Source of the DNA: a virus
Strand: one strand, 5' to 3'
Length of the DNA: 56,805 nucleotides
IMG/VR virus record: IMGVR_UViG_3300044615_000557
Location: 1-56,805 of that record
Position 1 is the stretch's first letter, and every line of letters starts with the position of its first letter. Below the pieces are notes generated by a model. That model made no database searches. It saw only the letters and a program-made list of their open reading frames with translations, and was not told the DNA's origin. Shown one piece after another: positions 1 through 56,805 of this stretch. The position numbers were made by a program, and so were the translations under genes.

Positions 1-1
1 C

Positions 2-1291
2 GTTGTAGGCTCCGTCAAGCAGGACAAGAGCAAAGGCATCCTGCGGGTCAACATCCGCGACGGCAAAAACAACGACATGCAGGTAGGAAAGTTCGCGACC
101 AAAGCCGAGGAGCCGTCCAAGATTGATAATTCCGACATGTCCAATTTGGGATATAAGAGAGTGACTCGCAAGGGCGGTCAGTTCCAGACGCTCAGTGCCA
201 ACGCATTCTTGGAGGGACAGACGGTGAAAATAGTGAGGCAGACTCCCCACTATGTGTTCACATCACTTGACTCTTTGAGGAATCGTATCATCTCCAACAT
301 GAAGAACAGCAAGTTCCCGATGCTTCGTCAGGAACCTCTCATCAAGGCTACCGAGAAGTTCTTGGATGAGGGTGCTATCAAGTTTGATTGGAGCATGGTT
401 GGGGAGTTGATGCCCATGGAAGACCGCCGTAAGTTCGGCATCTATCTGGTGTCAGAGTTGTGCTATCCCTTCTGGATCTGGTCGGGTAGGAACATCAATA
501 ACTTTCCCGGCTTCTCCCATGTCCGCTTCTTCTTGGTTCCCAAGGACAGCGACAATGCAGGTTATGACTCATACATCGTGGGTAACTTGGTTGGAGGTGG
601 TCTGGGCAAGGTCGTCGTGTCCTCTAAGGCACCATCAGGCGGCGGGAAGGGTGCCCGCTTCAGCATCCTACCCAAGTTGAACAGCATGGCGAACACGATG
701 CAGTCGTATGGGGAACTGAACAACAAGTTTCTACAACTCCTGTTGCCCTATTTCAAGTCCACAGCAACGGGAAGCAGAAGCATTTATCCGTTCATGGTTC
801 GCGATGTCCTCCGCATGTCCTCCATCAAGGATCCAGTGGATCTATGGAGAAGGGTATGCGTCCTTCATGGCAAGCGGTCGGGCAAGTTGAGTGATGCAGA
901 GATGAAACTCACCGAGGACGAGGTGCAGGCTATCCAGAAGAAGGTTCAGGGGGGTATAACTCTCCCTGCCATCGGCATCAAGGCACCCCTAAACCCCAAC
1001 GCATCAAGGTATCCGCTCCCCACCCAGTGGAAAGAGTTCTCCAAGTACCTTTCGGATGTGTTCTGTGAGGCCATCGCCGTCGGTCTGAACCACGATGGTG
1101 CGTCCGACCTGAGACCCACCGCCGTCTGGCAGATTGACCTGAAGAATGACATCTTCGTAAACGAGGGAACCGTCCACTTCGCCGTGAAGGAGGGTGGAAG
1201 CAATGTCAAGAAGGTCATCGTGGATACTGGTAAGCAATCGGCGGGAGACCCGAGCCGGAACATAACTTGGCTCGGCATGCGACCCCTCTGA
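2..1291 (+). CDS. Unknown protein, 5' end cut by the window edge
   Basis: The reading frame is open to the left edge (Val-Val-Gly-Ser-Val-Lys upstream of an internal Met at base 77), so the gene is most likely truncated by the window rather than starting at 77. At least 429 residues are present. I do not recognise the family. The visible part is soluble-looking, with no signal peptide or membrane segment, a glycine-rich stretch near GNLVGGGLGK and a basic middle. It ends just upstream of a late promoter that serves the next gene. Its place before small conserved T4-like marine-phage genes fits a late virion or accessory protein, but no function can be assigned. Confidence 0.75.
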   Translation, partial: VVGSVKQDKSKGILRVNIRDGKNNDMQVGKFATKAEEPSKIDNSDMSNLGYKRVTRKGGQFQTLSANAFLEGQTVKIVRQTPHYVFTSLDSLRNRIISNMKNSKFPMLRQEPLIKATEKFLDEGAIKFDWSMVGELMPMEDRRKFGIYLVSELCYPFWIWSGRNINNFPGFSHVRFFLVPKDSDNAGYDSYIVGNLVGGGLGKVVVSSKAPSGGGKGARFSILPKLNSMANTMQSYGELNNKFLQLLLPYFKSTATGSRSIYPFMVRDVLRMSSIKDPVDLWRRVCVLHGKRSGKLSDAEMKLTEDEVQAIQKKVQGGITLPAIGIKAPLNPNASRYPLPTQWKEFSKYLSDVFCEAIAVGLNHDGASDLRPTAVWQIDLKNDIFVNEGTVHFAVKEGGSNVKKVIVDTGKQSAGDPSRNITWLGMRPL

Positions 1292-1317
1292 CCCATACAG
1301 CCGCCTTCCGGCATCCA

Positions 1318-1323
1318 TAAATA
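1318..1323 (+). promoter_or_regulatory. Late promoter, CATAAATA
   Basis: TAAATA core preceded by CA, close to the T4 late consensus TATAAATA read by gp55-type sigma. It sits 19 nt before the ATG at 1343, with GGAGG between as ribosome binding site. Confidence 0.7.
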
Positions 1324-1342
1324 ACGGATCGGAGGGCGACGA

Positions 1343-1759
1343 ATGTTTGACTACAAGAAAGTTGCAGAGCAGGTCAGGGTCATGATGGAGTCCCCCATCA
1401 TCGCCCCTGCGGTGTCATCAACCATCTTCGGCTACAGCAAGCAGCAGTTTGAGTTCAAGATGCGTGAACTCCTGAAGAAGATGGGCTTTGAGAAGGGCAT
1501 CACGAAGGTGGAGCATGACAACAAGAAGATGGTCCTCTACTTCGCCGTCGCAGGCAAGGCACGGGACTTCGTCACCACCTTCAACAACCTCATGCGTCAG
1601 CGGGCGGGCGGCAATGTCGCCTCCGTGACCACCTCCTTTGACAAGATCAAGGCACCGGCAGGGACTAACGCCGTGGTCCGTATAGACCTGACCAATGTCA
1701 AGGCGGAGAGTTTTGACGAGATTGAGGCTCTCTGCGAATCATCTTTTGTTGAGGAGTGA
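1343..1759 (+). CDS. Unknown 138-residue late protein
   Basis: Small mixed-charge protein starting MFDYKKVAEQVRVMM, with no membrane segment or recognisable catalytic motif. The ATG is preceded by GGAGGGCG and lies 19 nt downstream of a TAAATA late promoter, so the start and late expression are well supported. It is the first of a compact run (1343-3235) of small genes that overlap or nearly touch, ending at the next late promoter. The C-terminus is acidic. No function assigned. Confidence 0.75.
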   Translation: MFDYKKVAEQVRVMMESPIIAPAVSSTIFGYSKQQFEFKMRELLKKMGFEKGITKVEHDNKKMVLYFAVAGKARDFVTTFNNLMRQRAGGNVASVTTSFDKIKAPAGTNAVVRIDLTNVKAESFDEIEALCESSFVEE

Positions 1760-1762
1760 ACC

Positions 1763-1906
1763 ATGGCGAACAAGAGCGGAAAGGGCAAGGGCAAGTTCGG
1801 CTTCGGCATGACAAGACGGCAGAAGTTGGACCGCCTCCACATTGACTACATCAATCGCAAGAGGAACAACGACCTCGTTGCGGCCAAGAGGAGCACAAGA
1901 GCATGA
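1763..1906 (+). CDS. Very basic 47-residue protein
   Basis: Begins MANKSGKGKGKFGFGMTRRQ and ends KRSTRA. It is dominated by Lys, Arg and Gly, which fits a nucleic-acid-binding or capsid-internal peptide. It starts 3 nt after the preceding stop, with GAGGAG upstream as ribosome binding site, and its TGA overlaps the ATG of the next gene (ATGA), so it reads as a genuine translationally coupled gene despite its size. Function unknown. Confidence 0.6.
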   Translation: MANKSGKGKGKFGFGMTRRQKLDRLHIDYINRKRNNDLVAAKRSTRA

Positions 1907-2223
1907 GCGACATCATCAACCAAGCCATGGGCATTCTGGGCGGCAAGAAGGACAAGGACAAGAAGTCCCTCGCGGAGGCACGCACGCCCGCGCCCGCACG
2001 CACACCCACGCCCCCGCCCGTTCCCGTGCGCCCGCACGCGAGCCAGATCAACGAGATGATTGACACCGCAGAGCGACGGGTCAAGGCGGAACTCTCCCGC
2101 TACGGACTGCTCCATGCCCGCCTGCTTGAGGCACGCGAACTGCTCAAGGGCGGCAGCGACACCATTCTGGTGGAGAACACCATCCGCTTCGCCATGAACG
2201 AGGCGAAGGTCACGATCAAGTAA
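1903..2223 (+). CDS. Unknown 106-residue protein with an Ala/Pro/Arg-rich linker
   Basis: The N-terminus MSDIINQAMGILGGKKDKDK is followed by a low-complexity linker (residues about 27-45) rich in Ala, Pro, Arg and Thr, then a charged helical C-terminal part (about residues 48-106). The linker is encoded by one of the extreme CG-rich islands of this window. The start overlaps the stop of the 47-residue gene. Helical content suggests a structural or scaffold role, but nothing diagnostic is visible. Confidence 0.65.
   Translation: MSDIINQAMGILGGKKDKDKKSLAEARTPAPARTPTPPPVPVRPHASQINEMIDTAERRVKAELSRYGLLHARLLEARELLKGGSDTILVENTIRFAMNEAKVTIK
1979..2040 (+). repeat. CG-rich island 1
   Basis: 62 nt built almost entirely of CGCACGC, CGCCCGC and CCCACGC words, with runs of alternating pyrimidine-purine. 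It encodes the Ala/Pro/Arg linker of the surrounding gene. Similar islands lie at 6649, 19831, 24138, 38922, 49815 and 52741. Confidence 0.5.
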
Positions 2224-2232
2224 GGAGCCGAC

Positions 2233-2943
2233 ATGGAAGACTTCAAGAGACGCATCATCAACGAGGCCATCAAGCACGGGGCGAAATCATCCCCGTTCCA
2301 TGACATCGGCATCAAGCGGGACAGCATCAACAGTTGGGACTGGGATGAGGCACGCGACGGGTGGGAAGGCAAGCAACCCATCACGGAGAAGAAGACCGTC
2401 GCCGAAGACGAGGACTATGATGGGGACATGGCGATGACTCTCCTCAAGAATGTCGTGGAGAAGGCCAACGAGTTGCTGGGCATGATGAATCCCGAGATGG
2501 AACTGGAGCCATGGGTGCAGAGCAAGATCACCATGGCCGAGGACTACATCACCGTGGTCAGGGACTACATCAAGCACAAGGACCATGCCGAGGGGGTTGT
2601 GGTAGACGGTGATGATATCACCGAGGCACAGGCGGTGTCGGGCAAGTATCGTTTCAACTCCTTCAAGGAAGGCAGCATCAGCGGCTGGAAGGTCAGCATC
2701 CAGAGCAAGGGTGAGGTCGGCTTCATTGAGGAACCCGCCAAGAAGAACACCCGCACATCAATCTCACCCCACAAGTTGTTCCTCTACGGCAAGAAGGAGG
2801 GCGAGCCGGACTTCGTCCTCAGCCTCTGGCCCAGCAAGGAGACCCGCATGGTGGGTGAGAGGGAGATGCGATACGCTCCCCGTCAACTCTTCAACGCGGT
2901 CGCCATGTGGATGGACAAGTACGGCAGCAAGATGGTGAAGTGA
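2233..2943 (+). CDS. Conserved T4-like marine-phage protein with candidate capsid-targeting N-terminus
   Basis: 236 residues. It opens with MEDFKRRIINE followed by Ala, matching a T4-type capsid-targeting peptide with an I-x-E cleavage site. Residues about 95-120 (LEPWVQSKITMAEDYITVV) match, from memory, a helix that recurs in virion proteins of marine T4-like phages. The C-terminal half is beta-rich and charged. Ribosome binding site AAGGAG lies 7 nt upstream of the ATG. It sits inside the late unit begun at 1318. A virion-internal location is inferred from the N-terminus; no enzyme motif is seen. Confidence 0.7.
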   Translation: MEDFKRRIINEAIKHGAKSSPFHDIGIKRDSINSWDWDEARDGWEGKQPITEKKTVAEDEDYDGDMAMTLLKNVVEKANELLGMMNPEMELEPWVQSKITMAEDYITVVRDYIKHKDHAEGVVVDGDDITEAQAVSGKYRFNSFKEGSISGWKVSIQSKGEVGFIEEPAKKNTRTSISPHKLFLYGKKEGEPDFVLSLWPSKETRMVGEREMRYAPRQLFNAVAMWMDKYGSKMVK

Positions 2944-2944
2944 C

Positions 2945-3235
2945 ATGCCCACCCCCAAGGACGCTCTCAACTTTGACCCCGATGACCCCTTCAACGAGGA
3001 CTTCGGGTTTGAGATCGTGGACTCCCCCGATGTGGTCATTGAGGAGAAGAAGGGCGAGATACGGGAGGTCTACTCCCAACGCATGCAGGCGGTTGAGAAG
3101 TTGATCCTGCCCCTGCTCCAGAACCTCCTCAAGAACCCCGAGAAGGAATACATCAAGTGGGGCAACCGGACGCAGGTCATCACGAAGCAGATTGACCGCA
3201 TCACCTCCATCACCCGTAAGCCGCTGGATGCGTAA
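2945..3235 (+). CDS. Small conserved T4-like phage protein
   Basis: 96 residues with an acidic N-terminal third and a basic helical remainder (KLILPLLQNLLKNPEKEYIK, then two more helices). This arrangement resembles a small conserved protein of marine T4-like phages whose role is not established. It begins one base after the preceding TGA, so it is coupled to the upstream gene, and it ends just before a late promoter. No catalytic motif. Confidence 0.7.
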   Translation: MPTPKDALNFDPDDPFNEDFGFEIVDSPDVVIEEKKGEIREVYSQRMQAVEKLILPLLQNLLKNPEKEYIKWGNRTQVITKQIDRITSITRKPLDA

Positions 3236-3239
3236 ACTC

Positions 3240-3245
3240 TAAATA
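3240..3245 (+). promoter_or_regulatory. Late promoter, CTAAATA
   Basis: CTAAATA 18 nt before the ATG at 3264, with AGGAG between as ribosome binding site. Confidence 0.75.
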
Positions 3246-3263
3246 GGAATCAGGAGATAAGAC

Positions 3264-4880
3264 ATGAACAATGCCCAGAGAAGATTGCTTGAGGAAGCCG
3301 CGAAGTTCGGTGGAGCGAATGTGTCCAAGGCGGAAAAGATGGCTGAGTCCATCCCCCCGATTGAGTTGGTGAGCGAGGCATATGCTCCTGCTTCCTTTCC
3401 GCTGAAGGACATCATCGGCGGCTTCATTGAGAAGTCCAAGAAGAAACGCTTTGAGTATCGCAAGAGCACCGACGAGTGGGGCAAGAAGAATGGCTATCCG
3501 CATGAGGTGTTCGTCGGTCCCGATGAGTCAAAGGGACAGACCCGCCCCGCTCTCGTCAAGGGAACCGTCTGCTACATCGTGGTGGACGAGGGTGCAGACG
3601 GCAAGCCGGTGGTTGAGAAGTGGGCAATCACCAAGCACTGGACGAGAGCCGCAGAGGGCGTTGAGGAAGCGTTGAAGGCGAAGCCGAAACAGACCGCCGG
3701 TATCCCGCGGCTCGTCGTGGATGGCAAGGTCGTTGCGATGGGCAGCAAGCAGTCCCTCGTCAAGTTGGCCAAGGAAAAGCATGGTGGATTGAAGTCGGGA
3801 AAGGTTTTCCTTGCACACACGAACAAGACCGTCGGTCAGTCGTGGAAGGAGAGCGTGGACGAGGCCAAGACTGGTGACATTGGTCTACGAACCGACCTTC
3901 ATCATCCGAAGGGTAAGGCGGTCTTGGACAAGAGCGGCAAGGTAGTCGCCGTCTACAAGACCGAAAAGGCTGCTCGCCAGCACGCGATGACCGGCAAGCC
4001 CGTGAAGGAGGATGTTGAGGAGACAGGCGAGACCCTTAACGAGTTGCACTACCGCAAGGCGATTGACAAGCCCCTCATCGTCCCCCCGAAGTGGGCGTAC
4101 GACAGTTTTTTCAAGGTGCTGAAGAAGACACCCGAATCCCTCTTCAACCAACTCAAGGCAGAGGAAGCGTTGGAGAGCGTCTATTCTAAGGCTCTACTTG
4201 GCGGCAAGAATGACTTGGGCGGAAGAATCAGCGGCGACTGGGGCAAAATCTATGCGAACGCCGAAGTCAAGTACAAGACACTGATGGGAATGAAAGAAGA
4301 AGCGGAGGAGACCGACGAGACCCTTGAGGAGTTCTTCCGCGTCGGCGACCCACGCTTCTATGCTGCCGCGGAGAAGGCGTTGCCGCAGAAGCATAGAAAC
4401 CAACACAACATCATGCGCATGGCGGCGATAATGTGGAAGATATACTCTGATAGTAACGGCAGCGTCAAGATGTCGGAACTCGTCCGTCTCGCCCGCGTGA
4501 GCCTCGGACTGAACGAGGAGGCCGAGGAAGACACACAGAGCGTCTCCGAAGCCATGACACCCGATGATGCCATGCGTAAGGCGAAGGAAATCATGGCAAA
4601 GGCAAAGGAACTCGGGGTGACAGTGAGTGCGAATAAGACCGTCATCACTTGCGTCAAAGAGTTCCCCAAGGGTGACGCAGATGCCTTCTTCAAGGCGTAC
4701 TCGGACTGCGACAAGATCCGCAAGATGGTGCCGTTCAAGAGCCGCACGAACGAGTGGGGCTGCTCCACGGCTGGAGTGGGCATCGGTGGGCAGGAGTGCA
4801 TCAAGGCGGGACGGGCGGTCCTGAACAAGAGTGGCGACGGTGCCTTCGCGGTGCTTCGCATGCTCGGCAAGGCTCGCTGA
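3264..4880 (+). CDS. Possible protease-processed polyprotein (538 residues)
   Basis: The N-terminus MNNAQRRLLEE-Ala resembles a capsid-targeting peptide. The protein is then divided by acidic linkers, each ending in a T4-prohead-protease-like site: ELVSE before Ala (~37), ETLNE before Leu (~258), ETLEE before Phe (~356), SLGLNEE (~416) and SVSE before Ala (~430). Between them lie unrelated small basic domains. The last (about 430-538) starts with a DDAMRKAKEIMAKAKELG helix and contains Cys/Gly-rich loops. I recognise no enzyme. The layout suggests several small internal proteins made as one chain and cut during head maturation. A hairpin terminator follows directly. Confidence 0.7.
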   Translation: MNNAQRRLLEEAAKFGGANVSKAEKMAESIPPIELVSEAYAPASFPLKDIIGGFIEKSKKKRFEYRKSTDEWGKKNGYPHEVFVGPDESKGQTRPALVKGTVCYIVVDEGADGKPVVEKWAITKHWTRAAEGVEEALKAKPKQTAGIPRLVVDGKVVAMGSKQSLVKLAKEKHGGLKSGKVFLAHTNKTVGQSWKESVDEAKTGDIGLRTDLHHPKGKAVLDKSGKVVAVYKTEKAARQHAMTGKPVKEDVEETGETLNELHYRKAIDKPLIVPPKWAYDSFFKVLKKTPESLFNQLKAEEALESVYSKALLGGKNDLGGRISGDWGKIYANAEVKYKTLMGMKEEAEETDETLEEFFRVGDPRFYAAAEKALPQKHRNQHNIMRMAAIMWKIYSDSNGSVKMSELVRLARVSLGLNEEAEEDTQSVSEAMTPDDAMRKAKEIMAKAKELGVTVSANKTVITCVKEFPKGDADAFFKAYSDCDKIRKMVPFKSRTNEWGCSTAGVGIGGQECIKAGRAVLNKSGDGAFAVLRMLGKAR

Positions 4881-4900
4881 CCCAAGCATGGTTATAGGAC

Positions 4901-4931
4901 ACAACCCCCTCTTGCGGAGGGGGTTGTTCTT
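4901..4931 (+). terminator. Rho-independent terminator
   Basis: Inverted repeat ACAACCCCCT / AGGGGGTTGT around a short loop, followed by TCTTT. It ends the late unit of the polyprotein gene. Its 3' arm lies inside the next promoter. Confidence 0.75.
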
Positions 4932-4940
4932 TGGTACAAT
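4912..4940 (+). promoter_or_regulatory. Sigma70-like promoter giving a leaderless transcript
   Basis: TTGCGG (4912-4917), 17-bp spacer, TACAAT (4935-4940). Only 7 nt separate the -10 box from the ATG at 4948, so the transcript should start at or next to the start codon. The spacer is formed by the 3' arm of the terminator. Confidence 0.55.
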
Positions 4941-4947
4941 GGACAAC

Positions 4948-5163
4948 ATGAACAACCGCTTGACCAACCTCGGCTACGCAGCCCTGACCGTCCTCATCCT
5001 CCTCGCGGGTGCGGGCTTCGCATCCCTCTTCCCTCTGTTGTGGTTCTGGGTGGCACACGGACTCGCGGGCGTGAGCGAGTACACCTCGGTGTGGGTCATC
5101 TCGTTCCTGTACTCCCTCGGGGCACTCCTGAAGGCGATTGAGCGACGGAAGAATTCGCGATAA
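4948..5163 (+). CDS. Small two-helix membrane protein
   Basis: 71 residues, MNNRLTNLGYAALTVLILLA, with two hydrophobic segments (about residues 8-31 and 42-60) and a basic tail IERRKNSR. I chose this ATG over the in-frame ATG at 4939 because 4939 lies in the -10 box of the promoter just upstream. With no room for a ribosome binding site, translation would be leaderless. Size and topology fit a holin-like, antiholin-like or superinfection-exclusion peptide, but no family is recognised. Confidence 0.65.
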   Translation: MNNRLTNLGYAALTVLILLAGAGFASLFPLLWFWVAHGLAGVSEYTSVWVISFLYSLGALLKAIERRKNSR

Positions 5164-5228
5164 AATCGCGGTTCTCGTAGCGAAAAACGGGGACGCATAG
5201 ATAATCTATTCGGCTTCGCGAGTTTCGC

Positions 5229-5257
5229 TTGACTGCCGACCACCCGTCGGGTATACA
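5229..5257 (+). promoter_or_regulatory. Sigma70-like promoter for the barrel gene
   Basis: TTGACT, 17-bp spacer, TATACA. It is followed by a leader with a hairpin (CTTCCC/GGGAAG, about 5268-5283) and the strong ribosome binding site AGGAGG before the ATG at 5309. Confidence 0.7.
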
Positions 5258-5308
5258 TACCTCCACTTCCCTTGAGTCGGGAAGCAACATCCAACACAGG
5301 AGGTTTAC

Positions 5309-6049
5309 ATGATCAGACTCACAAGCACGGCAGCGTTCCTCTCGGCGGCAGTGGCATCGTCCGCTCTCGCACAGGGAACTCCTGCCCCCGCTCCGGTCAA
5401 CGACTTCAAGTTGACCCTAAGCGAGGACTTCGGTTACTACGGCTTTGATGGAAGCACCGAAAGTCTCGCTGCGTTTGATACGAGCCTGTCGCTCGATCTC
5501 TCGGATGCGTTCAGCGTCAGCGTGATGGTTCCCGTTTACAATCAGGGAAGCAACACGAACATCGGCGATGTTACGCTTTCGGCAAACGCAGATGCGATCT
5601 CCGGCAAGGGCTGGTCGCTCGCCGTCCATGGTGGGGTTGACATCCCCACCGAAACCGTGTTCTCATCCAACAATGTGAACCCGTTCTTCGGCGGGGTGTT
5701 CTCCGCCGAACTGACCGACTCGCTTGCGTTCTCGCAGGGCGTGGACTACAAGTTCGTCGGCACCAATGCGTTTGTCCCGCTGCTCGGAACTTTCACCGAC
5801 TCGGACATCCTCAACTTCGTGACGAACCTCTCATGGTCGTTCACGAAGGAACTCGCTGTCGCTGCGGACCTCGTCCAGCAGTACTATGTGGACAACAGCG
5901 AGTATCAGTTGCTCCTCGGTCCTTCGGCTGAGTGGCATGTCACCAAGGGCATCAGCGTCAACGCCGGTGTCCTGCTTCCGATCTCCCAGAGCGTGACCAC
6001 GAACGAGAATGACTATGTGGTCAACGCTGGCATCGGCATTGAATTCTGA
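5309..6049 (+). CDS. Predicted outer-membrane beta-barrel protein with signal peptide
   Basis: 246 residues. A classical signal peptide (MIRLTSTAAFLSAAVASSAL, cleavage after ALA/Gln about residue 21) is followed by a short Pro/Ala spacer and then alternating hydrophobic/polar beta strands rich in Gly, Ser, Asn and aromatic residues. The chain ends in Phe, the usual C-terminal signature for insertion of outer-membrane barrels. No lysis or tail motif is seen. It has its own sigma70-like promoter and strong ribosome binding site, so it is probably made early. Placing a barrel in the host outer membrane would suit receptor masking, superinfection exclusion or permeability change; this is inference. 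Confidence 0.75.
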   Translation: MIRLTSTAAFLSAAVASSALAQGTPAPAPVNDFKLTLSEDFGYYGFDGSTESLAAFDTSLSLDLSDAFSVSVMVPVYNQGSNTNIGDVTLSANADAISGKGWSLAVHGGVDIPTETVFSSNNVNPFFGGVFSAELTDSLAFSQGVDYKFVGTNAFVPLLGTFTDSDILNFVTNLSWSFTKELAVAADLVQQYYVDNSEYQLLLGPSAEWHVTKGISVNAGVLLPISQSVTTNENDYVVNAGIGIEF

Positions 6050-6093
6050 TTTCACAACTTCTCACAACTTCAACCAAGAAAGGTACTACACCA

Positions 6094-6249
6094 ATGAAGA
6101 ACAACAACTGCCCCGTCCCGACCCATGGCTTCTGCTGGAAGAACCCCGTCCATGTCGTGGTCTTCCTCGCCGTCCTCCCGTTTGCCCTCGCCGGTGCGAA
6201 GGTTCTCTGGAGTGCCGTGACCTCGGCGTTCGCCACGCTCCCGCTCTGA
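6094..6249 (+). CDS. 51-residue single-span membrane peptide
   Basis: Starts MKNNNCPVPTHGFCWKNPVH and continues with one hydrophobic helix (about residues 18-39), ending in a short Ala/Leu tail. AAAGG lies 11 nt upstream of the ATG. It follows the barrel gene by 44 nt with no promoter between and is closed by a terminator, so the two probably share a transcript. Two Cys residues lie before the membrane span. A role beside the barrel at the envelope is plausible but not shown. Confidence 0.55.
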   Translation: MKNNNCPVPTHGFCWKNPVHVVVFLAVLPFALAGAKVLWSAVTSAFATLPL

Positions 6250-6278
6250 TAACTAGATAACTCATAACTGAAGAGCAG

Positions 6279-6320
6279 GAAGGGAGGGGGGGGCCAATAA
6301 GGCTCCCCCTTCTCTTTTTG
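6279..6320 (+). terminator. Rho-independent terminator
   Basis: AAGGGAGGGGG pairs with CTCCCCCTT across a loop, followed by CTCTTTTTG. It ends the barrel/membrane-peptide unit just before a late promoter. Confidence 0.75.
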
Positions 6321-6323
6321 CCC

Positions 6324-6329
6324 TAAATA
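6324..6329 (+). promoter_or_regulatory. Late promoter, CTAAATA, giving a leaderless transcript
   Basis: The core ends 5 nt before the ATG at 6335. The expected start site about 6 nt downstream falls on the start codon. Confidence 0.7.
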
Positions 6330-6334
6330 CGGAC

Positions 6335-6610
6335 ATGAGATCGTTCCGGCAATTCGTGTGCGAGATGGACACCAGCATGCTGTCCTACGGCAAGGACTTC
6401 GCGGCAGATGTGGTGTCCAGCGATTTTGACATTGAGCATTGGGACGATCACAGCAAGATGAAGCCATGGGAAGTCACGAACGCCGAGAACGCGACCACCC
6501 GACGGACGCACCTTCTCCAGTGGCTCAAGGCAGCATCGGCGAACTCACCAAACGGGGTCGGCGATGACAGCATACCCCTCACGCCCAAGTGGCAGTCAAG
6601 GAAGCGATGA
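6335..6610 (+). CDS. Unknown 91-residue late protein with candidate capsid-targeting N-terminus
   Basis: Opens MRSFRQFVCE, which resembles the M-K-T-Y-Q-E-F-I-A-E peptide that directs T4 internal proteins into the prohead. A V-C-E site follows at residue 10. The rest is acidic, then basic, without recognisable motifs. There is no ribosome binding site; the late promoter places the likely mRNA start on the ATG. Its TGA overlaps the ATG of the next gene. Probably a capsid-internal protein; this is inference. Confidence 0.65.
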   Translation: MRSFRQFVCEMDTSMLSYGKDFAADVVSSDFDIEHWDDHSKMKPWEVTNAENATTRRTHLLQWLKAASANSPNGVGDDSIPLTPKWQSRKR

Positions 6611-7068
6611 GAACATTCAAGCAACACATGAACGAGGCCATCGTCACCACGCGCACGGGCACGGGCGTGCGCCCGCTCGGGGGCGTGTACGCGCCCGCGG
6701 GGACACCCATCGCATGGAACGATCTCAAGCGGCTGGAGAGCGTTCTTGACGCGATGTTCAAGCAGGCGGGACTGGACATCGCGTTCACCCGTCACTTCCA
6801 CGAACGCATCAACGGCTCCCGTGGCTACGGCGGCACGATCTCCCTCCCCGAGTTGCAGGATGCCTTCCGGAAGACCTACACCAAGTATGCAGCGAAGATC
6901 CGCAACCACGACACCGACTGGAAGGCCATCATCCACGATGTGAGCAAGACCCTCAACATGCCGTTCGTCCTGAAGTGGGATGACCGCGTCCGTGCCATGA
7001 GCCTCGTCATGGTCACCGCGATGAAGAAGCCGGACTTCAAGTCCCCCGACCCCAAGTTGCCCGTATGA
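6607..7068 (+). CDS. Conserved T4-like marine-phage protein with candidate capsid-targeting N-terminus
   Basis: 153 residues. Start 6607 is preferred over an in-frame ATG at 6589 because it gives an ATGA overlap, has AAGGAAG upstream, and begins MRTFKQHMNE-Ala like its neighbours. Residues about 55-150 (HFHERINGSRGYGG, then NMPFVLKWD near the end) follow a pattern I recognise from conserved unknown proteins of marine T4-like phages. The segment joining the N-terminus to this domain is encoded by a CG-rich island. Function unknown. Confidence 0.75.
   Translation: MRTFKQHMNEAIVTTRTGTGVRPLGGVYAPAGTPIAWNDLKRLESVLDAMFKQAGLDIAFTRHFHERINGSRGYGGTISLPELQDAFRKTYTKYAAKIRNHDTDWKAIIHDVSKTLNMPFVLKWDDRVRAMSLVMVTAMKKPDFKSPDPKLPV
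6649..6702 (+). repeat. CG-rich island 2
   Basis: Contains GGGCGTGCGCCCGCTC (6663-6678, also at 27139-27154) and GTACGCGCCCGCGGGG (6687-6702, also at 19869-19884). It encodes the linker after the N-terminal peptide of this gene. Confidence 0.5.
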
Positions 7069-7250
7069 AAGAGGACATCATGAACCGAGGGAAGGACTGG
7101 TGGGAGTTCCGCAAGGGCATGGGTGAGTTCATCGTCCAGACCCACAACATGAGAAAGCGGAAGGCCAAGACCAAGACCCGTGCCCTGCCCAATAACACCA
7201 TGCCTGCCCCGCACTCGGTGGGCAGGATTGGAATCATGACGAGGGTCTAA
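7065..7250 (+). CDS. Basic 61-residue protein
   Basis: MKEDIMNRGKDWWEFRKGMG, then a Lys/Arg-rich middle and a short C-terminus. The ATG at 7065 overlaps the upstream stop; an alternative ATG at 7080 has AGGACATC upstream. The strong positive charge suggests nucleic-acid contact. Its stop codon lies within a late promoter (GTCTAAATAG). No family recognised. Confidence 0.6.
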   Translation: MKEDIMNRGKDWWEFRKGMGEFIVQTHNMRKRKAKTKTRALPNNTMPAPHSVGRIGIMTRV

Positions 7251-7253
7251 ATA
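7248..7253 (+). promoter_or_regulatory. Late promoter, CTAAATA
   Basis: The core overlaps the TAA stop of the upstream gene and lies 19 nt before the ATG at 7273, with AGGAG between. Confidence 0.7.
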
Positions 7254-7272
7254 GTTCAATACAGGAGAAGCC

Positions 7273-8343
7273 ATGAAGGGATTTGACACCATAAGAGACG
7301 AGGGTCGCAAGGCTCATGAGGACACGCTGAACGAGGAGATGTCCACCCTACTGAACGAGGCACTTGTCGTGCTCGGCAAGGGAAAGAAGTATGGACAGGC
7401 AGTCATCCTCGCTGGTGGTGCCGGTTCGGGCAAGGGCTTCGCTGTAACCCATCTGCTTCAGGGAGAGTTGTACAAGGTCATCAATCCCGATGACTTCAAG
7501 GATCTCCTGCTCAAGGTGCGTGACAAGAAGACGCAAGTCGGGAGCGAGCGTCTCGGTCAAGTCCTCAAGGATATCTCCGATCTTGACCTGAAGAATCCAA
7601 AGGACACATCCACGCTCCACATGCTCGTCAAGGGCATGAATCTCATGCAGAAGAAGATCACCTACCTGTTCGCAGGAAAGGGTGGTGCCATGCAAATGCC
7701 GAATGTCATGTTTGATGTGACCATGAAAGATCCCGAGACGCTGTTTGGTGACGCGAGCGAGGAGGGGATCCTCACCCAACTCAAGAACGCCGGATATAAA
7801 AGAGATGACATTCACATCGTCTGGATCCTCACCGACTACAAGATCGCGATGCAGCAGAATCTCAGCCGCGATCGTGTGGTGAACTCCCACATCGTTCTCC
7901 AGTCACATGCAGGTGCAGCCAAGACCATGCAAGAGGTGGTGTTTAAGAACTACGGCAAGATGGGCATCAACGGAGATGTGGTAGTCATCATCGGTGGCTC
8001 CAAGGGTGGCAGCATCACTTATACCAAGGGATCGGAAATTGAGGATAAGTATGGCAAGGTCCATACCCTTGACAGAGACCTCAAGGTTCCCGTGTTCGCG
8101 AAGATCAACTACTTCCGCATCAAGAACGCGGGTTCGCCACAGATGAGTCGCAATGGTCTTGCAGCCGTACAGAACTACATTGGCAAATTGGCACCCCCGC
8201 CCAAACTTGACTTTGAGAATGATCCGGAGGGGGCGAGCAAGTTCGTGAAGAGAAAAGAAAAGCAAGCGGTTATGGCACTAGCCAGATCGCCAAAGGGCAT
8301 TGATCCCAAGGTAGCCAGAAACTTGGGTTATCGTGGACTATAA
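7273..8343 (+). CDS. P-loop kinase / zeta-toxin-like ATPase with candidate capsid-targeting N-terminus
   Basis: 356 residues. The first 29 (MKGFDTIRDEG to STLLNE-Ala) contain two L-N-E sites, as in packaged T4 proteins. A Walker A motif GGAGSGKG lies at about 48-55, followed by VINPDDFK, an arrangement seen in zeta-toxin and related small-molecule kinases. A second nucleotide-fold strand (HIVWILTDYKIAMQQNLSRDR) follows near residue 180. Known zeta kinases phosphorylate UDP-sugars, but the substrate here is not predictable. It is under its own late promoter with AGGAG, so a virion-delivered kinase is a reasonable guess. Confidence 0.65.
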   Translation: MKGFDTIRDEGRKAHEDTLNEEMSTLLNEALVVLGKGKKYGQAVILAGGAGSGKGFAVTHLLQGELYKVINPDDFKDLLLKVRDKKTQVGSERLGQVLKDISDLDLKNPKDTSTLHMLVKGMNLMQKKITYLFAGKGGAMQMPNVMFDVTMKDPETLFGDASEEGILTQLKNAGYKRDDIHIVWILTDYKIAMQQNLSRDRVVNSHIVLQSHAGAAKTMQEVVFKNYGKMGINGDVVVIIGGSKGGSITYTKGSEIEDKYGKVHTLDRDLKVPVFAKINYFRIKNAGSPQMSRNGLAAVQNYIGKLAPPPKLDFENDPEGASKFVKRKEKQAVMALARSPKGIDPKVARNLGYRGL

Positions 8344-8346
8344 CAC

Positions 8347-8374
8347 TTGACTTACTCTGCCACCATGGTATGAT
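8347..8374 (+). promoter_or_regulatory. Sigma70-like promoter giving a leaderless transcript
   Basis: TTGACT (8347-8352), 16-bp spacer, TATGAT (8369-8374). The ATG at 8381 is 7 nt past the -10 box, at the expected transcription start. Confidence 0.75.
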
Positions 8375-8380
8375 GTCGCA

Positions 8381-8935
8381 ATGCGTAACCACGGATCCCA
8401 ACTCAACCGCTCGTTCATGATCCACAACATCCACCTTGTGAGGCGGATCCAGCAGTTGATGGACTACATGGTCATGGTGGCCATGGACTTGGAGAACATT
8501 GAGAAGGGTCTGGAGAGCGAGGCGGTCCGAGAACTCGCCACCAAGGAACTCTCCCGCGTCCGCAAGGACATTGAGACCCTCGTCCTAAGCACCCGTGGCG
8601 GTCCTCCGCCGAGCAAGGAGGAACTGACGGCCTATGCCACCGGTTTCATGCCCGTGCCTCCAAAGGCTCCCAAGCCCAAGCCAGCAAAGAAGCCCGTGGA
8701 GGAGATTGAGGAGGAGATCAAGGAAGTCCTGAACTCCATCTTCGGGGGCATGCTTGACAAGTTGGAGTCCGATAAGCAGGAGGAGCAAGAGCAGGGAGTC
8801 GGAGACGACCCCGACGCGGAGAAGCACCTCTGGCGTTCCCCCTACTGGTCGGGGAAGCGGGAGCAGTCCAATAACTCCTCCGACGAGGACATGCCGGATC
8901 CGGAAGATCTGGAAGATTACCTCAAGGGGCTTTGA
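8381..8935 (+). CDS. Unknown 184-residue protein with acidic C-terminus
   Basis: The N-terminal half is helical (HLVRRIQQLMDYMVMVAMDL), followed by a Pro/Lys-rich linker (about 90-110) and a strongly acidic tail ending DMPDPEDLEDYLKGL. There is no ribosome binding site and the ATG coincides with the predicted mRNA start, so it should be leaderless. The -35 box of the next promoter overlaps its stop codon. An acidic tail of this kind often binds basic partners; no family is recognised. Confidence 0.65.
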   Translation: MRNHGSQLNRSFMIHNIHLVRRIQQLMDYMVMVAMDLENIEKGLESEAVRELATKELSRVRKDIETLVLSTRGGPPPSKEELTAYATGFMPVPPKAPKPKPAKKPVEEIEEEIKEVLNSIFGGMLDKLESDKQEEQEQGVGDDPDAEKHLWRSPYWSGKREQSNNSSDEDMPDPEDLEDYLKGL

Positions 8936-8960
8936 CAAGAGGACGATGGTGTGGTATGCT
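8932..8960 (+). promoter_or_regulatory. Sigma70-like promoter giving a leaderless transcript
   Basis: TTGACA (8932-8937, overlapping the upstream TGA), 17-bp spacer, TATGCT (8955-8960), then 7 nt to the ATG at 8968. Confidence 0.75.
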
Positions 8961-8967
8961 TACCGGT

Positions 8968-9309
8968 ATGAACACAGCAATCAACAGCCACCTCAACATC
9001 GCCGAGATCGAAGCCAAGCGTAGCCTCCTCCTGAAAGCCCTGCACCTCTCCATCTGCAAGGTGGTCTTCACCAAGACGGACGGGACGGAGCGTACCATGC
9101 TCTGCACGCTGGACGAGCAGTTCCTCCCCTCCCGCGAGGACTCCGTCGCCCTGACGGGCACGAAGACGGGCAAGCCCCGTCACTCGCCGGATGTCCTGTA
9201 TGTCTGGGATGTGGAGAAGAACGACTGGCGTGCCTTCCGCGTGGACAGGGTCAAGGAATGGAACATTGAACACCAGCGGAACGACGAGAACGACCTGCTG
9301 GGCGACTGA
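8968..9309 (+). CDS. DUF2693-like beta-barrel protein
   Basis: 113 residues. The core pattern KVVFTKTDGTERTMLCTLD, followed by VLYVWDVEKNDWRAFRVD, matches a small beta protein common in T4-like phages (DUF2693 type, from memory). Its role is not established. The start was chosen at 8968 because the upstream in-frame codons lie within the promoter. The ATG is 7 nt after the -10 box and no ribosome binding site fits, so the message should be leaderless. The tRNA cluster begins 10 nt downstream. Confidence 0.7.
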   Translation: MNTAINSHLNIAEIEAKRSLLLKALHLSICKVVFTKTDGTERTMLCTLDEQFLPSREDSVALTGTKTGKPRHSPDVLYVWDVEKNDWRAFRVDRVKEWNIEHQRNDENDLLGD

Positions 9310-9319
9310 CCCCCGCCAT

Positions 9320-9392
9320 ATCCCCGTAACTCAGAGGATAGAGTAGCGGTTTTCTAAACCGCCTGTCGCAGGTTCGAGTCCTGCCGGGGATG
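9320..9392 (+). tRNA. tRNA-Arg (UCU)
   Basis: Full cloverleaf: acceptor ATCCCCG/CGGGGAT, anticodon stem GCGGT/ACCGC around loop TTTCTAA (anticodon UCU), T arm with GGTTCGAGTCC. Discriminator G; no encoded CCA. It reads AGA/AGG. Confidence 0.92.
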
Positions 9393-9394
9393 CT

Positions 9395-9465
9395 GCCCCT
9401 ATAGTATAACGGCATTACACTTGATTTGTAATCATGAGAACTCAGTTCGATTCTGAGTAGGGGCT
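9395..9465 (+). tRNA. tRNA-Thr (UGU)
   Basis: Acceptor GCCCCTA/TAGGGGC, anticodon loop TTTGTAA (UGU) on a stem with one T-T mismatch, T arm CTCAG-TTCGATT-CTGAG. Discriminator T. It lies between tRNA-Arg and tRNA-Lys with a 2-3 nt gap on each side. Confidence 0.88.
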
Positions 9466-9468
9466 TTC

Positions 9469-9722
9469 GCTCTCGTAACTCAGTTGGTAGAGTAGCGGAC
9501 TTTCAATGGAACTCTTGCACAGGAATGTGCAAGCGAATCTCCCCAAAATCGGCGAACCCTTCGCTGGCAACGCCGAGCCAAGCCCGTAAGGGAAGGTGTA
9601 GAGACTTGACGAGGAGCATCCAGACCGGATGAAGGCAAAGTCCAGACCACGAACCGAAAGGGCGGCGAAAGCCGAAGTGGTAGGTAATCCGTAAGTCGTG
9701 GGTTCAAGTCCCACCGAGAGCA
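9469..9722 (+). tRNA. tRNA-Lys (UUU) interrupted by a group I intron
   Basis: Exon 1 is 9469-9503 and exon 2 is 9685-9722. Joined, they form a normal cloverleaf: acceptor GCTCTCG/CGAGAGC, D arm, anticodon stem GCGGA/TCCGT with loop CTTTTAA (anticodon UUU), T arm GTGGG-TTCAAGT-CCCAC, discriminator A, no CCA. The intron falls between anticodon positions 35 and 36. The anticodon was set by placing the 5' site after a U that can pair U-G with the intron guide, and the 3' site after a terminal intron G. Confidence 0.85.
9504..9684 (+). ncRNA. Group I self-splicing intron (IC3-like), 181 nt
   Basis: The core closely follows the cyanobacterial tRNA-Leu intron pattern. P1: exon GACTTT with guide GGAACTC, U-G at the splice site and one C-C mismatch. 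P2: CTTGCAC/GTGCAAG. P4: TCGGCG/CGCCGA, then GAGCCAAGCC and GGGAAGGTG (P6). P7: GACTT/AAGTC, with TAGAGACTTGACGAGGAGC as the conserved P7/P3 block. P8: CATCC/GGATG. P9: CCAC/GTGG with an internal GGC-GAAA-GCC-type hairpin. The last base is G. It carries no open reading frame, so it should be splicing-competent but not itself mobile. Confidence 0.85.
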
Positions 9723-9726
9723 TTGC

Positions 9727-9799
9727 GGTCCCATCGTCTAGCAGGCTAGGACACCTCCCTTTCACGGAGACAACAGGGGTTCAAATCCCCTTGGGATCA
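9727..9799 (+). tRNA. tRNA-Glu (UUC)
   Basis: Acceptor GGTCCCA/TGGGATC, anticodon arm CTCC-CTTTCAC-GGAG (anticodon UUC), T arm with GGGGTTCAAATCCCC, discriminator A. It lies 4 nt after the tRNA-Lys gene. Confidence 0.9.
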
Positions 9800-9800
9800 C

Positions 9801-9806
9801 TAAATA
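9801..9806 (+). promoter_or_regulatory. Late promoter, CTAAATA, giving a leaderless transcript
   Basis: Begins immediately after tRNA-Glu. The core ends 5 nt before the ATG at 9812. Confidence 0.7.
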
Positions 9807-9811
9807 AGAGC

Positions 9812-10363
9812 ATGAGATCGTTTGTACAACACCTGACCGAGACAAGTCACGGCAACCCGCCCAAGGGCATCATCTATTGCGACATGGATGGGGTGCTGGT
9901 TGACATCATCGGTGGCATCTGCAAGATGGACAAGATGACTCGTTGCACCGAGAAGTCTTTTGACCGGTACTTGGAGAACAACAAGGCCAAGTTTGACCGC
10001 GAGCATCCGAACCTCTTCCAGAAGTTGCCGTGGATGAAGGATGGCAAGCGTCTCTGGAAGTACATCAGCCAGTTCGGACCCCACATCCTCTCTGCCCACA
10101 CCAGCACATGGCAACCGACTTCAAAGGAAGACAAGATGGTGTGGATCAAGAAGAACCTGAACCCCTTGCCAACCCGCACGCACATTCTCCTGCGGGCACA
10201 GAAGCAGAACTACGCGGTACAGAAGGACGGCACTCCTAACATCCTGATTGATGATCTACCACAGAACATCAGTGAATGGAAGGCAAAGGGCGGAATCGGC
10301 ATCATTCATCGCAATGCCGAGACGACCATCGGAAGGCTGAAGCAACTCGGTTATATCATGTGA
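9812..10363 (+). CDS. HAD-family 5'-nucleotidase-like protein with candidate capsid-targeting N-terminus
   Basis: 183 residues. MRSFVQHLTE-Thr resembles a packaged-protein N-terminus with an L-T-E site. The HAD nucleophile motif follows (IIYCDMDGVLVD, Asp24 and Asp26). A Ser/Thr motif (ILSAHTST) and a C-terminal acidic motif (ILIDDLPQNISEW) complete a phosphatase fold of the deoxyribonucleotidase type, which removes phosphate from (d)NMPs. An in-frame extension upstream runs through tRNA-Glu and is not used. The ATG lies at the predicted late mRNA start, so translation is probably leaderless. A nucleotide-salvage role is inferred. Confidence 0.75.
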   Translation: MRSFVQHLTETSHGNPPKGIIYCDMDGVLVDIIGGICKMDKMTRCTEKSFDRYLENNKAKFDREHPNLFQKLPWMKDGKRLWKYISQFGPHILSAHTSTWQPTSKEDKMVWIKKNLNPLPTRTHILLRAQKQNYAVQKDGTPNILIDDLPQNISEWKAKGGIGIIHRNAETTIGRLKQLGYIM

Positions 10364-10364
10364 A

Positions 10365-10445
10365 GCCGTAGTGGTGGAATGGCATACACGGGGGTTTCAA
10401 AAACCCCTGCCGCAAGGCATGCAGGTTCGAGTCCTGTCTACGGTA
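10365..10445 (+). tRNA. tRNA-Leu (CAA), class II
   Basis: Acceptor GCCGTAG/CTACGGT, anticodon stem GGGGT/ACCCC with loop TTCAAAA (CAA), long variable arm TGCCGCAAGGCA, T arm CAGGTTCGAGTCCTG, discriminator A. It starts 2 nt after the upstream stop. Confidence 0.9.
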
Positions 10446-10462
10446 CTTGTGAAAGGCAAAGA

Positions 10463-10609
10463 ATGAACGAAGGACATCACGGAGCAGGCAAGGGGGACAC
10501 CTATCGCAAGGTGGACTTGGAGCAATATGGCAAGAACTACGATGCCATCTTCCACAAGAAACCCAAGAGGAAGCCTGTCAGGACGAAGAAGAAAGCGAGT
10601 AAACCATGA
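10463..10609 (+). CDS. Basic 48-residue protein
   Basis: MNEGHHGAGKGDTYRKVDLE, ending in a Lys/Arg-rich tail (KPKRKPVRTKKKASKP). The start at 10463 was chosen because the longer frame runs through tRNA-Leu; AAAGG lies 6 nt upstream. The stop overlaps the next ATG. The tail suggests nucleic-acid binding. No family recognised. Confidence 0.6.
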   Translation: MNEGHHGAGKGDTYRKVDLEQYGKNYDAIFHKKPKRKPVRTKKKASKP

Positions 10610-10848
10610 GTCACCCCTACACGCCCGGACGGGCATACGAACTAGGATACGGAGACCGCATGCAAGGCAAGTGCATGGACGGAAAGGTCATGCAGTCGGA
10701 AGACAAGGACATCTTCAAGGAAGAGTATGTGCGTGGGTGGAACGATGCCAACGCACGGGTCTTTGATGAGTCCCGAAAGAAGATGGAAAGCAAGCCGATG
10801 CCCGACGGCTGGTCCAACGGGTCCGGCAAGTTCACCCTCAAGGGCTAA
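10606..10848 (+). CDS. Unknown 80-residue protein
   Basis: MSHPYTPGRAYELGYGDRMQ, then a pattern resembling small phage proteins with an EEYVRGWNDA helix. It is translationally coupled to the upstream gene through an ATGA overlap, and its stop TAA is the first half of a late promoter. No signal peptide or catalytic motif. Function unknown. Confidence 0.65.
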   Translation: MSHPYTPGRAYELGYGDRMQGKCMDGKVMQSEDKDIFKEEYVRGWNDANARVFDESRKKMESKPMPDGWSNGSGKFTLKG

Positions 10849-10851
10849 ATA
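10846..10851 (+). promoter_or_regulatory. Late promoter, CTAAATA
   Basis: Overlaps the upstream TAA stop. The ATG at 10851 begins at its last base, so it cannot be transcribed from it; the ATG at 10869 is the usable start. Confidence 0.7.
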
Positions 10852-10868
10852 TGAATCCGGAGGCACAC

Positions 10869-11234
10869 ATGACACTGATCACCACCCTACTCACGCTTCA
10901 ATCGCAACTTCGCATCTTCCACTGGCAGACGAAGTCATACGCAGAGCATCAGGCTCTCGGCGGTCTTTACGGCGACCTTGACCCTCTCGTTGACGAGTTC
11001 GTGGAGGTGTTCTCCGGTCGTTACGGGGTTCCTGTCGCCAAGAACCAGTACTCCCTGACCTTCGGCAACTACAAGGACAATGCCGCATGCGTGGAGTTCA
11101 TTGACAAGACCATCCAGTACATGATGAAAGATGTTCCGGCGATGCTGAAGCCGGAGGACACCGACCTCCTCAACCTTCGGGACGAGATAGTCGGGGCATT
11201 GAACAAGACGAAGTACCTGCTCCGTCTCAAGTGA
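10869..11234 (+). CDS. Conserved phage protein, DUF5856-like
   Basis: 121 residues. LQSQLRIFHWQTKSYAEHQA, followed by FVEVFSGRYG, matches a helical protein common in marine T4-like phages (DUF5856 type, from memory) with a ferritin/Dps-like look: His/Glu positions on four helices (His18, His26, Glu44, Glu47). Metal binding is not shown. Start 10869 was chosen over 10851 because GGAGG lies 7 nt upstream and 10851 is inside the promoter core. The tmRNA gene follows after 4 nt. Confidence 0.7.
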   Translation: MTLITTLLTLQSQLRIFHWQTKSYAEHQALGGLYGDLDPLVDEFVEVFSGRYGVPVAKNQYSLTFGNYKDNAACVEFIDKTIQYMMKDVPAMLKPEDTDLLNLRDEIVGALNKTKYLLRLK

Positions 11235-11238
11235 ACAA

Positions 11239-11580
11239 GGGGTCGTATAGGTATCGAATGCATGCAAACTGATGAGTGATGCGCTACGGGGAACCATGTT
11301 CGCCCCGCAACAAGACATGGAAACTAGAACTGCCAACAAGCAGCCCTACCGTCTCGCTCTCGCAGCCTGACCTCCGACTACCTGACTCCTCTAGGGTAGA
11401 AAGAGCAAACAGAGGATTGGACCTCGCGGAACGGAACGCCAACGAGGTCCGAGAACCAAAGACTCCGAACATGACCCGCTCAGTTGCCGTCGGCGGCGGG
11501 TCTTGACAAGCGACGGATATTAGCGTAGAATGCACCACAGTAAACATGACATCACGGGGGTTCGATTCCCCCCGACTCCA
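11239..11580 (+). ncRNA. ssrA: Transfer-messenger RNA (tmRNA), one-piece
   Basis: 342 nt. The ends form an alanine-tRNA-like acceptor, GGGGTCG with CGACTCC, including the G3-U70 wobble that alanyl-tRNA synthetase requires, and discriminator A. The T arm is GGGGG-TTCGATT-CCCCC. The 5' part reads GGTATCGAATGCATGC, as in tmRNA D-loop regions. The tag frame at 11332-11370 encodes Ala-Asn-Lys-Gln-Pro-Tyr-Arg-Leu-Ala-Leu-Ala-Ala then TGA, ending in the LALAA/ALAA-type degradation signal. Several GC-paired segments after the tag fit pseudoknots. With host SmpB it would rescue stalled ribosomes. CCA is not encoded. Placement right after a late gene suggests late expression. Confidence 0.9.
11503..11531 (+). 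promoter_or_regulatory. Sigma70-like promoter inside the tmRNA gene
   Basis: TTGACA (11503-11508), 17-bp spacer, TAGAAT (11526-11531). It would start a transcript near 11538 for the phosphoesterase gene at 11597, carrying the tmRNA T arm in its leader. Confidence 0.5.
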
Positions 11581-11596
11581 TTAGAAAGATCTCGCC

Positions 11597-12217
11597 ATGA
11601 ACACCCCCAAGGGAACCAAGCCACCTCCGAACAAGGATGTATTCGTGGTGTCCGACACTCACTTCGGACATGCGAATATCTGCAAGTTCAATTCCAAGGG
11701 GGTGAAACTCCGTCCATGGGACCGGATAGAGGATCATGACGAGGCTCTGGTCGCCAACTGGAACGCCGTGGTCAAGCCCACCGACAAGGTGTATCACCTC
11801 GGCGATGTCGCCATCGCGAAGAAGTCTCTTGACATCCTCTCGCGGCTGAACGGCGACAAGATCCTCATCCGTGGGAACCATGACATCTTTGACCTGAAGG
11901 ACTACGCCAAGCACTTCCGCGACATCCGTGCGTTCCATGTGCTGAACGGGTGCGTCTTCTCGCACGCGCCCATCCATGCATCATGTCTGGAGAAGTTCGG
12001 ATGTAATGTCCACGGGCACACGCACGCGAAGCATATCCAACGGGTCGCCGATATCGGTGGTCTGGAGAACGACCCGTCGTACCTGAATGTCTGCGTGGAG
12101 CACACCGGCTTCGCTCCCATCCCTCTTGACGAGGTGTTCGCTCGGGTGCTGAAGCAGGGAGGTAGGGTGGGGTTCCTTGACAAGCGACGGGAAGAGGTGT
12201 ATGATTGGGCTGGTTGA
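11597..12217 (+). CDS. Calcineurin-like metallophosphoesterase
   Basis: 206 residues. All metal-binding motifs are present: VVSDTHFGHAN (Asp20, His22, His25), GDVA (~74), GNHD (~93), SHAPIH (~120) and GHTH (~139). This is the two-metal phosphodiesterase/phosphatase fold; T4-like phages and bacteria use such enzymes on nucleic acids or nucleotides, and the substrate cannot be read from sequence. It lies 16 nt after the tmRNA and may be driven by the promoter inside it. Two tRNA genes follow within 10 nt. Confidence 0.85.
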   Translation: MNTPKGTKPPPNKDVFVVSDTHFGHANICKFNSKGVKLRPWDRIEDHDEALVANWNAVVKPTDKVYHLGDVAIAKKSLDILSRLNGDKILIRGNHDIFDLKDYAKHFRDIRAFHVLNGCVFSHAPIHASCLEKFGCNVHGHTHAKHIQRVADIGGLENDPSYLNVCVEHTGFAPIPLDEVFARVLKQGGRVGFLDKRREEVYDWAG

Positions 12218-12223
12218 AACCAT

Positions 12224-12295
12224 GCGGGTGTAACTCAGCGGTAGAGTTCTTGCCTTCCAAGCAAGGTGTCGAGGGTTCGAATCCCTTCGCCCGCT
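12224..12295 (+). tRNA. tRNA-Gly (UCC)
   Basis: Acceptor GCGGGTG/CGCCCGC, anticodon arm CTTGC-CTTCCAA-GCAAG (UCC), T arm GAGGGTTCGAATCCCTT, discriminator T. No encoded CCA. Confidence 0.92.
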
Positions 12296-12300
12296 TTCGG

Positions 12301-12372
12301 TGGTCTGTAGCACAACGGTAGTGCGTCGTCCTGTTAAGACGGTGGTTACAGGTTCAAATCCTGTCAGACCAG
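12301..12372 (+). tRNA. tRNA-Asn (GUU)
   Basis: Acceptor TGGTCTG/CAGACCA, anticodon loop CTGTTAA (GUU) on a TCGTC/GACGG stem, T arm CAGGTTCAAATCCTG, discriminator G. Confidence 0.92.
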
Positions 12373-12384
12373 TTGGTTCAAACT

Positions 12385-12759
12385 ATGGAGAAAAAGCAAT
12401 GGGCAATCAAGGTGATGGACGGCAAGACACAGGTGGGCTGGCTGGTGGTGAAGCACGCCACGGTGGCAACCTACAAGACGCGGACGGAGGCGGAGAAGGA
12501 AGCGGAGTGGCTGAACGACTTCTCCAAGAAGATCAAGGGCAAGACCAACTATCTGGCGGCGAAGTGGGTTCCGGAGGAGGGGCTGGAGACCGAAGAGCAG
12601 ACCCCCGAGAAGCCTACCGCGAAACTTACGAGGACATGGTCCGTGCCCGAGAGAAGGACCGAAACGAGATTGAACTCCGATGCCCCCGTGTCTTCGGTCG
12701 GCACAAGAAGCACCCTAGAAGAGTTGATTGGGAGCATGGGTACGGGTGGGACGGACTAG
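12385..12759 (+). CDS. Unknown small protein, long overlap with next gene
   Basis: 124 residues. Residues 1-60 (MEKKQWAIKVMDGKTQVGWL, then EAEKEAEWLN) look like a compact alpha/beta domain, and residues 60-85 are an acidic linker. The last 40 residues are Ser/Arg/Thr-rich and are read from DNA that encodes the N-terminus of the next gene in another frame, so the true C-terminus may be shorter or joined by frameshift to gene 12636. No ribosome binding site is obvious. Family unknown. Confidence 0.55.
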   Translation: MEKKQWAIKVMDGKTQVGWLVVKHATVATYKTRTEAEKEAEWLNDFSKKIKGKTNYLAAKWVPEEGLETEEQTPEKPTAKLTRTWSVPERRTETRLNSDAPVSSVGTRSTLEELIGSMGTGGTD

Positions 12760-13166
12760 TCACCCGTGTCGCCGAGGTCATTGAGGAGGAACTCAAGGAC
12801 ATCCCCATCCAGTGGTGGCCCGAGGTTGAGAGCGAGGAGAACCCTCCCCTGTTCCATCTCTACAAGACCAAGGAGAAGTTCGGAGTCCTCCGGTTCGCCT
12901 TTCGCATCCACCAGCATGTCCCGATTCCGCAGGATAGGTTGAACCGCATCTACGCACTCGTTGGGTTCACCGAGGAGTTTTCGGGCACCGTGTGCGAGGT
13001 CTGCGGGGACATCGGCTACCTCTGCCTCAAGAAGAACAAGGGATGGTACAAGACCCTATGCCTCAACTGCGCCCAGACCATGGGCTACGAGCCGGTGGAC
13101 ATTGACGAGAACCTTCCCAGTGAGTTCCAGCGTCCCGTGGAAGAGGAACCTAAATACTCTTCATGA
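12636..13166 (+). CDS. Zinc-ribbon phage protein of unknown function
   Basis: 176 residues. I recognise the general layout of a widespread phage protein: RCPRVFG near the N-terminus, YGWDGLVTRV, then YKTKEKFGVLRFAF, then a zinc ribbon CEVCG...LCLNC (about 117-145). Start 12636 fits that family and has ACGAGGAC upstream; the frame is open much further upstream through tRNA-Asn, which cannot be used. It overlaps the preceding gene by 124 nt. A nucleic-acid-binding role is plausible from the ribbon only. Confidence 0.7.
   Translation: MVRAREKDRNEIELRCPRVFGRHKKHPRRVDWEHGYGWDGLVTRVAEVIEEELKDIPIQWWPEVESEENPPLFHLYKTKEKFGVLRFAFRIHQHVPIPQDRLNRIYALVGFTEEFSGTVCEVCGDIGYLCLKKNKGWYKTLCLNCAQTMGYEPVDIDENLPSEFQRPVEEEPKYSS
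13151..13156 (+). promoter_or_regulatory. Late promoter, CTAAATA, giving a leaderless transcript
   Basis: Lies inside the end of the upstream gene. The core ends 6 nt before the ATG at 13163, which lacks a ribosome binding site. Confidence 0.65.
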
Positions 13167-13579
13167 ACACCAAAGACCCATTCAACGACCCTCTGGTCAA
13201 ATCCGTTCGCGAAGTGATCAGCGAGCAGGAGGGAGTATCCACTACCCTCACCCCGCAGGGAGGAAGTATTGCCCTCAACTATGTGGACATCTCCAACCCC
13301 GACAATCCCGTCGTGGTCTTCCGTGGTGCGGGTTCCATGCCTTATGAGATGCGGCATAAGGACATCGGCAGGCGGTTGAAGGACTTGGGAGAGAATGTTG
13401 CGGGAAATCGCTTGAGCATCGCGAGCGTCCTCAATGTTTTCGCCGACAAGAAGCACGGAACCGGCAACTTGACCATGTACTACATGATCGGTTATGCTGA
13501 AGCCGAAGCCCTGATGGCCACAGCACAGGCCAAGGCAAAGATCACGAAGGCAAAGAAGGCCAAGCAGCAGGGGAAGTGA
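13163..13579 (+). CDS. Unknown 138-residue late protein with candidate cleavage site
   Basis: The N-terminus MNTKDPFNDPLVKSVREVISE-Gln contains an I-S-E site at residue 21, as in neighbouring late proteins. A beta-rich middle follows (SIALNYVDISNPDNPVVVF), then a helical domain and a Lys/Ala-rich tail (KAKITKAKKAKQQGK). The tail suggests nucleic-acid contact. The ATG overlaps the upstream TGA and sits at the predicted late mRNA start. No family recognised. Confidence 0.65.
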   Translation: MNTKDPFNDPLVKSVREVISEQEGVSTTLTPQGGSIALNYVDISNPDNPVVVFRGAGSMPYEMRHKDIGRRLKDLGENVAGNRLSIASVLNVFADKKHGTGNLTMYYMIGYAEAEALMATAQAKAKITKAKKAKQQGK

Positions 13580-13580
13580 C

Positions 13581-14189
13581 ATGTCATACCTATACGAGCG
13601 AGTACAACTTGACGAGGCATCGCTACAGCGGATCAAGGCGAATGTTGAGAACCGCCCCGTTGCGATGCTCACGGCTTTCCGTGGGCGTGATGCCGACGGC
13701 AATCCCATGGACCGCAAGACTAATCGCGGCAACAACGCTCGTCTGGAGTCGGACATCCGCGCGGCTGGTTTCGGCTTCAACAAGTTGATCGGAACCTACG
13801 ACGAGGACGATGGCAAGGGCGGAAAGAGACGGGTGGAAGAGGAGTCCTTCCTCATCATCGGTCGCGATGACGCAGCCGCCACCGTCGGAGCCATCAAGGG
13901 CTTCGCCAAGAAGATGGGACAGAAGTATGGACAGGACTGCGTGCTCTTCAAAGATCCGAAGAACAAGAACGCGGTCCTCATCGGGACCAAGCCTGACGCA
14001 TGGCCGGGTCTCGGCAAGGAAGAGTCCGTGGGTGAGTTCAAGCCCATGGCCATGAGCGGCATCTATTCCAAGATGGTGCGAGGCAAGGAAGCCGCCCCGC
14101 GAGGCTTCAAGTTTGAGGCGATTGAGTATCCACTCACGCCCACGGAAATCATGTCACGAAAACTGCGAGACCGACTCGCCCAGCAGTAA
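13581..14189 (+). CDS. DUF3293-like protein with candidate cleavage site
   Basis: 202 residues. MSYLYERVQLDE-Ala has an L-D-E site at residue 12. The core (AMLTAFRG, then RGNNARLESDIRAAGFGFNK, later SFLIIGRD and KKMGQKYGQDCVLF) resembles DUF3293-type proteins. The tail contains IYSKMVRGKEAAPRGFKFE, a pattern I have seen in marine phage proteins. It starts 1 nt after the preceding stop, with GGGGA upstream. The biochemical role is unknown. Confidence 0.6.
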   Translation: MSYLYERVQLDEASLQRIKANVENRPVAMLTAFRGRDADGNPMDRKTNRGNNARLESDIRAAGFGFNKLIGTYDEDDGKGGKRRVEEESFLIIGRDDAAATVGAIKGFAKKMGQKYGQDCVLFKDPKNKNAVLIGTKPDAWPGLGKEESVGEFKPMAMSGIYSKMVRGKEAAPRGFKFEAIEYPLTPTEIMSRKLRDRLAQQ

Positions 14190-14192
14190 CAG

Positions 14193-14603
14193 ATGGCATC
14201 CACCTTACGCAACACAGCACGGACCAAGAACTGCCGTAGCGAGGGTTGCTCCCCGAGCGACGAGGTGAAGGCAATCCTCTCGTCCAAGATGGGGCGTGGT
14301 GGCAAGTCCAAGGACAAGGGGTTCAACGACCTCATGACTCTCATCGGTGCGATGAAGGAGTCCAACATCTGGGAAGGCAGCATAGAGGGCTACTTCTTCA
14401 AGGGCAACATCCCGACCAGCATGAAGAGCAGCATCATGTCCTTCGCCCTGAACAGCGGATGGAAGATGACCAGCGGAAAGCGAATCGTGAAGTACGGCAA
14501 GATATACACCGGCGGGACCAAGCGTTCCCGCAAGCACCTCCTGATCTTTGGCTATTACAAAGGCGGTCGGGGCATGGCATATTGCTCCCTGACCATCATC
14601 TGA
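14193..14603 (+). CDS. Unknown basic 136-residue protein
   Basis: Starts MASTLRNTARTKNCRSEGCS. It is rich in Lys, Ser and Gly, with hydrophobic strands near the C-terminus (HLLIFGYYKGGRGMAYCSLTII). It follows the previous gene by 3 nt, and a sigma70-like promoter begins 5 nt after it, so it closes a transcription unit. No motif supports a function. Confidence 0.6.
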   Translation: MASTLRNTARTKNCRSEGCSPSDEVKAILSSKMGRGGKSKDKGFNDLMTLIGAMKESNIWEGSIEGYFFKGNIPTSMKSSIMSFALNSGWKMTSGKRIVKYGKIYTGGTKRSRKHLLIFGYYKGGRGMAYCSLTII

Positions 14604-14607
14604 CCAC

Positions 14608-14635
14608 TTGACTTCCACGGGAGAGATGGTATACT
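14608..14635 (+). promoter_or_regulatory. Sigma70-like promoter upstream of the clamp region
   Basis: TTGACT (14608-14613), 16-bp spacer, TATACT (14630-14635). A normal leader with AGGAG precedes the ATG at 14671. Confidence 0.75.
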
Positions 14636-14670
14636 CCCACACTTCAACCCTCTTTACAGGAGATTTCGGA

Positions 14671-15150
14671 ATGAGTCGCAAGATGTTTACATTGTTCGTG
14701 AACCGACCCACGGTCAACAAGGGAATGTTCATCGTCAGCAGACTGACGGGATGGACCGGACTGCTCACCACCTTCTACGGCATGAACTACTACCTTAACG
14801 AGTCCAACCCCGCAGGTGTGCCGTGGTTCCTTGTCGGTGCCCTTTTGCTGGCATCCTCGCTCTGGACGGAACTGGACAGCAAGATCAAGTCAGGGAAGGA
14901 TTTCTATGACTGGATTGAGGAAGAACACTCGCAGATTCGCGAGGCACAGAGCATCAATGCGGACACCTTCCATCAGGATCTCAACGATCGCGTCAACGAA
15001 CTTCAGGATTCGTTCAACGACAGCATTGACCGTCTTGACAGTCATCTTGAAAATACCGAGCGTCACCTTGACATGCGAGTTGATGAGATTGATCGTGCCC
15101 TCGGCAACCTCATGCGTAACTGCGAAGAGCGTTGCTCGGTCAAGAAGTAA
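14671..15150 (+). CDS. Membrane protein with two spans and a coiled-coil tail
   Basis: 159 residues. Two hydrophobic segments (about 20-42 and 52-69) are followed by a long charged helix with heptad character (IREAQSINADTFHQ onward, about 85-150). The upstream in-frame codons belong to the promoter and leader, and AGGAG precedes ATG 14671. The architecture suits a membrane anchor that organises a cytoplasmic partner, or a spanin/holin-like lysis factor. Early promoter placement favours a host-takeover role. No family is recognised. Confidence 0.65.
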   Translation: MSRKMFTLFVNRPTVNKGMFIVSRLTGWTGLLTTFYGMNYYLNESNPAGVPWFLVGALLLASSLWTELDSKIKSGKDFYDWIEEEHSQIREAQSINADTFHQDLNDRVNELQDSFNDSIDRLDSHLENTERHLDMRVDEIDRALGNLMRNCEERCSVKK

Positions 15151-15170
15151 ACCCAACCCGTCCGTGCCAC

Positions 15171-15199
15171 CGAGCGGGGGGCGAAAGCCCCTCGTCCTC
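15171..15199 (+). terminator. Hairpin between genes, possible terminator
   Basis: A CCGAG...CTCGG-type outer stem enclosing GGGGC-GAAA-GCCCC. It lacks a clear T run (only GTTT), so it may instead be an attenuator or 5' structure of the gene starting at 15205. Confidence 0.4.
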
Positions 15200-15204
15200 G
15201 GTTT

Positions 15205-15501
15205 ATGATTCATGAGTTCCGCAACCCGATTCCCGTCATCGTTGAGGGAGACAAAGAGGGCTATGCCATCTATGTCCGCGACAGCGGGACATTTGAGAAC
15301 GACATCTGGTGTGTGACTTTGTGTGATGGCGGCATCGTTCGTCACTACAGGTCCGACCAGATATCCATATACCAGAACAAGACCTTTGACATCCAGAAAC
15401 CAGAGACCAAATCAGAAGAAGAGGACGAGCCGTTCGTACCCTTCAAGCCATACAAGAACACCAGTGACCAGAAAGGTCCAACAGGAGACACTACACAATG
15501 A
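15205..15501 (+). CDS. Small conserved T4-like phage protein next to the clamp gene
   Basis: 98 residues. MIHEFRNPIPVIVEGDKEGY, then FENDIWCVTLCDGGIVRHY, is a pattern I recognise from a conserved small protein of marine T4-like phages. The fold looks like one beta domain followed by a disordered acidic/Lys tail. It overlaps the sliding-clamp ATG (ATGA), so the two are translationally coupled. No ribosome binding site is evident because the hairpin lies directly upstream. Role unknown. Confidence 0.75.
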   Translation: MIHEFRNPIPVIVEGDKEGYAIYVRDSGTFENDIWCVTLCDGGIVRHYRSDQISIYQNKTFDIQKPETKSEEEDEPFVPFKPYKNTSDQKGPTGDTTQ

Positions 15502-16196
15502 GCAGCACAGCGACCAAGATCAAGATTTCGCAGGAGACCCTGAACATCCTCAAGAACTTCGCGGGGATCAACAGCAATCTCCATGTGAAGCAGGGCAACA
15601 CCATCAGCACCATCTCGCCGTCCTCCACCATCCTTGCGGAGGCCACGGTAGCGGAGACCTTTGACACGGAGTTCGGCATCTGGGACATGTCCCAGTTCCT
15701 CTCCACCATCAGCCTCTTCAAGAACCCCGAGTTTGAGTTTGACGAGAACGGCAAGTTCGTGAACATCGGCTCGGAGGGATCCAAGGCATCGGTCAAGTAC
15801 TTCTTCTCCGAGCCTTCGCTCCTGTCCGCCCCGCCCGACAAGAAGATCAGCATGCCCAAGGTCGCGGTCCAGTTCCGCCTGACCGAGGACAAGATCGCGT
15901 CGGTCCTCAAGGCGGCTTCTGTCCTACAGGCTCCCGACTTCTGCGTTGAGTCGTGCGACGAGGGCATCTGCATCCGCGTGTGCGACAAGAAGAACGCATC
16001 GGGTCACAGTTGGAGTCTCGTCGTTGACGAGGAGCAGCCGGACATGTCGTTCCGGTTCTGGCTCAAGGTGGAGAACATCAAGTTGTTCCCCGGTGACTAC
16101 GATGTGTCGTTCGCCGAGAAGAAGGTCGTGAAGTTCGTCGGTCCCGTCACCTACTGGATCGCCCTTGAGTCCGACAGCACCATCAGCAAGGACTGA
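15498..16196 (+). CDS. 45: Sliding clamp (DNA polymerase processivity factor, gp45)
   Basis: 232 residues, close to T4 gp45 (228). Recognisable clamp features are the N-terminal SQETLNILKNFAGINSNL, IWDMSQFLSTISLF in the first domain, and VKYFFSEPSLL. It forms the trimeric ring that tethers gp43 and, in T4, also couples replication to late transcription by contacting gp33/gp55. GGAGAC lies upstream of the ATG. It is followed after 2 nt by gp44, giving the T4 order 45-44-62-regA-43 with insertions. Confidence 0.95.
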   Translation: MSSTATKIKISQETLNILKNFAGINSNLHVKQGNTISTISPSSTILAEATVAETFDTEFGIWDMSQFLSTISLFKNPEFEFDENGKFVNIGSEGSKASVKYFFSEPSLLSAPPDKKISMPKVAVQFRLTEDKIASVLKAASVLQAPDFCVESCDEGICIRVCDKKNASGHSWSLVVDEEQPDMSFRFWLKVENIKLFPGDYDVSFAEKKVVKFVGPVTYWIALESDSTISKD

Positions 16197-16198
16197 AC

Positions 16199-17134
16199 AT
16201 GGAAGAGACACTTCTGGTAGAGAAGTATCGTCCGAAGACGATTGATGAGTGTATCCTTCCGACCAACCTGAAGGAGACATTCACCGACATCGTCAAGTCG
16301 GGGGACATCCCCAACATGATCCTGACGGGGGGTGCGGGCTGCGGCAAGACCACCGTGGCTCGCGCCCTCTGCTCGGAGTTGGGCAGGGACATGATGTTCA
16401 TCAACGCATCAGAGGACGGCGGGATTGACACGCTGCGCATGCGCATCCGGCAGTTCGCCTCCTCCATGTCCCTGAACGGTGGACACAAGGTGGTCATCCT
16501 TGACGAGGCTGACTACCTGAACCCCCTATCCACACAGCCCGCGTTGCGTGGGTTCATTGAGGAGTTCTCGTCCAACTGCCGCTTCATCCTCACATGCAAC
16601 TTCAAGTATCGCATCATTGAACCTCTTCATTCAAGGTGTACCACCATTGACTTCAAGATCCCGTCCAAGGAGAAGTCAAAGATGGCGAAGCAGTTCCATG
16701 ATCGTCTCGTCAGCATCCTCAACACGGAGGAGATCAATCATGAGCCAGCGGTCCTCGCACAACTCATCGTCAGGTACTTCCCCGACTTCCGCCGCATCCT
16801 CAACGAGGTACAGCGGTACTCCGTCTCGGGAACCATTGACGCAGGCATCCTTGTCTCCCCTGATGTGGGCATGGAGCAACTGGTCAATGCTCTCAAGTCA
16901 AAGAACTTCGGAGACATCAGGAAGTGGGTGGTTGAGAACACTGACCGCGATACGGCTCATGTGTTCCGCAGCATCTACGACGCTCTCCTTGAGTCTCTCA
17001 CGCCTTCATCAATTCCTCAAGCAATCCTTACTCTGGCTGAATATCAACACAGGGCTGCGTTCGCCGCCGACCCCGAGATCAACCTTGCCGCCTGTTGTGT
17101 CACGCTGGCATCGGAGTGTACCTTCAAGACCTAA
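16199..17134 (+). CDS. 44: Clamp-loader ATPase subunit (gp44)
   Basis: 311 residues (T4 gp44 is 319). AAA+ features are visible: EKYRPKTIDECIL near the N-terminus, Walker A GGAGCGKT at 44-51, Walker B ILDEADYL at about 99-106, and the arginine-finger SRC motif (LHSRCTTID) near 141. With gp62 it opens gp45 and loads it at primer ends. Its TAA stop forms part of a late promoter. An extra gene of unknown function separates it from gp62. Confidence 0.95.
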   Translation: MEETLLVEKYRPKTIDECILPTNLKETFTDIVKSGDIPNMILTGGAGCGKTTVARALCSELGRDMMFINASEDGGIDTLRMRIRQFASSMSLNGGHKVVILDEADYLNPLSTQPALRGFIEEFSSNCRFILTCNFKYRIIEPLHSRCTTIDFKIPSKEKSKMAKQFHDRLVSILNTEEINHEPAVLAQLIVRYFPDFRRILNEVQRYSVSGTIDAGILVSPDVGMEQLVNALKSKNFGDIRKWVVENTDRDTAHVFRSIYDALLESLTPSSIPQAILTLAEYQHRAAFAADPEINLAACCVTLASECTFKT

Positions 17135-17137
17135 ATA
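17132..17137 (+). promoter_or_regulatory. Late promoter, CTAAATA, inside the clamp-loader operon
   Basis: Overlaps the gp44 stop codon and precedes the ATG at 17163 by 25 nt, with GGGAGG between. Confidence 0.65.
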
Positions 17138-17162
17138 CTCCCTGAAAAGAAGGGAGGCTGTT

Positions 17163-17894
17163 ATGGTCGTAAAGAGCCTCGGAGACCTTTCAATTGCCAT
17201 CCATGAGATCGGCAAGAAGTACGACATAGATGGTTATGTGAAGGAGTTCCGCTCCTCACTGACCACGGAAATCAACCCCAAATTCTGGGACAGTCTGGAT
17301 GGTATCCGCAAGGGGTCGGATGCCGAGGATGCCAGTCCGGTTGAGAAGATCATGCTCCTGTCCAGCCTCATCACCGAGGACGAACTGGACAAGGTCACGC
17401 AGATCAACAAGAAACTGGAGGGCAAGTACAAGTACGAGCAGTTCGTACGCGAGTGCGAGCACGCCCGCCAGTCATTCCTCCATGAGAGGAAGTCATACTT
17501 CTCCATGCGTGTCGCCAAGAAGCATTCGGATGACAGCGGTAACGGGGGCTTCGGCTCCTACTTTGAAGTGACGGGTATGACCGACATTATGCTCTCCGAG
17601 TGGATTGATGCCCTGCTCAAGAACATCTATCCCAACCACCTTGACATTGAGTACGAGGACATCAATGGCAAGCGGGTCAAGACCAAGATCTCCCACCGCA
17701 TCTGCGTGGTCACCCCCGAGTATGTTGAAGCCCCGCTGATTGATCGCTATCATGGCTCAAGCGGATACGACCAGTTCTACCTCCACAGCGTCTACGACAT
17801 CAAGAAGAGGAAGTGGATCTACATCCCCATGCGGCTAATCGTGGATGTGAGCATGGAGGACGGGACACCCCTCGCCGACTTGGACATACCATGA
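17163..17894 (+). CDS. Unknown 243-residue protein inserted between gp44 and gp62
   Basis: MVVKSLGDLSIAIHEIGKKY, a helical charged middle, then a beta-rich C-terminal half (HRICVVTPEYVEAPLIDRYH, KWIYIPMRLIVDV). The frame is open far upstream through gp44 DNA; I start at 17163 because GGGAGG is 8 nt upstream and a late promoter precedes it. The stop overlaps the gp62 ATG. No motif is recognised. Late-promoter control suggests a role separate from replication despite its address. Confidence 0.7.
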   Translation: MVVKSLGDLSIAIHEIGKKYDIDGYVKEFRSSLTTEINPKFWDSLDGIRKGSDAEDASPVEKIMLLSSLITEDELDKVTQINKKLEGKYKYEQFVRECEHARQSFLHERKSYFSMRVAKKHSDDSGNGGFGSYFEVTGMTDIMLSEWIDALLKNIYPNHLDIEYEDINGKRVKTKISHRICVVTPEYVEAPLIDRYHGSSGYDQFYLHSVYDIKKRKWIYIPMRLIVDVSMEDGTPLADLDIP

Positions 17895-18220
17895 AACTTA
17901 CCCTGACCGACCTGCTCAAAGCGATCAACGAGAAGACCGACAGCCCGATGGACTCATACCCCGACGCGGAGAAACACTACCTCCCGTTCATGGTCAACCG
18001 TGCCCTCTCGTTCAGCCCCGACACCCTCCTGTACGCCAACGAGATGAACTGCCAGTACATGTTGGACAACCGCATGCAGTTTGACTACCTCTATCACTCC
18101 GTCCGCCGTCGCAAGCGATGGGACAAGTGGATCAAGAAGAACGAGGTGGAGCAGGAACGGCTCAAGGTCATCATGGAGCACTATAAGGTCAGCAGCCGCC
18201 AAAGGTGGAAGGAACGCTAA
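17891..18220 (+). CDS. 62: Clamp-loader small subunit (gp62)
   Basis: 109 residues, short for gp62 (T4: 187) but of the size I expect in marine relatives. LLKAINEKTD, then YLPFMVNRALSFSPDTLLYANEM and QFDYLYHSVRRRKRWDKWIKK, is characteristic. It forms the clamp loader with gp44. ATGA overlap with the upstream gene; its stop TAA belongs to the next late promoter. The longer in-frame extension upstream is out of place within the neighbouring gene. Confidence 0.88.
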   Translation: MKLTLTDLLKAINEKTDSPMDSYPDAEKHYLPFMVNRALSFSPDTLLYANEMNCQYMLDNRMQFDYLYHSVRRRKRWDKWIKKNEVEQERLKVIMEHYKVSSRQRWKER

Positions 18221-18223
18221 ATA
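18218..18223 (+). promoter_or_regulatory. Late promoter, CTAAATA
   Basis: Overlaps the gp62 stop and lies 46 nt upstream of the regA GTG. Confidence 0.6.
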
Positions 18224-18269
18224 ATGACGATTCGTGAAGCGAAATCATCATTAGTAGAAGGCGTATCCC

Positions 18270-18695
18270 GTGAATCAAATAGTAGACACCCTTGTGGAGG
18301 TCACCTTACCTTCACCCGACAACTTTTTGAAGGTGAAGGAGACGCTGACCCGCATCGGGATCTCCTCCAAGACCGAACGCAAGTTGTACCAGTCCTGCCA
18401 CATCCTCCACAAGAAGGGCAAGTACTACATTGTCCACTTCAAGGAACTCTTCATGCTGGATGGATTGGAATCCGACTTCGCGGAGTCGGACAAGGCACGA
18501 CGGAACACCATCGCCAACCTGCTTGAGCAGTGGGGGCTGGTCAAGATCGTCAACCCTGCCATGACCAAGGAACCGGCATGTCCGATAAGTCACTTCAAGA
18601 TTCTTCCCTTTAGCCAAAAGAATGACTGGGAACTGATTCCGAAGTACCGCATCGGAGTTCGCAAGAGACCCCTTGACGGCAGCGACGAAACCTGA
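18270..18695 (+). CDS. regA: Translational repressor RegA
   Basis: 141 residues (T4 RegA is 122). The match to T4 is close by eye: VTLPSPDNFLKVKETLTRIG, LYQSCHILHKKGKYYIVHFK, LLEQWGLVKIV, QKNDWELIPKYRIG. RegA binds mRNA around start codons and represses early messages, including its own. The start is GTG at 18270; no ATG lies at the right place, and AGAAGG lies 7 nt upstream. A rare start codon and tight leader suit autorepression. It sits between gp62 and dUTPase, in T4-like order before gp43. Confidence 0.93.
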   Translation: MNQIVDTLVEVTLPSPDNFLKVKETLTRIGISSKTERKLYQSCHILHKKGKYYIVHFKELFMLDGLESDFAESDKARRNTIANLLEQWGLVKIVNPAMTKEPACPISHFKILPFSQKNDWELIPKYRIGVRKRPLDGSDET

Positions 18696-18701
18696 TACCA
18701 T
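18673..18701 (+). promoter_or_regulatory. Weak sigma70-like promoter for dUTPase
   Basis: TTGACG, 17-bp spacer, TACCAT, within the 3' end of regA. The leader then carries GTGAGATTTACACC before the ATG at 18730. Confidence 0.5.
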
Positions 18702-18729
18702 AGCCGTTTCCACAAGTGAGATTTACACC

Positions 18730-19263
18730 ATGAACACGAACATCGTGCTCGGCTATCACAAGTTGCACCCAGAGGCGTTCCCGCCGGTCTATGCGACCAG
18801 CCAGTCCGCCTGCTTTGACCTGCGGGTATGCCTGCCTGCCGGTAAGCGGGAGGTGGACGCATGGACGATCAACTCAGAACCAACCAAGTACCTCGCCCAT
18901 GTCCATGACAAGATGGACCCGTTCATCCTCCTGCAACCCGGCGACAGGGTTCTCCTGCCCACCCAACTCGTTCTGGACATCCCCGAGGGCTACTCCGTCC
19001 GCCTGCACGCGAGGTCAGGGCTGGCTCTCAAGGGCGGTCTGGTGCTTGCCAACGCGGAGGGGGTCATTGACTCCGACTACACCGACCAACTCATGGTGGC
19101 GGTCATGAACATGAGCAAGATCAATGTCAGGGTGAACCATGGCGACCGCATCTGCCAAGGAGAGATCGTCCACCGACTCTCATGTGATTTCAAGGAACTC
19201 GCCGACCCCATCCCGCCCAAGGGCGACCGCAAGGGTGGTTTCGGCTCAACCGGAAAGGCTTGA
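18730..19263 (+). CDS. dut: Deoxyuridine triphosphatase (dUTPase)
   Basis: 177 residues. The trimeric dUTPase motifs appear in order: ACFDLRVCLP (I), HARSGLALKGGLVLANAEG (II-III), GVIDSDYTDQLMVAVMN, GDRICQGEIVHR (IV) and RKGGFGSTGK (V, the P-loop-like tail). It hydrolyses dUTP to dUMP plus PPi, keeping uracil out of DNA and feeding ThyX. Start 18730 follows the leader motif shared with uvsX. It is slightly longer than typical because of a loop around residues 40-60. The next gene starts 2 nt later. Confidence 0.95.
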   Translation: MNTNIVLGYHKLHPEAFPPVYATSQSACFDLRVCLPAGKREVDAWTINSEPTKYLAHVHDKMDPFILLQPGDRVLLPTQLVLDIPEGYSVRLHARSGLALKGGLVLANAEGVIDSDYTDQLMVAVMNMSKINVRVNHGDRICQGEIVHRLSCDFKELADPIPPKGDRKGGFGSTGKA

Positions 19264-19265
19264 CA

Positions 19266-19676
19266 ATGAACCGAGAAGAACTGCTGAAGCACCACCAGAC
19301 CCTCTGCTCCAAGGCGTTCGCCCTGATGCAGAAGAAGAACGCCGACTATGCCGGACGCAGCGGCGAGGAACCATTCGCCAACTTCACCCGTTGCGAGGCG
19401 ATGGGCATCTGCAAGACCGAGGCGGGGATGCTTGTCCGGATGACCGACAAGATGTCCCGCCTGTCCTCCTTCGTGGAGTCCGGCACGCTCCAAGTCAAGG
19501 ACGAGAGCGTTGAGGACACCTGCCTTGACCTCATCAACTACTCCGTGCTGTTTTACTCTTACCTTCAAGGAAAGAAGAATGAGAATGCTTCGGCTGCTTC
19601 CGGTTCTGGTGTGTCTATCTCTAACCTCCCCCACGCTGCCAGCGTCCAATACGAAAGTTTCGGACCGATTCCTTGA
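19266..19676 (+). CDS. Nucleotide-modification-associated domain protein (Nmad1/DUF1599-like)
   Basis: 136 residues. The pattern KKNADYAGRSGEEPFANFTRCEA, then RMTDKMSRLSSFV and VKDESVEDTCLDLINYSVLF, matches the Nmad1 (DUF1599) family, which co-occurs with DNA-base-modification genes in phages. The reaction is unknown. ATG 19266 begins 2 nt after dut. The last ~30 residues (Ser/Ala-rich) overlap the lysozyme gene by 98 nt. A base-modification role is inferred from family and neighbours. Confidence 0.75.
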   Translation: MNREELLKHHQTLCSKAFALMQKKNADYAGRSGEEPFANFTRCEAMGICKTEAGMLVRMTDKMSRLSSFVESGTLQVKDESVEDTCLDLINYSVLFYSYLQGKKNENASAASGSGVSISNLPHAASVQYESFGPIP

Positions 19677-20004
19677 TGCCATCATGATGGTTGAGTCCGG
19701 TGGTGACCCCAACGCCGTGGGCGACGGGGGCAAGGCCATCGGTGCCTTCCAGATCCACCGTGGCTACTGGAAGGATGCCGTCGCGTTTGACAAGACGCTC
19801 GGCGGAACCTACAATGACTGCTTTGACCCTGCGTACGCGCGCAGGGTCGTGGTCGCGTACATGCGCAGGTACGCGCCCGCGGGGGCGACCATGGAGGACA
19901 TGGCCCGTCTTCACAACGGGGGCTGTAACATCCTCAAGCGTAAGGGCAGCAAGGCGTGGGACGCGACCACCGCCTACTGGAACAAGGTAAGGAAGCATCT
20001 ATGA
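19579..20004 (+). CDS. Secreted lysozyme/lytic transglycosylase-like endolysin
   Basis: 141 residues. MRMLRLLPVLVCLSLTSPTL is a signal peptide or signal-anchor. The catalytic region AIMMVESGGDP (candidate Glu), then KAIGAFQIHRGYWKDA and MARLHNGG, is a lysozyme/SLT fold cleaving peptidoglycan glycan strands. AAGGAAAG lies upstream of the ATG. Residues encoded by a CG-rich island (YARRVVVAYMRRYAPAG) fall inside the conserved fold. It is odd for a lysis enzyme to sit between dut/Nmad1 and a methyltransferase in the replication block. It overlaps the upstream gene by 98 nt. Confidence 0.78.
   Translation: MRMLRLLPVLVCLSLTSPTLPASNTKVSDRFLDAIMMVESGGDPNAVGDGGKAIGAFQIHRGYWKDAVAFDKTLGGTYNDCFDPAYARRVVVAYMRRYAPAGATMEDMARLHNGGCNILKRKGSKAWDATTAYWNKVRKHL
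19831..19887 (+). repeat. CG-rich island 3
   Basis: Contains the palindrome GCGTACGC (19831-19838) and GTACGCGCCCGCGGGG (19869-19884), the latter shared with island 2. It lies within the lysozyme gene. Confidence 0.5.
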
Positions 20005-20972
20005 ATGACCGATACACCATCCTACAGGGAGACAGCCGTGAGGTTCTCAAGACCCTGCCGGACCGCTCCGTCCACACCTGCATCACCTCGCCGCCCTACT
20101 TCGGCTTGCGTGACTATGGAGTTGACGGGCAGATCGGTCTTGAGGAGACCCCTGATGGGTATGTAAGTGAGATGGTTGAGTTGTTCCGTGAGGTCCGTCG
20201 CGTCCTGCGTGATGATGGGACGCTCTGGCTGAACCTCGGCGATTCCTACGCAGGAAGCGGCAGGGGTCGTAACGCGGACGGGACGGCATGGGTGAAGCAG
20301 GGGGACGGGTCCAAGCAGGCGAGCAACAGGGGAGCCATCGCTGGCACTCTGGTTGATGTTGACTGCGGAGACCTGAAGCCCAAAGACCTCATCGGCATCC
20401 CGTGGCGGGTTGCGTTTGCTCTACAGGCTGATGGTTGGTATCTCCGTCAGGACATCATCTGGCACAAGCCGAACCCGATGCCTGAGAGCGTGACCGACCG
20501 ATGCACCAAGGCGCACGAATACATCTTCCTCTTCTCCAAGTCGCCACGATACTTCTTTGACCATGAGGCGATCAAGGAAATGGCTACTACTGCACCGGCA
20601 CTTCGGGACAAGCATGGAGAAAAGTATCAAGCAGATTATCCTACAGGAGACAGGTTTTCCTCGGGAGAGAGGGTGTGGGGTTCTGATGGCAAGCGTAACA
20701 AGCGTTCGGTCTGGACCGTGACCACCAAGCCGTTCAAGGGTGCCCACTTCGCCACTTTCCCCGAAGACCTTATCGTTCCCTGTGTCCTTGCGGGGTGTCC
20801 TAAAGATGGAACGGTCCTTGACCCTTTCAACGGAGCGGCAACGACGGGCGTGGTTGCACTGAAGAACCAAAGACGCTATATTGGGATTGAGTTGAACCCC
20901 GAATACATCAAGTTGTCCGAGGAACGCATCAGACAGCAAGTGCCGGAAACCCTGACCGAACTATTCACATGA
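20001..20972 (+). CDS. DNA adenine-N6 or cytosine-N4 methyltransferase
   Basis: 323 residues. The catalytic motif IV TSPPYFGLRDYG is at about 29-40, and the SAM-binding FxG region is near the C-terminus (DPFNGAATTGVVAL, then YIGIELNPEY), giving the beta-class motif order. The SPPY form is used by both N4-cytosine and some N6-adenine enzymes, so the base is undecided. No restriction partner is visible, so self-protection or regulation is likely. ATG 20001 overlaps the lysozyme stop and its own stop overlaps the polymerase start. Confidence 0.88.
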   Translation: MNDRYTILQGDSREVLKTLPDRSVHTCITSPPYFGLRDYGVDGQIGLEETPDGYVSEMVELFREVRRVLRDDGTLWLNLGDSYAGSGRGRNADGTAWVKQGDGSKQASNRGAIAGTLVDVDCGDLKPKDLIGIPWRVAFALQADGWYLRQDIIWHKPNPMPESVTDRCTKAHEYIFLFSKSPRYFFDHEAIKEMATTAPALRDKHGEKYQADYPTGDRFSSGERVWGSDGKRNKRSVWTVTTKPFKGAHFATFPEDLIVPCVLAGCPKDGTVLDPFNGAATTGVVALKNQRRYIGIELNPEYIKLSEERIRQQVPETLTELFT

Positions 20973-23506
20973 AACCATTCTACACCGATGTAACGATGAA
21001 GGGGAGTCGTATCCTCCATCGTGGCTACGACGCAAGCGGACGGCGTGTCCATGAATCGGTGAACTTCCGACCGACGCTCTATGTCCCGACGAAGAAGCCG
21101 AAGCCCGATTGCTGGACCACTATTGACGGCATCAAGGTTGAGCCGGTGGACTTTGAGAACTCCTATGAAGCCCATCTCTTCGCGGAGAAGTACAAGGGCG
21201 TGGAGGGGTTCCGCATCTACGGGCAGATTGATCCGCAGTACCAGTTCATCGCACAGACCTACGGCAGCGAGGGCGAACTGGAGTACGACCCGTCGCTCAT
21301 TCGTGTCGCATACATTGACATTGAGTGCGAGAGCGAGGACGGGTTCCCGAGCATGGATGACCCCGAGGAACGCATCAACGCCATCACCGTCCACATGAAG
21401 GGCAAGACCCATGTGCTGGCGTTGGGGCAGTTCCATTCGGACGAGGTGAAGTATGAGTGCTTCACCGACGAGGCGAAGTTGCTCTCCGCGTTCTTGGACC
21501 TGTGGGAGGAACTGGACCCCGACATCCTAACCGGATGGAATGTGGTGTTCTTTGATGTCCCGTACCTCTACCGCCGGATGGAGCGCGTTCTGGGTCGCAA
21601 GGTGGCACAGAGGATGTCCCCATGGCAGGATGTCCGAGAACGCAAGGGAGCGGTCAACTCGCTAGGACAGGCGAGCATCGCCTACTACATCAACGGCATC
21701 GCCATCCTTGACTACATTGACCTCTACAAGAAGTTCACCTTCACGAACCAAGAGTCATACAAGTTGGAGTTCATCGCCTCGCAGGAACTGGGCGAGGGCA
21801 AGATGTCCTACGATGACTACTCCAGCATCACCGAGTTCTACCGCAAGGACTTCCAGCGGTTCGTGGAGTACAACATCCGCGATGTCCTGCTGGTGGTGAA
21901 GTTGGAGGACAAGTTGCGGCTGCTGGAACTGGCTCACGGGTTGGCCTACTCCGCACGGGGGAACTTCGGCGATGTGTTCACGCAGGTCCGCATGTGGGAC
22001 AGCATCATCTACAACTACCTGCGGACTAAGCATGTAACCATCCCGCCCAAGGAGTCGGCGGACAAGGATGACAAGTTTGAGGGTGCGTATGTAAAGGAGC
22101 CGCAGGTCGGGAGCCACGACTGGGTCGCATCGTTTGACCTTGACAGCCTCTACCCCCACCTCATCATGCAGTACAACCTCAGCCCCGAGACGCTGGTCAA
22201 GGAGAGGGTCAAGGGCATCTCCGTTGATGACCTAATCTCCTGCAAGAACGAGACCCTTGAGGGGGAACTGCGAAAGGCAAAGGAACGGAACCTGTCGGTC
22301 GCCGCCAACGGCACCATGTATCGCAGGGACATCCGCGGCTTCCTGCCCGAACTCATGGACACCATGTACGACCAGCGAAAGGTGTTCAAGAAGAAGATGC
22401 TTGAGGTCAAGGGCTGGCTCAAGAACAACCCCAATGCCACGCCTGAGCAGGTGGAGCAGGCGAAGAAGGACATTGCCAAATACAACAACTTCCAGATGGT
22501 CCGCAAGGTCCAACTGAACTCCGCGTTCGGTGCGTTGGGCAACCAGTATTGCCGCTACTACAACCTTGACATGGCGGAAGCCATCACGGTGTCGGGTCAG
22601 TTCAGCATCCGGTGGGTGGAAGACAGATTGAACGCTCTCCTGAGTAAAGTGTGCGGGGTCACTGAGGATTTTGTAATCGCCTCCGACACCGACTCCGTGT
22701 ATCTCAAGATGGGATGCCTTGTGGACAAGATGTTGGGAACCAAGCCCACCAAGGAGACCATCCTGTTCCTTGACAAGTGCTGCACGGATGTTATACTCCC
22801 CAAAATCAACCGGTGGTATGCCGACCTCGCCGAGAGGATGAACGCATACGACAACAAGATGTCCATGAAGCGGGAGTGCATCTCGGCCAAGGGCATCTGG
22901 ACAGCGAAGAAGAGATACATGCTCGCGGTGCATCTCGGCGAGGACAATGTCTATGTCAAGGAACCTGACCTGAAGATCATGGGCATTGAGACGGCACGAT
23001 CGTCCACCCCGCTCATCGTAAGGAAGAAGTTGAAGGAAGCAATTCGCATCATCATGACGCAGGACGAGCCGACCCTCCGTGGCTTCGTGGCGACCTTCCG
23101 CGAGGAGTTCTCCCACCTGCCCGTGGAGAGCGTGGCTTTCCCCCGCGGCTGCTCCTACATGGACAAGTATCACGACTCCGCGAGCATCTACAAGAAGGCG
23201 ACACCCATCGCCATCAAGGGTGCTCTCATCTACAACCATTGGATCAAGGCGAAGTCCCTGCTCAAGTCGTTCCAGCCCGTGCGTGACGGCGAGAAGGTGA
23301 AGTTCGTCTACCTGAAGGAGCCGAACCCCGTCCGTCAGAGGGTCATCTCTTTCCCCTACAAGTTGCCGGAGGAGTTCGGCTTGCTTCCGCACATTGACTA
23401 CGACACCCAGTTTGAGAAGGCGTTCATTGACCCTCTCAAGAACATTCTGGACACCATCGGATGGAAGGTTGAGGAGACCAGCAGCCTTGACGGATTGTTC
23501 GCCTGA
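20969..23506 (+). CDS. 43: Family B DNA polymerase (gp43)
   Basis: 845 residues (T4 gp43 is 898). The exonuclease domain has ExoI YIDIECE (Asp117, Glu119) and ExoII NVVFFDVPYL. Polymerase motif A is SFDLDSLYPHL (~390), motif B KVQLNSAFGALGNQYCRYYN (~512-530) and motif C ASDTDSVY (~571). The C-terminus ends SLDGLFA, a plausible clamp-binding tail. It acts with gp45, gp44/62, gp41 and gp61. Coupled by ATGA to the methyltransferase; a late promoter follows. Confidence 0.96.
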   Translation: MKPFYTDVTMKGSRILHRGYDASGRRVHESVNFRPTLYVPTKKPKPDCWTTIDGIKVEPVDFENSYEAHLFAEKYKGVEGFRIYGQIDPQYQFIAQTYGSEGELEYDPSLIRVAYIDIECESEDGFPSMDDPEERINAITVHMKGKTHVLALGQFHSDEVKYECFTDEAKLLSAFLDLWEELDPDILTGWNVVFFDVPYLYRRMERVLGRKVAQRMSPWQDVRERKGAVNSLGQASIAYYINGIAILDYIDLYKKFTFTNQESYKLEFIASQELGEGKMSYDDYSSITEFYRKDFQRFVEYNIRDVLLVVKLEDKLRLLELAHGLAYSARGNFGDVFTQVRMWDSIIYNYLRTKHVTIPPKESADKDDKFEGAYVKEPQVGSHDWVASFDLDSLYPHLIMQYNLSPETLVKERVKGISVDDLISCKNETLEGELRKAKERNLSVAANGTMYRRDIRGFLPELMDTMYDQRKVFKKKMLEVKGWLKNNPNATPEQVEQAKKDIAKYNNFQMVRKVQLNSAFGALGNQYCRYYNLDMAEAITVSGQFSIRWVEDRLNALLSKVCGVTEDFVIASDTDSVYLKMGCLVDKMLGTKPTKETILFLDKCCTDVILPKINRWYADLAERMNAYDNKMSMKRECISAKGIWTAKKRYMLAVHLGEDNVYVKEPDLKIMGIETARSSTPLIVRKKLKEAIRIIMTQDEPTLRGFVATFREEFSHLPVESVAFPRGCSYMDKYHDSASIYKKATPIAIKGALIYNHWIKAKSLLKSFQPVRDGEKVKFVYLKEPNPVRQRVISFPYKLPEEFGLLPHIDYDTQFEKAFIDPLKNILDTIGWKVEETSSLDGLFA

Positions 23507-23509
23507 CCC

Positions 23510-23515
23510 TAAATA
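23510..23515 (+). promoter_or_regulatory. Late promoter, CTAAATA
   Basis: Four bases after the polymerase stop, 17 nt before the ATG at 23533. AAGGCAAG serves as ribosome binding site. Confidence 0.7.
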
Positions 23516-23532
23516 CCCATGAAGGCAAGACC

Positions 23533-24315
23533 ATGACAGCACAAAAGTTCGTCTCGTTCCTCGCAGAGGAGAAGAAGGTTCAGTACCCGCATGTACACCT
23601 CTGCTTTGATGACCACTCGGTCTCCAACTGGCATGCCGCGAGAGACCTGTTCGTGGAACACAAGGCCAAAGCCGTGTTCTATGTGGACTCGTTCCACCTG
23701 CTCACCGACAAGGACTTGGACATGCTCTCTGACCTTCGTTCGGACGGGCATGTGATCGGATGCCACGGCAAGACCCATCGCGATGCCCTGTCGTATGCCC
23801 GCATGTACGATGTGGACCGCTACATTGAGGACGAGGTTCTCCCTGCGATGGAGGACATGGCGGGGGCTGGCTTCAAGCCGACCCACTTTGCCTTCCCACT
23901 CTCACGATTTGACGAGGAACTCTATCGTCGGGTCTGCCCGATGTTCTGCTATGTCCGACCCGGCAACGAGAGCCACTACTACCAAGGCGACCGCATGTAC
24001 TTCAAGCCGGATCGGCTCAAGGGTTCGGAAGACACCCGTGAGCACCGCATCCGCAGGGGCAAGTTGCAGAGAGTGCTTGCGGGTCTTGCGGACACCGCCA
24101 AGGCCATGAAGGGCATCAGCCTCGTCATGCACGACATCCGCCCGCACGCGGACGCGCCCGCGCACGCGGGTACGCACGCACGCCTGTATGTGGTGCGTGA
24201 GGAGTTGAGCGAGATCCTAAAGACAATCAAATCAACGGGCTTCCAGTACCAGACCTTTGAGGATGTCTGCGAATATGGAGTGGATCCGTTTGACAAGCCC
24301 GAAGCATTGCCCTGA
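23533..24315 (+). CDS. Polysaccharide deacetylase-like protein with candidate capsid-targeting N-terminus
   Basis: 260 residues. MTAQKFVSFLAE-Glu resembles the T4 packaged-protein peptide (L-A-E site). The NodB/CE4-type fold follows: HLCFDDHSVSNW (metal Asp-Asp), IGCHGKTH (His motif) and HFAFPLSRFD. Such enzymes remove acetyl groups from GlcNAc polymers. A CG-rich island encodes the insert RPHADAPAHAGTHARLYVV (~200-220). It is a late gene between polymerase and uvsX, so it is probably a virion or lysis-stage product, not a replication protein. Confidence 0.75.
   Translation: MTAQKFVSFLAEEKKVQYPHVHLCFDDHSVSNWHAARDLFVEHKAKAVFYVDSFHLLTDKDLDMLSDLRSDGHVIGCHGKTHRDALSYARMYDVDRYIEDEVLPAMEDMAGAGFKPTHFAFPLSRFDEELYRRVCPMFCYVRPGNESHYYQGDRMYFKPDRLKGSEDTREHRIRRGKLQRVLAGLADTAKAMKGISLVMHDIRPHADAPAHAGTHARLYVVREELSEILKTIKSTGFQYQTFEDVCEYGVDPFDKPEALP
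24138..24184 (+). repeat. CG-rich island 4
   Basis: CGCCCGCACGCGGACGCGCC followed by CGCACGCGGGTACGCACGCA. It encodes an Ala/His/Thr-rich insert in the deacetylase-like gene. Confidence 0.5.
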
Positions 24316-24334
24316 GTCCACCTACATAACACCA

Positions 24335-24353
24335 GTGAGGTTTACACCATGAG
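24335..24353 (+). promoter_or_regulatory. Shared translation-initiation leader GTGAGGTTTACACCATGAG
   Basis: The uvsX start region. 18 nt (TGAGGTTTACACCATGAG) are identical to the start of the methyltransferase gene at 33694 and nearly identical to dut at 18730. This suggests a common regulator or selected ribosome-binding context. Confidence 0.5.
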
Positions 24354-25410
24354 TCTGATCCAGAAACTGAAGAAGAACTCCACCATCAAGGACACGGAGA
24401 TCCTCTTCTCATCCAAGTTCTTCAACAAGAAGGACATGATCTCAACATCGGTTCCTGCCATCAATGTCGCCCTCTCTGGGCGGCTTGACGGAGGCTTCGT
24501 CCCCGGCATCACCATGTGGGCGGGACCGAGCAAGCACTTCAAGAGCCTGTTCTCCCTGCTCATGGCGAAGGCGTACCTTGACAAGTACGAGGATGCCGTG
24601 ATGCTGTTCTACGACTCGGAGTTTGGCACGCCCATCAACTACTTTGAGACCTTCGGCATTGACATGAAGCGGGTCATCCATACCCCCGTCAAGGATGTGG
24701 AGGAACTCAAGTTTGACATCATGAACCAGTTGAAGGACATTGAGCGTGGCGAGCGGGTCATGATCATCATTGACTCCATCGGCAACCTCGCCTCCAAGAA
24801 GGAAGTGGAGGACGCACTTGACCAGAAGGCGGTCGCCGACATGACCCGTGCGAAGCAGATCAAGTCGCTGTTCCGCATGGTCACGCCGCACCTGACCCTC
24901 AAGGACATCCCGATGGTCGTGGTGAACCACACCTACAAGACCATGGAGTTGTACGCCAAGGATGTGGTCGGCGGCGGCACCGGCTCGTACTACTCTGCCG
25001 ACACCATCTTCATCCTCGGTCGCCAGCAGGAGAAGGACGGCACGGAGGTCACGGGCTACAACTTCATCATCAATGTGGAGAAGTCCCGCTATGTGAAGGA
25101 GCGTTCCAAGATCCCGATCTCGGTCTCGTTTGACGATGGCTTGAGCCGGTGGAGCGGTCTGCTTGACATGGCGATTGAGTCGGGCCATGTGGTGAAGCCG
25201 TCCAACGGATGGTACTCCCGCGTGGACTCCAAGACCGGCGAGGTGGAGGACAAGAAGTTCCGCATGAATGACACCGATAGCAAGGACTTCTGGATGCCCA
25301 TCCTGACCGATGCCTCGTTCGGCGAGTTCGTCAAGAGCAAGTACTCGGTGGGCAACATGGAGATTCTGGGAGCAGACGAGGATCCAGACGAGGAGGACAC
25401 CAATGCCTGA
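24349..25410 (+). CDS. uvsX: UvsX RecA-like recombinase
   Basis: 353 residues (T4 UvsX is 391). The unusual Walker A of phage UvsX, GPSKHFKS (59-66), is present, with Walker B MIIIDSIGNL near 140 and DNA-binding loop residues near VVGGGTGSYYSADTIF. It forms filaments on ssDNA for strand exchange and recombination-dependent replication. The C-terminus is acidic (ADEDPDEEDTNA), typical of RecA-type tails. It has its own leader with GTGAGG. The next gene starts 8 nt before its stop. Confidence 0.95.
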   Translation: MSLIQKLKKNSTIKDTEILFSSKFFNKKDMISTSVPAINVALSGRLDGGFVPGITMWAGPSKHFKSLFSLLMAKAYLDKYEDAVMLFYDSEFGTPINYFETFGIDMKRVIHTPVKDVEELKFDIMNQLKDIERGERVMIIIDSIGNLASKKEVEDALDQKAVADMTRAKQIKSLFRMVTPHLTLKDIPMVVVNHTYKTMELYAKDVVGGGTGSYYSADTIFILGRQQEKDGTEVTGYNFIINVEKSRYVKERSKIPISVSFDDGLSRWSGLLDMAIESGHVVKPSNGWYSRVDSKTGEVEDKKFRMNDTDSKDFWMPILTDASFGEFVKSKYSVGNMEILGADEDPDEEDTNA

Positions 25411-25948
25411 AGAAGGAACCATACTCATGAACGGGTTTGAGGACGCTTTCGTCGGCGGGCTACGCAAGGTGGGTCAGAAGTATCCCATCGCGGTCTACGA
25501 CTATCAGGGATGCATTGACATCCTGATGACCCGCGACCAGATGAGTCAGGACGAGGCGGTTGAGTTCATTGAGAGCAACTCCCTCAACGCCTACTTCGGC
25601 AAGGGAACCCCCTGCATGGTCTACGGCTGCACTCTGGACGAGTTCAAGCAGGACTGCGCCGATGACATCGTGGAGACAACCAGCGAGCCACGCGACCCTG
25701 ACGAGGACGAGGAGGATGCCGACCGAGACCCCGGTGACGAGGATCCCAACGCCATCAAGAAGGAAGACGAGGAGGAGGTCGCCGAAGCCCTCTGGAACCT
25801 CTTCATGAACTTCAGTGAGTATGTCAAGCAGATTGATCCCGACCTATTTGCCCGTGCCAAGAACTACGCGATGGATTACTCACAGAGCGACCGCGTCAAG
25901 TTCGTGGACGAGTGGCACAAGGAAGGCGACGAGGAGAGCAAGCCATGA
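25403..25948 (+). CDS. Acidic protein downstream of uvsX
   Basis: 181 residues from ATG 25403 (GGAGG 8 nt upstream); ATG 25427 is an alternative with AAGGA upstream. MNGFEDAFVGGLRKVGQKYP, then a compact domain, a long Asp/Glu stretch (about 100-130) and a helical C-terminus. It overlaps uvsX by 8 nt and the next gene by 4, so it is co-translated with both. It may be a recombination or DNA-mimic accessory, but no motif supports that; the acidic stretch may only be a linker. Confidence 0.68.
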   Translation: MPEEGTILMNGFEDAFVGGLRKVGQKYPIAVYDYQGCIDILMTRDQMSQDEAVEFIESNSLNAYFGKGTPCMVYGCTLDEFKQDCADDIVETTSEPRDPDEDEEDADRDPGDEDPNAIKKEDEEEVAEALWNLFMNFSEYVKQIDPDLFARAKNYAMDYSQSDRVKFVDEWHKEGDEESKP

Positions 25949-26721
25949 AGATGGTGGTCAAGTTCCCGACCAGAAACAGACCGGACAAGTTCATGTCCGT
26001 CCTTGATCGGTATCTCGGCTACCTCTCGGGGACCAACGAGGTCCACTTCGTGATCTCCTACGACCACGATGACCGGTCAATGAACAACCAGAACATGTGG
26101 TCTTACTTTGACCGGCTGTGTGCCCAGCACATGGGTCGCATCCATCCCATCTGCGGCAAGTCAACCAGCAAGATCTCCGCAGTCAACGCCGACCTGAATG
26201 TCGTGCGTGCCATCAACCCGCATGTGATCCTGCTCGCATCCGATGACATGATCCCCGTGGAGGGTGGCTACGATGACATCATCAAGCACTACATGTTCAA
26301 GCACTTCCCCGACACCGATGGGGTGCTGCACTTCAACGACGGGTATTCGGGAGTGGACCGACTCATCACCCTGTCCATCCTCGGCATGAAGTACTTCAAC
26401 CGCTTCGGCTACCTGTACCACCCTGCATACAAGTCGGTGTTCTGCGACAACGAGTTCACCAATGTCGCCCGCATGCTCGGGAAGGTGGTCTACATTGACA
26501 AGGTAATCATCCAACACCAGTGGACCGGCCAGTTCACCAACGACGAGTTGCACAAGAGGAATGAGTCGCAGGACATGTACAACCAAGATGGACCCGTCTA
26601 TGCCCAGCGGACTCTCAACAACTACGACCTGAAACCAGAGGAAATCGCCCATGCCTTGGAAACCCTCCCACAAACTGTCAGTATTGATTCCATCGTTGCA
26701 CGAACGCAAGCAGTCGCTTGA
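25945..26721 (+). CDS. Glycosyltransferase family 2-like protein
   Basis: 258 residues. VVKFPTRNRPDKFMSVLDRY opens a GT-A nucleotide-sugar fold, and a metal-site-like acidic region follows (VILLASDDMIPVEGGYDD, ~97-114), then GVLHFNDGYSG. The late part (LHKRNESQDMYNQDGPVYAQ) resembles phage-borne glycosyltransferase-like proteins. It is the first gene of the carbohydrate region. Donor and acceptor are unknown. ATGA overlap with the upstream gene; it overlaps the next gene by 71 nt. Confidence 0.72.
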   Translation: MKMVVKFPTRNRPDKFMSVLDRYLGYLSGTNEVHFVISYDHDDRSMNNQNMWSYFDRLCAQHMGRIHPICGKSTSKISAVNADLNVVRAINPHVILLASDDMIPVEGGYDDIIKHYMFKHFPDTDGVLHFNDGYSGVDRLITLSILGMKYFNRFGYLYHPAYKSVFCDNEFTNVARMLGKVVYIDKVIIQHQWTGQFTNDELHKRNESQDMYNQDGPVYAQRTLNNYDLKPEEIAHALETLPQTVSIDSIVARTQAVA

Positions 26722-27247
26722 TGCCCTGAGAGCCTCTATTGACCGGCAGATCGGAACGAGGACGGTTCAGGTGCTGCACCTCGCCGACAATCGCGAGTTG
26801 ACCATCGGACAGAAGAGGAACATGCTCCTCACCCAGTCGGGCGGGGAGTATGTCGCCTTCGTGGACGATGACGATGCCGTCAGCGTGGACTACATTGAGA
26901 AGGTGATGAACGGTCTCACCAAGAACCCTGACTGCACCTCTCTCACCGGCTCCATCACCTTCTCGGACGGCTACAGCCGCCCCTTCATCCACTCGCTTCG
27001 CTACGACCACTGGATTGACGACCATGAGGGCAAGGTCTACTACCGACCCCCGAATCACCTGAACGCCATCAGGCGGTCTCTGGCGGTTCAGGTGGGCTTC
27101 CCGTCCATCAACAGCGGCGAGGACCGCGTGTTCTCCATGGGCGTGCGCCCGCTCCTGCGGCGAGAGGAGTGGATTGAGGGCATCATCTACATGTACCAGT
27201 GCAAGAAGACCTTTGAAGAGACCCACAACCATCAGGTGGCGAGATGA
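26651..27247 (+). CDS. Glycosyltransferase family 2
   Basis: 198 residues. KLSVLIPSLHERKQSLDALR is the first GT-A strand and helix, so the start at 26651 is needed even though it lies 71 nt inside the upstream gene. The donor/metal motif YVAFVDDDDAVSVDYIEKV is at about 75-93. At 198 residues it is shorter than most GT2 enzymes and lacks a membrane span. A short CG-rich word encodes GVRPL near residue 165. Its product likely decorates phage or host surface glycan. Confidence 0.8.
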   Translation: MPWKPSHKLSVLIPSLHERKQSLDALRASIDRQIGTRTVQVLHLADNRELTIGQKRNMLLTQSGGEYVAFVDDDDAVSVDYIEKVMNGLTKNPDCTSLTGSITFSDGYSRPFIHSLRYDHWIDDHEGKVYYRPPNHLNAIRRSLAVQVGFPSINSGEDRVFSMGVRPLLRREEWIEGIIYMYQCKKTFEETHNHQVAR

Positions 27248-27990
27248 AACTCCACATCAACTATGCCGACGGAGGATTCTATGAGGCTCAAAAAGAGAAC
27301 TCAAGATCCGCTCTGACTGTTGGTGGAGCAGACAAGTCATTGCAATGCAGACGAGCCGATCTTGATGATCAGTTCGTGTTGAGAAACGCTCACATCCTAA
27401 ACCAGAAGAGAGGAGCAGGATACTGGTTGTGGAAGCCGTACATCATCAACAAACACCTTCGGACTCTGGACAAGGATGACTATCTGATCTACACCGATTC
27501 GGGGATGCTCTTCGTTAATTCAATTGACAGCCTCATAGAGATAGAAAAAGTTCATCTTGACAGAGACGGCATGATCATGACGGAAACCACCCAGTGGATT
27601 CCCGAGGGTCCGCCATGGAAGGCACCCCCAGAGTACATGTGGACGAAGAGGGATACATTCGTACTCACCGACACCGACAGGACGGAGATCACCCACACGA
27701 CTCAAGCGAACGCCGCTTTCATCTTGATGCAGCCCAGAGACAAAGCGTTTGCTTTTCTGGAGGAGTGGCTAAGATGGGGTTCGGATGTTCGTGCAATCAC
27801 GGACATAGGCAACTGCATGGGGAAGCCAAACTACGAGGGTTTCAGCGACCATCGGCACGACCAGAGCCTATTCAGCGTTTTGGGCAAGAAGCATGAATTC
27901 CGGATGATCGGGGACATCACTCACTGGGGAGAGCCGAGAAGGGATCCCAAATACAAGACACTCATCCAGCACAACAGGAACAGAAATTGA
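27244..27990 (+). CDS. Glycosyltransferase-like protein, paralogue A1
   Basis: 248 residues. MKLHINYADGGFYEAQKENS, then QKRGAGYWLWKPYIINKHL and DYLIYTDSGMLFV, follows a glycosyltransferase-like pattern in which D-x-G replaces the usual DxD. It is a clear paralogue of the gene at 32968 (MKIHINYAHG, RGAGCWIWKPYLL, YTDSGMHFV, GKPNYPEFLDHRHDQS). ATGA overlap with the GT2 gene. It marks the left edge of an AT-richer insert. Function inferred from context. Confidence 0.72.
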   Translation: MKLHINYADGGFYEAQKENSRSALTVGGADKSLQCRRADLDDQFVLRNAHILNQKRGAGYWLWKPYIINKHLRTLDKDDYLIYTDSGMLFVNSIDSLIEIEKVHLDRDGMIMTETTQWIPEGPPWKAPPEYMWTKRDTFVLTDTDRTEITHTTQANAAFILMQPRDKAFAFLEEWLRWGSDVRAITDIGNCMGKPNYEGFSDHRHDQSLFSVLGKKHEFRMIGDITHWGEPRRDPKYKTLIQHNRNRN

Positions 27991-28018
27991 ACTACTTTGA
28001 GTTGGGGGTATGTATTTT

Positions 28019-28720
28019 ATGGGAGAATCAGTTACTTTCATCTATCAACACCTTGGAATGGGTGATCATATCATATGCAATGGTTTGATTCGTGAATTGA
28101 TCAACCAAACCACACCCTACATTATGTTTGTTCAACCACAACACAGGGAAAGTGTAGTTCAGATGTATCGTGATCTGAATAACATGAACTATGTCTCGGA
28201 TGATCATAGACTTTTTCCTTTCTATCTTTCCCGTGCTGGAATAAGAATGGACGGAAATGATCCCAGACTTCTAATGATTGGATGGAAAGACTGGATTGTT
28301 GACAATTCAATGTCTTTTGAGTGGAACTTTTACAGGAGTAAAGGTGTTCCTTTTGAGAAGAAGTGGTCAGCATTTAAAACGAACAGAAATACAAAAGCCG
28401 AAAGCGAGATTTGGAATAAGGCGAATGTAAAATCTGATTATGTCTTCGTTCATGACGATGAAAGATTTCCAATTGATTCTAATAAACTGCCTCAAAATGT
28501 GAGGATAATTAAACCCAATCTGGGAGACCCAAGCATTTTCAACTATTCACATATTATAGAAAACGCCCAATCGGTCCATTGCATAGAAAGTTCATTTGCA
28601 TTCATGATAGATGCTATGAATTTGAACAAAAACTTTGTGATTCACAGATATGCTAGGAAACACAAACAACCCAGTTTTGATCTTCCGATGTACAAGAGTG
28701 TCTCTCAAATTCTTACTTGA
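28019..28720 (+). CDS. Heptosyltransferase (GT9)-like protein, paralogue B1
   Basis: 233 residues. FIYQHLGMGDHIICNGLIRE is a GT9-like first Rossmann strand (LGxGDH). The C-terminal half (FVHDDERFPID, later NAQSVHCIESSFAFMIDAMN) looks like the nucleotide-sugar binding half. It is paralogous to the gene at 34386. ATG 28019 was chosen over 28010 because it aligns with that paralogue and leaves GGGGG at normal spacing. Codon use is clearly AT-richer than in the replication genes. Confidence 0.68.
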   Translation: MGESVTFIYQHLGMGDHIICNGLIRELINQTTPYIMFVQPQHRESVVQMYRDLNNMNYVSDDHRLFPFYLSRAGIRMDGNDPRLLMIGWKDWIVDNSMSFEWNFYRSKGVPFEKKWSAFKTNRNTKAESEIWNKANVKSDYVFVHDDERFPIDSNKLPQNVRIIKPNLGDPSIFNYSHIIENAQSVHCIESSFAFMIDAMNLNKNFVIHRYARKHKQPSFDLPMYKSVSQILT

Positions 28721-28750
28721 GATTTCATTCAAATATCAAGGACTACCTAA

Positions 28751-29764
28751 ATGAAAGCAGCAGTTCTAACTAAAATTGACTCCCCCCTTGAAATTCTTGA
28801 TGTTGAAATGACGAACTTAAAGATTGGTCAGGTCATGGTCAAGATCATTGTCAGCGGACTATGTGGAGCACAACTCCAAGAGATAGCCGGACTCAAGGGT
28901 AATGCCAAATTCCTGCCTCACTTGATGGGTCATGAGGGATGTGGTATTGTGGAACAAATTGGACCTGGTGTCACTAGAGTCAAGCCAGGCGACAAAGTCG
29001 TAATGCACTGGAGGGTGGGTGTCGGAATCGAGTCCCCTTTCCCAAATTACATACTTGACGGAAAGGTTATCAGCAGCGGTAAGGTGACTACACTCAGCGA
29101 ATACTCCATCGTCTCCGAAAACCGATTGACTGTCGTTCCTGCGGATACATCCGAATACCTATGCGCCCTTCTTGGATGCGGATTGTCTACTGCTCTCGGA
29201 ACCATCAACAATGAAGCGGAATTGAAATTTGGCGAGAGTATCATGGTTGTCGGTTGTGGAGGAGTGGGGTTGAACCTTATACAAGGTGCTAAAATGGCAT
29301 CCGCATATCCAATCATAGGCGTGGACAATAGCGAGGAGAAAAGGAATATGGCTCTCTCTTTGGGTGCCACAAGATTCATCAATCCAACAACAGAATCAAT
29401 GTCGGATGTTAGGGTAGATGTGGTGGTGGACACCACAGGAAATCTTGATGCGATACAGAGCACCGTCTGTCTTCTTTCGGACAAGGGAAGATACATTCTT
29501 GTTGGTCAACCAAAACCCGGAGAATCGGTATCCATCCCAAATGCGTATACGATGTTCGGAGGAAATGGGAAGACAATAAAAGCGACTCAAGGAGGAAATA
29601 CCGTTCCAAACGATGACATCCCGAGATATGCCAAACTACATAAGGCAGGACTACTCGACATCGACAGGATCATCACTCATGTTTTTCCTCTGGATCAAAT
29701 CAATGATGCTTTAGATACATTGAGGGCGGGTAAGGCCGGAAGAATCATGATAAAAATGGATTGA
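28751..29764 (+). CDS. Zinc-type medium-chain dehydrogenase
   Basis: 337 residues, MDR (alcohol dehydrogenase) fold. Catalytic zinc ligands are visible (SGLCGAQ with Cys38; MGHEGCG with His61-Glu62), and the Rossmann motif is VVGCGGVGLN near 168. The four-Cys structural zinc lobe is missing. Members in polysaccharide loci reduce or oxidise sugar or polyol intermediates, for example TarJ-like reductases. AAGGA precedes the ATG. It runs into the E1-alpha gene with no gap, so the two are probably functionally linked. Confidence 0.82.
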   Translation: MKAAVLTKIDSPLEILDVEMTNLKIGQVMVKIIVSGLCGAQLQEIAGLKGNAKFLPHLMGHEGCGIVEQIGPGVTRVKPGDKVVMHWRVGVGIESPFPNYILDGKVISSGKVTTLSEYSIVSENRLTVVPADTSEYLCALLGCGLSTALGTINNEAELKFGESIMVVGCGGVGLNLIQGAKMASAYPIIGVDNSEEKRNMALSLGATRFINPTTESMSDVRVDVVVDTTGNLDAIQSTVCLLSDKGRYILVGQPKPGESVSIPNAYTMFGGNGKTIKATQGGNTVPNDDIPRYAKLHKAGLLDIDRIITHVFPLDQINDALDTLRAGKAGRIMIKMD

Positions 29765-29781
29765 ACCAAACGGACATCACA

Positions 29782-30753
29782 ATGGAAAAGAATCAAGTTT
29801 TGAATGCATACAGAAAAATGTTTCTCCTTCGTCGCATGGAGGAGGACTTGGTAAAGTATTACTTCGACAACAAAGTGATGAGTTTTGTTCATTTCTATAT
29901 TGGACAAGAGGCAGTCGCAGTCGGAGTGTGTGAGAATCTTCTTCCCGAAGATAACGCATTCGGAAATCACCGTTCCCATGGACACTACCTAGCCAAAGGA
30001 GGAAGTCCCGAGAAGATGGTATCAGAACTTCTCGGAAAGATAACTGGATGTTGTAGGGGTAAGGGAGGGTCAATGCATATGATTGACCGATCCGTGAACT
30101 TCGTAGGTTCAACTCCCATTCTGGGAAGTGTCGGACCCATTTCTGCCGGATCAGCCCTGACACAAAAGTTGACTGGCTCCAAAAACATTACCGTATCGTT
30201 TATCGGAGATGGCGCATCCGAGGAGGGGGTGTCATACGAGACCATAAACTTCGCAGCACTTTTTAAGTTGCCTCTCCTACTTGTAATTGAGAACAACCTC
30301 TATTCAGTACAAAGTCGCTTGAAAGACAGAAGGGGAGAAAGACACGACACGGAAAGGATAGTGGAGGGAATTGGGGTGAGGTATTTCCGTGCGGATGGAA
30401 ATGATTTCTTTGATGTCTATGAGAAAGCAAAAGAAGCAATCCGTAATATCAAAGAGAATGGAGAGCCGTCCGTTCTGGAGTGCGTAGTCTATCGTCACAT
30501 GGCTCACAGTGCTCCTATTTGTGATGACAAGGCGGGCTACAGAGAACAAGATGACAATCCAGAAAATAGAGTCAAGCATGATTCTGTTCTGAAGTTGAGA
30601 TCAGAACTCATCACAACTTATGAAGTACCCGAAAAAGATATTATGCGATTGGAGGATGAAGTCAATATCGTCTCATCCAATGCAATTCAGTTTGCTGTTC
30701 AATCAGATTATCCAGAGCAATCAGAGTTGATTAAGGATGTTTATCATGAGTAA
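29782..30753 (+). CDS. Thiamine-diphosphate-dependent dehydrogenase, E1 alpha subunit
   Basis: 323 residues. HFYIGQEAVAVGV, then HRSHGHYLAKGG, KGGSMHM and the ThDP/Mg motif GDGASEEG (about 142-149) closing with IENNLYSV, are diagnostic for E1 alpha of the pyruvate/acetoin/branched-chain type. I use ATG 29782; a TTG at 29761 is possible. No E2 or E3 component is present, so a decarboxylation or ketol-transfer step making a sugar precursor is more likely than a classical oxidative complex. Its end overlaps the beta gene. Confidence 0.88.
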   Translation: MEKNQVLNAYRKMFLLRRMEEDLVKYYFDNKVMSFVHFYIGQEAVAVGVCENLLPEDNAFGNHRSHGHYLAKGGSPEKMVSELLGKITGCCRGKGGSMHMIDRSVNFVGSTPILGSVGPISAGSALTQKLTGSKNITVSFIGDGASEEGVSYETINFAALFKLPLLLVIENNLYSVQSRLKDRRGERHDTERIVEGIGVRYFRADGNDFFDVYEKAKEAIRNIKENGEPSVLECVVYRHMAHSAPICDDKAGYREQDDNPENRVKHDSVLKLRSELITTYEVPEKDIMRLEDEVNIVSSNAIQFAVQSDYPEQSELIKDVYHE

Positions 30754-31792
30754 ACTAATCTCTTTCACCGAAGCCATTAGGCAAGCCACCGAAGAATCTA
30801 TGGCGAGAGACCCATCCGTTATCGTCATGGGGTTGGGCGTTTCTTACAAGAATGGTGCGGATGGCACGATGGGCATCCTCAAAGAGCAGTATCCGAATAG
30901 AGTTTGGGATACTCCCGTATCAGAATTTTGCAACACCGGAGTTGGGGTTGGTGCCGCTGTGACAGGAATGAGGCCCATCATTCATCACGCAAGAGTGGAA
31001 TTTGGTCTATTTGCAATCGACCAGATTGTAACTCAAGCCGCCAAATGGAACTACATGTTCGGGGGCGGAAATCCGGTTCCGATTGTCTTCAGGCTTGCTG
31101 TGGGAAGACAGTGGGGTAATGGACCGCAACATACACAAGCACTTTACTCTCTATTCGGTAATGTACCCGGTCTGAAAGTCGTTATTCCTTCATCTCCCAA
31201 GACCGCTAAGGGATTGCTGAACTCGGCGGTCAGGGACAACAATCCCGTGGTTTACATGGAACCACGATGGCTGTATGGACTGAAAGAGGAGGTATCCAAT
31301 TTCTACTACGAAACTCCTCTTGACAAGGCCAGATACATCAGACGAGGCAATGACATCACAGTTGTAACTTACGGCGATGGCGTGGTGGATTCAATCAAAG
31401 CATATGATTTTCTTCTGACTAAAGGAATTCAATGTGAAATTATAGATTTAGTCAGTATCAATCCGATTGATTATGATACTGTCTATGAGTCTGTTAAAAA
31501 GACAGGTAGGCTTCTCTGTTTTGATACCACGAACGGTGTCTTTAATGTAGGAAGCGAAATCATTGCAAAGGTTTGTACTAACAGATTCTCTTCCCTGACG
31601 CAAAGACCTGAACAACTCAGTACTCCAAATACACCATGCCCAACATCAACATCACTGACTGAGATATACTACCCCACCCGAGTTGACATAATCAATCGAG
31701 TTCTCTCAATGCTCGGGAAGGATGGATATGACGAAAAGATGACCTTTGATGAGTTGCATTTATCCCCGAAGATCACCGTTGTGACCGAATAA
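30746..31792 (+). CDS. Thiamine-diphosphate-dependent dehydrogenase, E1 beta subunit
   Basis: 348 residues, starting MSKLISFTEAIRQATEESMA. E1-beta/transketolase features are GVGVGAAVTGMRPI, QAAKWNYMFGG, HTQALYSLFGNVPGLKVVIP and a C-terminal transketolase domain (YIRRGNDITVVTYG, then IDLVSINPIDYDTV). ATG 30746 was chosen over 30737 because AAGGA then has proper spacing. It is the partner of E1 alpha in an alpha2beta2 enzyme. The lack of a neighbouring lipoyl protein is notable. Confidence 0.88.
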   Translation: MSKLISFTEAIRQATEESMARDPSVIVMGLGVSYKNGADGTMGILKEQYPNRVWDTPVSEFCNTGVGVGAAVTGMRPIIHHARVEFGLFAIDQIVTQAAKWNYMFGGGNPVPIVFRLAVGRQWGNGPQHTQALYSLFGNVPGLKVVIPSSPKTAKGLLNSAVRDNNPVVYMEPRWLYGLKEEVSNFYYETPLDKARYIRRGNDITVVTYGDGVVDSIKAYDFLLTKGIQCEIIDLVSINPIDYDTVYESVKKTGRLLCFDTTNGVFNVGSEIIAKVCTNRFSSLTQRPEQLSTPNTPCPTSTSLTEIYYPTRVDIINRVLSMLGKDGYDEKMTFDELHLSPKITVVTE

Positions 31793-31808
31793 AATTGGAG
31801 ATTGTGGC

Positions 31809-32537
31809 ATGAATAGCATTTTGGTAATTGGTGAAAGTTGTCGTGATGTGTTTGTCTATTGTGACGCAATTCGTCTTGCTCCAGACTATCCAGTTCCAAT
31901 CTTGAATATAGTGAACCAAGCGGAAAACCCCGGCATGGCTGCAAATGTTCATAGGAACATAGTGAAATACAAAGGTTGTGACCTATTCACCAACAACAAC
32001 TGGAAAGATATCACTAAGACACGATATGTGCATCAAAACACAAACCATATGTTCATAAGAGTCGATAGTCCGTCCAAGATTGCGGAGATATTGCTTGAGG
32101 ACTTGAATTTGGACTACGAACTGATCGTTATTTCGGATTACAACAAGGGATTTCTGTCCCAAAGGGATGTTGAATACATTTGTGATCATCATCCCTGTGT
32201 TTTTCTGGACACCAAGAAAGTTCTCGGTAAATGGGCTTCAAACGCCCGATACATTAAGATCAATGACTACGAATACAACAATTCAAAGTCATTTCTCACC
32301 CCAGAAATATCAAACAAAATAATCCACACCATGGGCGGAGATGGGTGTGAGTTTCAAGGAAAGATGTATCCCGTAGTCAACAAGGCGGAAGTGAAAGATA
32401 CCTCCGGTGCAGGAGATAGTTTTATGGCAGCACTCTGCATCAAGTTTCTGGAGACCAAGGACATTTATGAGTCAATCAAGTTTGCGAACTCCTGTGCCTC
32501 CGAGGTTGTAAGACACAGAGGAGTTACGACCATATGA
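31809..32537 (+). CDS. PfkB-family sugar kinase (HldE kinase-domain-like)
   Basis: 242 residues. ILVIGESCRDVFVYCDAIRL begins the ribokinase fold; AENPGMAANVHRNI and the PfkB signature DTSGAGDSFMAAL (~197) with its catalytic Asp follow. It is short (usual 300-330) and the lid region is reduced. In HldE, a kinase of this type is fused to a nucleotidyltransferase; here the two are separate overlapping genes, pointing to phosphorylation then NDP-activation of the same sugar or polyol. Confidence 0.85.
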   Translation: MNSILVIGESCRDVFVYCDAIRLAPDYPVPILNIVNQAENPGMAANVHRNIVKYKGCDLFTNNNWKDITKTRYVHQNTNHMFIRVDSPSKIAEILLEDLNLDYELIVISDYNKGFLSQRDVEYICDHHPCVFLDTKKVLGKWASNARYIKINDYEYNNSKSFLTPEISNKIIHTMGGDGCEFQGKMYPVVNKAEVKDTSGAGDSFMAALCIKFLETKDIYESIKFANSCASEVVRHRGVTTI

Positions 32538-32971
32538 AAACAGTTCTCGCCAATGGTGTATTTGACATTCTCCATATTGGTCATGCCAACTTACTGATGT
32601 TCTCAAAGTCGCTGGGAGATCGTCTTGTCGTGGCAATTGATACCGACAGAAGAGTCAAAGAACTGAAGGGAAATGATAGACCGATAAACTCCCAAGAAGA
32701 TAGGAAGTTCATTCTGGAGTGTATTAGGTATGTTGATGAGGTAGTGGTATTTGACAGCAAAGACGAGTTGAAGTCTCTTTATGATACTATAAATCCGTTC
32801 GTGGTGGTGAAGGGTTATGAACAAAAAACTCCGGAGGAGATACGATCACATGACGAAATACCTTCCCACATAAAGGTTATTCTATGTCCATTTCAGGAAG
32901 GATACTCCACCACAGGCACGATGCGGAAGATAAAATCTCTATCTTCGTGGGAAAAAAGGAATACAGTATGA
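32534..32971 (+). CDS. HxGH nucleotidyltransferase (HldE C-domain / TagD-like)
   Basis: 145 residues. FDILHIGHANLLMFSKSLGD holds the HxGH catalytic motif (His14-His17), RPINSQEDRKFIL follows, and YSTTGTMRKIKSL is the ISSTxxR-like end motif. It transfers AMP or CMP from NTP to a phosphorylated sugar or alcohol, releasing PPi. ATGA overlap with the kinase gene and again with the next gene shows tight coupling. ADP-heptose-like, CDP-glycerol-like or a new NDP-polyol products are all possible. Confidence 0.87.
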   Translation: MKTVLANGVFDILHIGHANLLMFSKSLGDRLVVAIDTDRRVKELKGNDRPINSQEDRKFILECIRYVDEVVVFDSKDELKSLYDTINPFVVVKGYEQKTPEEIRSHDEIPSHIKVILCPFQEGYSTTGTMRKIKSLSSWEKRNTV

Positions 32972-33663
32972 AAATACACATCAACTACGCCCACGGCAGG
33001 TATCTCAACTCGCAGAAAAACTGCTGTTCGTCGGCGTTGGCGTTGGGCGGTTTCGACAGGAGCATCGCGTACAGATATGAGAACATAGACCCCGAGTTTG
33101 TCAGGCAGAACTCATACATCTTCTCTCAACCGAGAGGAGCAGGGTGCTGGATATGGAAGCCATACTTGCTATCCAAAACCTTGGAGTCAGTTCAAGAGGG
33201 CGACTGGATCATGTACACAGACTCGGGCATGCACTTCGTTCGCAATCCATGGGAATGGATCATGTCCAACGAACACCTCATCGGAGAGAAGGGAATAGCC
33301 ACCTTCGGGACTTGCAACAAGAATAAGGTCTACTGCAAGAGAGATGCATTCGTCCTGATGGGCTTGGATGAACCCGAATACACCGACTCGGAACAAAGAA
33401 CAGCAAGCATCTTCCTCTGCAAGAAGACACCTTTCTCGGTGGATTTCGTCGCAAGGTGGTTGCGTTGGTGCTGCGATCCCCGTATACTGACCGACCTTCC
33501 AAACACCCAAGGCAAGCCTAACTACCCTGAGTTCTTGGATCACAGGCATGACCAGAGCGTCATGAGCCTCATGTGCATCAAGGACGATGTTTGTCTGCTG
33601 GAAGACATGACGCAGTTCATGAACCCGAATCCATTCGTCCTACATACCAGAAACCCCGCATAA
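32968..33663 (+). CDS. Glycosyltransferase-like protein, paralogue A2
   Basis: 231 residues, paralogue of 27244: MKIHINYAHGRYLNSQKNCC, PRGAGCWIWKPYLL, WIMYTDSGMHFV, DLPNTQGKPNYPEFLDHRHD. The upstream in-frame ATG at 32884 lies within the nucleotidyltransferase gene and is rejected. GC content is higher than in the five preceding genes, so it marks the right edge of the AT-rich insert. A transferase role is inferred from the shared pattern and the neighbours. Confidence 0.72.
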   Translation: MKIHINYAHGRYLNSQKNCCSSALALGGFDRSIAYRYENIDPEFVRQNSYIFSQPRGAGCWIWKPYLLSKTLESVQEGDWIMYTDSGMHFVRNPWEWIMSNEHLIGEKGIATFGTCNKNKVYCKRDAFVLMGLDEPEYTDSEQRTASIFLCKKTPFSVDFVARWLRWCCDPRILTDLPNTQGKPNYPEFLDHRHDQSVMSLMCIKDDVCLLEDMTQFMNPNPFVLHTRNPA

Positions 33664-33680
33664 CAATGCACCATCAACAA

Positions 33681-33698
33681 TGAGGTTTACACCATGAG
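33681..33698 (+). promoter_or_regulatory. Shared translation-initiation leader TGAGGTTTACACCATGAG
   Basis: Identical over 18 nt to the uvsX start region (24336-24353). Confidence 0.5.
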
Positions 33699-34389
33699 CG
33701 AGACTCTTCAGGAAATTGGCAAGAAGCACGGGACAGACAAGCACAACGATGTTCACTCCTACGGGGGAGAAACTTACCTGAACATCTACCATCGGTACAT
33801 GAATGAACTCCGAGACAAGCCCCTCAAGGTTCTTGAGATCGGAGTCAAGGATGGGAACTCGCACCGCATGTGGCGGGAGTACTTCCCCAAGGCAACCATC
33901 TACGGGATAGACATTGATCCTCGTTGCAAGCAATATGAGTCGGACAGGATTCGTGTGTTCATCGGAAGCCAATCCGACCCCAGCACCATTGATGCGGCTG
34001 TAAAGCATGCCGGTGGGCAATTTGACATCATTCTGGATGACGGGTCGCATGTAAATGAGTTGACCCTCAAGTCCTTTCACCTCCTCTTCCCCGCACTTAG
34101 AGCAGGTGGTCTTTACATCATTGAGGATCTAGGTTGTTCCTATCTGGGGGAGAAACTCATTCGCCACATCCGAGAGGGGGGCTGGCCCGGCATGCAATAC
34201 AATCAGGGGGTCAGTTTCAACAACGACCGATCGGTCATGGACAAGTTCTTCAACTCCCTCATTCATGACATTGATCAGGTCATTCAGCATCTGGAATGGG
34301 ATCCTGTTCCGGGAGGAAAGTCCGGTGTGGAATGGGTTCACTTCTACTCACAGATCGCGGTGATCAAGAAGTTGGGAGTCTCTCAATGA
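33694..34389 (+). CDS. Class I SAM methyltransferase (sugar O-methyltransferase type)
   Basis: 231 residues. IGKKHGTDKHNDVHSYGGET, then KVLEIGVKDGNSHRMW (SAM-binding motif I, about 47-62), YGIDIDPRCKQY (motif II acidic), IILDDGSHVNELTL and AGGLYIIEDLGCSYLGEK. This order resembles macrocin/cephalosporin-hydroxylase-like O-methyltransferases acting on sugars. It opens with the conserved leader of uvsX. Likely methylates a glycan built by its neighbours; the acceptor is not predictable. Confidence 0.8.
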   Translation: MSETLQEIGKKHGTDKHNDVHSYGGETYLNIYHRYMNELRDKPLKVLEIGVKDGNSHRMWREYFPKATIYGIDIDPRCKQYESDRIRVFIGSQSDPSTIDAAVKHAGGQFDIILDDGSHVNELTLKSFHLLFPALRAGGLYIIEDLGCSYLGEKLIRHIREGGWPGMQYNQGVSFNNDRSVMDKFFNSLIHDIDQVIQHLEWDPVPGGKSGVEWVHFYSQIAVIKKLGVSQ

Positions 34390-35108
34390 AATCAATCATA
34401 ATCCATCACCATCTCGGAATTGGAGATCATTTCATTTTCAATGGTCTTGTGAGAGAATTGGTAGCAAGAGATTCCCCCAACATTGCTTATCTTGTCTGTA
34501 AGCGAAAGTACGCACCAACAATTTCCATGATGTTTGCGGACGATGAGCGTATAGTTCCTCTTCCTTTGACCGGTCAGGGTGCGAAGGTGGAAGATGCGCA
34601 AGTGAACCTGTTTCGTGAGAACTTTGCATATGGGTGCGAGCAATACTACAGAGCGGGATTTGAGAAGTGCCGTAAAGACTGGGATGTGTCTTCCTATGAT
34701 TCAGTAGATGTGCCGTTTGAGAAAAGATGGTCATCTTTCAAGTGCAACAGAGATATGGGGCGAGAAGCCATTCTTGAGTCATTGGTGAATCCGAACAATG
34801 AACCCTTCATTCTCGTCCACGATGAATGCCAGTGGGGAAGAATGCCGTTTCGTCATAGGACGGACATGAAAGTGATCCGAGTGGAACCGATCAGGACTCA
34901 AACTTGGTCTGACTCGCTTGTGGATTGGTGTGGTCTCATTGAAAAAGCAACGGAGATTCACTGTGTAGACAGTTCGTTCATACATCTATGTACTTCCATG
35001 GGAGCCACCGGCTGGTTTCACGATTTCGGAAGAGATGATTCGTGGGGGGGTCATTTCGCGTTGCCTTCCTCTTGGGAAAAGATTAGGGAGGTCAGATATG
35101 CTGGTTGA
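34386..35108 (+). CDS. Heptosyltransferase (GT9)-like protein, paralogue B2
   Basis: 240 residues. IIHHHLGIGDHFIFNGLVRE, VDVPFEKRWSSFKCNRD and EIHCVDSSFIHLCTSM line up with paralogue B1 at 28019. The start at 34386 forms an ATGA overlap with the methyltransferase. Its fold resembles the ADP-heptose transferases, but neither copy has the full catalytic set I could name. Two divergent copies beside the duplicated A genes suggest a duplicated module. Confidence 0.68.
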   Translation: MKSIIIHHHLGIGDHFIFNGLVRELVARDSPNIAYLVCKRKYAPTISMMFADDERIVPLPLTGQGAKVEDAQVNLFRENFAYGCEQYYRAGFEKCRKDWDVSSYDSVDVPFEKRWSSFKCNRDMGREAILESLVNPNNEPFILVHDECQWGRMPFRHRTDMKVIRVEPIRTQTWSDSLVDWCGLIEKATEIHCVDSSFIHLCTSMGATGWFHDFGRDDSWGGHFALPSSWEKIREVRYAG

Positions 35109-35481
35109 AGTATCCGTTGGAGAGGTCATTGACAAGTGGACCATCCTCCACATCAAGTGCGAGATGATTCAAGACGAATCCAAACTGTTCAATGTTCGCA
35201 AGGAGCATGATTACCTGTCCAATAGCATCCGTGATTACCTTGAGATGCCCGAGATGATTCCTCTCGTCTCTGAGTTGACGGACACCAATCGGTCCTTGTG
35301 GGAGATAGAGGACCGCATCCGGCTAAAGGAGATAGCCAAGGAGTTTGACTCCGAGTTCATAGAACTAGCACGCAGCGTCTACTACACCAACGACCGACGA
35401 GCAGAGATCAAGAAGAAAATCAACACGGCATCCAAGTCTTCTTTCGTGGAGGAAAAGCAGTATGCGAAGTATTCCAATTGA
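35098..35481 (+). CDS. DUF6165-like protein
   Basis: 127 residues. VSVGEVIDKWTILHIKCEMI, then LTDTNRSLWEIEDRIRLKEI and RSVYYTNDRRAEIKKKIN, matches a helical protein usually found beside glycosyltransferases (DUF6165, from memory). Its role is not established, but the association with surface-glycan loci is consistent. It overlaps the upstream gene by 11 nt and the next by 20 nt. Confidence 0.72.
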   Translation: MLVEVSVGEVIDKWTILHIKCEMIQDESKLFNVRKEHDYLSNSIRDYLEMPEMIPLVSELTDTNRSLWEIEDRIRLKEIAKEFDSEFIELARSVYYTNDRRAEIKKKINTASKSSFVEEKQYAKYSN

Positions 35482-36307
35482 CTTTGACGATTCCATCTAC
35501 GAAGACACGGTGTCGGGAGACAACTTCCGAAAGCAATGCAACAAGAAATTCTTTCCATCCAATGTTGATTCTTCGTATGACACAAGCATTGAAGAGAACG
35601 ATGTGTGGTTCATCAAGAGGGACTATGTTCCGAAGTTCTTCAGCATTCTGCCCAACGACTGTCCTAGAATCAACATCGTCACTCAGTACAGCGATTACGA
35701 GACTGATGACACCCTCGCCAGAATGAAGCCTCGCTGTGTCCGGAAAATCTTCGGTCCCAACTGCACAACTGAGGCGAGCAACATCATTCCCATCCCACTT
35801 GGAATAGGTCCACATTTCTGTCCCATCACCCCCAAGGCAAAGGATTTGGCGAAGATCAATACCAAAAAGGATCGCAAGAAACTGCTGTATGTAAACTTTC
35901 GCCCCGCGACATTTCAACAAGAACGGGGTCCACTCATGGACAGATTCGTTGACTTGTTCATGTCCGGTCAGAAATGGATAACTATTGGTAATCAGCCATG
36001 TGATCCCAGAATAGTTGGGAACTATCTGGAGGAACTTACCGATCATAAGTTCTGTGTGTGTCCAAGAGGTAATGGGATTGACACTCACCGAATGTGGGAA
36101 TCTCTTTATTGCAAAACGATACCTATCGTCCGATACACAAACGCACATCGTAACTTCCGAGACCTTCCTATACTTTTCGTGAATGATTGGTCCGAAGTGA
36201 CAGAGGAACTGCTACATACCAAGTACGAGCAGTTCCTAACCACCGAGTGGAACTATTCCAAGTTGCGTGCCTCTTGGTGGGGCAATCGGTTTAAATTATT
36301 TGAATAG
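35462..36307 (+). CDS. Exostosin-like glycosyltransferase
   Basis: 281 residues. The C-terminal part FCVCPRGNGIDTHRMWESLY, followed by CKTIPIV, is the donor-binding signature of exostosin/GT47-type enzymes. The N-terminal half (INIVTQYSDYETDDTLAR, NIIPIPLGIG) fits the acceptor Rossmann half. ATG 35462 lies within the end of the upstream gene. It probably adds a sugar to the glycan made by this cluster. Confidence 0.75.
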   Translation: MRSIPIDFDDSIYEDTVSGDNFRKQCNKKFFPSNVDSSYDTSIEENDVWFIKRDYVPKFFSILPNDCPRINIVTQYSDYETDDTLARMKPRCVRKIFGPNCTTEASNIIPIPLGIGPHFCPITPKAKDLAKINTKKDRKKLLYVNFRPATFQQERGPLMDRFVDLFMSGQKWITIGNQPCDPRIVGNYLEELTDHKFCVCPRGNGIDTHRMWESLYCKTIPIVRYTNAHRNFRDLPILFVNDWSEVTEELLHTKYEQFLTTEWNYSKLRASWWGNRFKLFE

Positions 36308-36317
36308 GGTATTCATT

Positions 36318-36917
36318 ATGGGTCAACTAACAACTGATACATGGCTAGGTTCTTATTTAATGGAAACTTGCGAGAAAGATTCTGAAGTAAGAACCGTTGT
36401 TGAAATAGGTACATGGGATGGCATGGGAAGTACGAACGCCATCATTAGTGGATTGCAAAAATCCAGAAAAACTGACATCAGATTCGTTTCTCTGGAAACC
36501 AATTCGTCTTTCTATGCATCAGCCTGTCGTTCATGGCAAGGAAAACTTCCTCCGTGGGCATCTCTAGTGCATGGGAGAATAATTGAACAAGAGGATATGG
36601 ACTCTTCAGACCTCAATGGAGATGAACCCAAATGGTTCAAGGAAGACATGGACGCGATGTCAACTTGCCCAAATGTGTTAGATTTAATCCCAAACAGTAT
36701 AGATTTGCTTCTTCTTGACGGTGGGGAATTTGGAACCAAGAGCGAGTTTCTAAAACTAGAATCTCGTTCCAAACTCATCGTTCTTGATGATACACTCGCA
36801 AAAAAGTGCCGATGGATCAGAGAACATGTATTGTCATCGCCAAACAAGTATTCTGTAGTGTTTGATATCCCGAAAATTAGAAACGGGGTAATGGCTTTTA
36901 GAAGGAGCAATAAATGA
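36318..36917 (+). CDS. SAM-dependent methyltransferase-like protein
   Basis: 199 residues. TVVEIGTWDGMGSTNAIISG is motif I (about 26-45); IRFVSLETNSSFYASA follows as motif II and SIDLLLLDGGEFGTKSEF as motif IV-like. ATG 36318 has a weak upstream AGGGTATT. The longer frame starting at 36267 lies within the exostosin gene. Codon use is AT-rich. Probably a small-molecule or glycan methyltransferase; no substrate evidence. Confidence 0.7.
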   Translation: MGQLTTDTWLGSYLMETCEKDSEVRTVVEIGTWDGMGSTNAIISGLQKSRKTDIRFVSLETNSSFYASACRSWQGKLPPWASLVHGRIIEQEDMDSSDLNGDEPKWFKEDMDAMSTCPNVLDLIPNSIDLLLLDGGEFGTKSEFLKLESRSKLIVLDDTLAKKCRWIREHVLSSPNKYSVVFDIPKIRNGVMAFRRSNK

Positions 36918-37510
36918 ATCACATATACAATCAACCTCAATTCGGCGTGTCTGATGATTGGTTTGGGTACAAGACAGTCTACGACATGTTTATGAAGGTA
37001 CTCCCGCAAAACGGCACGATAGTAGAGGTCGGTGTTTGGAAGGGCAAGAGTCTTGCTTATCTGGGAGTGGAGGCAGTCAACTCAGGTAAAAACCTGCGAG
37101 TCTTTGGCGTAGACACATGGCTCGGTTCTCCTGAGCATCAGAACGATCCCCTCATCAAGACAGATACACTCTACAATCTGTTCATGACCAACATCTTTCC
37201 GTTGCTGGGAGCCGTCACTCCAATCAGAATGGCATCGGTCAATGCAGCCAAACTTTTCCCAGACAACTCGATTGACATCGTCTTTATTGATGCTTGTCAC
37301 GAATATGAGTGCGTCAAAGAGGACATCAACGCTTGGCTCCCAAAGATCAAGAAGGGGGGAATAATCTCCGGTCATGATTACCAGTGGGGCGACGACAAGA
37401 GACCGGAAGGTGCTCCCGTAAAAAAGGCTGTTGACGAGATCTTTGGGGTGACCAATGTCACATTCATACATGGCAATTGGGAGAATGTCTGGATGGTAAA
37501 TCTGCTCTGA
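36914..37510 (+). CDS. Class I SAM methyltransferase (Methyltransf_24 type)
   Basis: 198 residues. GTIVEVGVWKGKSLAYLGVE (motif I, ~34-53), RVFGVDTWLGSPEHQND (acidic ribose-binding), SIDIVFIDACHEYECVKEDI and KKGGIISGHDYQWGD. The last motif is typical of small-molecule O-methyltransferases in this group. ATGA overlap with the preceding methyltransferase-like gene. It is the last gene of the glycan region before the helicase promoter. Confidence 0.8.
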   Translation: MNHIYNQPQFGVSDDWFGYKTVYDMFMKVLPQNGTIVEVGVWKGKSLAYLGVEAVNSGKNLRVFGVDTWLGSPEHQNDPLIKTDTLYNLFMTNIFPLLGAVTPIRMASVNAAKLFPDNSIDIVFIDACHEYECVKEDINAWLPKIKKGGIISGHDYQWGDDKRPEGAPVKKAVDEIFGVTNVTFIHGNWENVWMVNLL

Positions 37511-37526
37511 AACTTGGCTCACGACC

Positions 37527-37555
37527 TTGCTTTCCATGTGGGGCTGTGGTATAGT
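37527..37555 (+). promoter_or_regulatory. Sigma70-like promoter for the helicase
   Basis: TTGCTT (37527-37532), 17-bp spacer, TATAGT (37550-37555), then CCCTCCAAACC and the ATG. The same 11 nt and -10 region occur before the primase at 49528. The leader would be about 4 nt. Confidence 0.7.
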
Positions 37556-37566
37556 CCCTCCAAACC

Positions 37567-39009
37567 ATGACCGACAAGATTGAACTCGTCATCCTGCGCA
37601 GCCTGCTGCATCGGCAAGGCTACACCCGTCGCGTACTCCCGTTCCTCAAGGACGAGTACTTCCACGACAACTGCGAGAAGCGTCTCTTCAAGACCATCTC
37701 GGAGTTCATCGTCAAGTACGCGAACGCTCCCACCCGCGAGGCTCTGAACATCATCCTGAGCCAGCAGGAGGGTCTGTCGCAGGGGGAGTTTGACGAGTGC
37801 CTGCGTCTGGTGGACGGGCTGAACCCCGAGGAGGAGCCGGACGAGCAATGGCTGGTTGACCAGACCGAGAAGTTCTGCAAGGACAAGGCGGTCTACAACG
37901 CCCTGATGGAGTCCATTGAGTTGCTGGACGAGAAGCGGGCGAAGGGTCGGTCCAAGAACGCCATCCCCGAGATCCTCACCTCCGCCCTCAGCGTGTCCTT
38001 TGACCAGCACATCGGTCACGACTTCATTGAGGATGCCGAGCAGCGGTACGAGTTCTACCACCGCATTGAGAAGAAGACCTCGTTTGACCTTGACTACTTC
38101 AACCGCATCACCAACGGCGGTGTCCCCGACAAGACCCTGAATGTGGTCCTCGCGGGCACGGGAGTGGGCAAGTCCCTGTTCATGTGCCACCATGCCGCCA
38201 ACTGCCTGACCCAGAACAAGAATGTCCTCTACATCACCTGCGAGATGGCGGAGGAACGGATCGCGGAACGCATTGATGCCAATCTGATGGATGTCACCCT
38301 TGATGACCTGAAGCAGTTGCCTATCGACATCTACGGCAAGAAACTCGCCAAGTTGACCAAGAACATCACCGGCAAGTTGATCATCAAGGAGTACCCGACC
38401 GCCTCCGCCAGCGTGAACCACTTCCGCCACCTGATGGACGAGTTGCGGCTCAAGAAGAACTTCAAGCCCGATGTGGTGTTCATTGACTACCTGAACATCT
38501 GTGCCTCGTCCCGTTTCAAGCCGGGAGCCAATGTGAACTCGTACACCTACATCAAGGCGATTGCGGAGGAGTTGCGAGGCATGGCGGTGGAGATGGGGGT
38601 TCCCATCTTCACGGCGACCCAGACGAACCGCTCCGGCTTCGGGAACAGCGATGTGGAACTGACCGACACCTCCGAATCCTTCGGGTTGCCAGCCACAGCG
38701 GACTTCATGTTCGCCATCATCGCCACCGAGCAACTGGACGAGTTGGGGCAGGTCATGGTCAAGCAACTCAAGAACCGCTACAACGACACCGCCACCCACC
38801 GCAAGTTCGTCATCGGCATTGACCGGTCCAAGATGAAACTCTTTGATGTGGAGGAGAACATGCAGCAACTGGTGGCGGCACACAACCCGCTGGCAGAGGA
38901 CGAGGACGAGGAGAACCCCCCCGCACGCAGGGGCGCGTACGCACGCCCGCGGGCAGGCGGGCACGCGCGGGCGCACGAAGCCGACCGAAAATTCACCGAC
39001 TGGACTTGA
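37567..39009 (+). CDS. 41: Replicative DnaB-type helicase (gp41)
   Basis: 480 residues (T4 gp41 is 475). The RecA-like motor carries Walker A LAGTGVGKSLF (~196-206), H1a ITCEMAEERIAERID, Walker B DVVFIDYLNICAS (~300) and the DnaB loop TQTNRSG. It unwinds the fork and recruits primase gp61. The C-terminal 30 residues (ARRGAYARPRAGGHARAHEA) come from a CG-rich island and look like an added tail. Its tiny leader matches that of the primase gene, which suggests co-regulation at a distance. Confidence 0.95.
   Translation: MTDKIELVILRSLLHRQGYTRRVLPFLKDEYFHDNCEKRLFKTISEFIVKYANAPTREALNIILSQQEGLSQGEFDECLRLVDGLNPEEEPDEQWLVDQTEKFCKDKAVYNALMESIELLDEKRAKGRSKNAIPEILTSALSVSFDQHIGHDFIEDAEQRYEFYHRIEKKTSFDLDYFNRITNGGVPDKTLNVVLAGTGVGKSLFMCHHAANCLTQNKNVLYITCEMAEERIAERIDANLMDVTLDDLKQLPIDIYGKKLAKLTKNITGKLIIKEYPTASASVNHFRHLMDELRLKKNFKPDVVFIDYLNICASSRFKPGANVNSYTYIKAIAEELRGMAVEMGVPIFTATQTNRSGFGNSDVELTDTSESFGLPATADFMFAIIATEQLDELGQVMVKQLKNRYNDTATHRKFVIGIDRSKMKLFDVEENMQQLVAAHNPLAEDEDEENPPARRGAYARPRAGGHARAHEADRKFTDWT
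38922..38978 (+). repeat. CG-rich island 5 (helicase tail)
   Basis: Contains the palindrome GCGTACGC and alternating GCACGCGCGGGCGCACG. It encodes an Arg/Ala/His/Gly tail on the helicase. Confidence 0.55.
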
Positions 39010-39023
39010 GGAGAAATATCATT

Positions 39024-39932
39024 ATGAAATGCATGGTTACCGGCGGGGCAGGATTCATCGGTTCGCATCTGGTTCGTAAGTTGCTTGACGAGGGCAATCA
39101 TGTCGTGTGTGTGGACAACGAGAGTTCCGAGGGACACGAAACCTTCCGCTGGGATGATCGTGCCGACAACATAAAGTCAGACATCTGCGATTTGACGAGG
39201 GAAAACTTTCAGGATGTGGATGTCGTGTTCCACCTCGCTGCCGAGGTCAGCATCCAGCGGGCGATTGAGAACCCAGACAAGACATTTCGGACCAATGTCT
39301 TGGGAACCTATACCGTCCTCAAGAACGCTTCGGATGCGGGTGTCAAGAGGCTGGTATTCTCATCAACATCGGCCATCTATGGAAGCGGCGGAATGCACTA
39401 TGGCTCCCCGTTCAGAGAGGATACTCCCCCGAACTGCATGAACATCTACGCCACCACGAAACTCATGGGCGAGCAACTCTGCGACCACTTTGAGAAGTTC
39501 ACGAAGATGGGGGTGGTTACCCTCCGCTACTTCAATGTGTTCGGGGAAGGGCAGGCCAACAAGGGAACCTATTCGCCGGTGGTGGCGGTTTTTCAAAGAC
39601 AATTGTCAGAGGGACAACCCCTGACGGTAGTAGGTGATGGCTCACAGGTCAGGGACTACATCCATGTATCGGATGTCGTGATGGCGAACATGATGGTGTC
39701 AGACCTAAACCGAGGGTTCATAAAGGGGAGCAGGTACAACATCGGTTCCGGAAAGACATTCTCGGTGCTTGAAATCGCCCGTCGGGTCGGGGGAACCAAG
39801 GCGACCTTCCGGTTCCTTCCCGCCCGTATCGGAGAAGCCACCTTCACCTGTGCGGATTGCAGCAAGGCAACCAGAGACTTCGGGTGGAGACCCTCGGGGG
39901 GTCTGGAAAGGTGGATTCCTCGGGCAGACTGA
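39024..39932 (+). CDS. NAD-dependent sugar epimerase/dehydratase
   Basis: 302 residues. The extended SDR motifs are TGGAGFIGSHL (7-17), FHLAAEVSIQRAIENP, catalytic FSSTSAIYG and YATTK (Tyr/Lys ~142-146), and GDGSQVRDYIHVSDV. It resembles UDP-glucose 4-epimerase/dTDP-sugar dehydratase enzymes and would supply the glycosyltransferases upstream. ATG 39024 has GAGGAG 11 nt upstream. It lies alone between the helicase and a tRNA, away from the main glycan cluster. Confidence 0.88.
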   Translation: MKCMVTGGAGFIGSHLVRKLLDEGNHVVCVDNESSEGHETFRWDDRADNIKSDICDLTRENFQDVDVVFHLAAEVSIQRAIENPDKTFRTNVLGTYTVLKNASDAGVKRLVFSSTSAIYGSGGMHYGSPFREDTPPNCMNIYATTKLMGEQLCDHFEKFTKMGVVTLRYFNVFGEGQANKGTYSPVVAVFQRQLSEGQPLTVVGDGSQVRDYIHVSDVVMANMMVSDLNRGFIKGSRYNIGSGKTFSVLEIARRVGGTKATFRFLPARIGEATFTCADCSKATRDFGWRPSGGLERWIPRAD

Positions 39933-39939
39933 TATAAAC

Positions 39940-40030
39940 GCACGCCTAGCATCTGGGTATGCAAACCGACTTATAAACGGTCTTAGCGGCAGATTACCGC
40001 GAGAGGTGGGTTCGATTCCCACGGCGTGTA
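39940..40030 (+). tRNA. Class II-like tRNA with ambiguous anticodon (UAU if read normally)
   Basis: Acceptor GCACGCC/GGCGTGT, D arm GCAT-CTGGGT-ATGC, long variable arm GCGG-CAGATTA-CCGC, T arm GTGGG-TTCGATT-CCCAC, discriminator A. The anticodon stem is ACCGA/ACGGT with an A-A mismatch next to the loop, or 4 bp closing a 9-nt loop. The loop CTTATAA would give UAU (Ile), yet long variable arms belong to Leu, Ser and Tyr tRNAs. Decoding is therefore uncertain. Confidence 0.65.
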
Positions 40031-40034
40031 TTCC

Positions 40035-40040
40035 TAAATA
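40035..40040 (+). promoter_or_regulatory. Late promoter, CTAAATA, giving a leaderless transcript
   Basis: 4 nt after the tRNA; the core ends 6 nt before the ATG at 40047, which has no ribosome binding site. Confidence 0.7.
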
Positions 40041-40046
40041 CGAGGC

Positions 40047-41252
40047 ATGCTATCCTTCAACCAATACAATGCCTCCGACCTCAATGAAGAGGTGGTCCGA
40101 AACAAGCACCTAGACCACCTTGAGGACATGATGCTGCTCTACGGGGAGCAGGGGCTGAAGGACAGCATTGCCTTCCTGAAGGACATCGCAGTCAGCCTGA
40201 AGTTGGGCAAGTCCCCCGAACTGAAGTTCTCGACCAAGTGGGACGGCAAGCCCGCCGTGGTCTGCGGCATCAATCCCGACAACAAGAAGTTTTTCGTGGC
40301 GACCAAGAGTGCCTTCAGCAAGGTGGTCAAGGCGTACCACACCCCCAAGGAGGTCAAGGATGCCATCCCCATCGCCGACCTCGCCGACAAGTTGATCCAG
40401 TGCCTCAAGCACCTCCCCAAGATCGGCATCAAGGGTGTCCTACAGGGCGACCTCATGTTCGGGGAGGGGGCCAAGAAGATGGTCACCCTGAACGGGGTGG
40501 AACACATCGCCTTCCAGCCCAATACCATCATGTATGCCATCCCCGCCAAGAGCGAGATGGGGCAGCGGATCGCCAACGCCAAGTTGGGCATCGCGTTCCA
40601 CACCGAGTACGGCGGGAACAGCATGGAGAGCCTCTCCGCCAAGACCTTCAACTTTGACTCCACCAAGTTGAAGAAGAGTCCGGATGTCTGGTTCACCGAC
40701 CCCAACATCTACGACATCACCCCCGCCCTGCTCCAGCCGGGCGAGTACGACAACCTGTCCAAGATGATCGCGGAGTGCGAAGCCCTGTCCAAGAAGGTGC
40801 TGCCGTTCCTCAAGACCCTCAAGGCGAACGCCGACCTGATGGAGATCCTGATGCCCTACATCAACTCCACCATCGGAGGGGGCATGACCAACTACACCTC
40901 CAACGGTCTGAATCTCTATGTGACCACCCGCATGGACAAGGAAATAGAGAAACTGAAGAGCGAGAAGGGCAAGCAGAGCAGGGAGGCACAGAAGCAGAAA
41001 CTTCTGGACTTCGTCAAGACCTACTCCTCCCAGTTCGGGGACATGTTCACCCTCCACAACCGGCTGGCGAACTGCAAGGAGATCCTCCTCGGCAAGTTCA
41101 ACGCCATCGGGGCGTTCGGTCACTTCTTCGTTGATGACGAGGGTATCCGTCCGACCGACCCCGAGGGCATCGTGGTTTCCCGCAGCGGCAGGGTCGTGAA
41201 GTTGGTCAATCGCCTGCGTTTCAGCCGCCAGAACAGGAAGGTAAACCAATGA
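40047..41252 (+). CDS. RNA/DNA ligase-like nucleotidyltransferase (DUF6267-like) with candidate capsid-targeting N-terminus
   Basis: 401 residues. MLSFNQYNASDLNE-Glu ends in an L-N-E site. The ligase-superfamily motifs appear in order: I KWDGKP (Lys as AMP acceptor, ~65), III GVLQGDLMFG (~130), IV EGIVVS (~373), V VVKLVNR (~382). It resembles the DUF6267-type protein of marine T4-like phages, whose activity is untested as far as I know. It overlaps the 1286-residue gene by 4 nt, so the two are made together, from a late leaderless message. Confidence 0.78.
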   Translation: MLSFNQYNASDLNEEVVRNKHLDHLEDMMLLYGEQGLKDSIAFLKDIAVSLKLGKSPELKFSTKWDGKPAVVCGINPDNKKFFVATKSAFSKVVKAYHTPKEVKDAIPIADLADKLIQCLKHLPKIGIKGVLQGDLMFGEGAKKMVTLNGVEHIAFQPNTIMYAIPAKSEMGQRIANAKLGIAFHTEYGGNSMESLSAKTFNFDSTKLKKSPDVWFTDPNIYDITPALLQPGEYDNLSKMIAECEALSKKVLPFLKTLKANADLMEILMPYINSTIGGGMTNYTSNGLNLYVTTRMDKEIEKLKSEKGKQSREAQKQKLLDFVKTYSSQFGDMFTLHNRLANCKEILLGKFNAIGAFGHFFVDDEGIRPTDPEGIVVSRSGRVVKLVNRLRFSRQNRKVNQ

Positions 41253-44200
41253 TTGAAGGTTTCGCACGCCATCAGGAAACGCTCTCCGAGGCCAAGAAGG
41301 AGAATGTGGTCTTTGCTTTCGGACGCTTGAACCCCCCGACCACCGGACACGGCGTGCTGATAGACAAGATCATGTCCGAGGCCAGCAAGAGGAACGCGGA
41401 CCACTATGTCTTCGTCAGCAAGTCGCAGGATGCCAAGAAGAACCCCCTGACGCACGCCCAGAAGGTGATGTACCTCAAGCAGTTCTTTCCCAAGGGCAAG
41501 TTCCCCCTGAACCAAGCCAGAGACCCCTATGATGCCGTCCTGTGGCTCTGTGCCAAGGGCTACAAGAACATCACCATGGTCTGCGGCAGCGACCGAGTTG
41601 ACCAATTCAAGGGCATCGCGGGATACAAGGGCAAGGTCGCCCAGAAGGATCCCAAGCAGCGGACCTACTCGTTTGAGACCTTCAATGTGGTCGTGGCGGG
41701 CGAGGCACGCGACGACGAGGCACAGGGGGTGGCTGGCATGTCCGCCTCCAAGATGCGTGCTGCGGCGTTTGAGAGCGACTACAATGCGTTCAAGAAGGGC
41801 GTTCCCGGCGGCAACGAGGCTCTCAAGAAGGCACTCTACAAGGATGTCCGGAAGGGTATGGGTCTCTCCGAGCAATACATTCCCGAGGCCAACGGCAAGG
41901 ACAGCCAGAAGGTCACCATCCTCGCACTCACCTCGTCCGAAAAGGACTTGAGCGACAGCGTGGAGAAGATGGAGAATATCTGCAAGAAGCGTGGCATTGA
42001 GTTCTATGCGGTCAAGACCAGCAAGGCTCAGGTTCAGATTGATAATGTCGTATCTAAGAAGATCGTCATCAAGAACTACGACGGCGAGGGCAAGGACGCG
42101 ACCATCGTCCCCAGCGACACCGTCTGCATCGTGCGCGGGGGCGTGATGAACACCCAGACCGGCGTGGCGGTGCTGGACATCCTACAGAACAACGGCGTGT
42201 TCATGGTCAACGAGAAGGGTGGCATGGAACTCTGTGCCAACAAGTTGCAGACCGCCATCGCCCTGAAGAAGCACGGGTTGCCCCACCCCCGCACCGCGTT
42301 CGTGGTGAACGAGGCGAACATTGAGACAGCGGTCAAGGAGATTGGCGGGAAGTTCCCCGTCATCGCCAAGACTCTCACCGGTGCCGAGGGCATCGGCGTA
42401 TCCAAGATTGAGAGCATGGAGAGCCTGAAGTCCGTCCTCCAGACCCTGTGGAAGTTTGGGGCTGAGGTCATCATTCAGGAGTTCCTGCCCGACTTCAAGA
42501 ACGATGTCCGGAGCATCGTCCTCAACGGCAAGATCTTCGCCTGCGCGAAGCGAGACAAGGCACCCAAGGACTTCCGCACGAACATCGCACGCGGATCCAA
42601 GGGCGGCTCGCACCAGTTGAGCGAAGAGGAAGTGAAACTGGTTGAGCAGGCGGCAAGGGTCAGCAAGTGCTACTATGTCGGCATTGACCATGTCATCAAC
42701 GACGGAAAGCCTTACATCATTGAGATGAACGCCAGCCCCGGCAGCGGCAACATCTACTACCGCTACTACGACGAGGGCAAAGGCAAGGACAATGTGAAGG
42801 GCGAGGAGTTGATTGAGGACTTCCTTGACTACATCCTCAACAAGGCGCACTGGAAACTCTTCTCCAACCTTGCCGTCCGCGAGCCGGTCAAGATTGACGG
42901 CGTTGAATACACCGCCAAGGTGGACACCGGCAACAGCGGCTACAACATGATCCATGGCGACAAGATCAAGGACAACGGCGACCACACCGTGTCCTTCACG
43001 CTGCCGAACGGCAAGCGTATCACGAAGAAGATCGTCAGCCGCATCACGGTCAAGAGCGGCATCGGCGAGAAGACCCGCATGGTCGTGCTGATGGACATTG
43101 AGTTCCACGGAAAGAAGTTCACCAACATCAAGTTCAGCATCGGCGACCGCAGCCACATGAGCACGAAGGTTCTGCTCGGTCTACAGTTCCTCAGCAAGAC
43201 GGGGTTCACCGTGGACCCCGCCGAAGCCATCTATCCGCAGCCCGACAGCAACGCCAAGAGGCGCGGTGACGAGGAGGAGGAAGAGGAACTCAACGAGGAC
43301 ATGCCCATCGGGACGGCGGTCAAGGCACTCAAGGATGTGGCGATCAGCCCATTTGCGGTCACCAAGATCGCGACCCTAGCCAAGAAGCGAAAGGGCATGT
43401 CGGAAACGGAGTTCAAGCGTGAGGCGGATAAGGTCAAGAACGAGATCCTCATGAATGTCTACAAGACATCCGGATCCGCATTGACGCTCGGTCTGTTCAT
43501 GACACAGAGCAAGGTCGGAAAGTTGCTGGCGAAACTGCTTGACAAGTTGATCCTCAAGGTCATGGTTCATGATACCTCCATTGACCCCAGCGTCATCCTG
43601 AAGACCATCACCAGCACCCTGCTGTCCGCGGGAAGCGTTCTCGGGATGGGTGATGAGTTGGAAGGCGACCCCCTGATTGAGGCGGACCTTGAGTACAAGG
43701 GCAAAGAGATGAAGGGTCACCTCGACGGATTGCTGGCCAAAATCAAGAGCAAGCATGGAACCACGAATGTCACCTATAGCCAAGCGATGAAGACCGTCGG
43801 CTCAACTGGCGCAGCCAGACTCGCGGCAAGAGGCAAGATAAAGAGAGACGATGGGGAGAAGGAGAAAGGCGAACTGGGGAAGAGCGAGTCCATTGAAGAA
43901 GCAGATGTGACCAAGGGCAAGAAGTTCAAGACCAAGACCGGCAAGACCAAGGAGTCGCCGAAGCACAAGGCGACTGGACTGCCCAAGAAATATGTGTCCG
44001 GTCTCACCGGCAAGGATGCGGGTCTTCGTAAGAAGCGTCTCGCCGCCCGTGCCAAACTGCCGGACAGCGACCCCAAGGCATGGGAGTTCGTGAACCCCAA
44101 AGAGAAGGGCATCAAGACCAAGCCGTCCAAGTACAACAGCCTGTATGCGAAGTTGCAGAAACAAGGCAAGTTGAAGGCCATCAAGAGCCACTACGAGCAT

Positions 44201-45109
44201 GACGCGGCACTCCAACGACTGGTCAACATAGACGAGTCCGACCGGTCGGTTCAGCAGAAACTTTCCATCGCCGTATCGTATGCCGAGTCATGCAAGGAGA
44301 AGGGCATGAGCGAGGCGTGCGAACTGGTGCGTGCGTATGTGGACATGCTGAAGGACGAGCGTCAGTGGAGCGTGGAGGAGGATGTCAAGCCGACCGACAT
44401 CAACGAGGACTTCCAGTATCTCATGCTGGAGGTCAGCCCGCCATCCGGTCCTGCCCGTCGTTTCTCCAAGAAAGAGAAGATCAAGCGGCAGTTCCGAGAT
44501 CGCTACGGCAAGAGGTGGAAGGATGTCTTCTATGCCACGGCATGGAAGATGCACGGCAAGGAGTCCTACGAGCCGACCGAGGAGTGGCTGGAGGAGTCGC
44601 GGAAGATCAACACCATCCACAAGTGGACTGCTCTGGGCAAGAGAGGACCGCTGCTCATCGGCACGGACAAGATCGCCAACACCTACAAGTTTGACACGCC
44701 CGGTGAGCGGGAGCGTCTGAAGGAAGCAGAGGCGACCGCCGAGATTGATGACGAGAAGCGTTCCCTCTACAAGGAGTGGGAGAAGTTGGTGAACATGTCC
44801 GCCAAGGAACTCTCCGACTTCATTGACTCCGAGGAGGGCGAAGAAGCCGGTCTGTCCCGCAAGGAGGCAGGCAAGGCGGGAGCGGGCGGGAAGAAGATCA
44901 AGAGCGGTCGTGACTCTGCCAGAGCCATCGTCCGCATGCTGGAGCGTCCCATGGCCAAGTGGACCGATAACGACTGGGAGTGGGCTGGACGGCAGGTGAA
45001 CTTCATCAATCGCATGAAGGGAGCCGAGGGACCGACCAAGGACGAGAAGGGAAGACCCACCCGCAAGACCTTGGCCCTGAAGATATGGGGTCATGATCCG
45101 GAGAAATGA
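41249..45109 (+). CDS. 1286-residue multidomain protein: NMNAT-like + RimK ATP-grasp + aspartic protease + phage repeats
   Basis: N-terminus MIEGFARHQETLSE-Ala (L-S-E site). Domain 1 (~15-200): nucleotidyltransferase, AFGRLNPPTTGHGVLIDKIM and SASKMRAAA. Domain 2 (~220-530): RimK-like ATP-grasp, KVTILALTSSEKDL, LPHPRTAFVV, PYIIEMNASPGSGNI. Domain 3 (~545-665): RimK-associated retropepsin-like protease, VDTGNSGYNM. Then an acidic linker (EEEEELNED), a hydrophobic helical segment (~745-810), KGLPKKYVSGL-like and YGKRWKDVFYATAWK modules, and a C-terminal domain with GRDSARAIVRML. Several internal L/I-x-E sites could be cut by a prohead protease. It is probably a packaged enzyme assembly; substrates are unknown. 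Confidence 0.8.
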   Translation: MIEGFARHQETLSEAKKENVVFAFGRLNPPTTGHGVLIDKIMSEASKRNADHYVFVSKSQDAKKNPLTHAQKVMYLKQFFPKGKFPLNQARDPYDAVLWLCAKGYKNITMVCGSDRVDQFKGIAGYKGKVAQKDPKQRTYSFETFNVVVAGEARDDEAQGVAGMSASKMRAAAFESDYNAFKKGVPGGNEALKKALYKDVRKGMGLSEQYIPEANGKDSQKVTILALTSSEKDLSDSVEKMENICKKRGIEFYAVKTSKAQVQIDNVVSKKIVIKNYDGEGKDATIVPSDTVCIVRGGVMNTQTGVAVLDILQNNGVFMVNEKGGMELCANKLQTAIALKKHGLPHPRTAFVVNEANIETAVKEIGGKFPVIAKTLTGAEGIGVSKIESMESLKSVLQTLWKFGAEVIIQEFLPDFKNDVRSIVLNGKIFACAKRDKAPKDFRTNIARGSKGGSHQLSEEEVKLVEQAARVSKCYYVGIDHVINDGKPYIIEMNASPGSGNIYYRYYDEGKGKDNVKGEELIEDFLDYILNKAHWKLFSNLAVREPVKIDGVEYTAKVDTGNSGYNMIHGDKIKDNGDHTVSFTLPNGKRITKKIVSRITVKSGIGEKTRMVVLMDIEFHGKKFTNIKFSIGDRSHMSTKVLLGLQFLSKTGFTVDPAEAIYPQPDSNAKRRGDEEEEEELNEDMPIGTAVKALKDVAISPFAVTKIATLAKKRKGMSETEFKREADKVKNEILMNVYKTSGSALTLGLFMTQSKVGKLLAKLLDKLILKVMVHDTSIDPSVILKTITSTLLSAGSVLGMGDELEGDPLIEADLEYKGKEMKGHLDGLLAKIKSKHGTTNVTYSQAMKTVGSTGAARLAARGKIKRDDGEKEKGELGKSESIEEADVTKGKKFKTKTGKTKESPKHKATGLPKKYVSGLTGKDAGLRKKRLAARAKLPDSDPKAWEFVNPKEKGIKTKPSKYNSLYAKLQKQGKLKAIKSHYEHDAALQRLVNIDESDRSVQQKLSIAVSYAESCKEKGMSEACELVRAYVDMLKDERQWSVEEDVKPTDINEDFQYLMLEVSPPSGPARRFSKKEKIKRQFRDRYGKRWKDVFYATAWKMHGKESYEPTEEWLEESRKINTIHKWTALGKRGPLLIGTDKIANTYKFDTPGERERLKEAEATAEIDDEKRSLYKEWEKLVNMSAKELSDFIDSEEGEEAGLSRKEAGKAGAGGKKIKSGRDSARAIVRMLERPMAKWTDNDWEWAGRQVNFINRMKGAEGPTKDEKGRPTRKTLALKIWGHDPEK

Positions 45110-45110
45110 C

Positions 45111-45371
45111 ATGAAGAGATTCAGTTCCCTGACGAAAGACATCACGGAGGCAAGGATCGCGGCTCTCGCCAAGAAGTCCAAGGAGAGCGGCATCCCCTAC
45201 GGCATTCTCAAGCAGGTGTATAACAGAGGCATGGCAGCATGGAAGGGCGGACACCGACCGGGTGCGAGCAGCCATGCATGGGCGTTCGCCCGCGTGAACT
45301 CCTTCATCGTCGGAGGCAAGACCAGAAAGACGGCGGATGCCGACTTGTGGAAGAAGGCGAAGGGCGGCTGA
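45111..45371 (+). CDS. DUF5824-like protein with candidate capsid-targeting N-terminus
   Basis: 86 residues. MKRFSSLTKDITE-Ala is a clear I-T-E-Ala N-terminus. The core GIPYGILKQVYNRGMAAWKG, then GHRPGASSHAWAFARVNSFI, is a small domain repeated in many phage proteins (DUF5824 type, from memory), often fused to other enzymes. It begins 1 nt after the large gene, so the module may be a separated piece of the same assembly. Function unknown. Confidence 0.72.
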   Translation: MKRFSSLTKDITEARIAALAKKSKESGIPYGILKQVYNRGMAAWKGGHRPGASSHAWAFARVNSFIVGGKTRKTADADLWKKAKGG

Positions 45372-45379
45372 CCTGCCGC

Positions 45380-45387
45380 TATAAATA
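45380..45387 (+). promoter_or_regulatory. Perfect T4 late promoter TATAAATA
   Basis: Exact T4 consensus, 22 nt before the ATG at 45410; GGAGAG serves as ribosome binding site. Confidence 0.8.
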
Positions 45388-45409
45388 CCTCATAACCACT
45401 GGAGAGACC

Positions 45410-45850
45410 ATGTTTCACAATCCATTCAATAACAAGTTCGTCAAGGACATCCAGAACTTCCTGAACGAGCATCGCAACGATGTCACGATTGACCCCTGCC
45501 TCAACGACCACGCCAAGAAGGCGGCTCTATGGGTCGCCGAGGAGCCGCTTCTGGAAGAGCGTCGGACCATCCTGACTGCCCTGTTCAACGAGGCGGTCGC
45601 CGACTGCGGTTGTCGCGGAAACTCCAAGGACATCGCCGACTTCACGAAGGCGGTTGACCGCTATGTGGAAGAAGCCCATGCGGCTGTCGTTCCCGGCAAT
45701 AAGGTCAGCAACCCACCCCACGATAAGAACGAACTCGCCACTCCTGCTGCCGTAGCGGGAAAGACAGCGAAGCCCGTGTCAAAGGCGAACCTCGGCAAGA
45801 ACAGCGGCATCGCAAGTACAGGCAAGAATCCCCCGAAAATCGGTGGCTAA
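45410..45850 (+). CDS. Unknown 146-residue late protein
   Basis: MFHNPFNNKFVKDIQNFLNE is followed by His; the L-N-E could be a cleavage site but is less typical. A helical domain with Cys residues (VADCGCRGN, ~65) follows, then a disordered Ala/Lys/Pro tail. The longer frame from 45239 lies in another gene. It has the best late promoter of the window, so it is probably abundant, perhaps a structural or scaffold protein. Confidence 0.68.
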   Translation: MFHNPFNNKFVKDIQNFLNEHRNDVTIDPCLNDHAKKAALWVAEEPLLEERRTILTALFNEAVADCGCRGNSKDIADFTKAVDRYVEEAHAAVVPGNKVSNPPHDKNELATPAAVAGKTAKPVSKANLGKNSGIASTGKNPPKIGG

Positions 45851-45853
45851 ATA
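45848..45853 (+). promoter_or_regulatory. Late promoter, CTAAATA
   Basis: Overlaps the upstream TAA stop; AGAGGAG precedes the ATG at 45879. Confidence 0.75.
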
Positions 45854-45878
45854 GGAAGAACAAGAGGAGAACTCCACG

Positions 45879-46787
45879 ATGGCACTCTGGAACAACAACA
45901 ATAGAGAAGAATCCAAGCCGACATGGTTGAACAAGATTGACAAGCGGCTTTGCACACGCACATTCCGCGGATGGGAAATGCCGAAGATGGGATCTCTCTT
46001 CGCTTATGGTGCCACGGGGTTCACTGCCACGAATGGAGTTCCTCGTACAGGAGCGATTTTCACCGAACTTCTTGTCGCTCTTCCCAACGATCCAAGTATT
46101 ACTGGGGTCACAAGTTCTTCGTTTGCCGAAAGAGGCAGCGGAGGTCTCGCTCATGCTCAGGGCGGTCAAGGACTCACTGTTGGTAGCGATACCCCCAACT
46201 ATGCTCCTTACTTCACCTGCCCATTCTCGGGAGACGGTCCTACCGCGGGCGGGATTGGCGGAAGCGGTGTTTCGCACGGCTTGTTCACCTATGTTCTCGG
46301 TGCGGGCATCACTCCGGCTTCTCAGCAAGGATATCAGTACGGCGTTGATAAGTTGGGTGTCTCGTCTCTCGGTGGATTGACCGGCGTTACCGCTTACATC
46401 AAGGTTGTCGCCAACGATGCCAACTTCACCAACACCCTGACCATTGGTCTGTCTGGAACCTACAGCGGTTTCAACATCTACACTGGGTCCACCGATCTGA
46501 ACGATAATACCAAGGTTCCCCCGAGAGTGTTTAATGCATTCTTTGGACCCACCGCAACTGACGATAGAAACAACCCATATCGTTACGACAACATCGCGGT
46601 TCTCGTCGCCCACGGCAACACCGCCCACGGACACAAGAACATCAGCCTAAGAGTTGTTGATGGTAGTCTTACCGGATTTACCACATTCAAACTGTCCTTT
46701 GATCGTCCGGCGGGTGCGACCACCAGCGGTCTCGCATCGTTCGGAATCAATGACTACACCTACTACAACTACGACAAGTCCCGCTGA
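45879..46787 (+). CDS. Putative virion structural protein
   Basis: 302 residues. The start MALWNNNNREESKPTWLNKI, then CTRTFRGWEMPKMG and ELLVALPNDPSITG, follows a pattern I recall from virion proteins of marine T4-like phages. The rest is beta-rich, Gly/Thr/Asn-heavy (ISLRVVDGSLTGFTTFKLSF), as expected for a capsid-decoration or tail-associated beta protein. It has its own late promoter and strong ribosome binding site AGAGGAG. No catalytic motif. Confidence 0.7.
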   Translation: MALWNNNNREESKPTWLNKIDKRLCTRTFRGWEMPKMGSLFAYGATGFTATNGVPRTGAIFTELLVALPNDPSITGVTSSSFAERGSGGLAHAQGGQGLTVGSDTPNYAPYFTCPFSGDGPTAGGIGGSGVSHGLFTYVLGAGITPASQQGYQYGVDKLGVSSLGGLTGVTAYIKVVANDANFTNTLTIGLSGTYSGFNIYTGSTDLNDNTKVPPRVFNAFFGPTATDDRNNPYRYDNIAVLVAHGNTAHGHKNISLRVVDGSLTGFTTFKLSFDRPAGATTSGLASFGINDYTYYNYDKSR

Positions 46788-46801
46788 CCAAAGGGAACCA
46801 C

Positions 46802-47278
46802 ATGAAGAAGTTCAAGGAACTCAGACAACTCGTCAATGAAGCGACCGTGACCATCGGCTCGGGTGTTCGTGTCCAGCCCCTCGCGGGCGACAGCAACGCC
46901 CTTGACGGCGACATCAACCTTTCTTCCTTGACTCCTGCCGCGATCTCCCGCATCAACACCTACCTCGGTGCCATGGCGGCAAAGCCATACATCCATCCGA
47001 TGGAGGCACTCAAGAACGCAAAGGGTCGCCTCCAGATGATCGGTCTGGACTTCCAGATGGGCAAAGACTGCGAGATGCGTCTCAAGGAAGAGGAGGGTCA
47101 CTCCTTCCCTCTCGTCCGCTTCGGTGGGGTGTTTGGTTCGGATGGCACCGAGTATGGGACATCCTATGATGATGGCATCACTCCCAAGTTGGGACACGGA
47201 CTCGCCCTACATGTCCAGACCGCTGTGTTGCCCAACGGGATGACACAGGTTCAGGCACAGATCATACCGACCTCCTGA
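46802..47278 (+). CDS. Unknown 158-residue protein with candidate capsid-targeting N-terminus
   Basis: MKKFKELRQLVNE-Ala closely parallels the T4 internal-protein peptide and the other tagged proteins here. The next segment (VTIGSGVRVQPLAGD) resembles the linker of the protein at 6607 (VTTRTGTGVRPLGG). The C-terminal half is beta-rich (LALHVQTAVLPNGMTQVQ). AAGGG lies upstream. It follows the structural gene by 14 nt and presumably shares its late transcript. Confidence 0.7.
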   Translation: MKKFKELRQLVNEATVTIGSGVRVQPLAGDSNALDGDINLSSLTPAAISRINTYLGAMAAKPYIHPMEALKNAKGRLQMIGLDFQMGKDCEMRLKEEEGHSFPLVRFGGVFGSDGTEYGTSYDDGITPKLGHGLALHVQTAVLPNGMTQVQAQIIPTS

Positions 47279-47294
47279 CCCAAACCTCTTCGTC

Positions 47295-47660
47295 ATGACA
47301 GGCGAAAGCCTAACAGAAGAGAACTACATCAGGTATGCCATGAGGCACTACGACAACCCCCATTGCTTGGGGGTTTCGGAGTTTGAGGAAGACTTGTCCC
47401 GCACGATCTACCTCAAGAGGCTCTTTCGGAGATACCAGAAGGAGCGGGTTCTCCGTGACCGTCTCATCCTGAATCACATCATCACCTTCAACAATGTGTT
47501 CGGCGTGGAGGCAGCGAGGAAACTCTTGTTCTTCCGCATAGAATCCGACCTCCACTACATACTCAAGACCTTCTTGGTGTTCTTGGGATACCTGAAGGAC
47601 AGCGACATGACCGACATCGTAATGGACCAGCACATCATAGACCGGCTCAGGAGGATCTAA
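47295..47660 (+). CDS. Conserved T4-like phage protein (DUF7207-like)
   Basis: 121 residues, helical. LTEENYIRYAMRHYDNPHCL, then FEEDLSRTIYLKRLFRRYQ, LRDRLILNHIITFNNVFGVE and ILKTFLVFLGYL, matches a conserved small protein of marine T4-like phages. Virion assembly seems likely from its position, but I know of no assigned role. Its stop overlaps the ATG of the next gene (TAATG). Confidence 0.78.
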   Translation: MTGESLTEENYIRYAMRHYDNPHCLGVSEFEEDLSRTIYLKRLFRRYQKERVLRDRLILNHIITFNNVFGVEAARKLLFFRIESDLHYILKTFLVFLGYLKDSDMTDIVMDQHIIDRLRRI

Positions 47661-48727
47661 TGGCTGTACTCAAGAAATACGATCGTCAGTATCACGACCT
47701 GTACAAGTACAATCCGATGGTTTCTGCCGAACCGAAGTACGACGGCATTCCATTCGCAATCAACCCCGACTGCGAAGCCATCAAGGCAGGTCTGGACTTC
47801 AGCGGCTGTGTCGTTCGCAACCAGCGGTTCAACAACCGCTCATCTCCCAACAACTTTCCGGGCGTTGACTGGTACGACATCAACATGTGGAACAACGGCT
47901 ACTTCGCCGCTGTCCTCATCACCCCAAGACACGCACTGGTTTGTGAACATTACTACAAGACGGTGCCGTCACAGATTCATACGATGAAATGGCTCGGTCG
48001 CAGCGGAATTTTCCACTCGCGTGCCGTTGATAAGACCAAGCCGATGGGCAGCGACCTGCGACTGGTTGAGTTCAAGGAAGATTTCCCCTCGGATGTCAAG
48101 GTCTACAACAGGATCGCCGACATCCGATACATCCCCATCAACAGGGAGTTGTGGATACAGGACGCACAAAATCGCATCTACCGAGTTCTTCATGCGAGAA
48201 CCACCACCAACACGGGCAAACTTGACGGCGACCCGACGGGATGGTCTTCCAAGACATACCTTGATGGTCCGGAGGGATACAACCAAGGGTTCTACCAGTA
48301 CGGAAACTCCGCTGTAAATCCAAGCGTATTTCCAGGAGACAGCGGTTCTCCCACATTTGTGCTTGACGAAGGTGAGACAATTCTGGTCGGTCTCGCTTTC
48401 GGCGGATCGTTCATCAGCCCCAAGATGCTTGACTCCCTAAAATACGAAACCGGCAACAGATATCCGCTGGAACTCGTAAAGGTGTCCGCGAAGAAGTCCG
48501 ATGTCAATCAGGACGGCAGCGTTGATGCAGCCGATCTCGGTGAACTGTCTGGAGCATGGGGAACATCCAACCCCAAGTATGATCTCAACGGCGATGGCGT
48601 GGTTGACGCGATGGACATGACCATTCTACAGGCGGATTGGGGCTACTACGGATTGACGCACTCGGTCTACACACCGCCAGTCGCACCGCCTTTGCCGATC
48701 ACCCCACCGAAGGATGTCAAGCGATGA
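47660..48727 (+). CDS. Trypsin-like serine protease domain with C-terminal dockerin-like repeat
   Basis: 355 residues. The chymotrypsin-fold triad is readable: ALVCEHYY (His), GSDLRLVEF (Asp) and the serine motif FPGDSGSPTFV (~227). Then come two calcium-loop repeats, DVNQDGSVDAADLGELSGAW and DLNGDGVVDAMDMTILQADW (~283-330), and a Pro-rich tail. The repeat pair with GAWG/ADWG is the dockerin-like ending common in planctomycete secreted proteins. No signal peptide is seen, so it is more likely a virion protein than a secreted one. It may trim or bind host surface proteins. Confidence 0.8.
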   Translation: MAVLKKYDRQYHDLYKYNPMVSAEPKYDGIPFAINPDCEAIKAGLDFSGCVVRNQRFNNRSSPNNFPGVDWYDINMWNNGYFAAVLITPRHALVCEHYYKTVPSQIHTMKWLGRSGIFHSRAVDKTKPMGSDLRLVEFKEDFPSDVKVYNRIADIRYIPINRELWIQDAQNRIYRVLHARTTTNTGKLDGDPTGWSSKTYLDGPEGYNQGFYQYGNSAVNPSVFPGDSGSPTFVLDEGETILVGLAFGGSFISPKMLDSLKYETGNRYPLELVKVSAKKSDVNQDGSVDAADLGELSGAWGTSNPKYDLNGDGVVDAMDMTILQADWGYYGLTHSVYTPPVAPPLPITPPKDVKR

Positions 48728-49368
48728 TAAGAGAGTACTTCAAGTGGAAGTTCAATGAACTCATGACCACCGATTGGGTGGAGATGCCCGCTTACAAGTT
48801 GGGCATCATCAGCGAGCAAGGCAAGATCCTGCGCACGCGAGACACCCTCCAGACCGAGGAGGAGATCCGTGCGTATCCAAGCATGTTCTACACCCTCTGC
48901 TGGAACATAAGAAATCTGATGGAGCAGGGAGAGAAGAAGTCGGTTATCGGACCATTGGTCAACACGATCTTTGCCATGCACCAGTTCTGTCATGAGGTGG
49001 GCAGAGAGGACATTGACGAACTGGTCACCGAGGAGGTTGAGCGTCGTGGGCTTTCCTCCCGATTCGTCTGCGAGGAGCCGGAGTACAAGTCCATTGAGCC
49101 GGGCGACTACATCATCCGAGGTCGCAAGGTTCGCATAGAGACCCCGCTGTTCCCCTGTGAGGAGTACTTCGGGCATCCCGTCTACCGCATTGACCGGATG
49201 GTCTTTGTGCTTGAGGATGTCAAGGAGGACGCTCCAGTCAACGCCGTCGGTCACGGGAACATCGCAGGTGTGTCGCCGGGACAGGAGCCGCCGGGCAAGC
49301 GTGGTCTGTATTTCTACCGAAACAAGAAGAAGACCAAGGAACTCAAGCGGCGCACGGGCAACCTGTGA
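48724..49368 (+). CDS. Conserved T4-like phage protein
   Basis: 214 residues. MIREYFKWKFNELMTTDWVE, AYKLGIISEQGKILRTRDTL and YPSMFYTLCWNIRNLMEQ follow a conserved unknown protein of marine T4-like phages. The tail has NAVGHGNIAGVSPG, another motif I associate with that group. ATGA overlap with the protease gene. A tail or virion accessory role is the best guess; no enzyme motif. Confidence 0.75.
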   Translation: MIREYFKWKFNELMTTDWVEMPAYKLGIISEQGKILRTRDTLQTEEEIRAYPSMFYTLCWNIRNLMEQGEKKSVIGPLVNTIFAMHQFCHEVGREDIDELVTEEVERRGLSSRFVCEEPEYKSIEPGDYIIRGRKVRIETPLFPCEEYFGHPVYRIDRMVFVLEDVKEDAPVNAVGHGNIAGVSPGQEPPGKRGLYFYRNKKKTKELKRRTGNL

Positions 49369-49487
49369 TGGTCGCTATGTATACGCGAATCGTCGCCGTT
49401 TTCAGGGAAATTCCGAGAATTTTAAAGTCGTGTTTGTGGATGTGATCCGAACTTATAAAACATGACTCGGTTTCATAACTTGAACGC

Positions 49488-49516
49488 TTGACTCGGCTCC
49501 GAACCGGCTGTATACT
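49488..49516 (+). promoter_or_regulatory. Sigma70-like promoter for primase
   Basis: TTGACT (49488-49493), 17-bp spacer, TATACT (49511-49516), then CCCTCCAAACC and ATG at 49528, the same spacer as in front of the helicase. The 119 nt before it (49369-49487) hold no gene I can see. Confidence 0.78.
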
Positions 49517-49527
49517 CCCTCCAAACC

Positions 49528-50583
49528 ATGTCCGGATACATTGACACCAAGTTCATCAACATGCTGTCTCCACGCCTTGAGAGGTTCAAGTGGAAGAAGC
49601 AGGGTCTTGCCGTCTGCCGTTGTCCCGTCTGCGGCGACAGCGAGAAGGTCAAGAGCAAGACTCGGTTTTACATCTACGAGCGGGGTGGCAATCACTTCTG
49701 CAAGTGCCACAACTGCGGGTTCAGTTCCTTGTTCGGGACGCTACTGCGGAAGATGGACGAGGCACTCTACCGCCAGTATCGGATGGAGACCCTCAAGGAA
49801 GGCTCCTCCGTCCTCACGCCCACGCACGCGCGTACGCACGCACCCGCCCCCGCACGCACGCGGGAGAAGCCCAAGGACGAACTCCTGACACTGCTGCCAT
49901 CGCTGGACACGCTGCCGAAGGACCACCCTGCCGTCCGTTGGGCGGAGTCCAGAAGGTTGCCTGTCGCAGCCATGTCGCTGCTCTACTACTCGGACAACTA
50001 CGGCGAGTGGGCAACGAGAGTTGACCCCGATGTGAAGGCGGGAGATGATCCACGAATCGTCATACCCATCATCAACAAGGACGGCAAACTGACCGGCTCA
50101 CAAGGACGGATTCTGCCGAAACTGGCCGTCTCAGAAGGACAGAAGCCGAACCGGTCTGTCATCCGCTACCTGACCATCAAGGCAGATAAGGACGGACCGA
50201 AGCAGTGGTATGGCATGGACCGATGTGACCCCAAGCAGCCGGTGTTTGTGGTGGAAGGCCCGCTGGACAGCCTGTTCCTTCCCAACTGCGTTGCGATGGT
50301 TGGCCTGTCGGATGCCTTGAGCATCCCACCCGAACTGAAGGACTCCAAACTCATCTATGCCCTTGACAATGAGCCTCGCAACGCCGAGGTGGTGGAGTCA
50401 ATGGAGGAACTCCTTGACGCGGGACATCATGTGTGCGTGTGGTCGGACAAGATGCGTGGCATGAAGGACATCAACGACATGGTGCTGTCCGGCATGTCTG
50501 CCGCGACCATCGCAAGGGAGATAGAAAGAAACTCGCATGTCGGACTTTCCGGCATGGTCGCTCTCAAGAGATGGTCTAAATAG
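49528..50583 (+). CDS. 61: DNA primase (gp61)
   Basis: 351 residues (T4 gp61 is 342). The zinc-binding domain has Cys30/32/35 and Cys58/60/63 (CRCPVCGDSE, CKCHNCG). The TOPRIM core has FVVEGPLDSLF (~240) and YALDNEPRN (~275). It makes RNA primers on the lagging strand with gp41. A CG-rich island encodes the linker THARTHAPAPARTREKPKDE (~97-116) between zinc finger and catalytic core. Its leader matches the helicase leader. The TAG stop lies within a late promoter. Confidence 0.94.
   Translation: MSGYIDTKFINMLSPRLERFKWKKQGLAVCRCPVCGDSEKVKSKTRFYIYERGGNHFCKCHNCGFSSLFGTLLRKMDEALYRQYRMETLKEGSSVLTPTHARTHAPAPARTREKPKDELLTLLPSLDTLPKDHPAVRWAESRRLPVAAMSLLYYSDNYGEWATRVDPDVKAGDDPRIVIPIINKDGKLTGSQGRILPKLAVSEGQKPNRSVIRYLTIKADKDGPKQWYGMDRCDPKQPVFVVEGPLDSLFLPNCVAMVGLSDALSIPPELKDSKLIYALDNEPRNAEVVESMEELLDAGHHVCVWSDKMRGMKDINDMVLSGMSAATIAREIERNSHVGLSGMVALKRWSK
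49815..49863 (+). repeat. CG-rich island 6 (primase linker)
   Basis: CACGCCCACGCACGCGCGTA then CGCACGCACCCGCC. It carries the palindrome GCGTACGC and encodes a Thr/His/Ala/Pro/Arg linker. Confidence 0.55.
50577..50582 (+). promoter_or_regulatory. Late promoter, CTAAATA
   Basis: Overlaps the primase stop; CGGAGG precedes the ATG at 50599. Confidence 0.75.
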
Positions 50584-50598
50584 GTTCGGAGGTTCATC

Positions 50599-50850
50599 AT
50601 GGACAACGAAGAAGATAATGTAGAAGTGGAAGTTGAGACACCCGAGCAAGAGACGCAAGAGCAGCCGTCACTCGCATCGGAAGTGATTGACATGGTCATG
50701 GACGGCAACGCGAGCGATGCGAAGGATGCCATCTACGGCTTGCTGTACCAGAAGGTCGGCGAGCGGATTGACTCGCTGAAGGCGGATGCCCGCGTCAACA
50801 AGTGGTCAGCCGAAGAGACACCGAGCGAGTCGGAACCAGAGCAGAACTGA
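50599..50850 (+). CDS. Small acidic protein, possible prohead-core component
   Basis: 83 residues: a Glu-rich N-terminal half (MDNEEDNVEVEVETPEQETQ), a helix (SEVIDMVMDGNASDAKDAIY), then RIDSLKADARVNKW and an acidic tail. This small acidic helical layout, under its own late promoter with CGGAGG, resembles gp67/gp68-type prohead core proteins of T4-like phages. The match is by character, not by residues, so the assignment is tentative. Confidence 0.6.
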   Translation: MDNEEDNVEVEVETPEQETQEQPSLASEVIDMVMDGNASDAKDAIYGLLYQKVGERIDSLKADARVNKWSAEETPSESEPEQN

Positions 50851-50874
50851 CATTCAGAAAGTGAAGTCTTCATC

Positions 50875-51768
50875 ATGATCAGTATTGAGACGCATCGCAA
50901 TCTCTATCGGGCAGAGACCAACGAGGACATCAAGGCTTCCCTTGATTATGCCAAGTCCATTCCTGTTCCCGAAAGCAAAGAACCCGTAACCTTCCATTTC
51001 TACTGGAGGGTTCCGAAAGAATTCGGCAGGAAACAAGTTCTCCCGATCAAGTCGGCAATCGTCACTCAAGACTTGTCTAGAACCAAGATCATCCTGTGGT
51101 CAAACATTGACTTGAGCAGGAACAAGTTTGTTCAGCCCCTGCTGCCATACATCCAGACCAAAATCTGGAACCCTGTCAATGAATCCGTCGGGACTCCACT
51201 GGAAGGGTCAAGCATCTTCAGGGGAACGATTGATGACCCGAGGTGTTACTTAGGCGGAGACCTTTTCCGTCTCCTATGCCTCTACAAGTATGGGGGAGTC
51301 TACATTGACATGGACATGGTCGTGCTGCGGGACTTCTCTCCCATCCTGTCTCACGAATTCATGTATCAATGGGGAACCTCCGGCTGGAGCCAATCCGAAC
51401 CGTTCATTTTTGCGAACGGAGCGGCGATGAGACTGAAGAGCCAAAGCAAGTTGGCTCGCGATTTGCTGGAGGAAGTTCAGAGAACCAGCCCACAGCCGAA
51501 CAGCACATCATGGGGCAAGGATCTTTACATGAAAGTACGCGAGAGGAACAAGGACTACCTGATTCTTCCTTGTACATGGTTCAACACGGAGTGGTGCTCT
51601 GCGGTAGGTGATTGGCATCCCTTCATCAAATCAGATCAGAGCAATCACCTGTATGATGGTGCCTTCACATGGCACTGGCACAACCGATGGGATCATCCGA
51701 TTGAGGATGGGTGTAAGTTTCAAATACTGGAGAAGATGGTAGAGGACAAGTTCCTCGCCATGAAGTGA
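50875..51768 (+). CDS. GT32-type glycosyltransferase (DXD family)
   Basis: 297 residues. VTFHFYWRVPKEFGRKQVLP, then YLGGDLFRLLCLYKYGGVYI followed by the metal-binding DMDMVV (~142-147), is the signature of Och1/capsular glycosyltransferases. FIFANGAAMRLK and a C-terminal GAFTWHWHNRWD (acceptor-side His) complete the fold. It lies between the acidic protein and ThyX, outside the main glycan cluster, and could glycosylate a virion protein or the host surface. ATG 50875 has a weak ribosome binding site. Confidence 0.82.
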   Translation: MISIETHRNLYRAETNEDIKASLDYAKSIPVPESKEPVTFHFYWRVPKEFGRKQVLPIKSAIVTQDLSRTKIILWSNIDLSRNKFVQPLLPYIQTKIWNPVNESVGTPLEGSSIFRGTIDDPRCYLGGDLFRLLCLYKYGGVYIDMDMVVLRDFSPILSHEFMYQWGTSGWSQSEPFIFANGAAMRLKSQSKLARDLLEEVQRTSPQPNSTSWGKDLYMKVRERNKDYLILPCTWFNTEWCSAVGDWHPFIKSDQSNHLYDGAFTWHWHNRWDHPIEDGCKFQILEKMVEDKFLAMK

Positions 51769-51775
51769 GGTCATC

Positions 51776-52573
51776 ATGATTACACAAGTCAAGGATGTCC
51801 CCGTGCTTGACGCGGGGCATGTTCAGTATGTCACACACATGGGCGATGACCTGATGGTGGTCAACGCAGCCCGTGTGTCTTTCGCCAAGGAATCGGAATT
51901 TGACTACGACATCAAGGAAGAGATTGATGTTGATGGGCGATCCGTAACCGAGCACAAACACAATTTCAGGTTGAAGGAAAGGGACAAGAAACTCATTTCT
52001 TATCTCGCGAAGCACAACCACTGGACTCCGTTCGCCCATCCCCAGATCACGCTTCGCATCAAGGCACCGATCTCCATCCGCACGCAACTCTTCAAGCACA
52101 AGGTCGGCTTCGTGGAGAACGAGGTGAGCCGTCGTTATGTGAAGGACGAGCCGGAGTATTACATGCCGAACTGGAGATCGGCACCGACCGACGGGGCGAA
52201 GCAGGGCAGTTCGGGCTTCATGGACAAGACCGACCATCCCGTGAACAGGATGCTGAGGGATGCCGACTATCGGCAGGTCTGTAACATGGCCATCATCCGA
52301 TACAACACCATGATTGATGAGGGTGTCGCCCCCGAGCAGGCACGCTTCATCCTGCCGCAGGGAATGTATACCGAGTGGTGGTGGACGGGAAGCCTCTCCG
52401 CCTACGCCCGCGTCTACAGGCAGCGTTCGGACCCGCATGCCCAGTGGGAAGTGCGTCAGTATGCCGATGCGATTTCCGCCATCATTGAGCCGCTTTTTCC
52501 GGTGTCGTGGAAAGTTCTCTGTGGTTCCGAGATTGAGGTCAGCACTCCTGAGCCTGCCCTAAATAAGTCGTAA
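51776..52573 (+). CDS. thyX: FAD-dependent thymidylate synthase ThyX (divergent)
   Basis: 265 residues. It makes dTMP from dUMP using FAD and methylene-tetrahydrofolate. ThyX features are VNAARVSFAKES, TPFAHPQITLRI and the active-site region RTQLFKHKVGFVENEVSRRY (~103-122). There RTQ replaces the usual R-H-R start of the RHRX7S motif, while NEVSRRY is intact. C-terminal QARFILPQGMYTEWWWTGS is typical. The dUMP would come from the phage dUTPase. AGGTCAT precedes the ATG; a late promoter overlaps its end. Confidence 0.9.
   Translation: MITQVKDVPVLDAGHVQYVTHMGDDLMVVNAARVSFAKESEFDYDIKEEIDVDGRSVTEHKHNFRLKERDKKLISYLAKHNHWTPFAHPQITLRIKAPISIRTQLFKHKVGFVENEVSRRYVKDEPEYYMPNWRSAPTDGAKQGSSGFMDKTDHPVNRMLRDADYRQVCNMAIIRYNTMIDEGVAPEQARFILPQGMYTEWWWTGSLSAYARVYRQRSDPHAQWEVRQYADAISAIIEPLFPVSWKVLCGSEIEVSTPEPALNKS
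52560..52565 (+). promoter_or_regulatory. Late promoter, CTAAATA
   Basis: Lies inside the last codons of thyX, 32 nt before the fibre ATG at 52598. Confidence 0.7.
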
Positions 52574-52597
52574 TCCACCCTCCCCCGTGGCTATACG

Positions 52598-55500
52598 ATG
52601 GCACATAGGTTTAACGAGTTCATCAATGCCCCCGATCCCAATGTTGAGTTCGCCCGCCTGAGCGAGGGTGTTCCCCATGGGACAAATATCATTCTTGTCC
52701 GACCCCTCATGGGACATGAGCCGGGCGATGTCTTCACATGCGCTCCCGCGAGCGCGTGCGCGGGCGCGAAGTGCTACACCTACAGGGGCATCGGGGAAGC
52801 ATACCTTCTTGACCCGAACGGCGAGCCGATCGTACTCAAGGGCGGACCGAACATCCTTGACGAGTCGTTCGTTCTTGAGAGCGATAGACCGAAACCCGAA
52901 CCCGTGGTTCAACGCAACGAGGTCATGCGACAGCCGGAACCCAAGCCCATCGTGGAAGCCCGTGTGACTCAGGGTCCAAGGGGAGAGAGGGGCGAGGACG
53001 GCATCCCCGGCATCCGTGGTCCCAAGGGTCCGAAGGGTGACAAGGGAGACGCAGGAGAGCGTGGACTACAGGGACCGCAGGGTGAACGGGGAGAGCAGGG
53101 ACCGCAGGGAGAGAAGGGTGATCGTGGACTCCAAGGACCGCCGGGAATACGCGGGGAAAGGGGCGAGCGTGGAGAGAAAGGCGAAGCCGGAGAGAAGGGG
53201 GAAAAGGGAGAGGCGGGACCACAGGGCATCCAAGGCGAGCGGGGACTTCAAGGACTCGCAGGGGAAAAGGGAGAGAAGGGTGAGAAAGGAGATTCCGGTC
53301 CACAGGGATCGCGGGGTGAAGCGGGTGCCCGAGGAGAAAGAGGAGAGAAGGGCGACAAGGGAGATGCCGGTGAAAGGGGAGAAGCCGGTCCCGCGGGACC
53401 ACAAGGGTCCGTTGGACCTGCGGGCAATGTGGGTCCGCAGGGCAAGGCAGGTCCGCGAGGAGCAAAGGGCGAGAAGGGCGAAAGAGGATCAGCGGGTCCG
53501 CAAGGAGAGCAGGGATCGGTAGGACCGGCTGGACCCGAAGGACCGCAGGGACCGAAGGGTGAGACCGGCGACAGCGGCATCGTCTCCGCCCAGTATCCCC
53601 TGAAGTATGACAAGGACAAAAAGCGTCTTTCCATTGACCTATCAAAGATAAAGCCGACAGGTGCGGCTGGCGGTCCCATTCTCTATGACGGCGGCGGCGG
53701 TCTCGGCGAGGCGTTCAAGTTCGTCTCGGTGTCGGGTCAATCGGGACTGACGGCGGTCCAGTATGACAAGGAGACGCTGACCTTCGTCGCGGGTTCCAAT
53801 GTCACTCTCACGACAAATCCCGACGCAAACTCAATCACCATCGCGAGTTCCGGTGGTGGTGGAGGAGGAGGACCGGGGTATTGGGGTTCATTCTGGTCAA
53901 CCGAGGACCAGATTGCCGCGACCGCCAACTACGAATACCTGATCACATACAACAACACGGATCCGGACTCGTCCGGTGTCGGCATCACCAACGGAAGCCA
54001 AGTCAAGTTCACGAACGCGGGCGTATACAGCATCATCTACTCCGTCCAGTTTGTCAATACCAGCAATCAGATTACAGATGCTAACATTTGGCTGAAGAAA
54101 AACGGAACCAATTTTCCAGACAGTGACAGCAAATGGAGCGTCGTATCAAGACATGGTAGTATTAATGGACATGCCATCGGAAGCGTCAACTATGTCCTGA
54201 AACTGAACGCAGGTGACTACCTTGAGTTGGCATGGCAAACTACAGACCCAAGCCTTTCGATTGAAGCACTTCCGGCAGAAGGTGTGGCACCGGCAATCCC
54301 CTCAATCATCCTGACGGCAACGCAGGTCGCAAACACTCTTGTGGGTGCGACGGGCAACACGGGACCGACAGGTGCTGCCGGTCCCACGGGCGCAAGAGGA
54401 ACGACCGGCAACGGAGTGACTGGATTTGCCGTCGTTGACAACTACCTCCGATACTGGTACATGGGTCCGACCGGAGCGACACTCGGCGAGTACCAGAACG
54501 CGGGGTATGTTGGTGGTGGTGGAGGCGGTGGAGGGATTGGACCCACAGGACCGACAGGACCGCAAGGCAACACGGGACCGACGGGACCACAAGGTCCGCA
54601 GGGAGACCCCGGTGTCGGCATTCAAGGAAACACGGGCAACACAGGACCAACAGGACCGCAGGGACCGATTGGTCCTACGGGTAACACCGGAGATACGGGA
54701 CCGCAAGGCAACACAGGATCAACTGGTAACACCGGAGATACGGGACCACAAGGACCGACAGGTAACACGGGACCGACAGGACCGCAGGGCAACACCGGAC
54801 CGACGGGACCGATGGGTTCCTTCACCGGCGACTATGTCTCGTCCATCAACGGCTTGACGGGAGCGATAACAGGAGTCGTTCGCTTCACCTCGTCCCTGAC
54901 GGCACCGACAGGGGTGAGCGTAGGACACAAGTGGTTTGACGAGGCATCCGGCACCGAGTTCACCTACATCTATGATGGCGACACATATCAGTGGGTGGAC
55001 ATCTCAGGTGGTGGAGGGAACGGAGGAACACAATCCACGGATCCGCTCTATCTGCTTGACCCCACGAAAGTCCAGTGGATTCATAGCATCTTCCCCGCAG
55101 GCACCGCAAACGGAATTCTTCCCTTCGCAGTAAGCACCAGCGGAACATATGTTGGCGGGAACATCGGAAACAACTTCTATAACACCGATGCCGCGAGTAT
55201 CAAGAGATACGGACAGGCGAGAATAACACAAACAGCAGCAAACTCCGTGACTGGAGCATCATATTTTCTGGGAACTCCGATGGCGAACATAAATCTGATG
55301 CTCGGAGTGACAGGAACTACATGTTCATTCCTCACGGGAACAAGAATGTCACACCAATCCACCGGATCGGCTCCATACCTTCTCAGAGCCGGTTTCATGG
55401 ACAATACATCCGGAGGAGGAGTGGTAGATGGTGCTTGGTTTGAATATACCCACACGGTCAACGGAGGAAGATGGTACTGCTATGCCAACAGAGGCAATGA

Positions 55501-55774
55501 GGTGACCGGCGGATTTGATACTGGTATCACTTTCGTCGGCAACACATGGTATGACCTCAAGGTCGTGGTGGGAAGAGATGCCAACAGCACTCCCATCGCA
55601 AGATACTACATCAACGGGACGAGTGTCGGTTCTTTGACCGATGGTTCTATTCCGGTAGGACTTCAACGAGACACTAGTGCGGGATGGATGAAGTATCGGA
55701 CAGGAACAGGTGCGGGATTGACAGCCGACCTTGACTACATGACCGTGATAATAGAAGGAGACATTTTGACATGA
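52598..55774 (+). CDS. Collagen-like tail fibre protein
   Basis: 1058 residues. The N-terminal ~120 residues form a non-repetitive head (attachment side, with a CG-rich island encoding [12 protein letters not shown]). A long G-X-Y collagen stretch (~127-325, mainly G-E-R/G-P-Q/G-E-K) leads to a beta-rich domain (~330-580), then G-P-T-G/G-N-T-G repeats (~585-740) and a C-terminal jelly-roll/LamG-like receptor domain (~790-1058). Collagen triple helices form rigid shafts in phage fibres. It overlaps the next gene by 4 nt. It shares a VTGF...WYMGPTGAT cassette with the second fibre gene. Confidence 0.88.
52741..52769 (+). repeat. CG-rich island 7 (fibre head)
   Basis: CGCTCCCGCGAGCGCGTGCG followed by CGGGCGCGA. 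A Cys/Ala-rich insert in the fibre head. Confidence 0.4.
52976..53573 (+). repeat. Collagen G-X-Y repeat tract
   Basis: 9-nt-period DNA encoding G-X-Y triplets (G-E-R, G-P-Q, G-E-K). Imperfect internal repeats are likely sites of slippage and recombination. Confidence 0.85.
54340..54820 (+). repeat. G-P-T-G / G-N-T-G repeat tract
   Basis: Second repeat block of the fibre gene, encoding G-P-T, G-N-T and G-P-Q triplets, interrupted by a spacer with the cassette shared with 56157. Confidence 0.8.
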
Positions 55775-56148
55775 ACATCAGATACGCCAGATTGAGTCCA
55801 GAAAGAGTGGTAGAGCAGATATTCAACGAAAGACCACAGGAGGGAGATTGCATCAAGATTCCCGATGGTCTCGCATGTCATGTCGGTTGGGTTCACGATG
55901 GCATGGCTTACATTCCTCCTCGCTGGACCTCCTATCAGTTCCTACTTCGTCTGACCGCACAAGAAAGAATGACCATCCGGCAACTCGCCGCCACAGACCC
56001 CAATGTCGCCGACTTCCTGATGCTCGCCCAGTCAGCACAGGAGGTTGTCTCCACGGACCCCATGACGCTCGCGGGCATGAACTACATGGTCTCGGTAGGG
56101 GTCTTCACCGAACAACGCAAGAACGAGGTACTCGGACTTCCTGAGTAA
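55771..56148 (+). CDS. Small tail-fibre-associated protein
   Basis: 125 residues. [20 protein letters not shown], then [20 protein letters not shown], then a helical C-terminal part ([14 protein letters not shown]). It sits between two fibre genes with an ATGA overlap, the usual place for fibre chaperones or connector proteins, but no known chaperone motif is seen. Its TAA stop begins the next late promoter. Confidence 0.68.
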
Positions 56149-56151
56149 ATA
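56146..56151 (+). promoter_or_regulatory. Late promoter, GTAAATA, giving a leaderless transcript
   Basis: Overlaps the upstream TAA stop and ends 5 nt before the ATG at 56157. Confidence 0.65.
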
Positions 56152-56156
56152 CAGAT

Positions 56157-56805
56157 ATGCCACTAGATTTCCCCGCAAACCCCTCAGCGAACGAGCCATA
56201 CACCTACAACGGCACCACATGGGTGTTCAATGGAGCCGCATGGGCAAAGGTACAAGTCGGTGTTACGGGTCCGACAGGTGCTGCCGGAACAACTGGCTCT
56301 ACTGGTCCGACAGGTCCGACGGGTCCGACGGGGCCAACGGGTTCCACGGGGCCAACTGGTGCTACGGGTCCGACAGGGCCACAAGGAACAACCGGCAACG
56401 GAGTCACCGGATTCGTAGTTGATACTGGGGGACTGTACTATTGGTACATGGGTCCGACAGGTGCGACATTCGGTGCGAGGCAATATGCGGGTGCCGTAGG
56501 GGCGGCGGGTATTGACTCGCTTCAGGAACTGACCGATGTCAACATCACTACGCTGACCCTTACAAACAATCAGGTTTTGGCGTACAACCAGAGCAGCGGA
56601 AGATGGGTCAATGCCGATCCTTCTGCGGGAAGCAAAGGACCGACAGGATCTACGGGACCAACTGGGCCAACTGGACCGCAGGGACCGATTGGACCGACAG
56701 GGAACACGGGAGACACAGGACCAATCGGACCAATCGGACCGACAGGGAACACGGGAGACACCGGACCAATCGGACCAATCGGACCGACAGGGAACACTGG
56801 ACCAA
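56157..56805 (+). CDS. Second collagen-like tail fibre, 3' end cut by the window
   Basis: 216 residues visible, open to the edge. [20 protein letters not shown], then [11 protein letters not shown], is the N-terminal fibre motif common in marine phages. G-P-T-G repeats, the NGVTGF...[10 protein letters not shown] cassette shared with the first fibre, [16 protein letters not shown], and then tandem repeats follow. The start at 56157 lacks a ribosome binding site and is 5 nt after a late promoter core, so it is probably leaderless. Receptor-binding parts lie beyond the window. Confidence 0.8.
56691..56805 (+). repeat. 45-bp tandem repeat, two full copies plus part
   Basis: Copies at 56691-56735 and 56736-56780 differ by one base; a third begins at 56781 and is cut by the edge. 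Each encodes 15 residues of [15 protein letters not shown]. Confidence 0.9.

Follow-up and report, generated by a model that had tools for sequence, protein, structure and literature searches.

The window, as we call the whole stretch of DNA analyzed here, is a 56,805-base IMG/VR virus record. Matches to phage families were obtained for its DNA polymerase, clamp loader, UvsX, and DnaB-like helicase, and T4-like cyanophages have the polymerases most similar to its own (about 50% identity). ARAGORN finds a tRNA cluster and a tmRNA at positions 9320-12372, with tRNAs for Arg(UCU), Thr(UGU), Glu(UUC), Leu(CAA), Gly(UCC), and Asn(GUU). The phage tmRNA (11239-11580) carries the tag ANKQPYRLALAA; according to ARAGORN, the tmRNAs of relatives have different tags and include permuted forms in contigs L064 and L239. 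Far from the cluster, at 39940-40030, ARAGORN calls a 91-nt tRNA-Ile(UAU) with a long variable region, which falls below the cut-off of the Rfam tRNA model. The protein encoded at 13581-14186 matches the S-adenosylmethionine lyase family PF23780 (E 4.6e-12) and may have an anti-restriction function.

The tRNA-Lys(UUU) gene and its boundaries

Positions 9469-9722 hold a tRNA-Lys(UUU) gene that is split between tRNA positions 35 and 36 by a 181-nt insert (9504-9684; Table 1), exactly as the initial annotation had described. The acceptor and anticodon stems pair between the two halves (9469-9503 and 9685-9722), and the D and T arms are intact. When the exons are joined, they form a 73-nt tRNA with all stems paired and the loop CUUUUAA, which ARAGORN reads as tRNA-Lys(ttt), in agreement with the host that had been proposed. 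The U35.G splice pair (9503, 9509), the terminal G9684, and the core motifs that had been quoted are all present. ARAGORN run without introns called no gene at 9469-9722, and the tRNA-SeC that it called when introns were allowed was rejected as an artefact, as the tool misplaces the splice site. Outside the anticodon, the similarity of the exons could not tell isotypes apart.

Table 1. Features of the split tRNA-Lys(UUU) gene, its intron, and the neighbouring tRNA genes, in positions of the window
Feature	Position	Strand	Evidence
tRNA-Arg(UCU), first of the cluster	9320-9393	+	ARAGORN, Rfam
tRNA-Thr(UGU), intact	9395-9465	+	ARAGORN, Rfam
tRNA-Lys(UUU) 5' exon, tRNA positions 1-35, last base U35	9469-9503	+	Acceptor, D-arm, and anticodon-stem pairing with the 3' exon; joined-exon reading
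P1: exon ACUUU (9499-9503) with guide GAACU (9509-9513)	9499-9513	+	Guide tracks the anticodon across relatives
Group I intron, IC3 type, 181 nt	9504-9684	+	Independent covariance model, RF00028, covariation
P10 strand, partner U36 and A37 (9685-9686)	9507-9508	+	82% of cells paired, two-sided changes
P2 hairpin, 8 bp, GGAA loop	9514-9533	+	Two-sided changes in 8/8 pairs among relatives
P3, 9539-9544 with 9611-9616, around P4-P6	9539-9616	+	97% of cells paired; 5/5 pairs covary
P4 (9549-9554 with 9571-9576), P5 (9558-9559 with 9566-9567)	9549-9576	+	99.5% and 100% of cells paired
P6 (9577-9579 with 9595-9597), P6a (9583-9585 with 9590-9592)	9577-9597	+	100% and 90% of cells paired
P7, guanosine-binding helix, 9603-9607 with 9638-9642	9603-9642	+	100% of cells paired
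P8, 9617-9621 with 9627-9631	9617-9631	+	Two-sided changes in 4/5 pairs
P9 (9646-9650 with 9677-9681), P9a (CC/GG), P9b (GAAA loop)	9646-9681	+	P9 96%, P9b 99% of cells paired
Terminal guanosine (omega-G), within the conserved end GTGGTANG	9684	+	3' register common to relatives with one possible parse
tRNA-Lys(UUU) 3' exon, tRNA positions 36-73	9685-9722	+	Pairing with the 5' exon; joined-exon reading
tRNA-Glu(UUC), next cluster gene after the split tRNA	9727-9800	+	ARAGORN, Rfam

The same bases can be parsed one position earlier, with the 5' splice site after U34 and the intron ending at the first G of a GG. That parse also has a U before the insert and a G at its end, and it would give a tRNA-Thr(UGU), which is how ARAGORN reads it. 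Relatives in which only one parse is possible nevertheless end in GTGGTANG, placing the end of the intron at the second G, and insertion at site 34 would call for the guide GAG, whereas the window's GGAAC fits U33-U34-U35. Such a product would also duplicate the intact tRNA-Thr(UGU) that lies just upstream. We consider splicing to tRNA-Thr highly improbable, and comparison with relatives establishes the boundaries as those of an intron within tRNA-Lys(UUU).

A second contig, L024, contains an identical intron, with one change in the exons and about 2% divergence in the surrounding DNA. An assembly artefact is therefore an unlikely source of the split gene.

Covariance models and the structure of the ribozyme

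The covariance-model search that had been suggested as a check gave a match to the Rfam group I model RF00028 at 9492-9666 (37.9 bits, E 2.2e-8, in a 321-base search). Because this score is below the curated cut-off of 50, a default Rfam scan misses the intron, and for the same reason we gathered relatives with DNA patterns of the intron core. Their host tRNAs were found by a script that required tRNA stems and an insert preceded by U and ending in G. An independent covariance model built from 29 of these relatives, leaving out the window and the near-identical contig, matched the window at 9535-9684 with 156.4 bits (E 1.1e-36 over 56.8 kb), and the next-best match in the window scored 10 bits.

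We aligned 37 sequences, including the window, and examined the structure from P1 to P10. In the alignment, 91.2% of cells form standard pairs, versus 71.9% in shuffles, and two-sided changes number 417, versus 131 in shuffles; 35 of the 55 pairs show such changes. When the partners are slid, pairing drops to 28-44%. Covariation is seen at every pair in P2, P3, P5, and P9b, and P4, P6, and P7 are mostly invariant. The invariance of the core motifs is partly by construction, as the search patterns contained those motifs: in P7, four pairs are invariant, partly for that reason, and the last pair changes from UA to AU in six relatives. The covarying helices lie mostly outside the motifs that were searched. 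Because of the P3/P7 pseudoknot, simple minimum-energy folding (z -2.4) gave no information on the core.

Every pair in the window is intact except for a C32.C mismatch in P1, and the group I core of P3, P4, P6, P7, and P8, with its guanosine-binding P7, consists of intact, covarying pairs. The P2, P4, P8, and P9 that the initial annotation had listed around an IC3 core belong to this structure. The insert also shows the other features of the subgroup: an anticodon-loop tRNA host, small size, and a P2 hairpin and P9 with GNRA loops. This comparison confirms 9504-9684 as a group I intron of IC3 type within a phage tRNA-Lys(UUU) gene, the subgroup name resting on the motifs and the host; the intron also aligns with bacterial tRNA introns over its whole length.

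The layout of IC3 introns is known from those of Anabaena tRNA-Leu UAA, Azoarcus tRNA-Ile CAU, and Agrobacterium tRNA-Arg CCU. The intron in the window shares with these three the core motifs, the P1-P10 layout, the GAAA loop of P9, insertion in the anticodon loop, the U.G splice pair, and the terminal G. It differs from them in its phage genome, its tRNA-Lys(UUU) host, its insertion at site 35/36, its length of only 181 nt, and its very short P8 loop.

The mismatch in P1, together with the sub-threshold Rfam score, could be taken to mean that the intron has decayed and that the tRNA is a pseudogene. The mismatch, however, recurs in contigs L010 and L013, all other helices are intact around a canonical core, and the intron is unchanged in the contig that has diverged around it. 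We regard decay as very unlikely.

The guide sequence provides a further link between the intron and its host tRNA. Introns at site 35 carry the guide GCAG in tRNA-Asn(GUU) (all nine distinct introns), GGAG in tRNA-Lys(CUU) (all ten), and GAAG or GGAG in tRNA-Lys(UUU) (15 of 18). Among site-34 introns GAG is nearly universal, being the guide of every one in Lys, Thr, and Arg and of almost every one in Leu. These counts indicate that the tRNA isotype and the base opposite anticodon position 34 vary together. In the window, the guide GGAAC gives U35.G, U34-A, U33-A, the C.C mismatch at 32, and A31-U.

Relatives in phages and bacteria

The initial annotation had regarded a tRNA-Lys host in a virus as unusual, but the relatives do not support the view that a Lys host is exceptional. 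Introns in tRNA-Lys(UUU) or tRNA-Lys(CUU) occur in many viral contigs and in several bacterial groups, including Acetobacter, Gluconobacter, Sphingomonas, Magnetospirillum, and Methylococcales, so a Lys host is not new for this class of intron. The bacterial introns (those of the first four genera are among L157-L185) share the window's isotype and site 35/36 but sit on other branches. Matches to the model occur in 41 of 289 genomes from the class to which Acetobacter belongs; where the host could be identified, it was usually Leu(UAA).

In a tree of 108 introns, for which the bootstrap is incompletely settled and the support values are rough, the window's intron and eight other viral introns form a clade with support of 99/93. 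Four members are in Lys(UUU) at site 35 (the window, L010, L012, and L013), three in Lys(UUU) at site 34 (L064, L137, and L034, which the script labels Asn and which reads as Lys at 34), and two in Leu(UAA) at site 34 (L049 and L112). A tree joining the window to the bacterial tRNA-Lys introns was rejected (p-AU 0.0005), as was one uniting every viral tRNA-Lys(UUU) intron in one clade (p-AU 0.003); a single clade of all site-35 introns was compatible with the tree test (p 0.22). Of two strict patterns written for the window's clade, one retrieved a single contig and the other none. A P8 motif typical of the clade is present in 21 viral contigs, of which 20 parse as tRNA-Lys or tRNA-Leu and one is truncated at the edge of its locus. 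Comparison thus establishes a lineage present in about 20 viral contigs, where the predicted host is either tRNA-Lys(UUU), interrupted at site 34 or 35, or tRNA-Leu(UAA), interrupted at site 34.

One gathering pattern demanded GTAATC in the 3' exon, which biases its isotype counts; with a less biased pattern, the viral hosts are mostly Leu(UAA). Host DNA may be present in some of the IMG/VR contigs, with L046 a candidate. In L187, a more distant phage relative with a neighbouring protein that is 68% identical, we found no tRNA-Lys in the stretch examined and no intron in the record; because the tRNA-Lys is absent from that stretch, L187 provides no empty site.

Introns of this class are also found in cultured phages. 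The Gordonia phage Daredevil (L151) resembles the window in carrying an intron of the same class in a phage tRNA-Lys(UUU) (104.9 bits), but its intron is 238 nt long, lies at site 34 beside an integrase gene, is distant in sequence, and is unannotated. The position of this tRNA-Lys gene (L151 1289-1599) by the integrase gene may reflect a link to an attachment site. The jumbo Agrobacterium phage Atu_ph07 (L242), also cultured, and the huge-phage genomes LR756501 (735 kb; L149) and LR756511 (595 kb; L150) likewise have an intron of this class in a tRNA, but in Leu(UAA) at site 34. Over 51 nt at its 3' end, the L150 intron matches that of the window at 92% identity. The L150 intron itself (847-1560) is 700 nt long and contains an HNH-like reading frame, which we named by eye from its sequence. 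In a Microcoleus phage record (L243) such an intron is in tRNA-Arg(CCU), and the deposited tRNA feature is 286 nt long.

Related introns occur in the protein genes of other phages, for example those for ribonucleotide reductase and DnaB helicase. In the Pelagibacter phage HTVC120P, an intron of the same class (L147 1462-1654; 141 bits) lies between two capsid ORFs; judged from its position, the capsid gene annotated as split may be a single gene joined by splicing. When group I introns sit in protein genes of phages, a homing endonuclease often accompanies them (PMC3984707), whereas the intron in the window lies in a tRNA gene. We found no endonuclease gene inside it, as its 181 nt are filled by the ribozyme, and ten proteins encoded near the tRNA cluster gave no match to a homing-endonuclease family.

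Predicted splicing and the role of the intron

The locus very probably contains a complete self-splicing IC3 intron, a compact passenger that restores a normal tRNA-Lys. We infer its activity, its passenger status, and its route of transfer from sequence. In the transcript, the guide would pair with the anticodon-loop end of the 5' exon to form P1, and an external guanosine held in P7 would cleave after U35. The released U35 would then attack after the terminal G at 9684, and the exons would join to give a normal 73-nt tRNA-Lys with the anticodon UUU, which is the most likely outcome. Having no endonuclease of its own, the intron would have moved as a passenger with tRNA genes among phages, and its lineage would have moved between tRNA-Leu(UAA) and tRNA-Lys(UUU). 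Because positions 33-36 of this tRNA-Lys are a run of four U residues, an intron at site 34 or at site 35 yields the same mature product, and because the 5' exon ends in CUU in both Leu(UAA) and Lys(UUU), a site-34 intron can serve either without a change of guide. The U run and the common CUU could be the route by which the lineage switched host and register.

The phage uses AAG for 85% of its lysine codons and AAA for 15%, and both are readable by UUU with wobble. The proposal that lysine decoding depends on splicing would hold for the phage's own copy of the tRNA but not beyond it, as the host presumably has its own tRNA-Lys. For the suggestion that the intron senses GTP or the state of infection, we found no evidence; all group I introns use guanosine, and the sequence contains no signs of regulated splicing and no switch-like element.

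The intron might instead be kept for regulated or protective splicing, delaying the tRNA, sensing the state of the cell, or hiding the anticodon loop from anticodon nucleases. Phage tRNA-Lys(UUU), tRNA-Thr(UGU), and tRNA-Asn(GUU) counter the PARIS nuclease AriB, which cuts between UAAUC and A41, and a change to C41 in the E. coli tRNA lowers cleavage by AriB (PMC12409363). All three of these tRNAs are present in the window (Thr at 9395-9465, Lys at 9469-9722, and Asn at 12301-12372), and its Lys copy has C41. Once spliced, however, the mature tRNA would show the same loop, and the commonest viral host under the less biased pattern, Leu(UAA), is not an AriB target. We therefore think it very unlikely that the intron is retained for such a function; the AriB-countering set and C41 could be part of the reason that the phage retains this tRNA, though they do not account for the intron. 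There is similarly little likelihood that an anticodon loop left unformed until splicing times the supply of tRNA, or protects it from tRNA-cutting defences, in which case phage tRNA introns would be a distinct functional layer and not passengers. Self-splicing of a passenger intron to a normal tRNA-Lys remains our preferred reading.

According to a 2014 review, every phage intron known at that time lay in a protein gene, although phages have many tRNA genes (PMC3984707), and we found no description of group I introns in phage tRNAs in the open-access papers searched, recent ones on phage introns included. The tRNA introns known in giant eukaryotic viruses (PMC11946776) are a separate matter. 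The ribozyme class is itself known, and the combination of host virus and isotype is under-described rather than unique.

The interest of the finding lies chiefly in a whole class of phage tRNA genes that has been overlooked. Phage tRNA genes of several isotypes, including those of cultured phages, also host introns, and annotation tools miss or miscall the split genes; the authors of tRNAscan-SE 2.0 state that it was not designed for such genes (PMC8450103). Counts of phage tRNAs, and arguments from absent tRNAs, may thus be biased against such isotypes as Lys(UUU) and Leu(UAA). With one family, two tRNA isotypes, and two neighbouring sites, the lineage described here offers a compact test case for the spread of tRNA introns.
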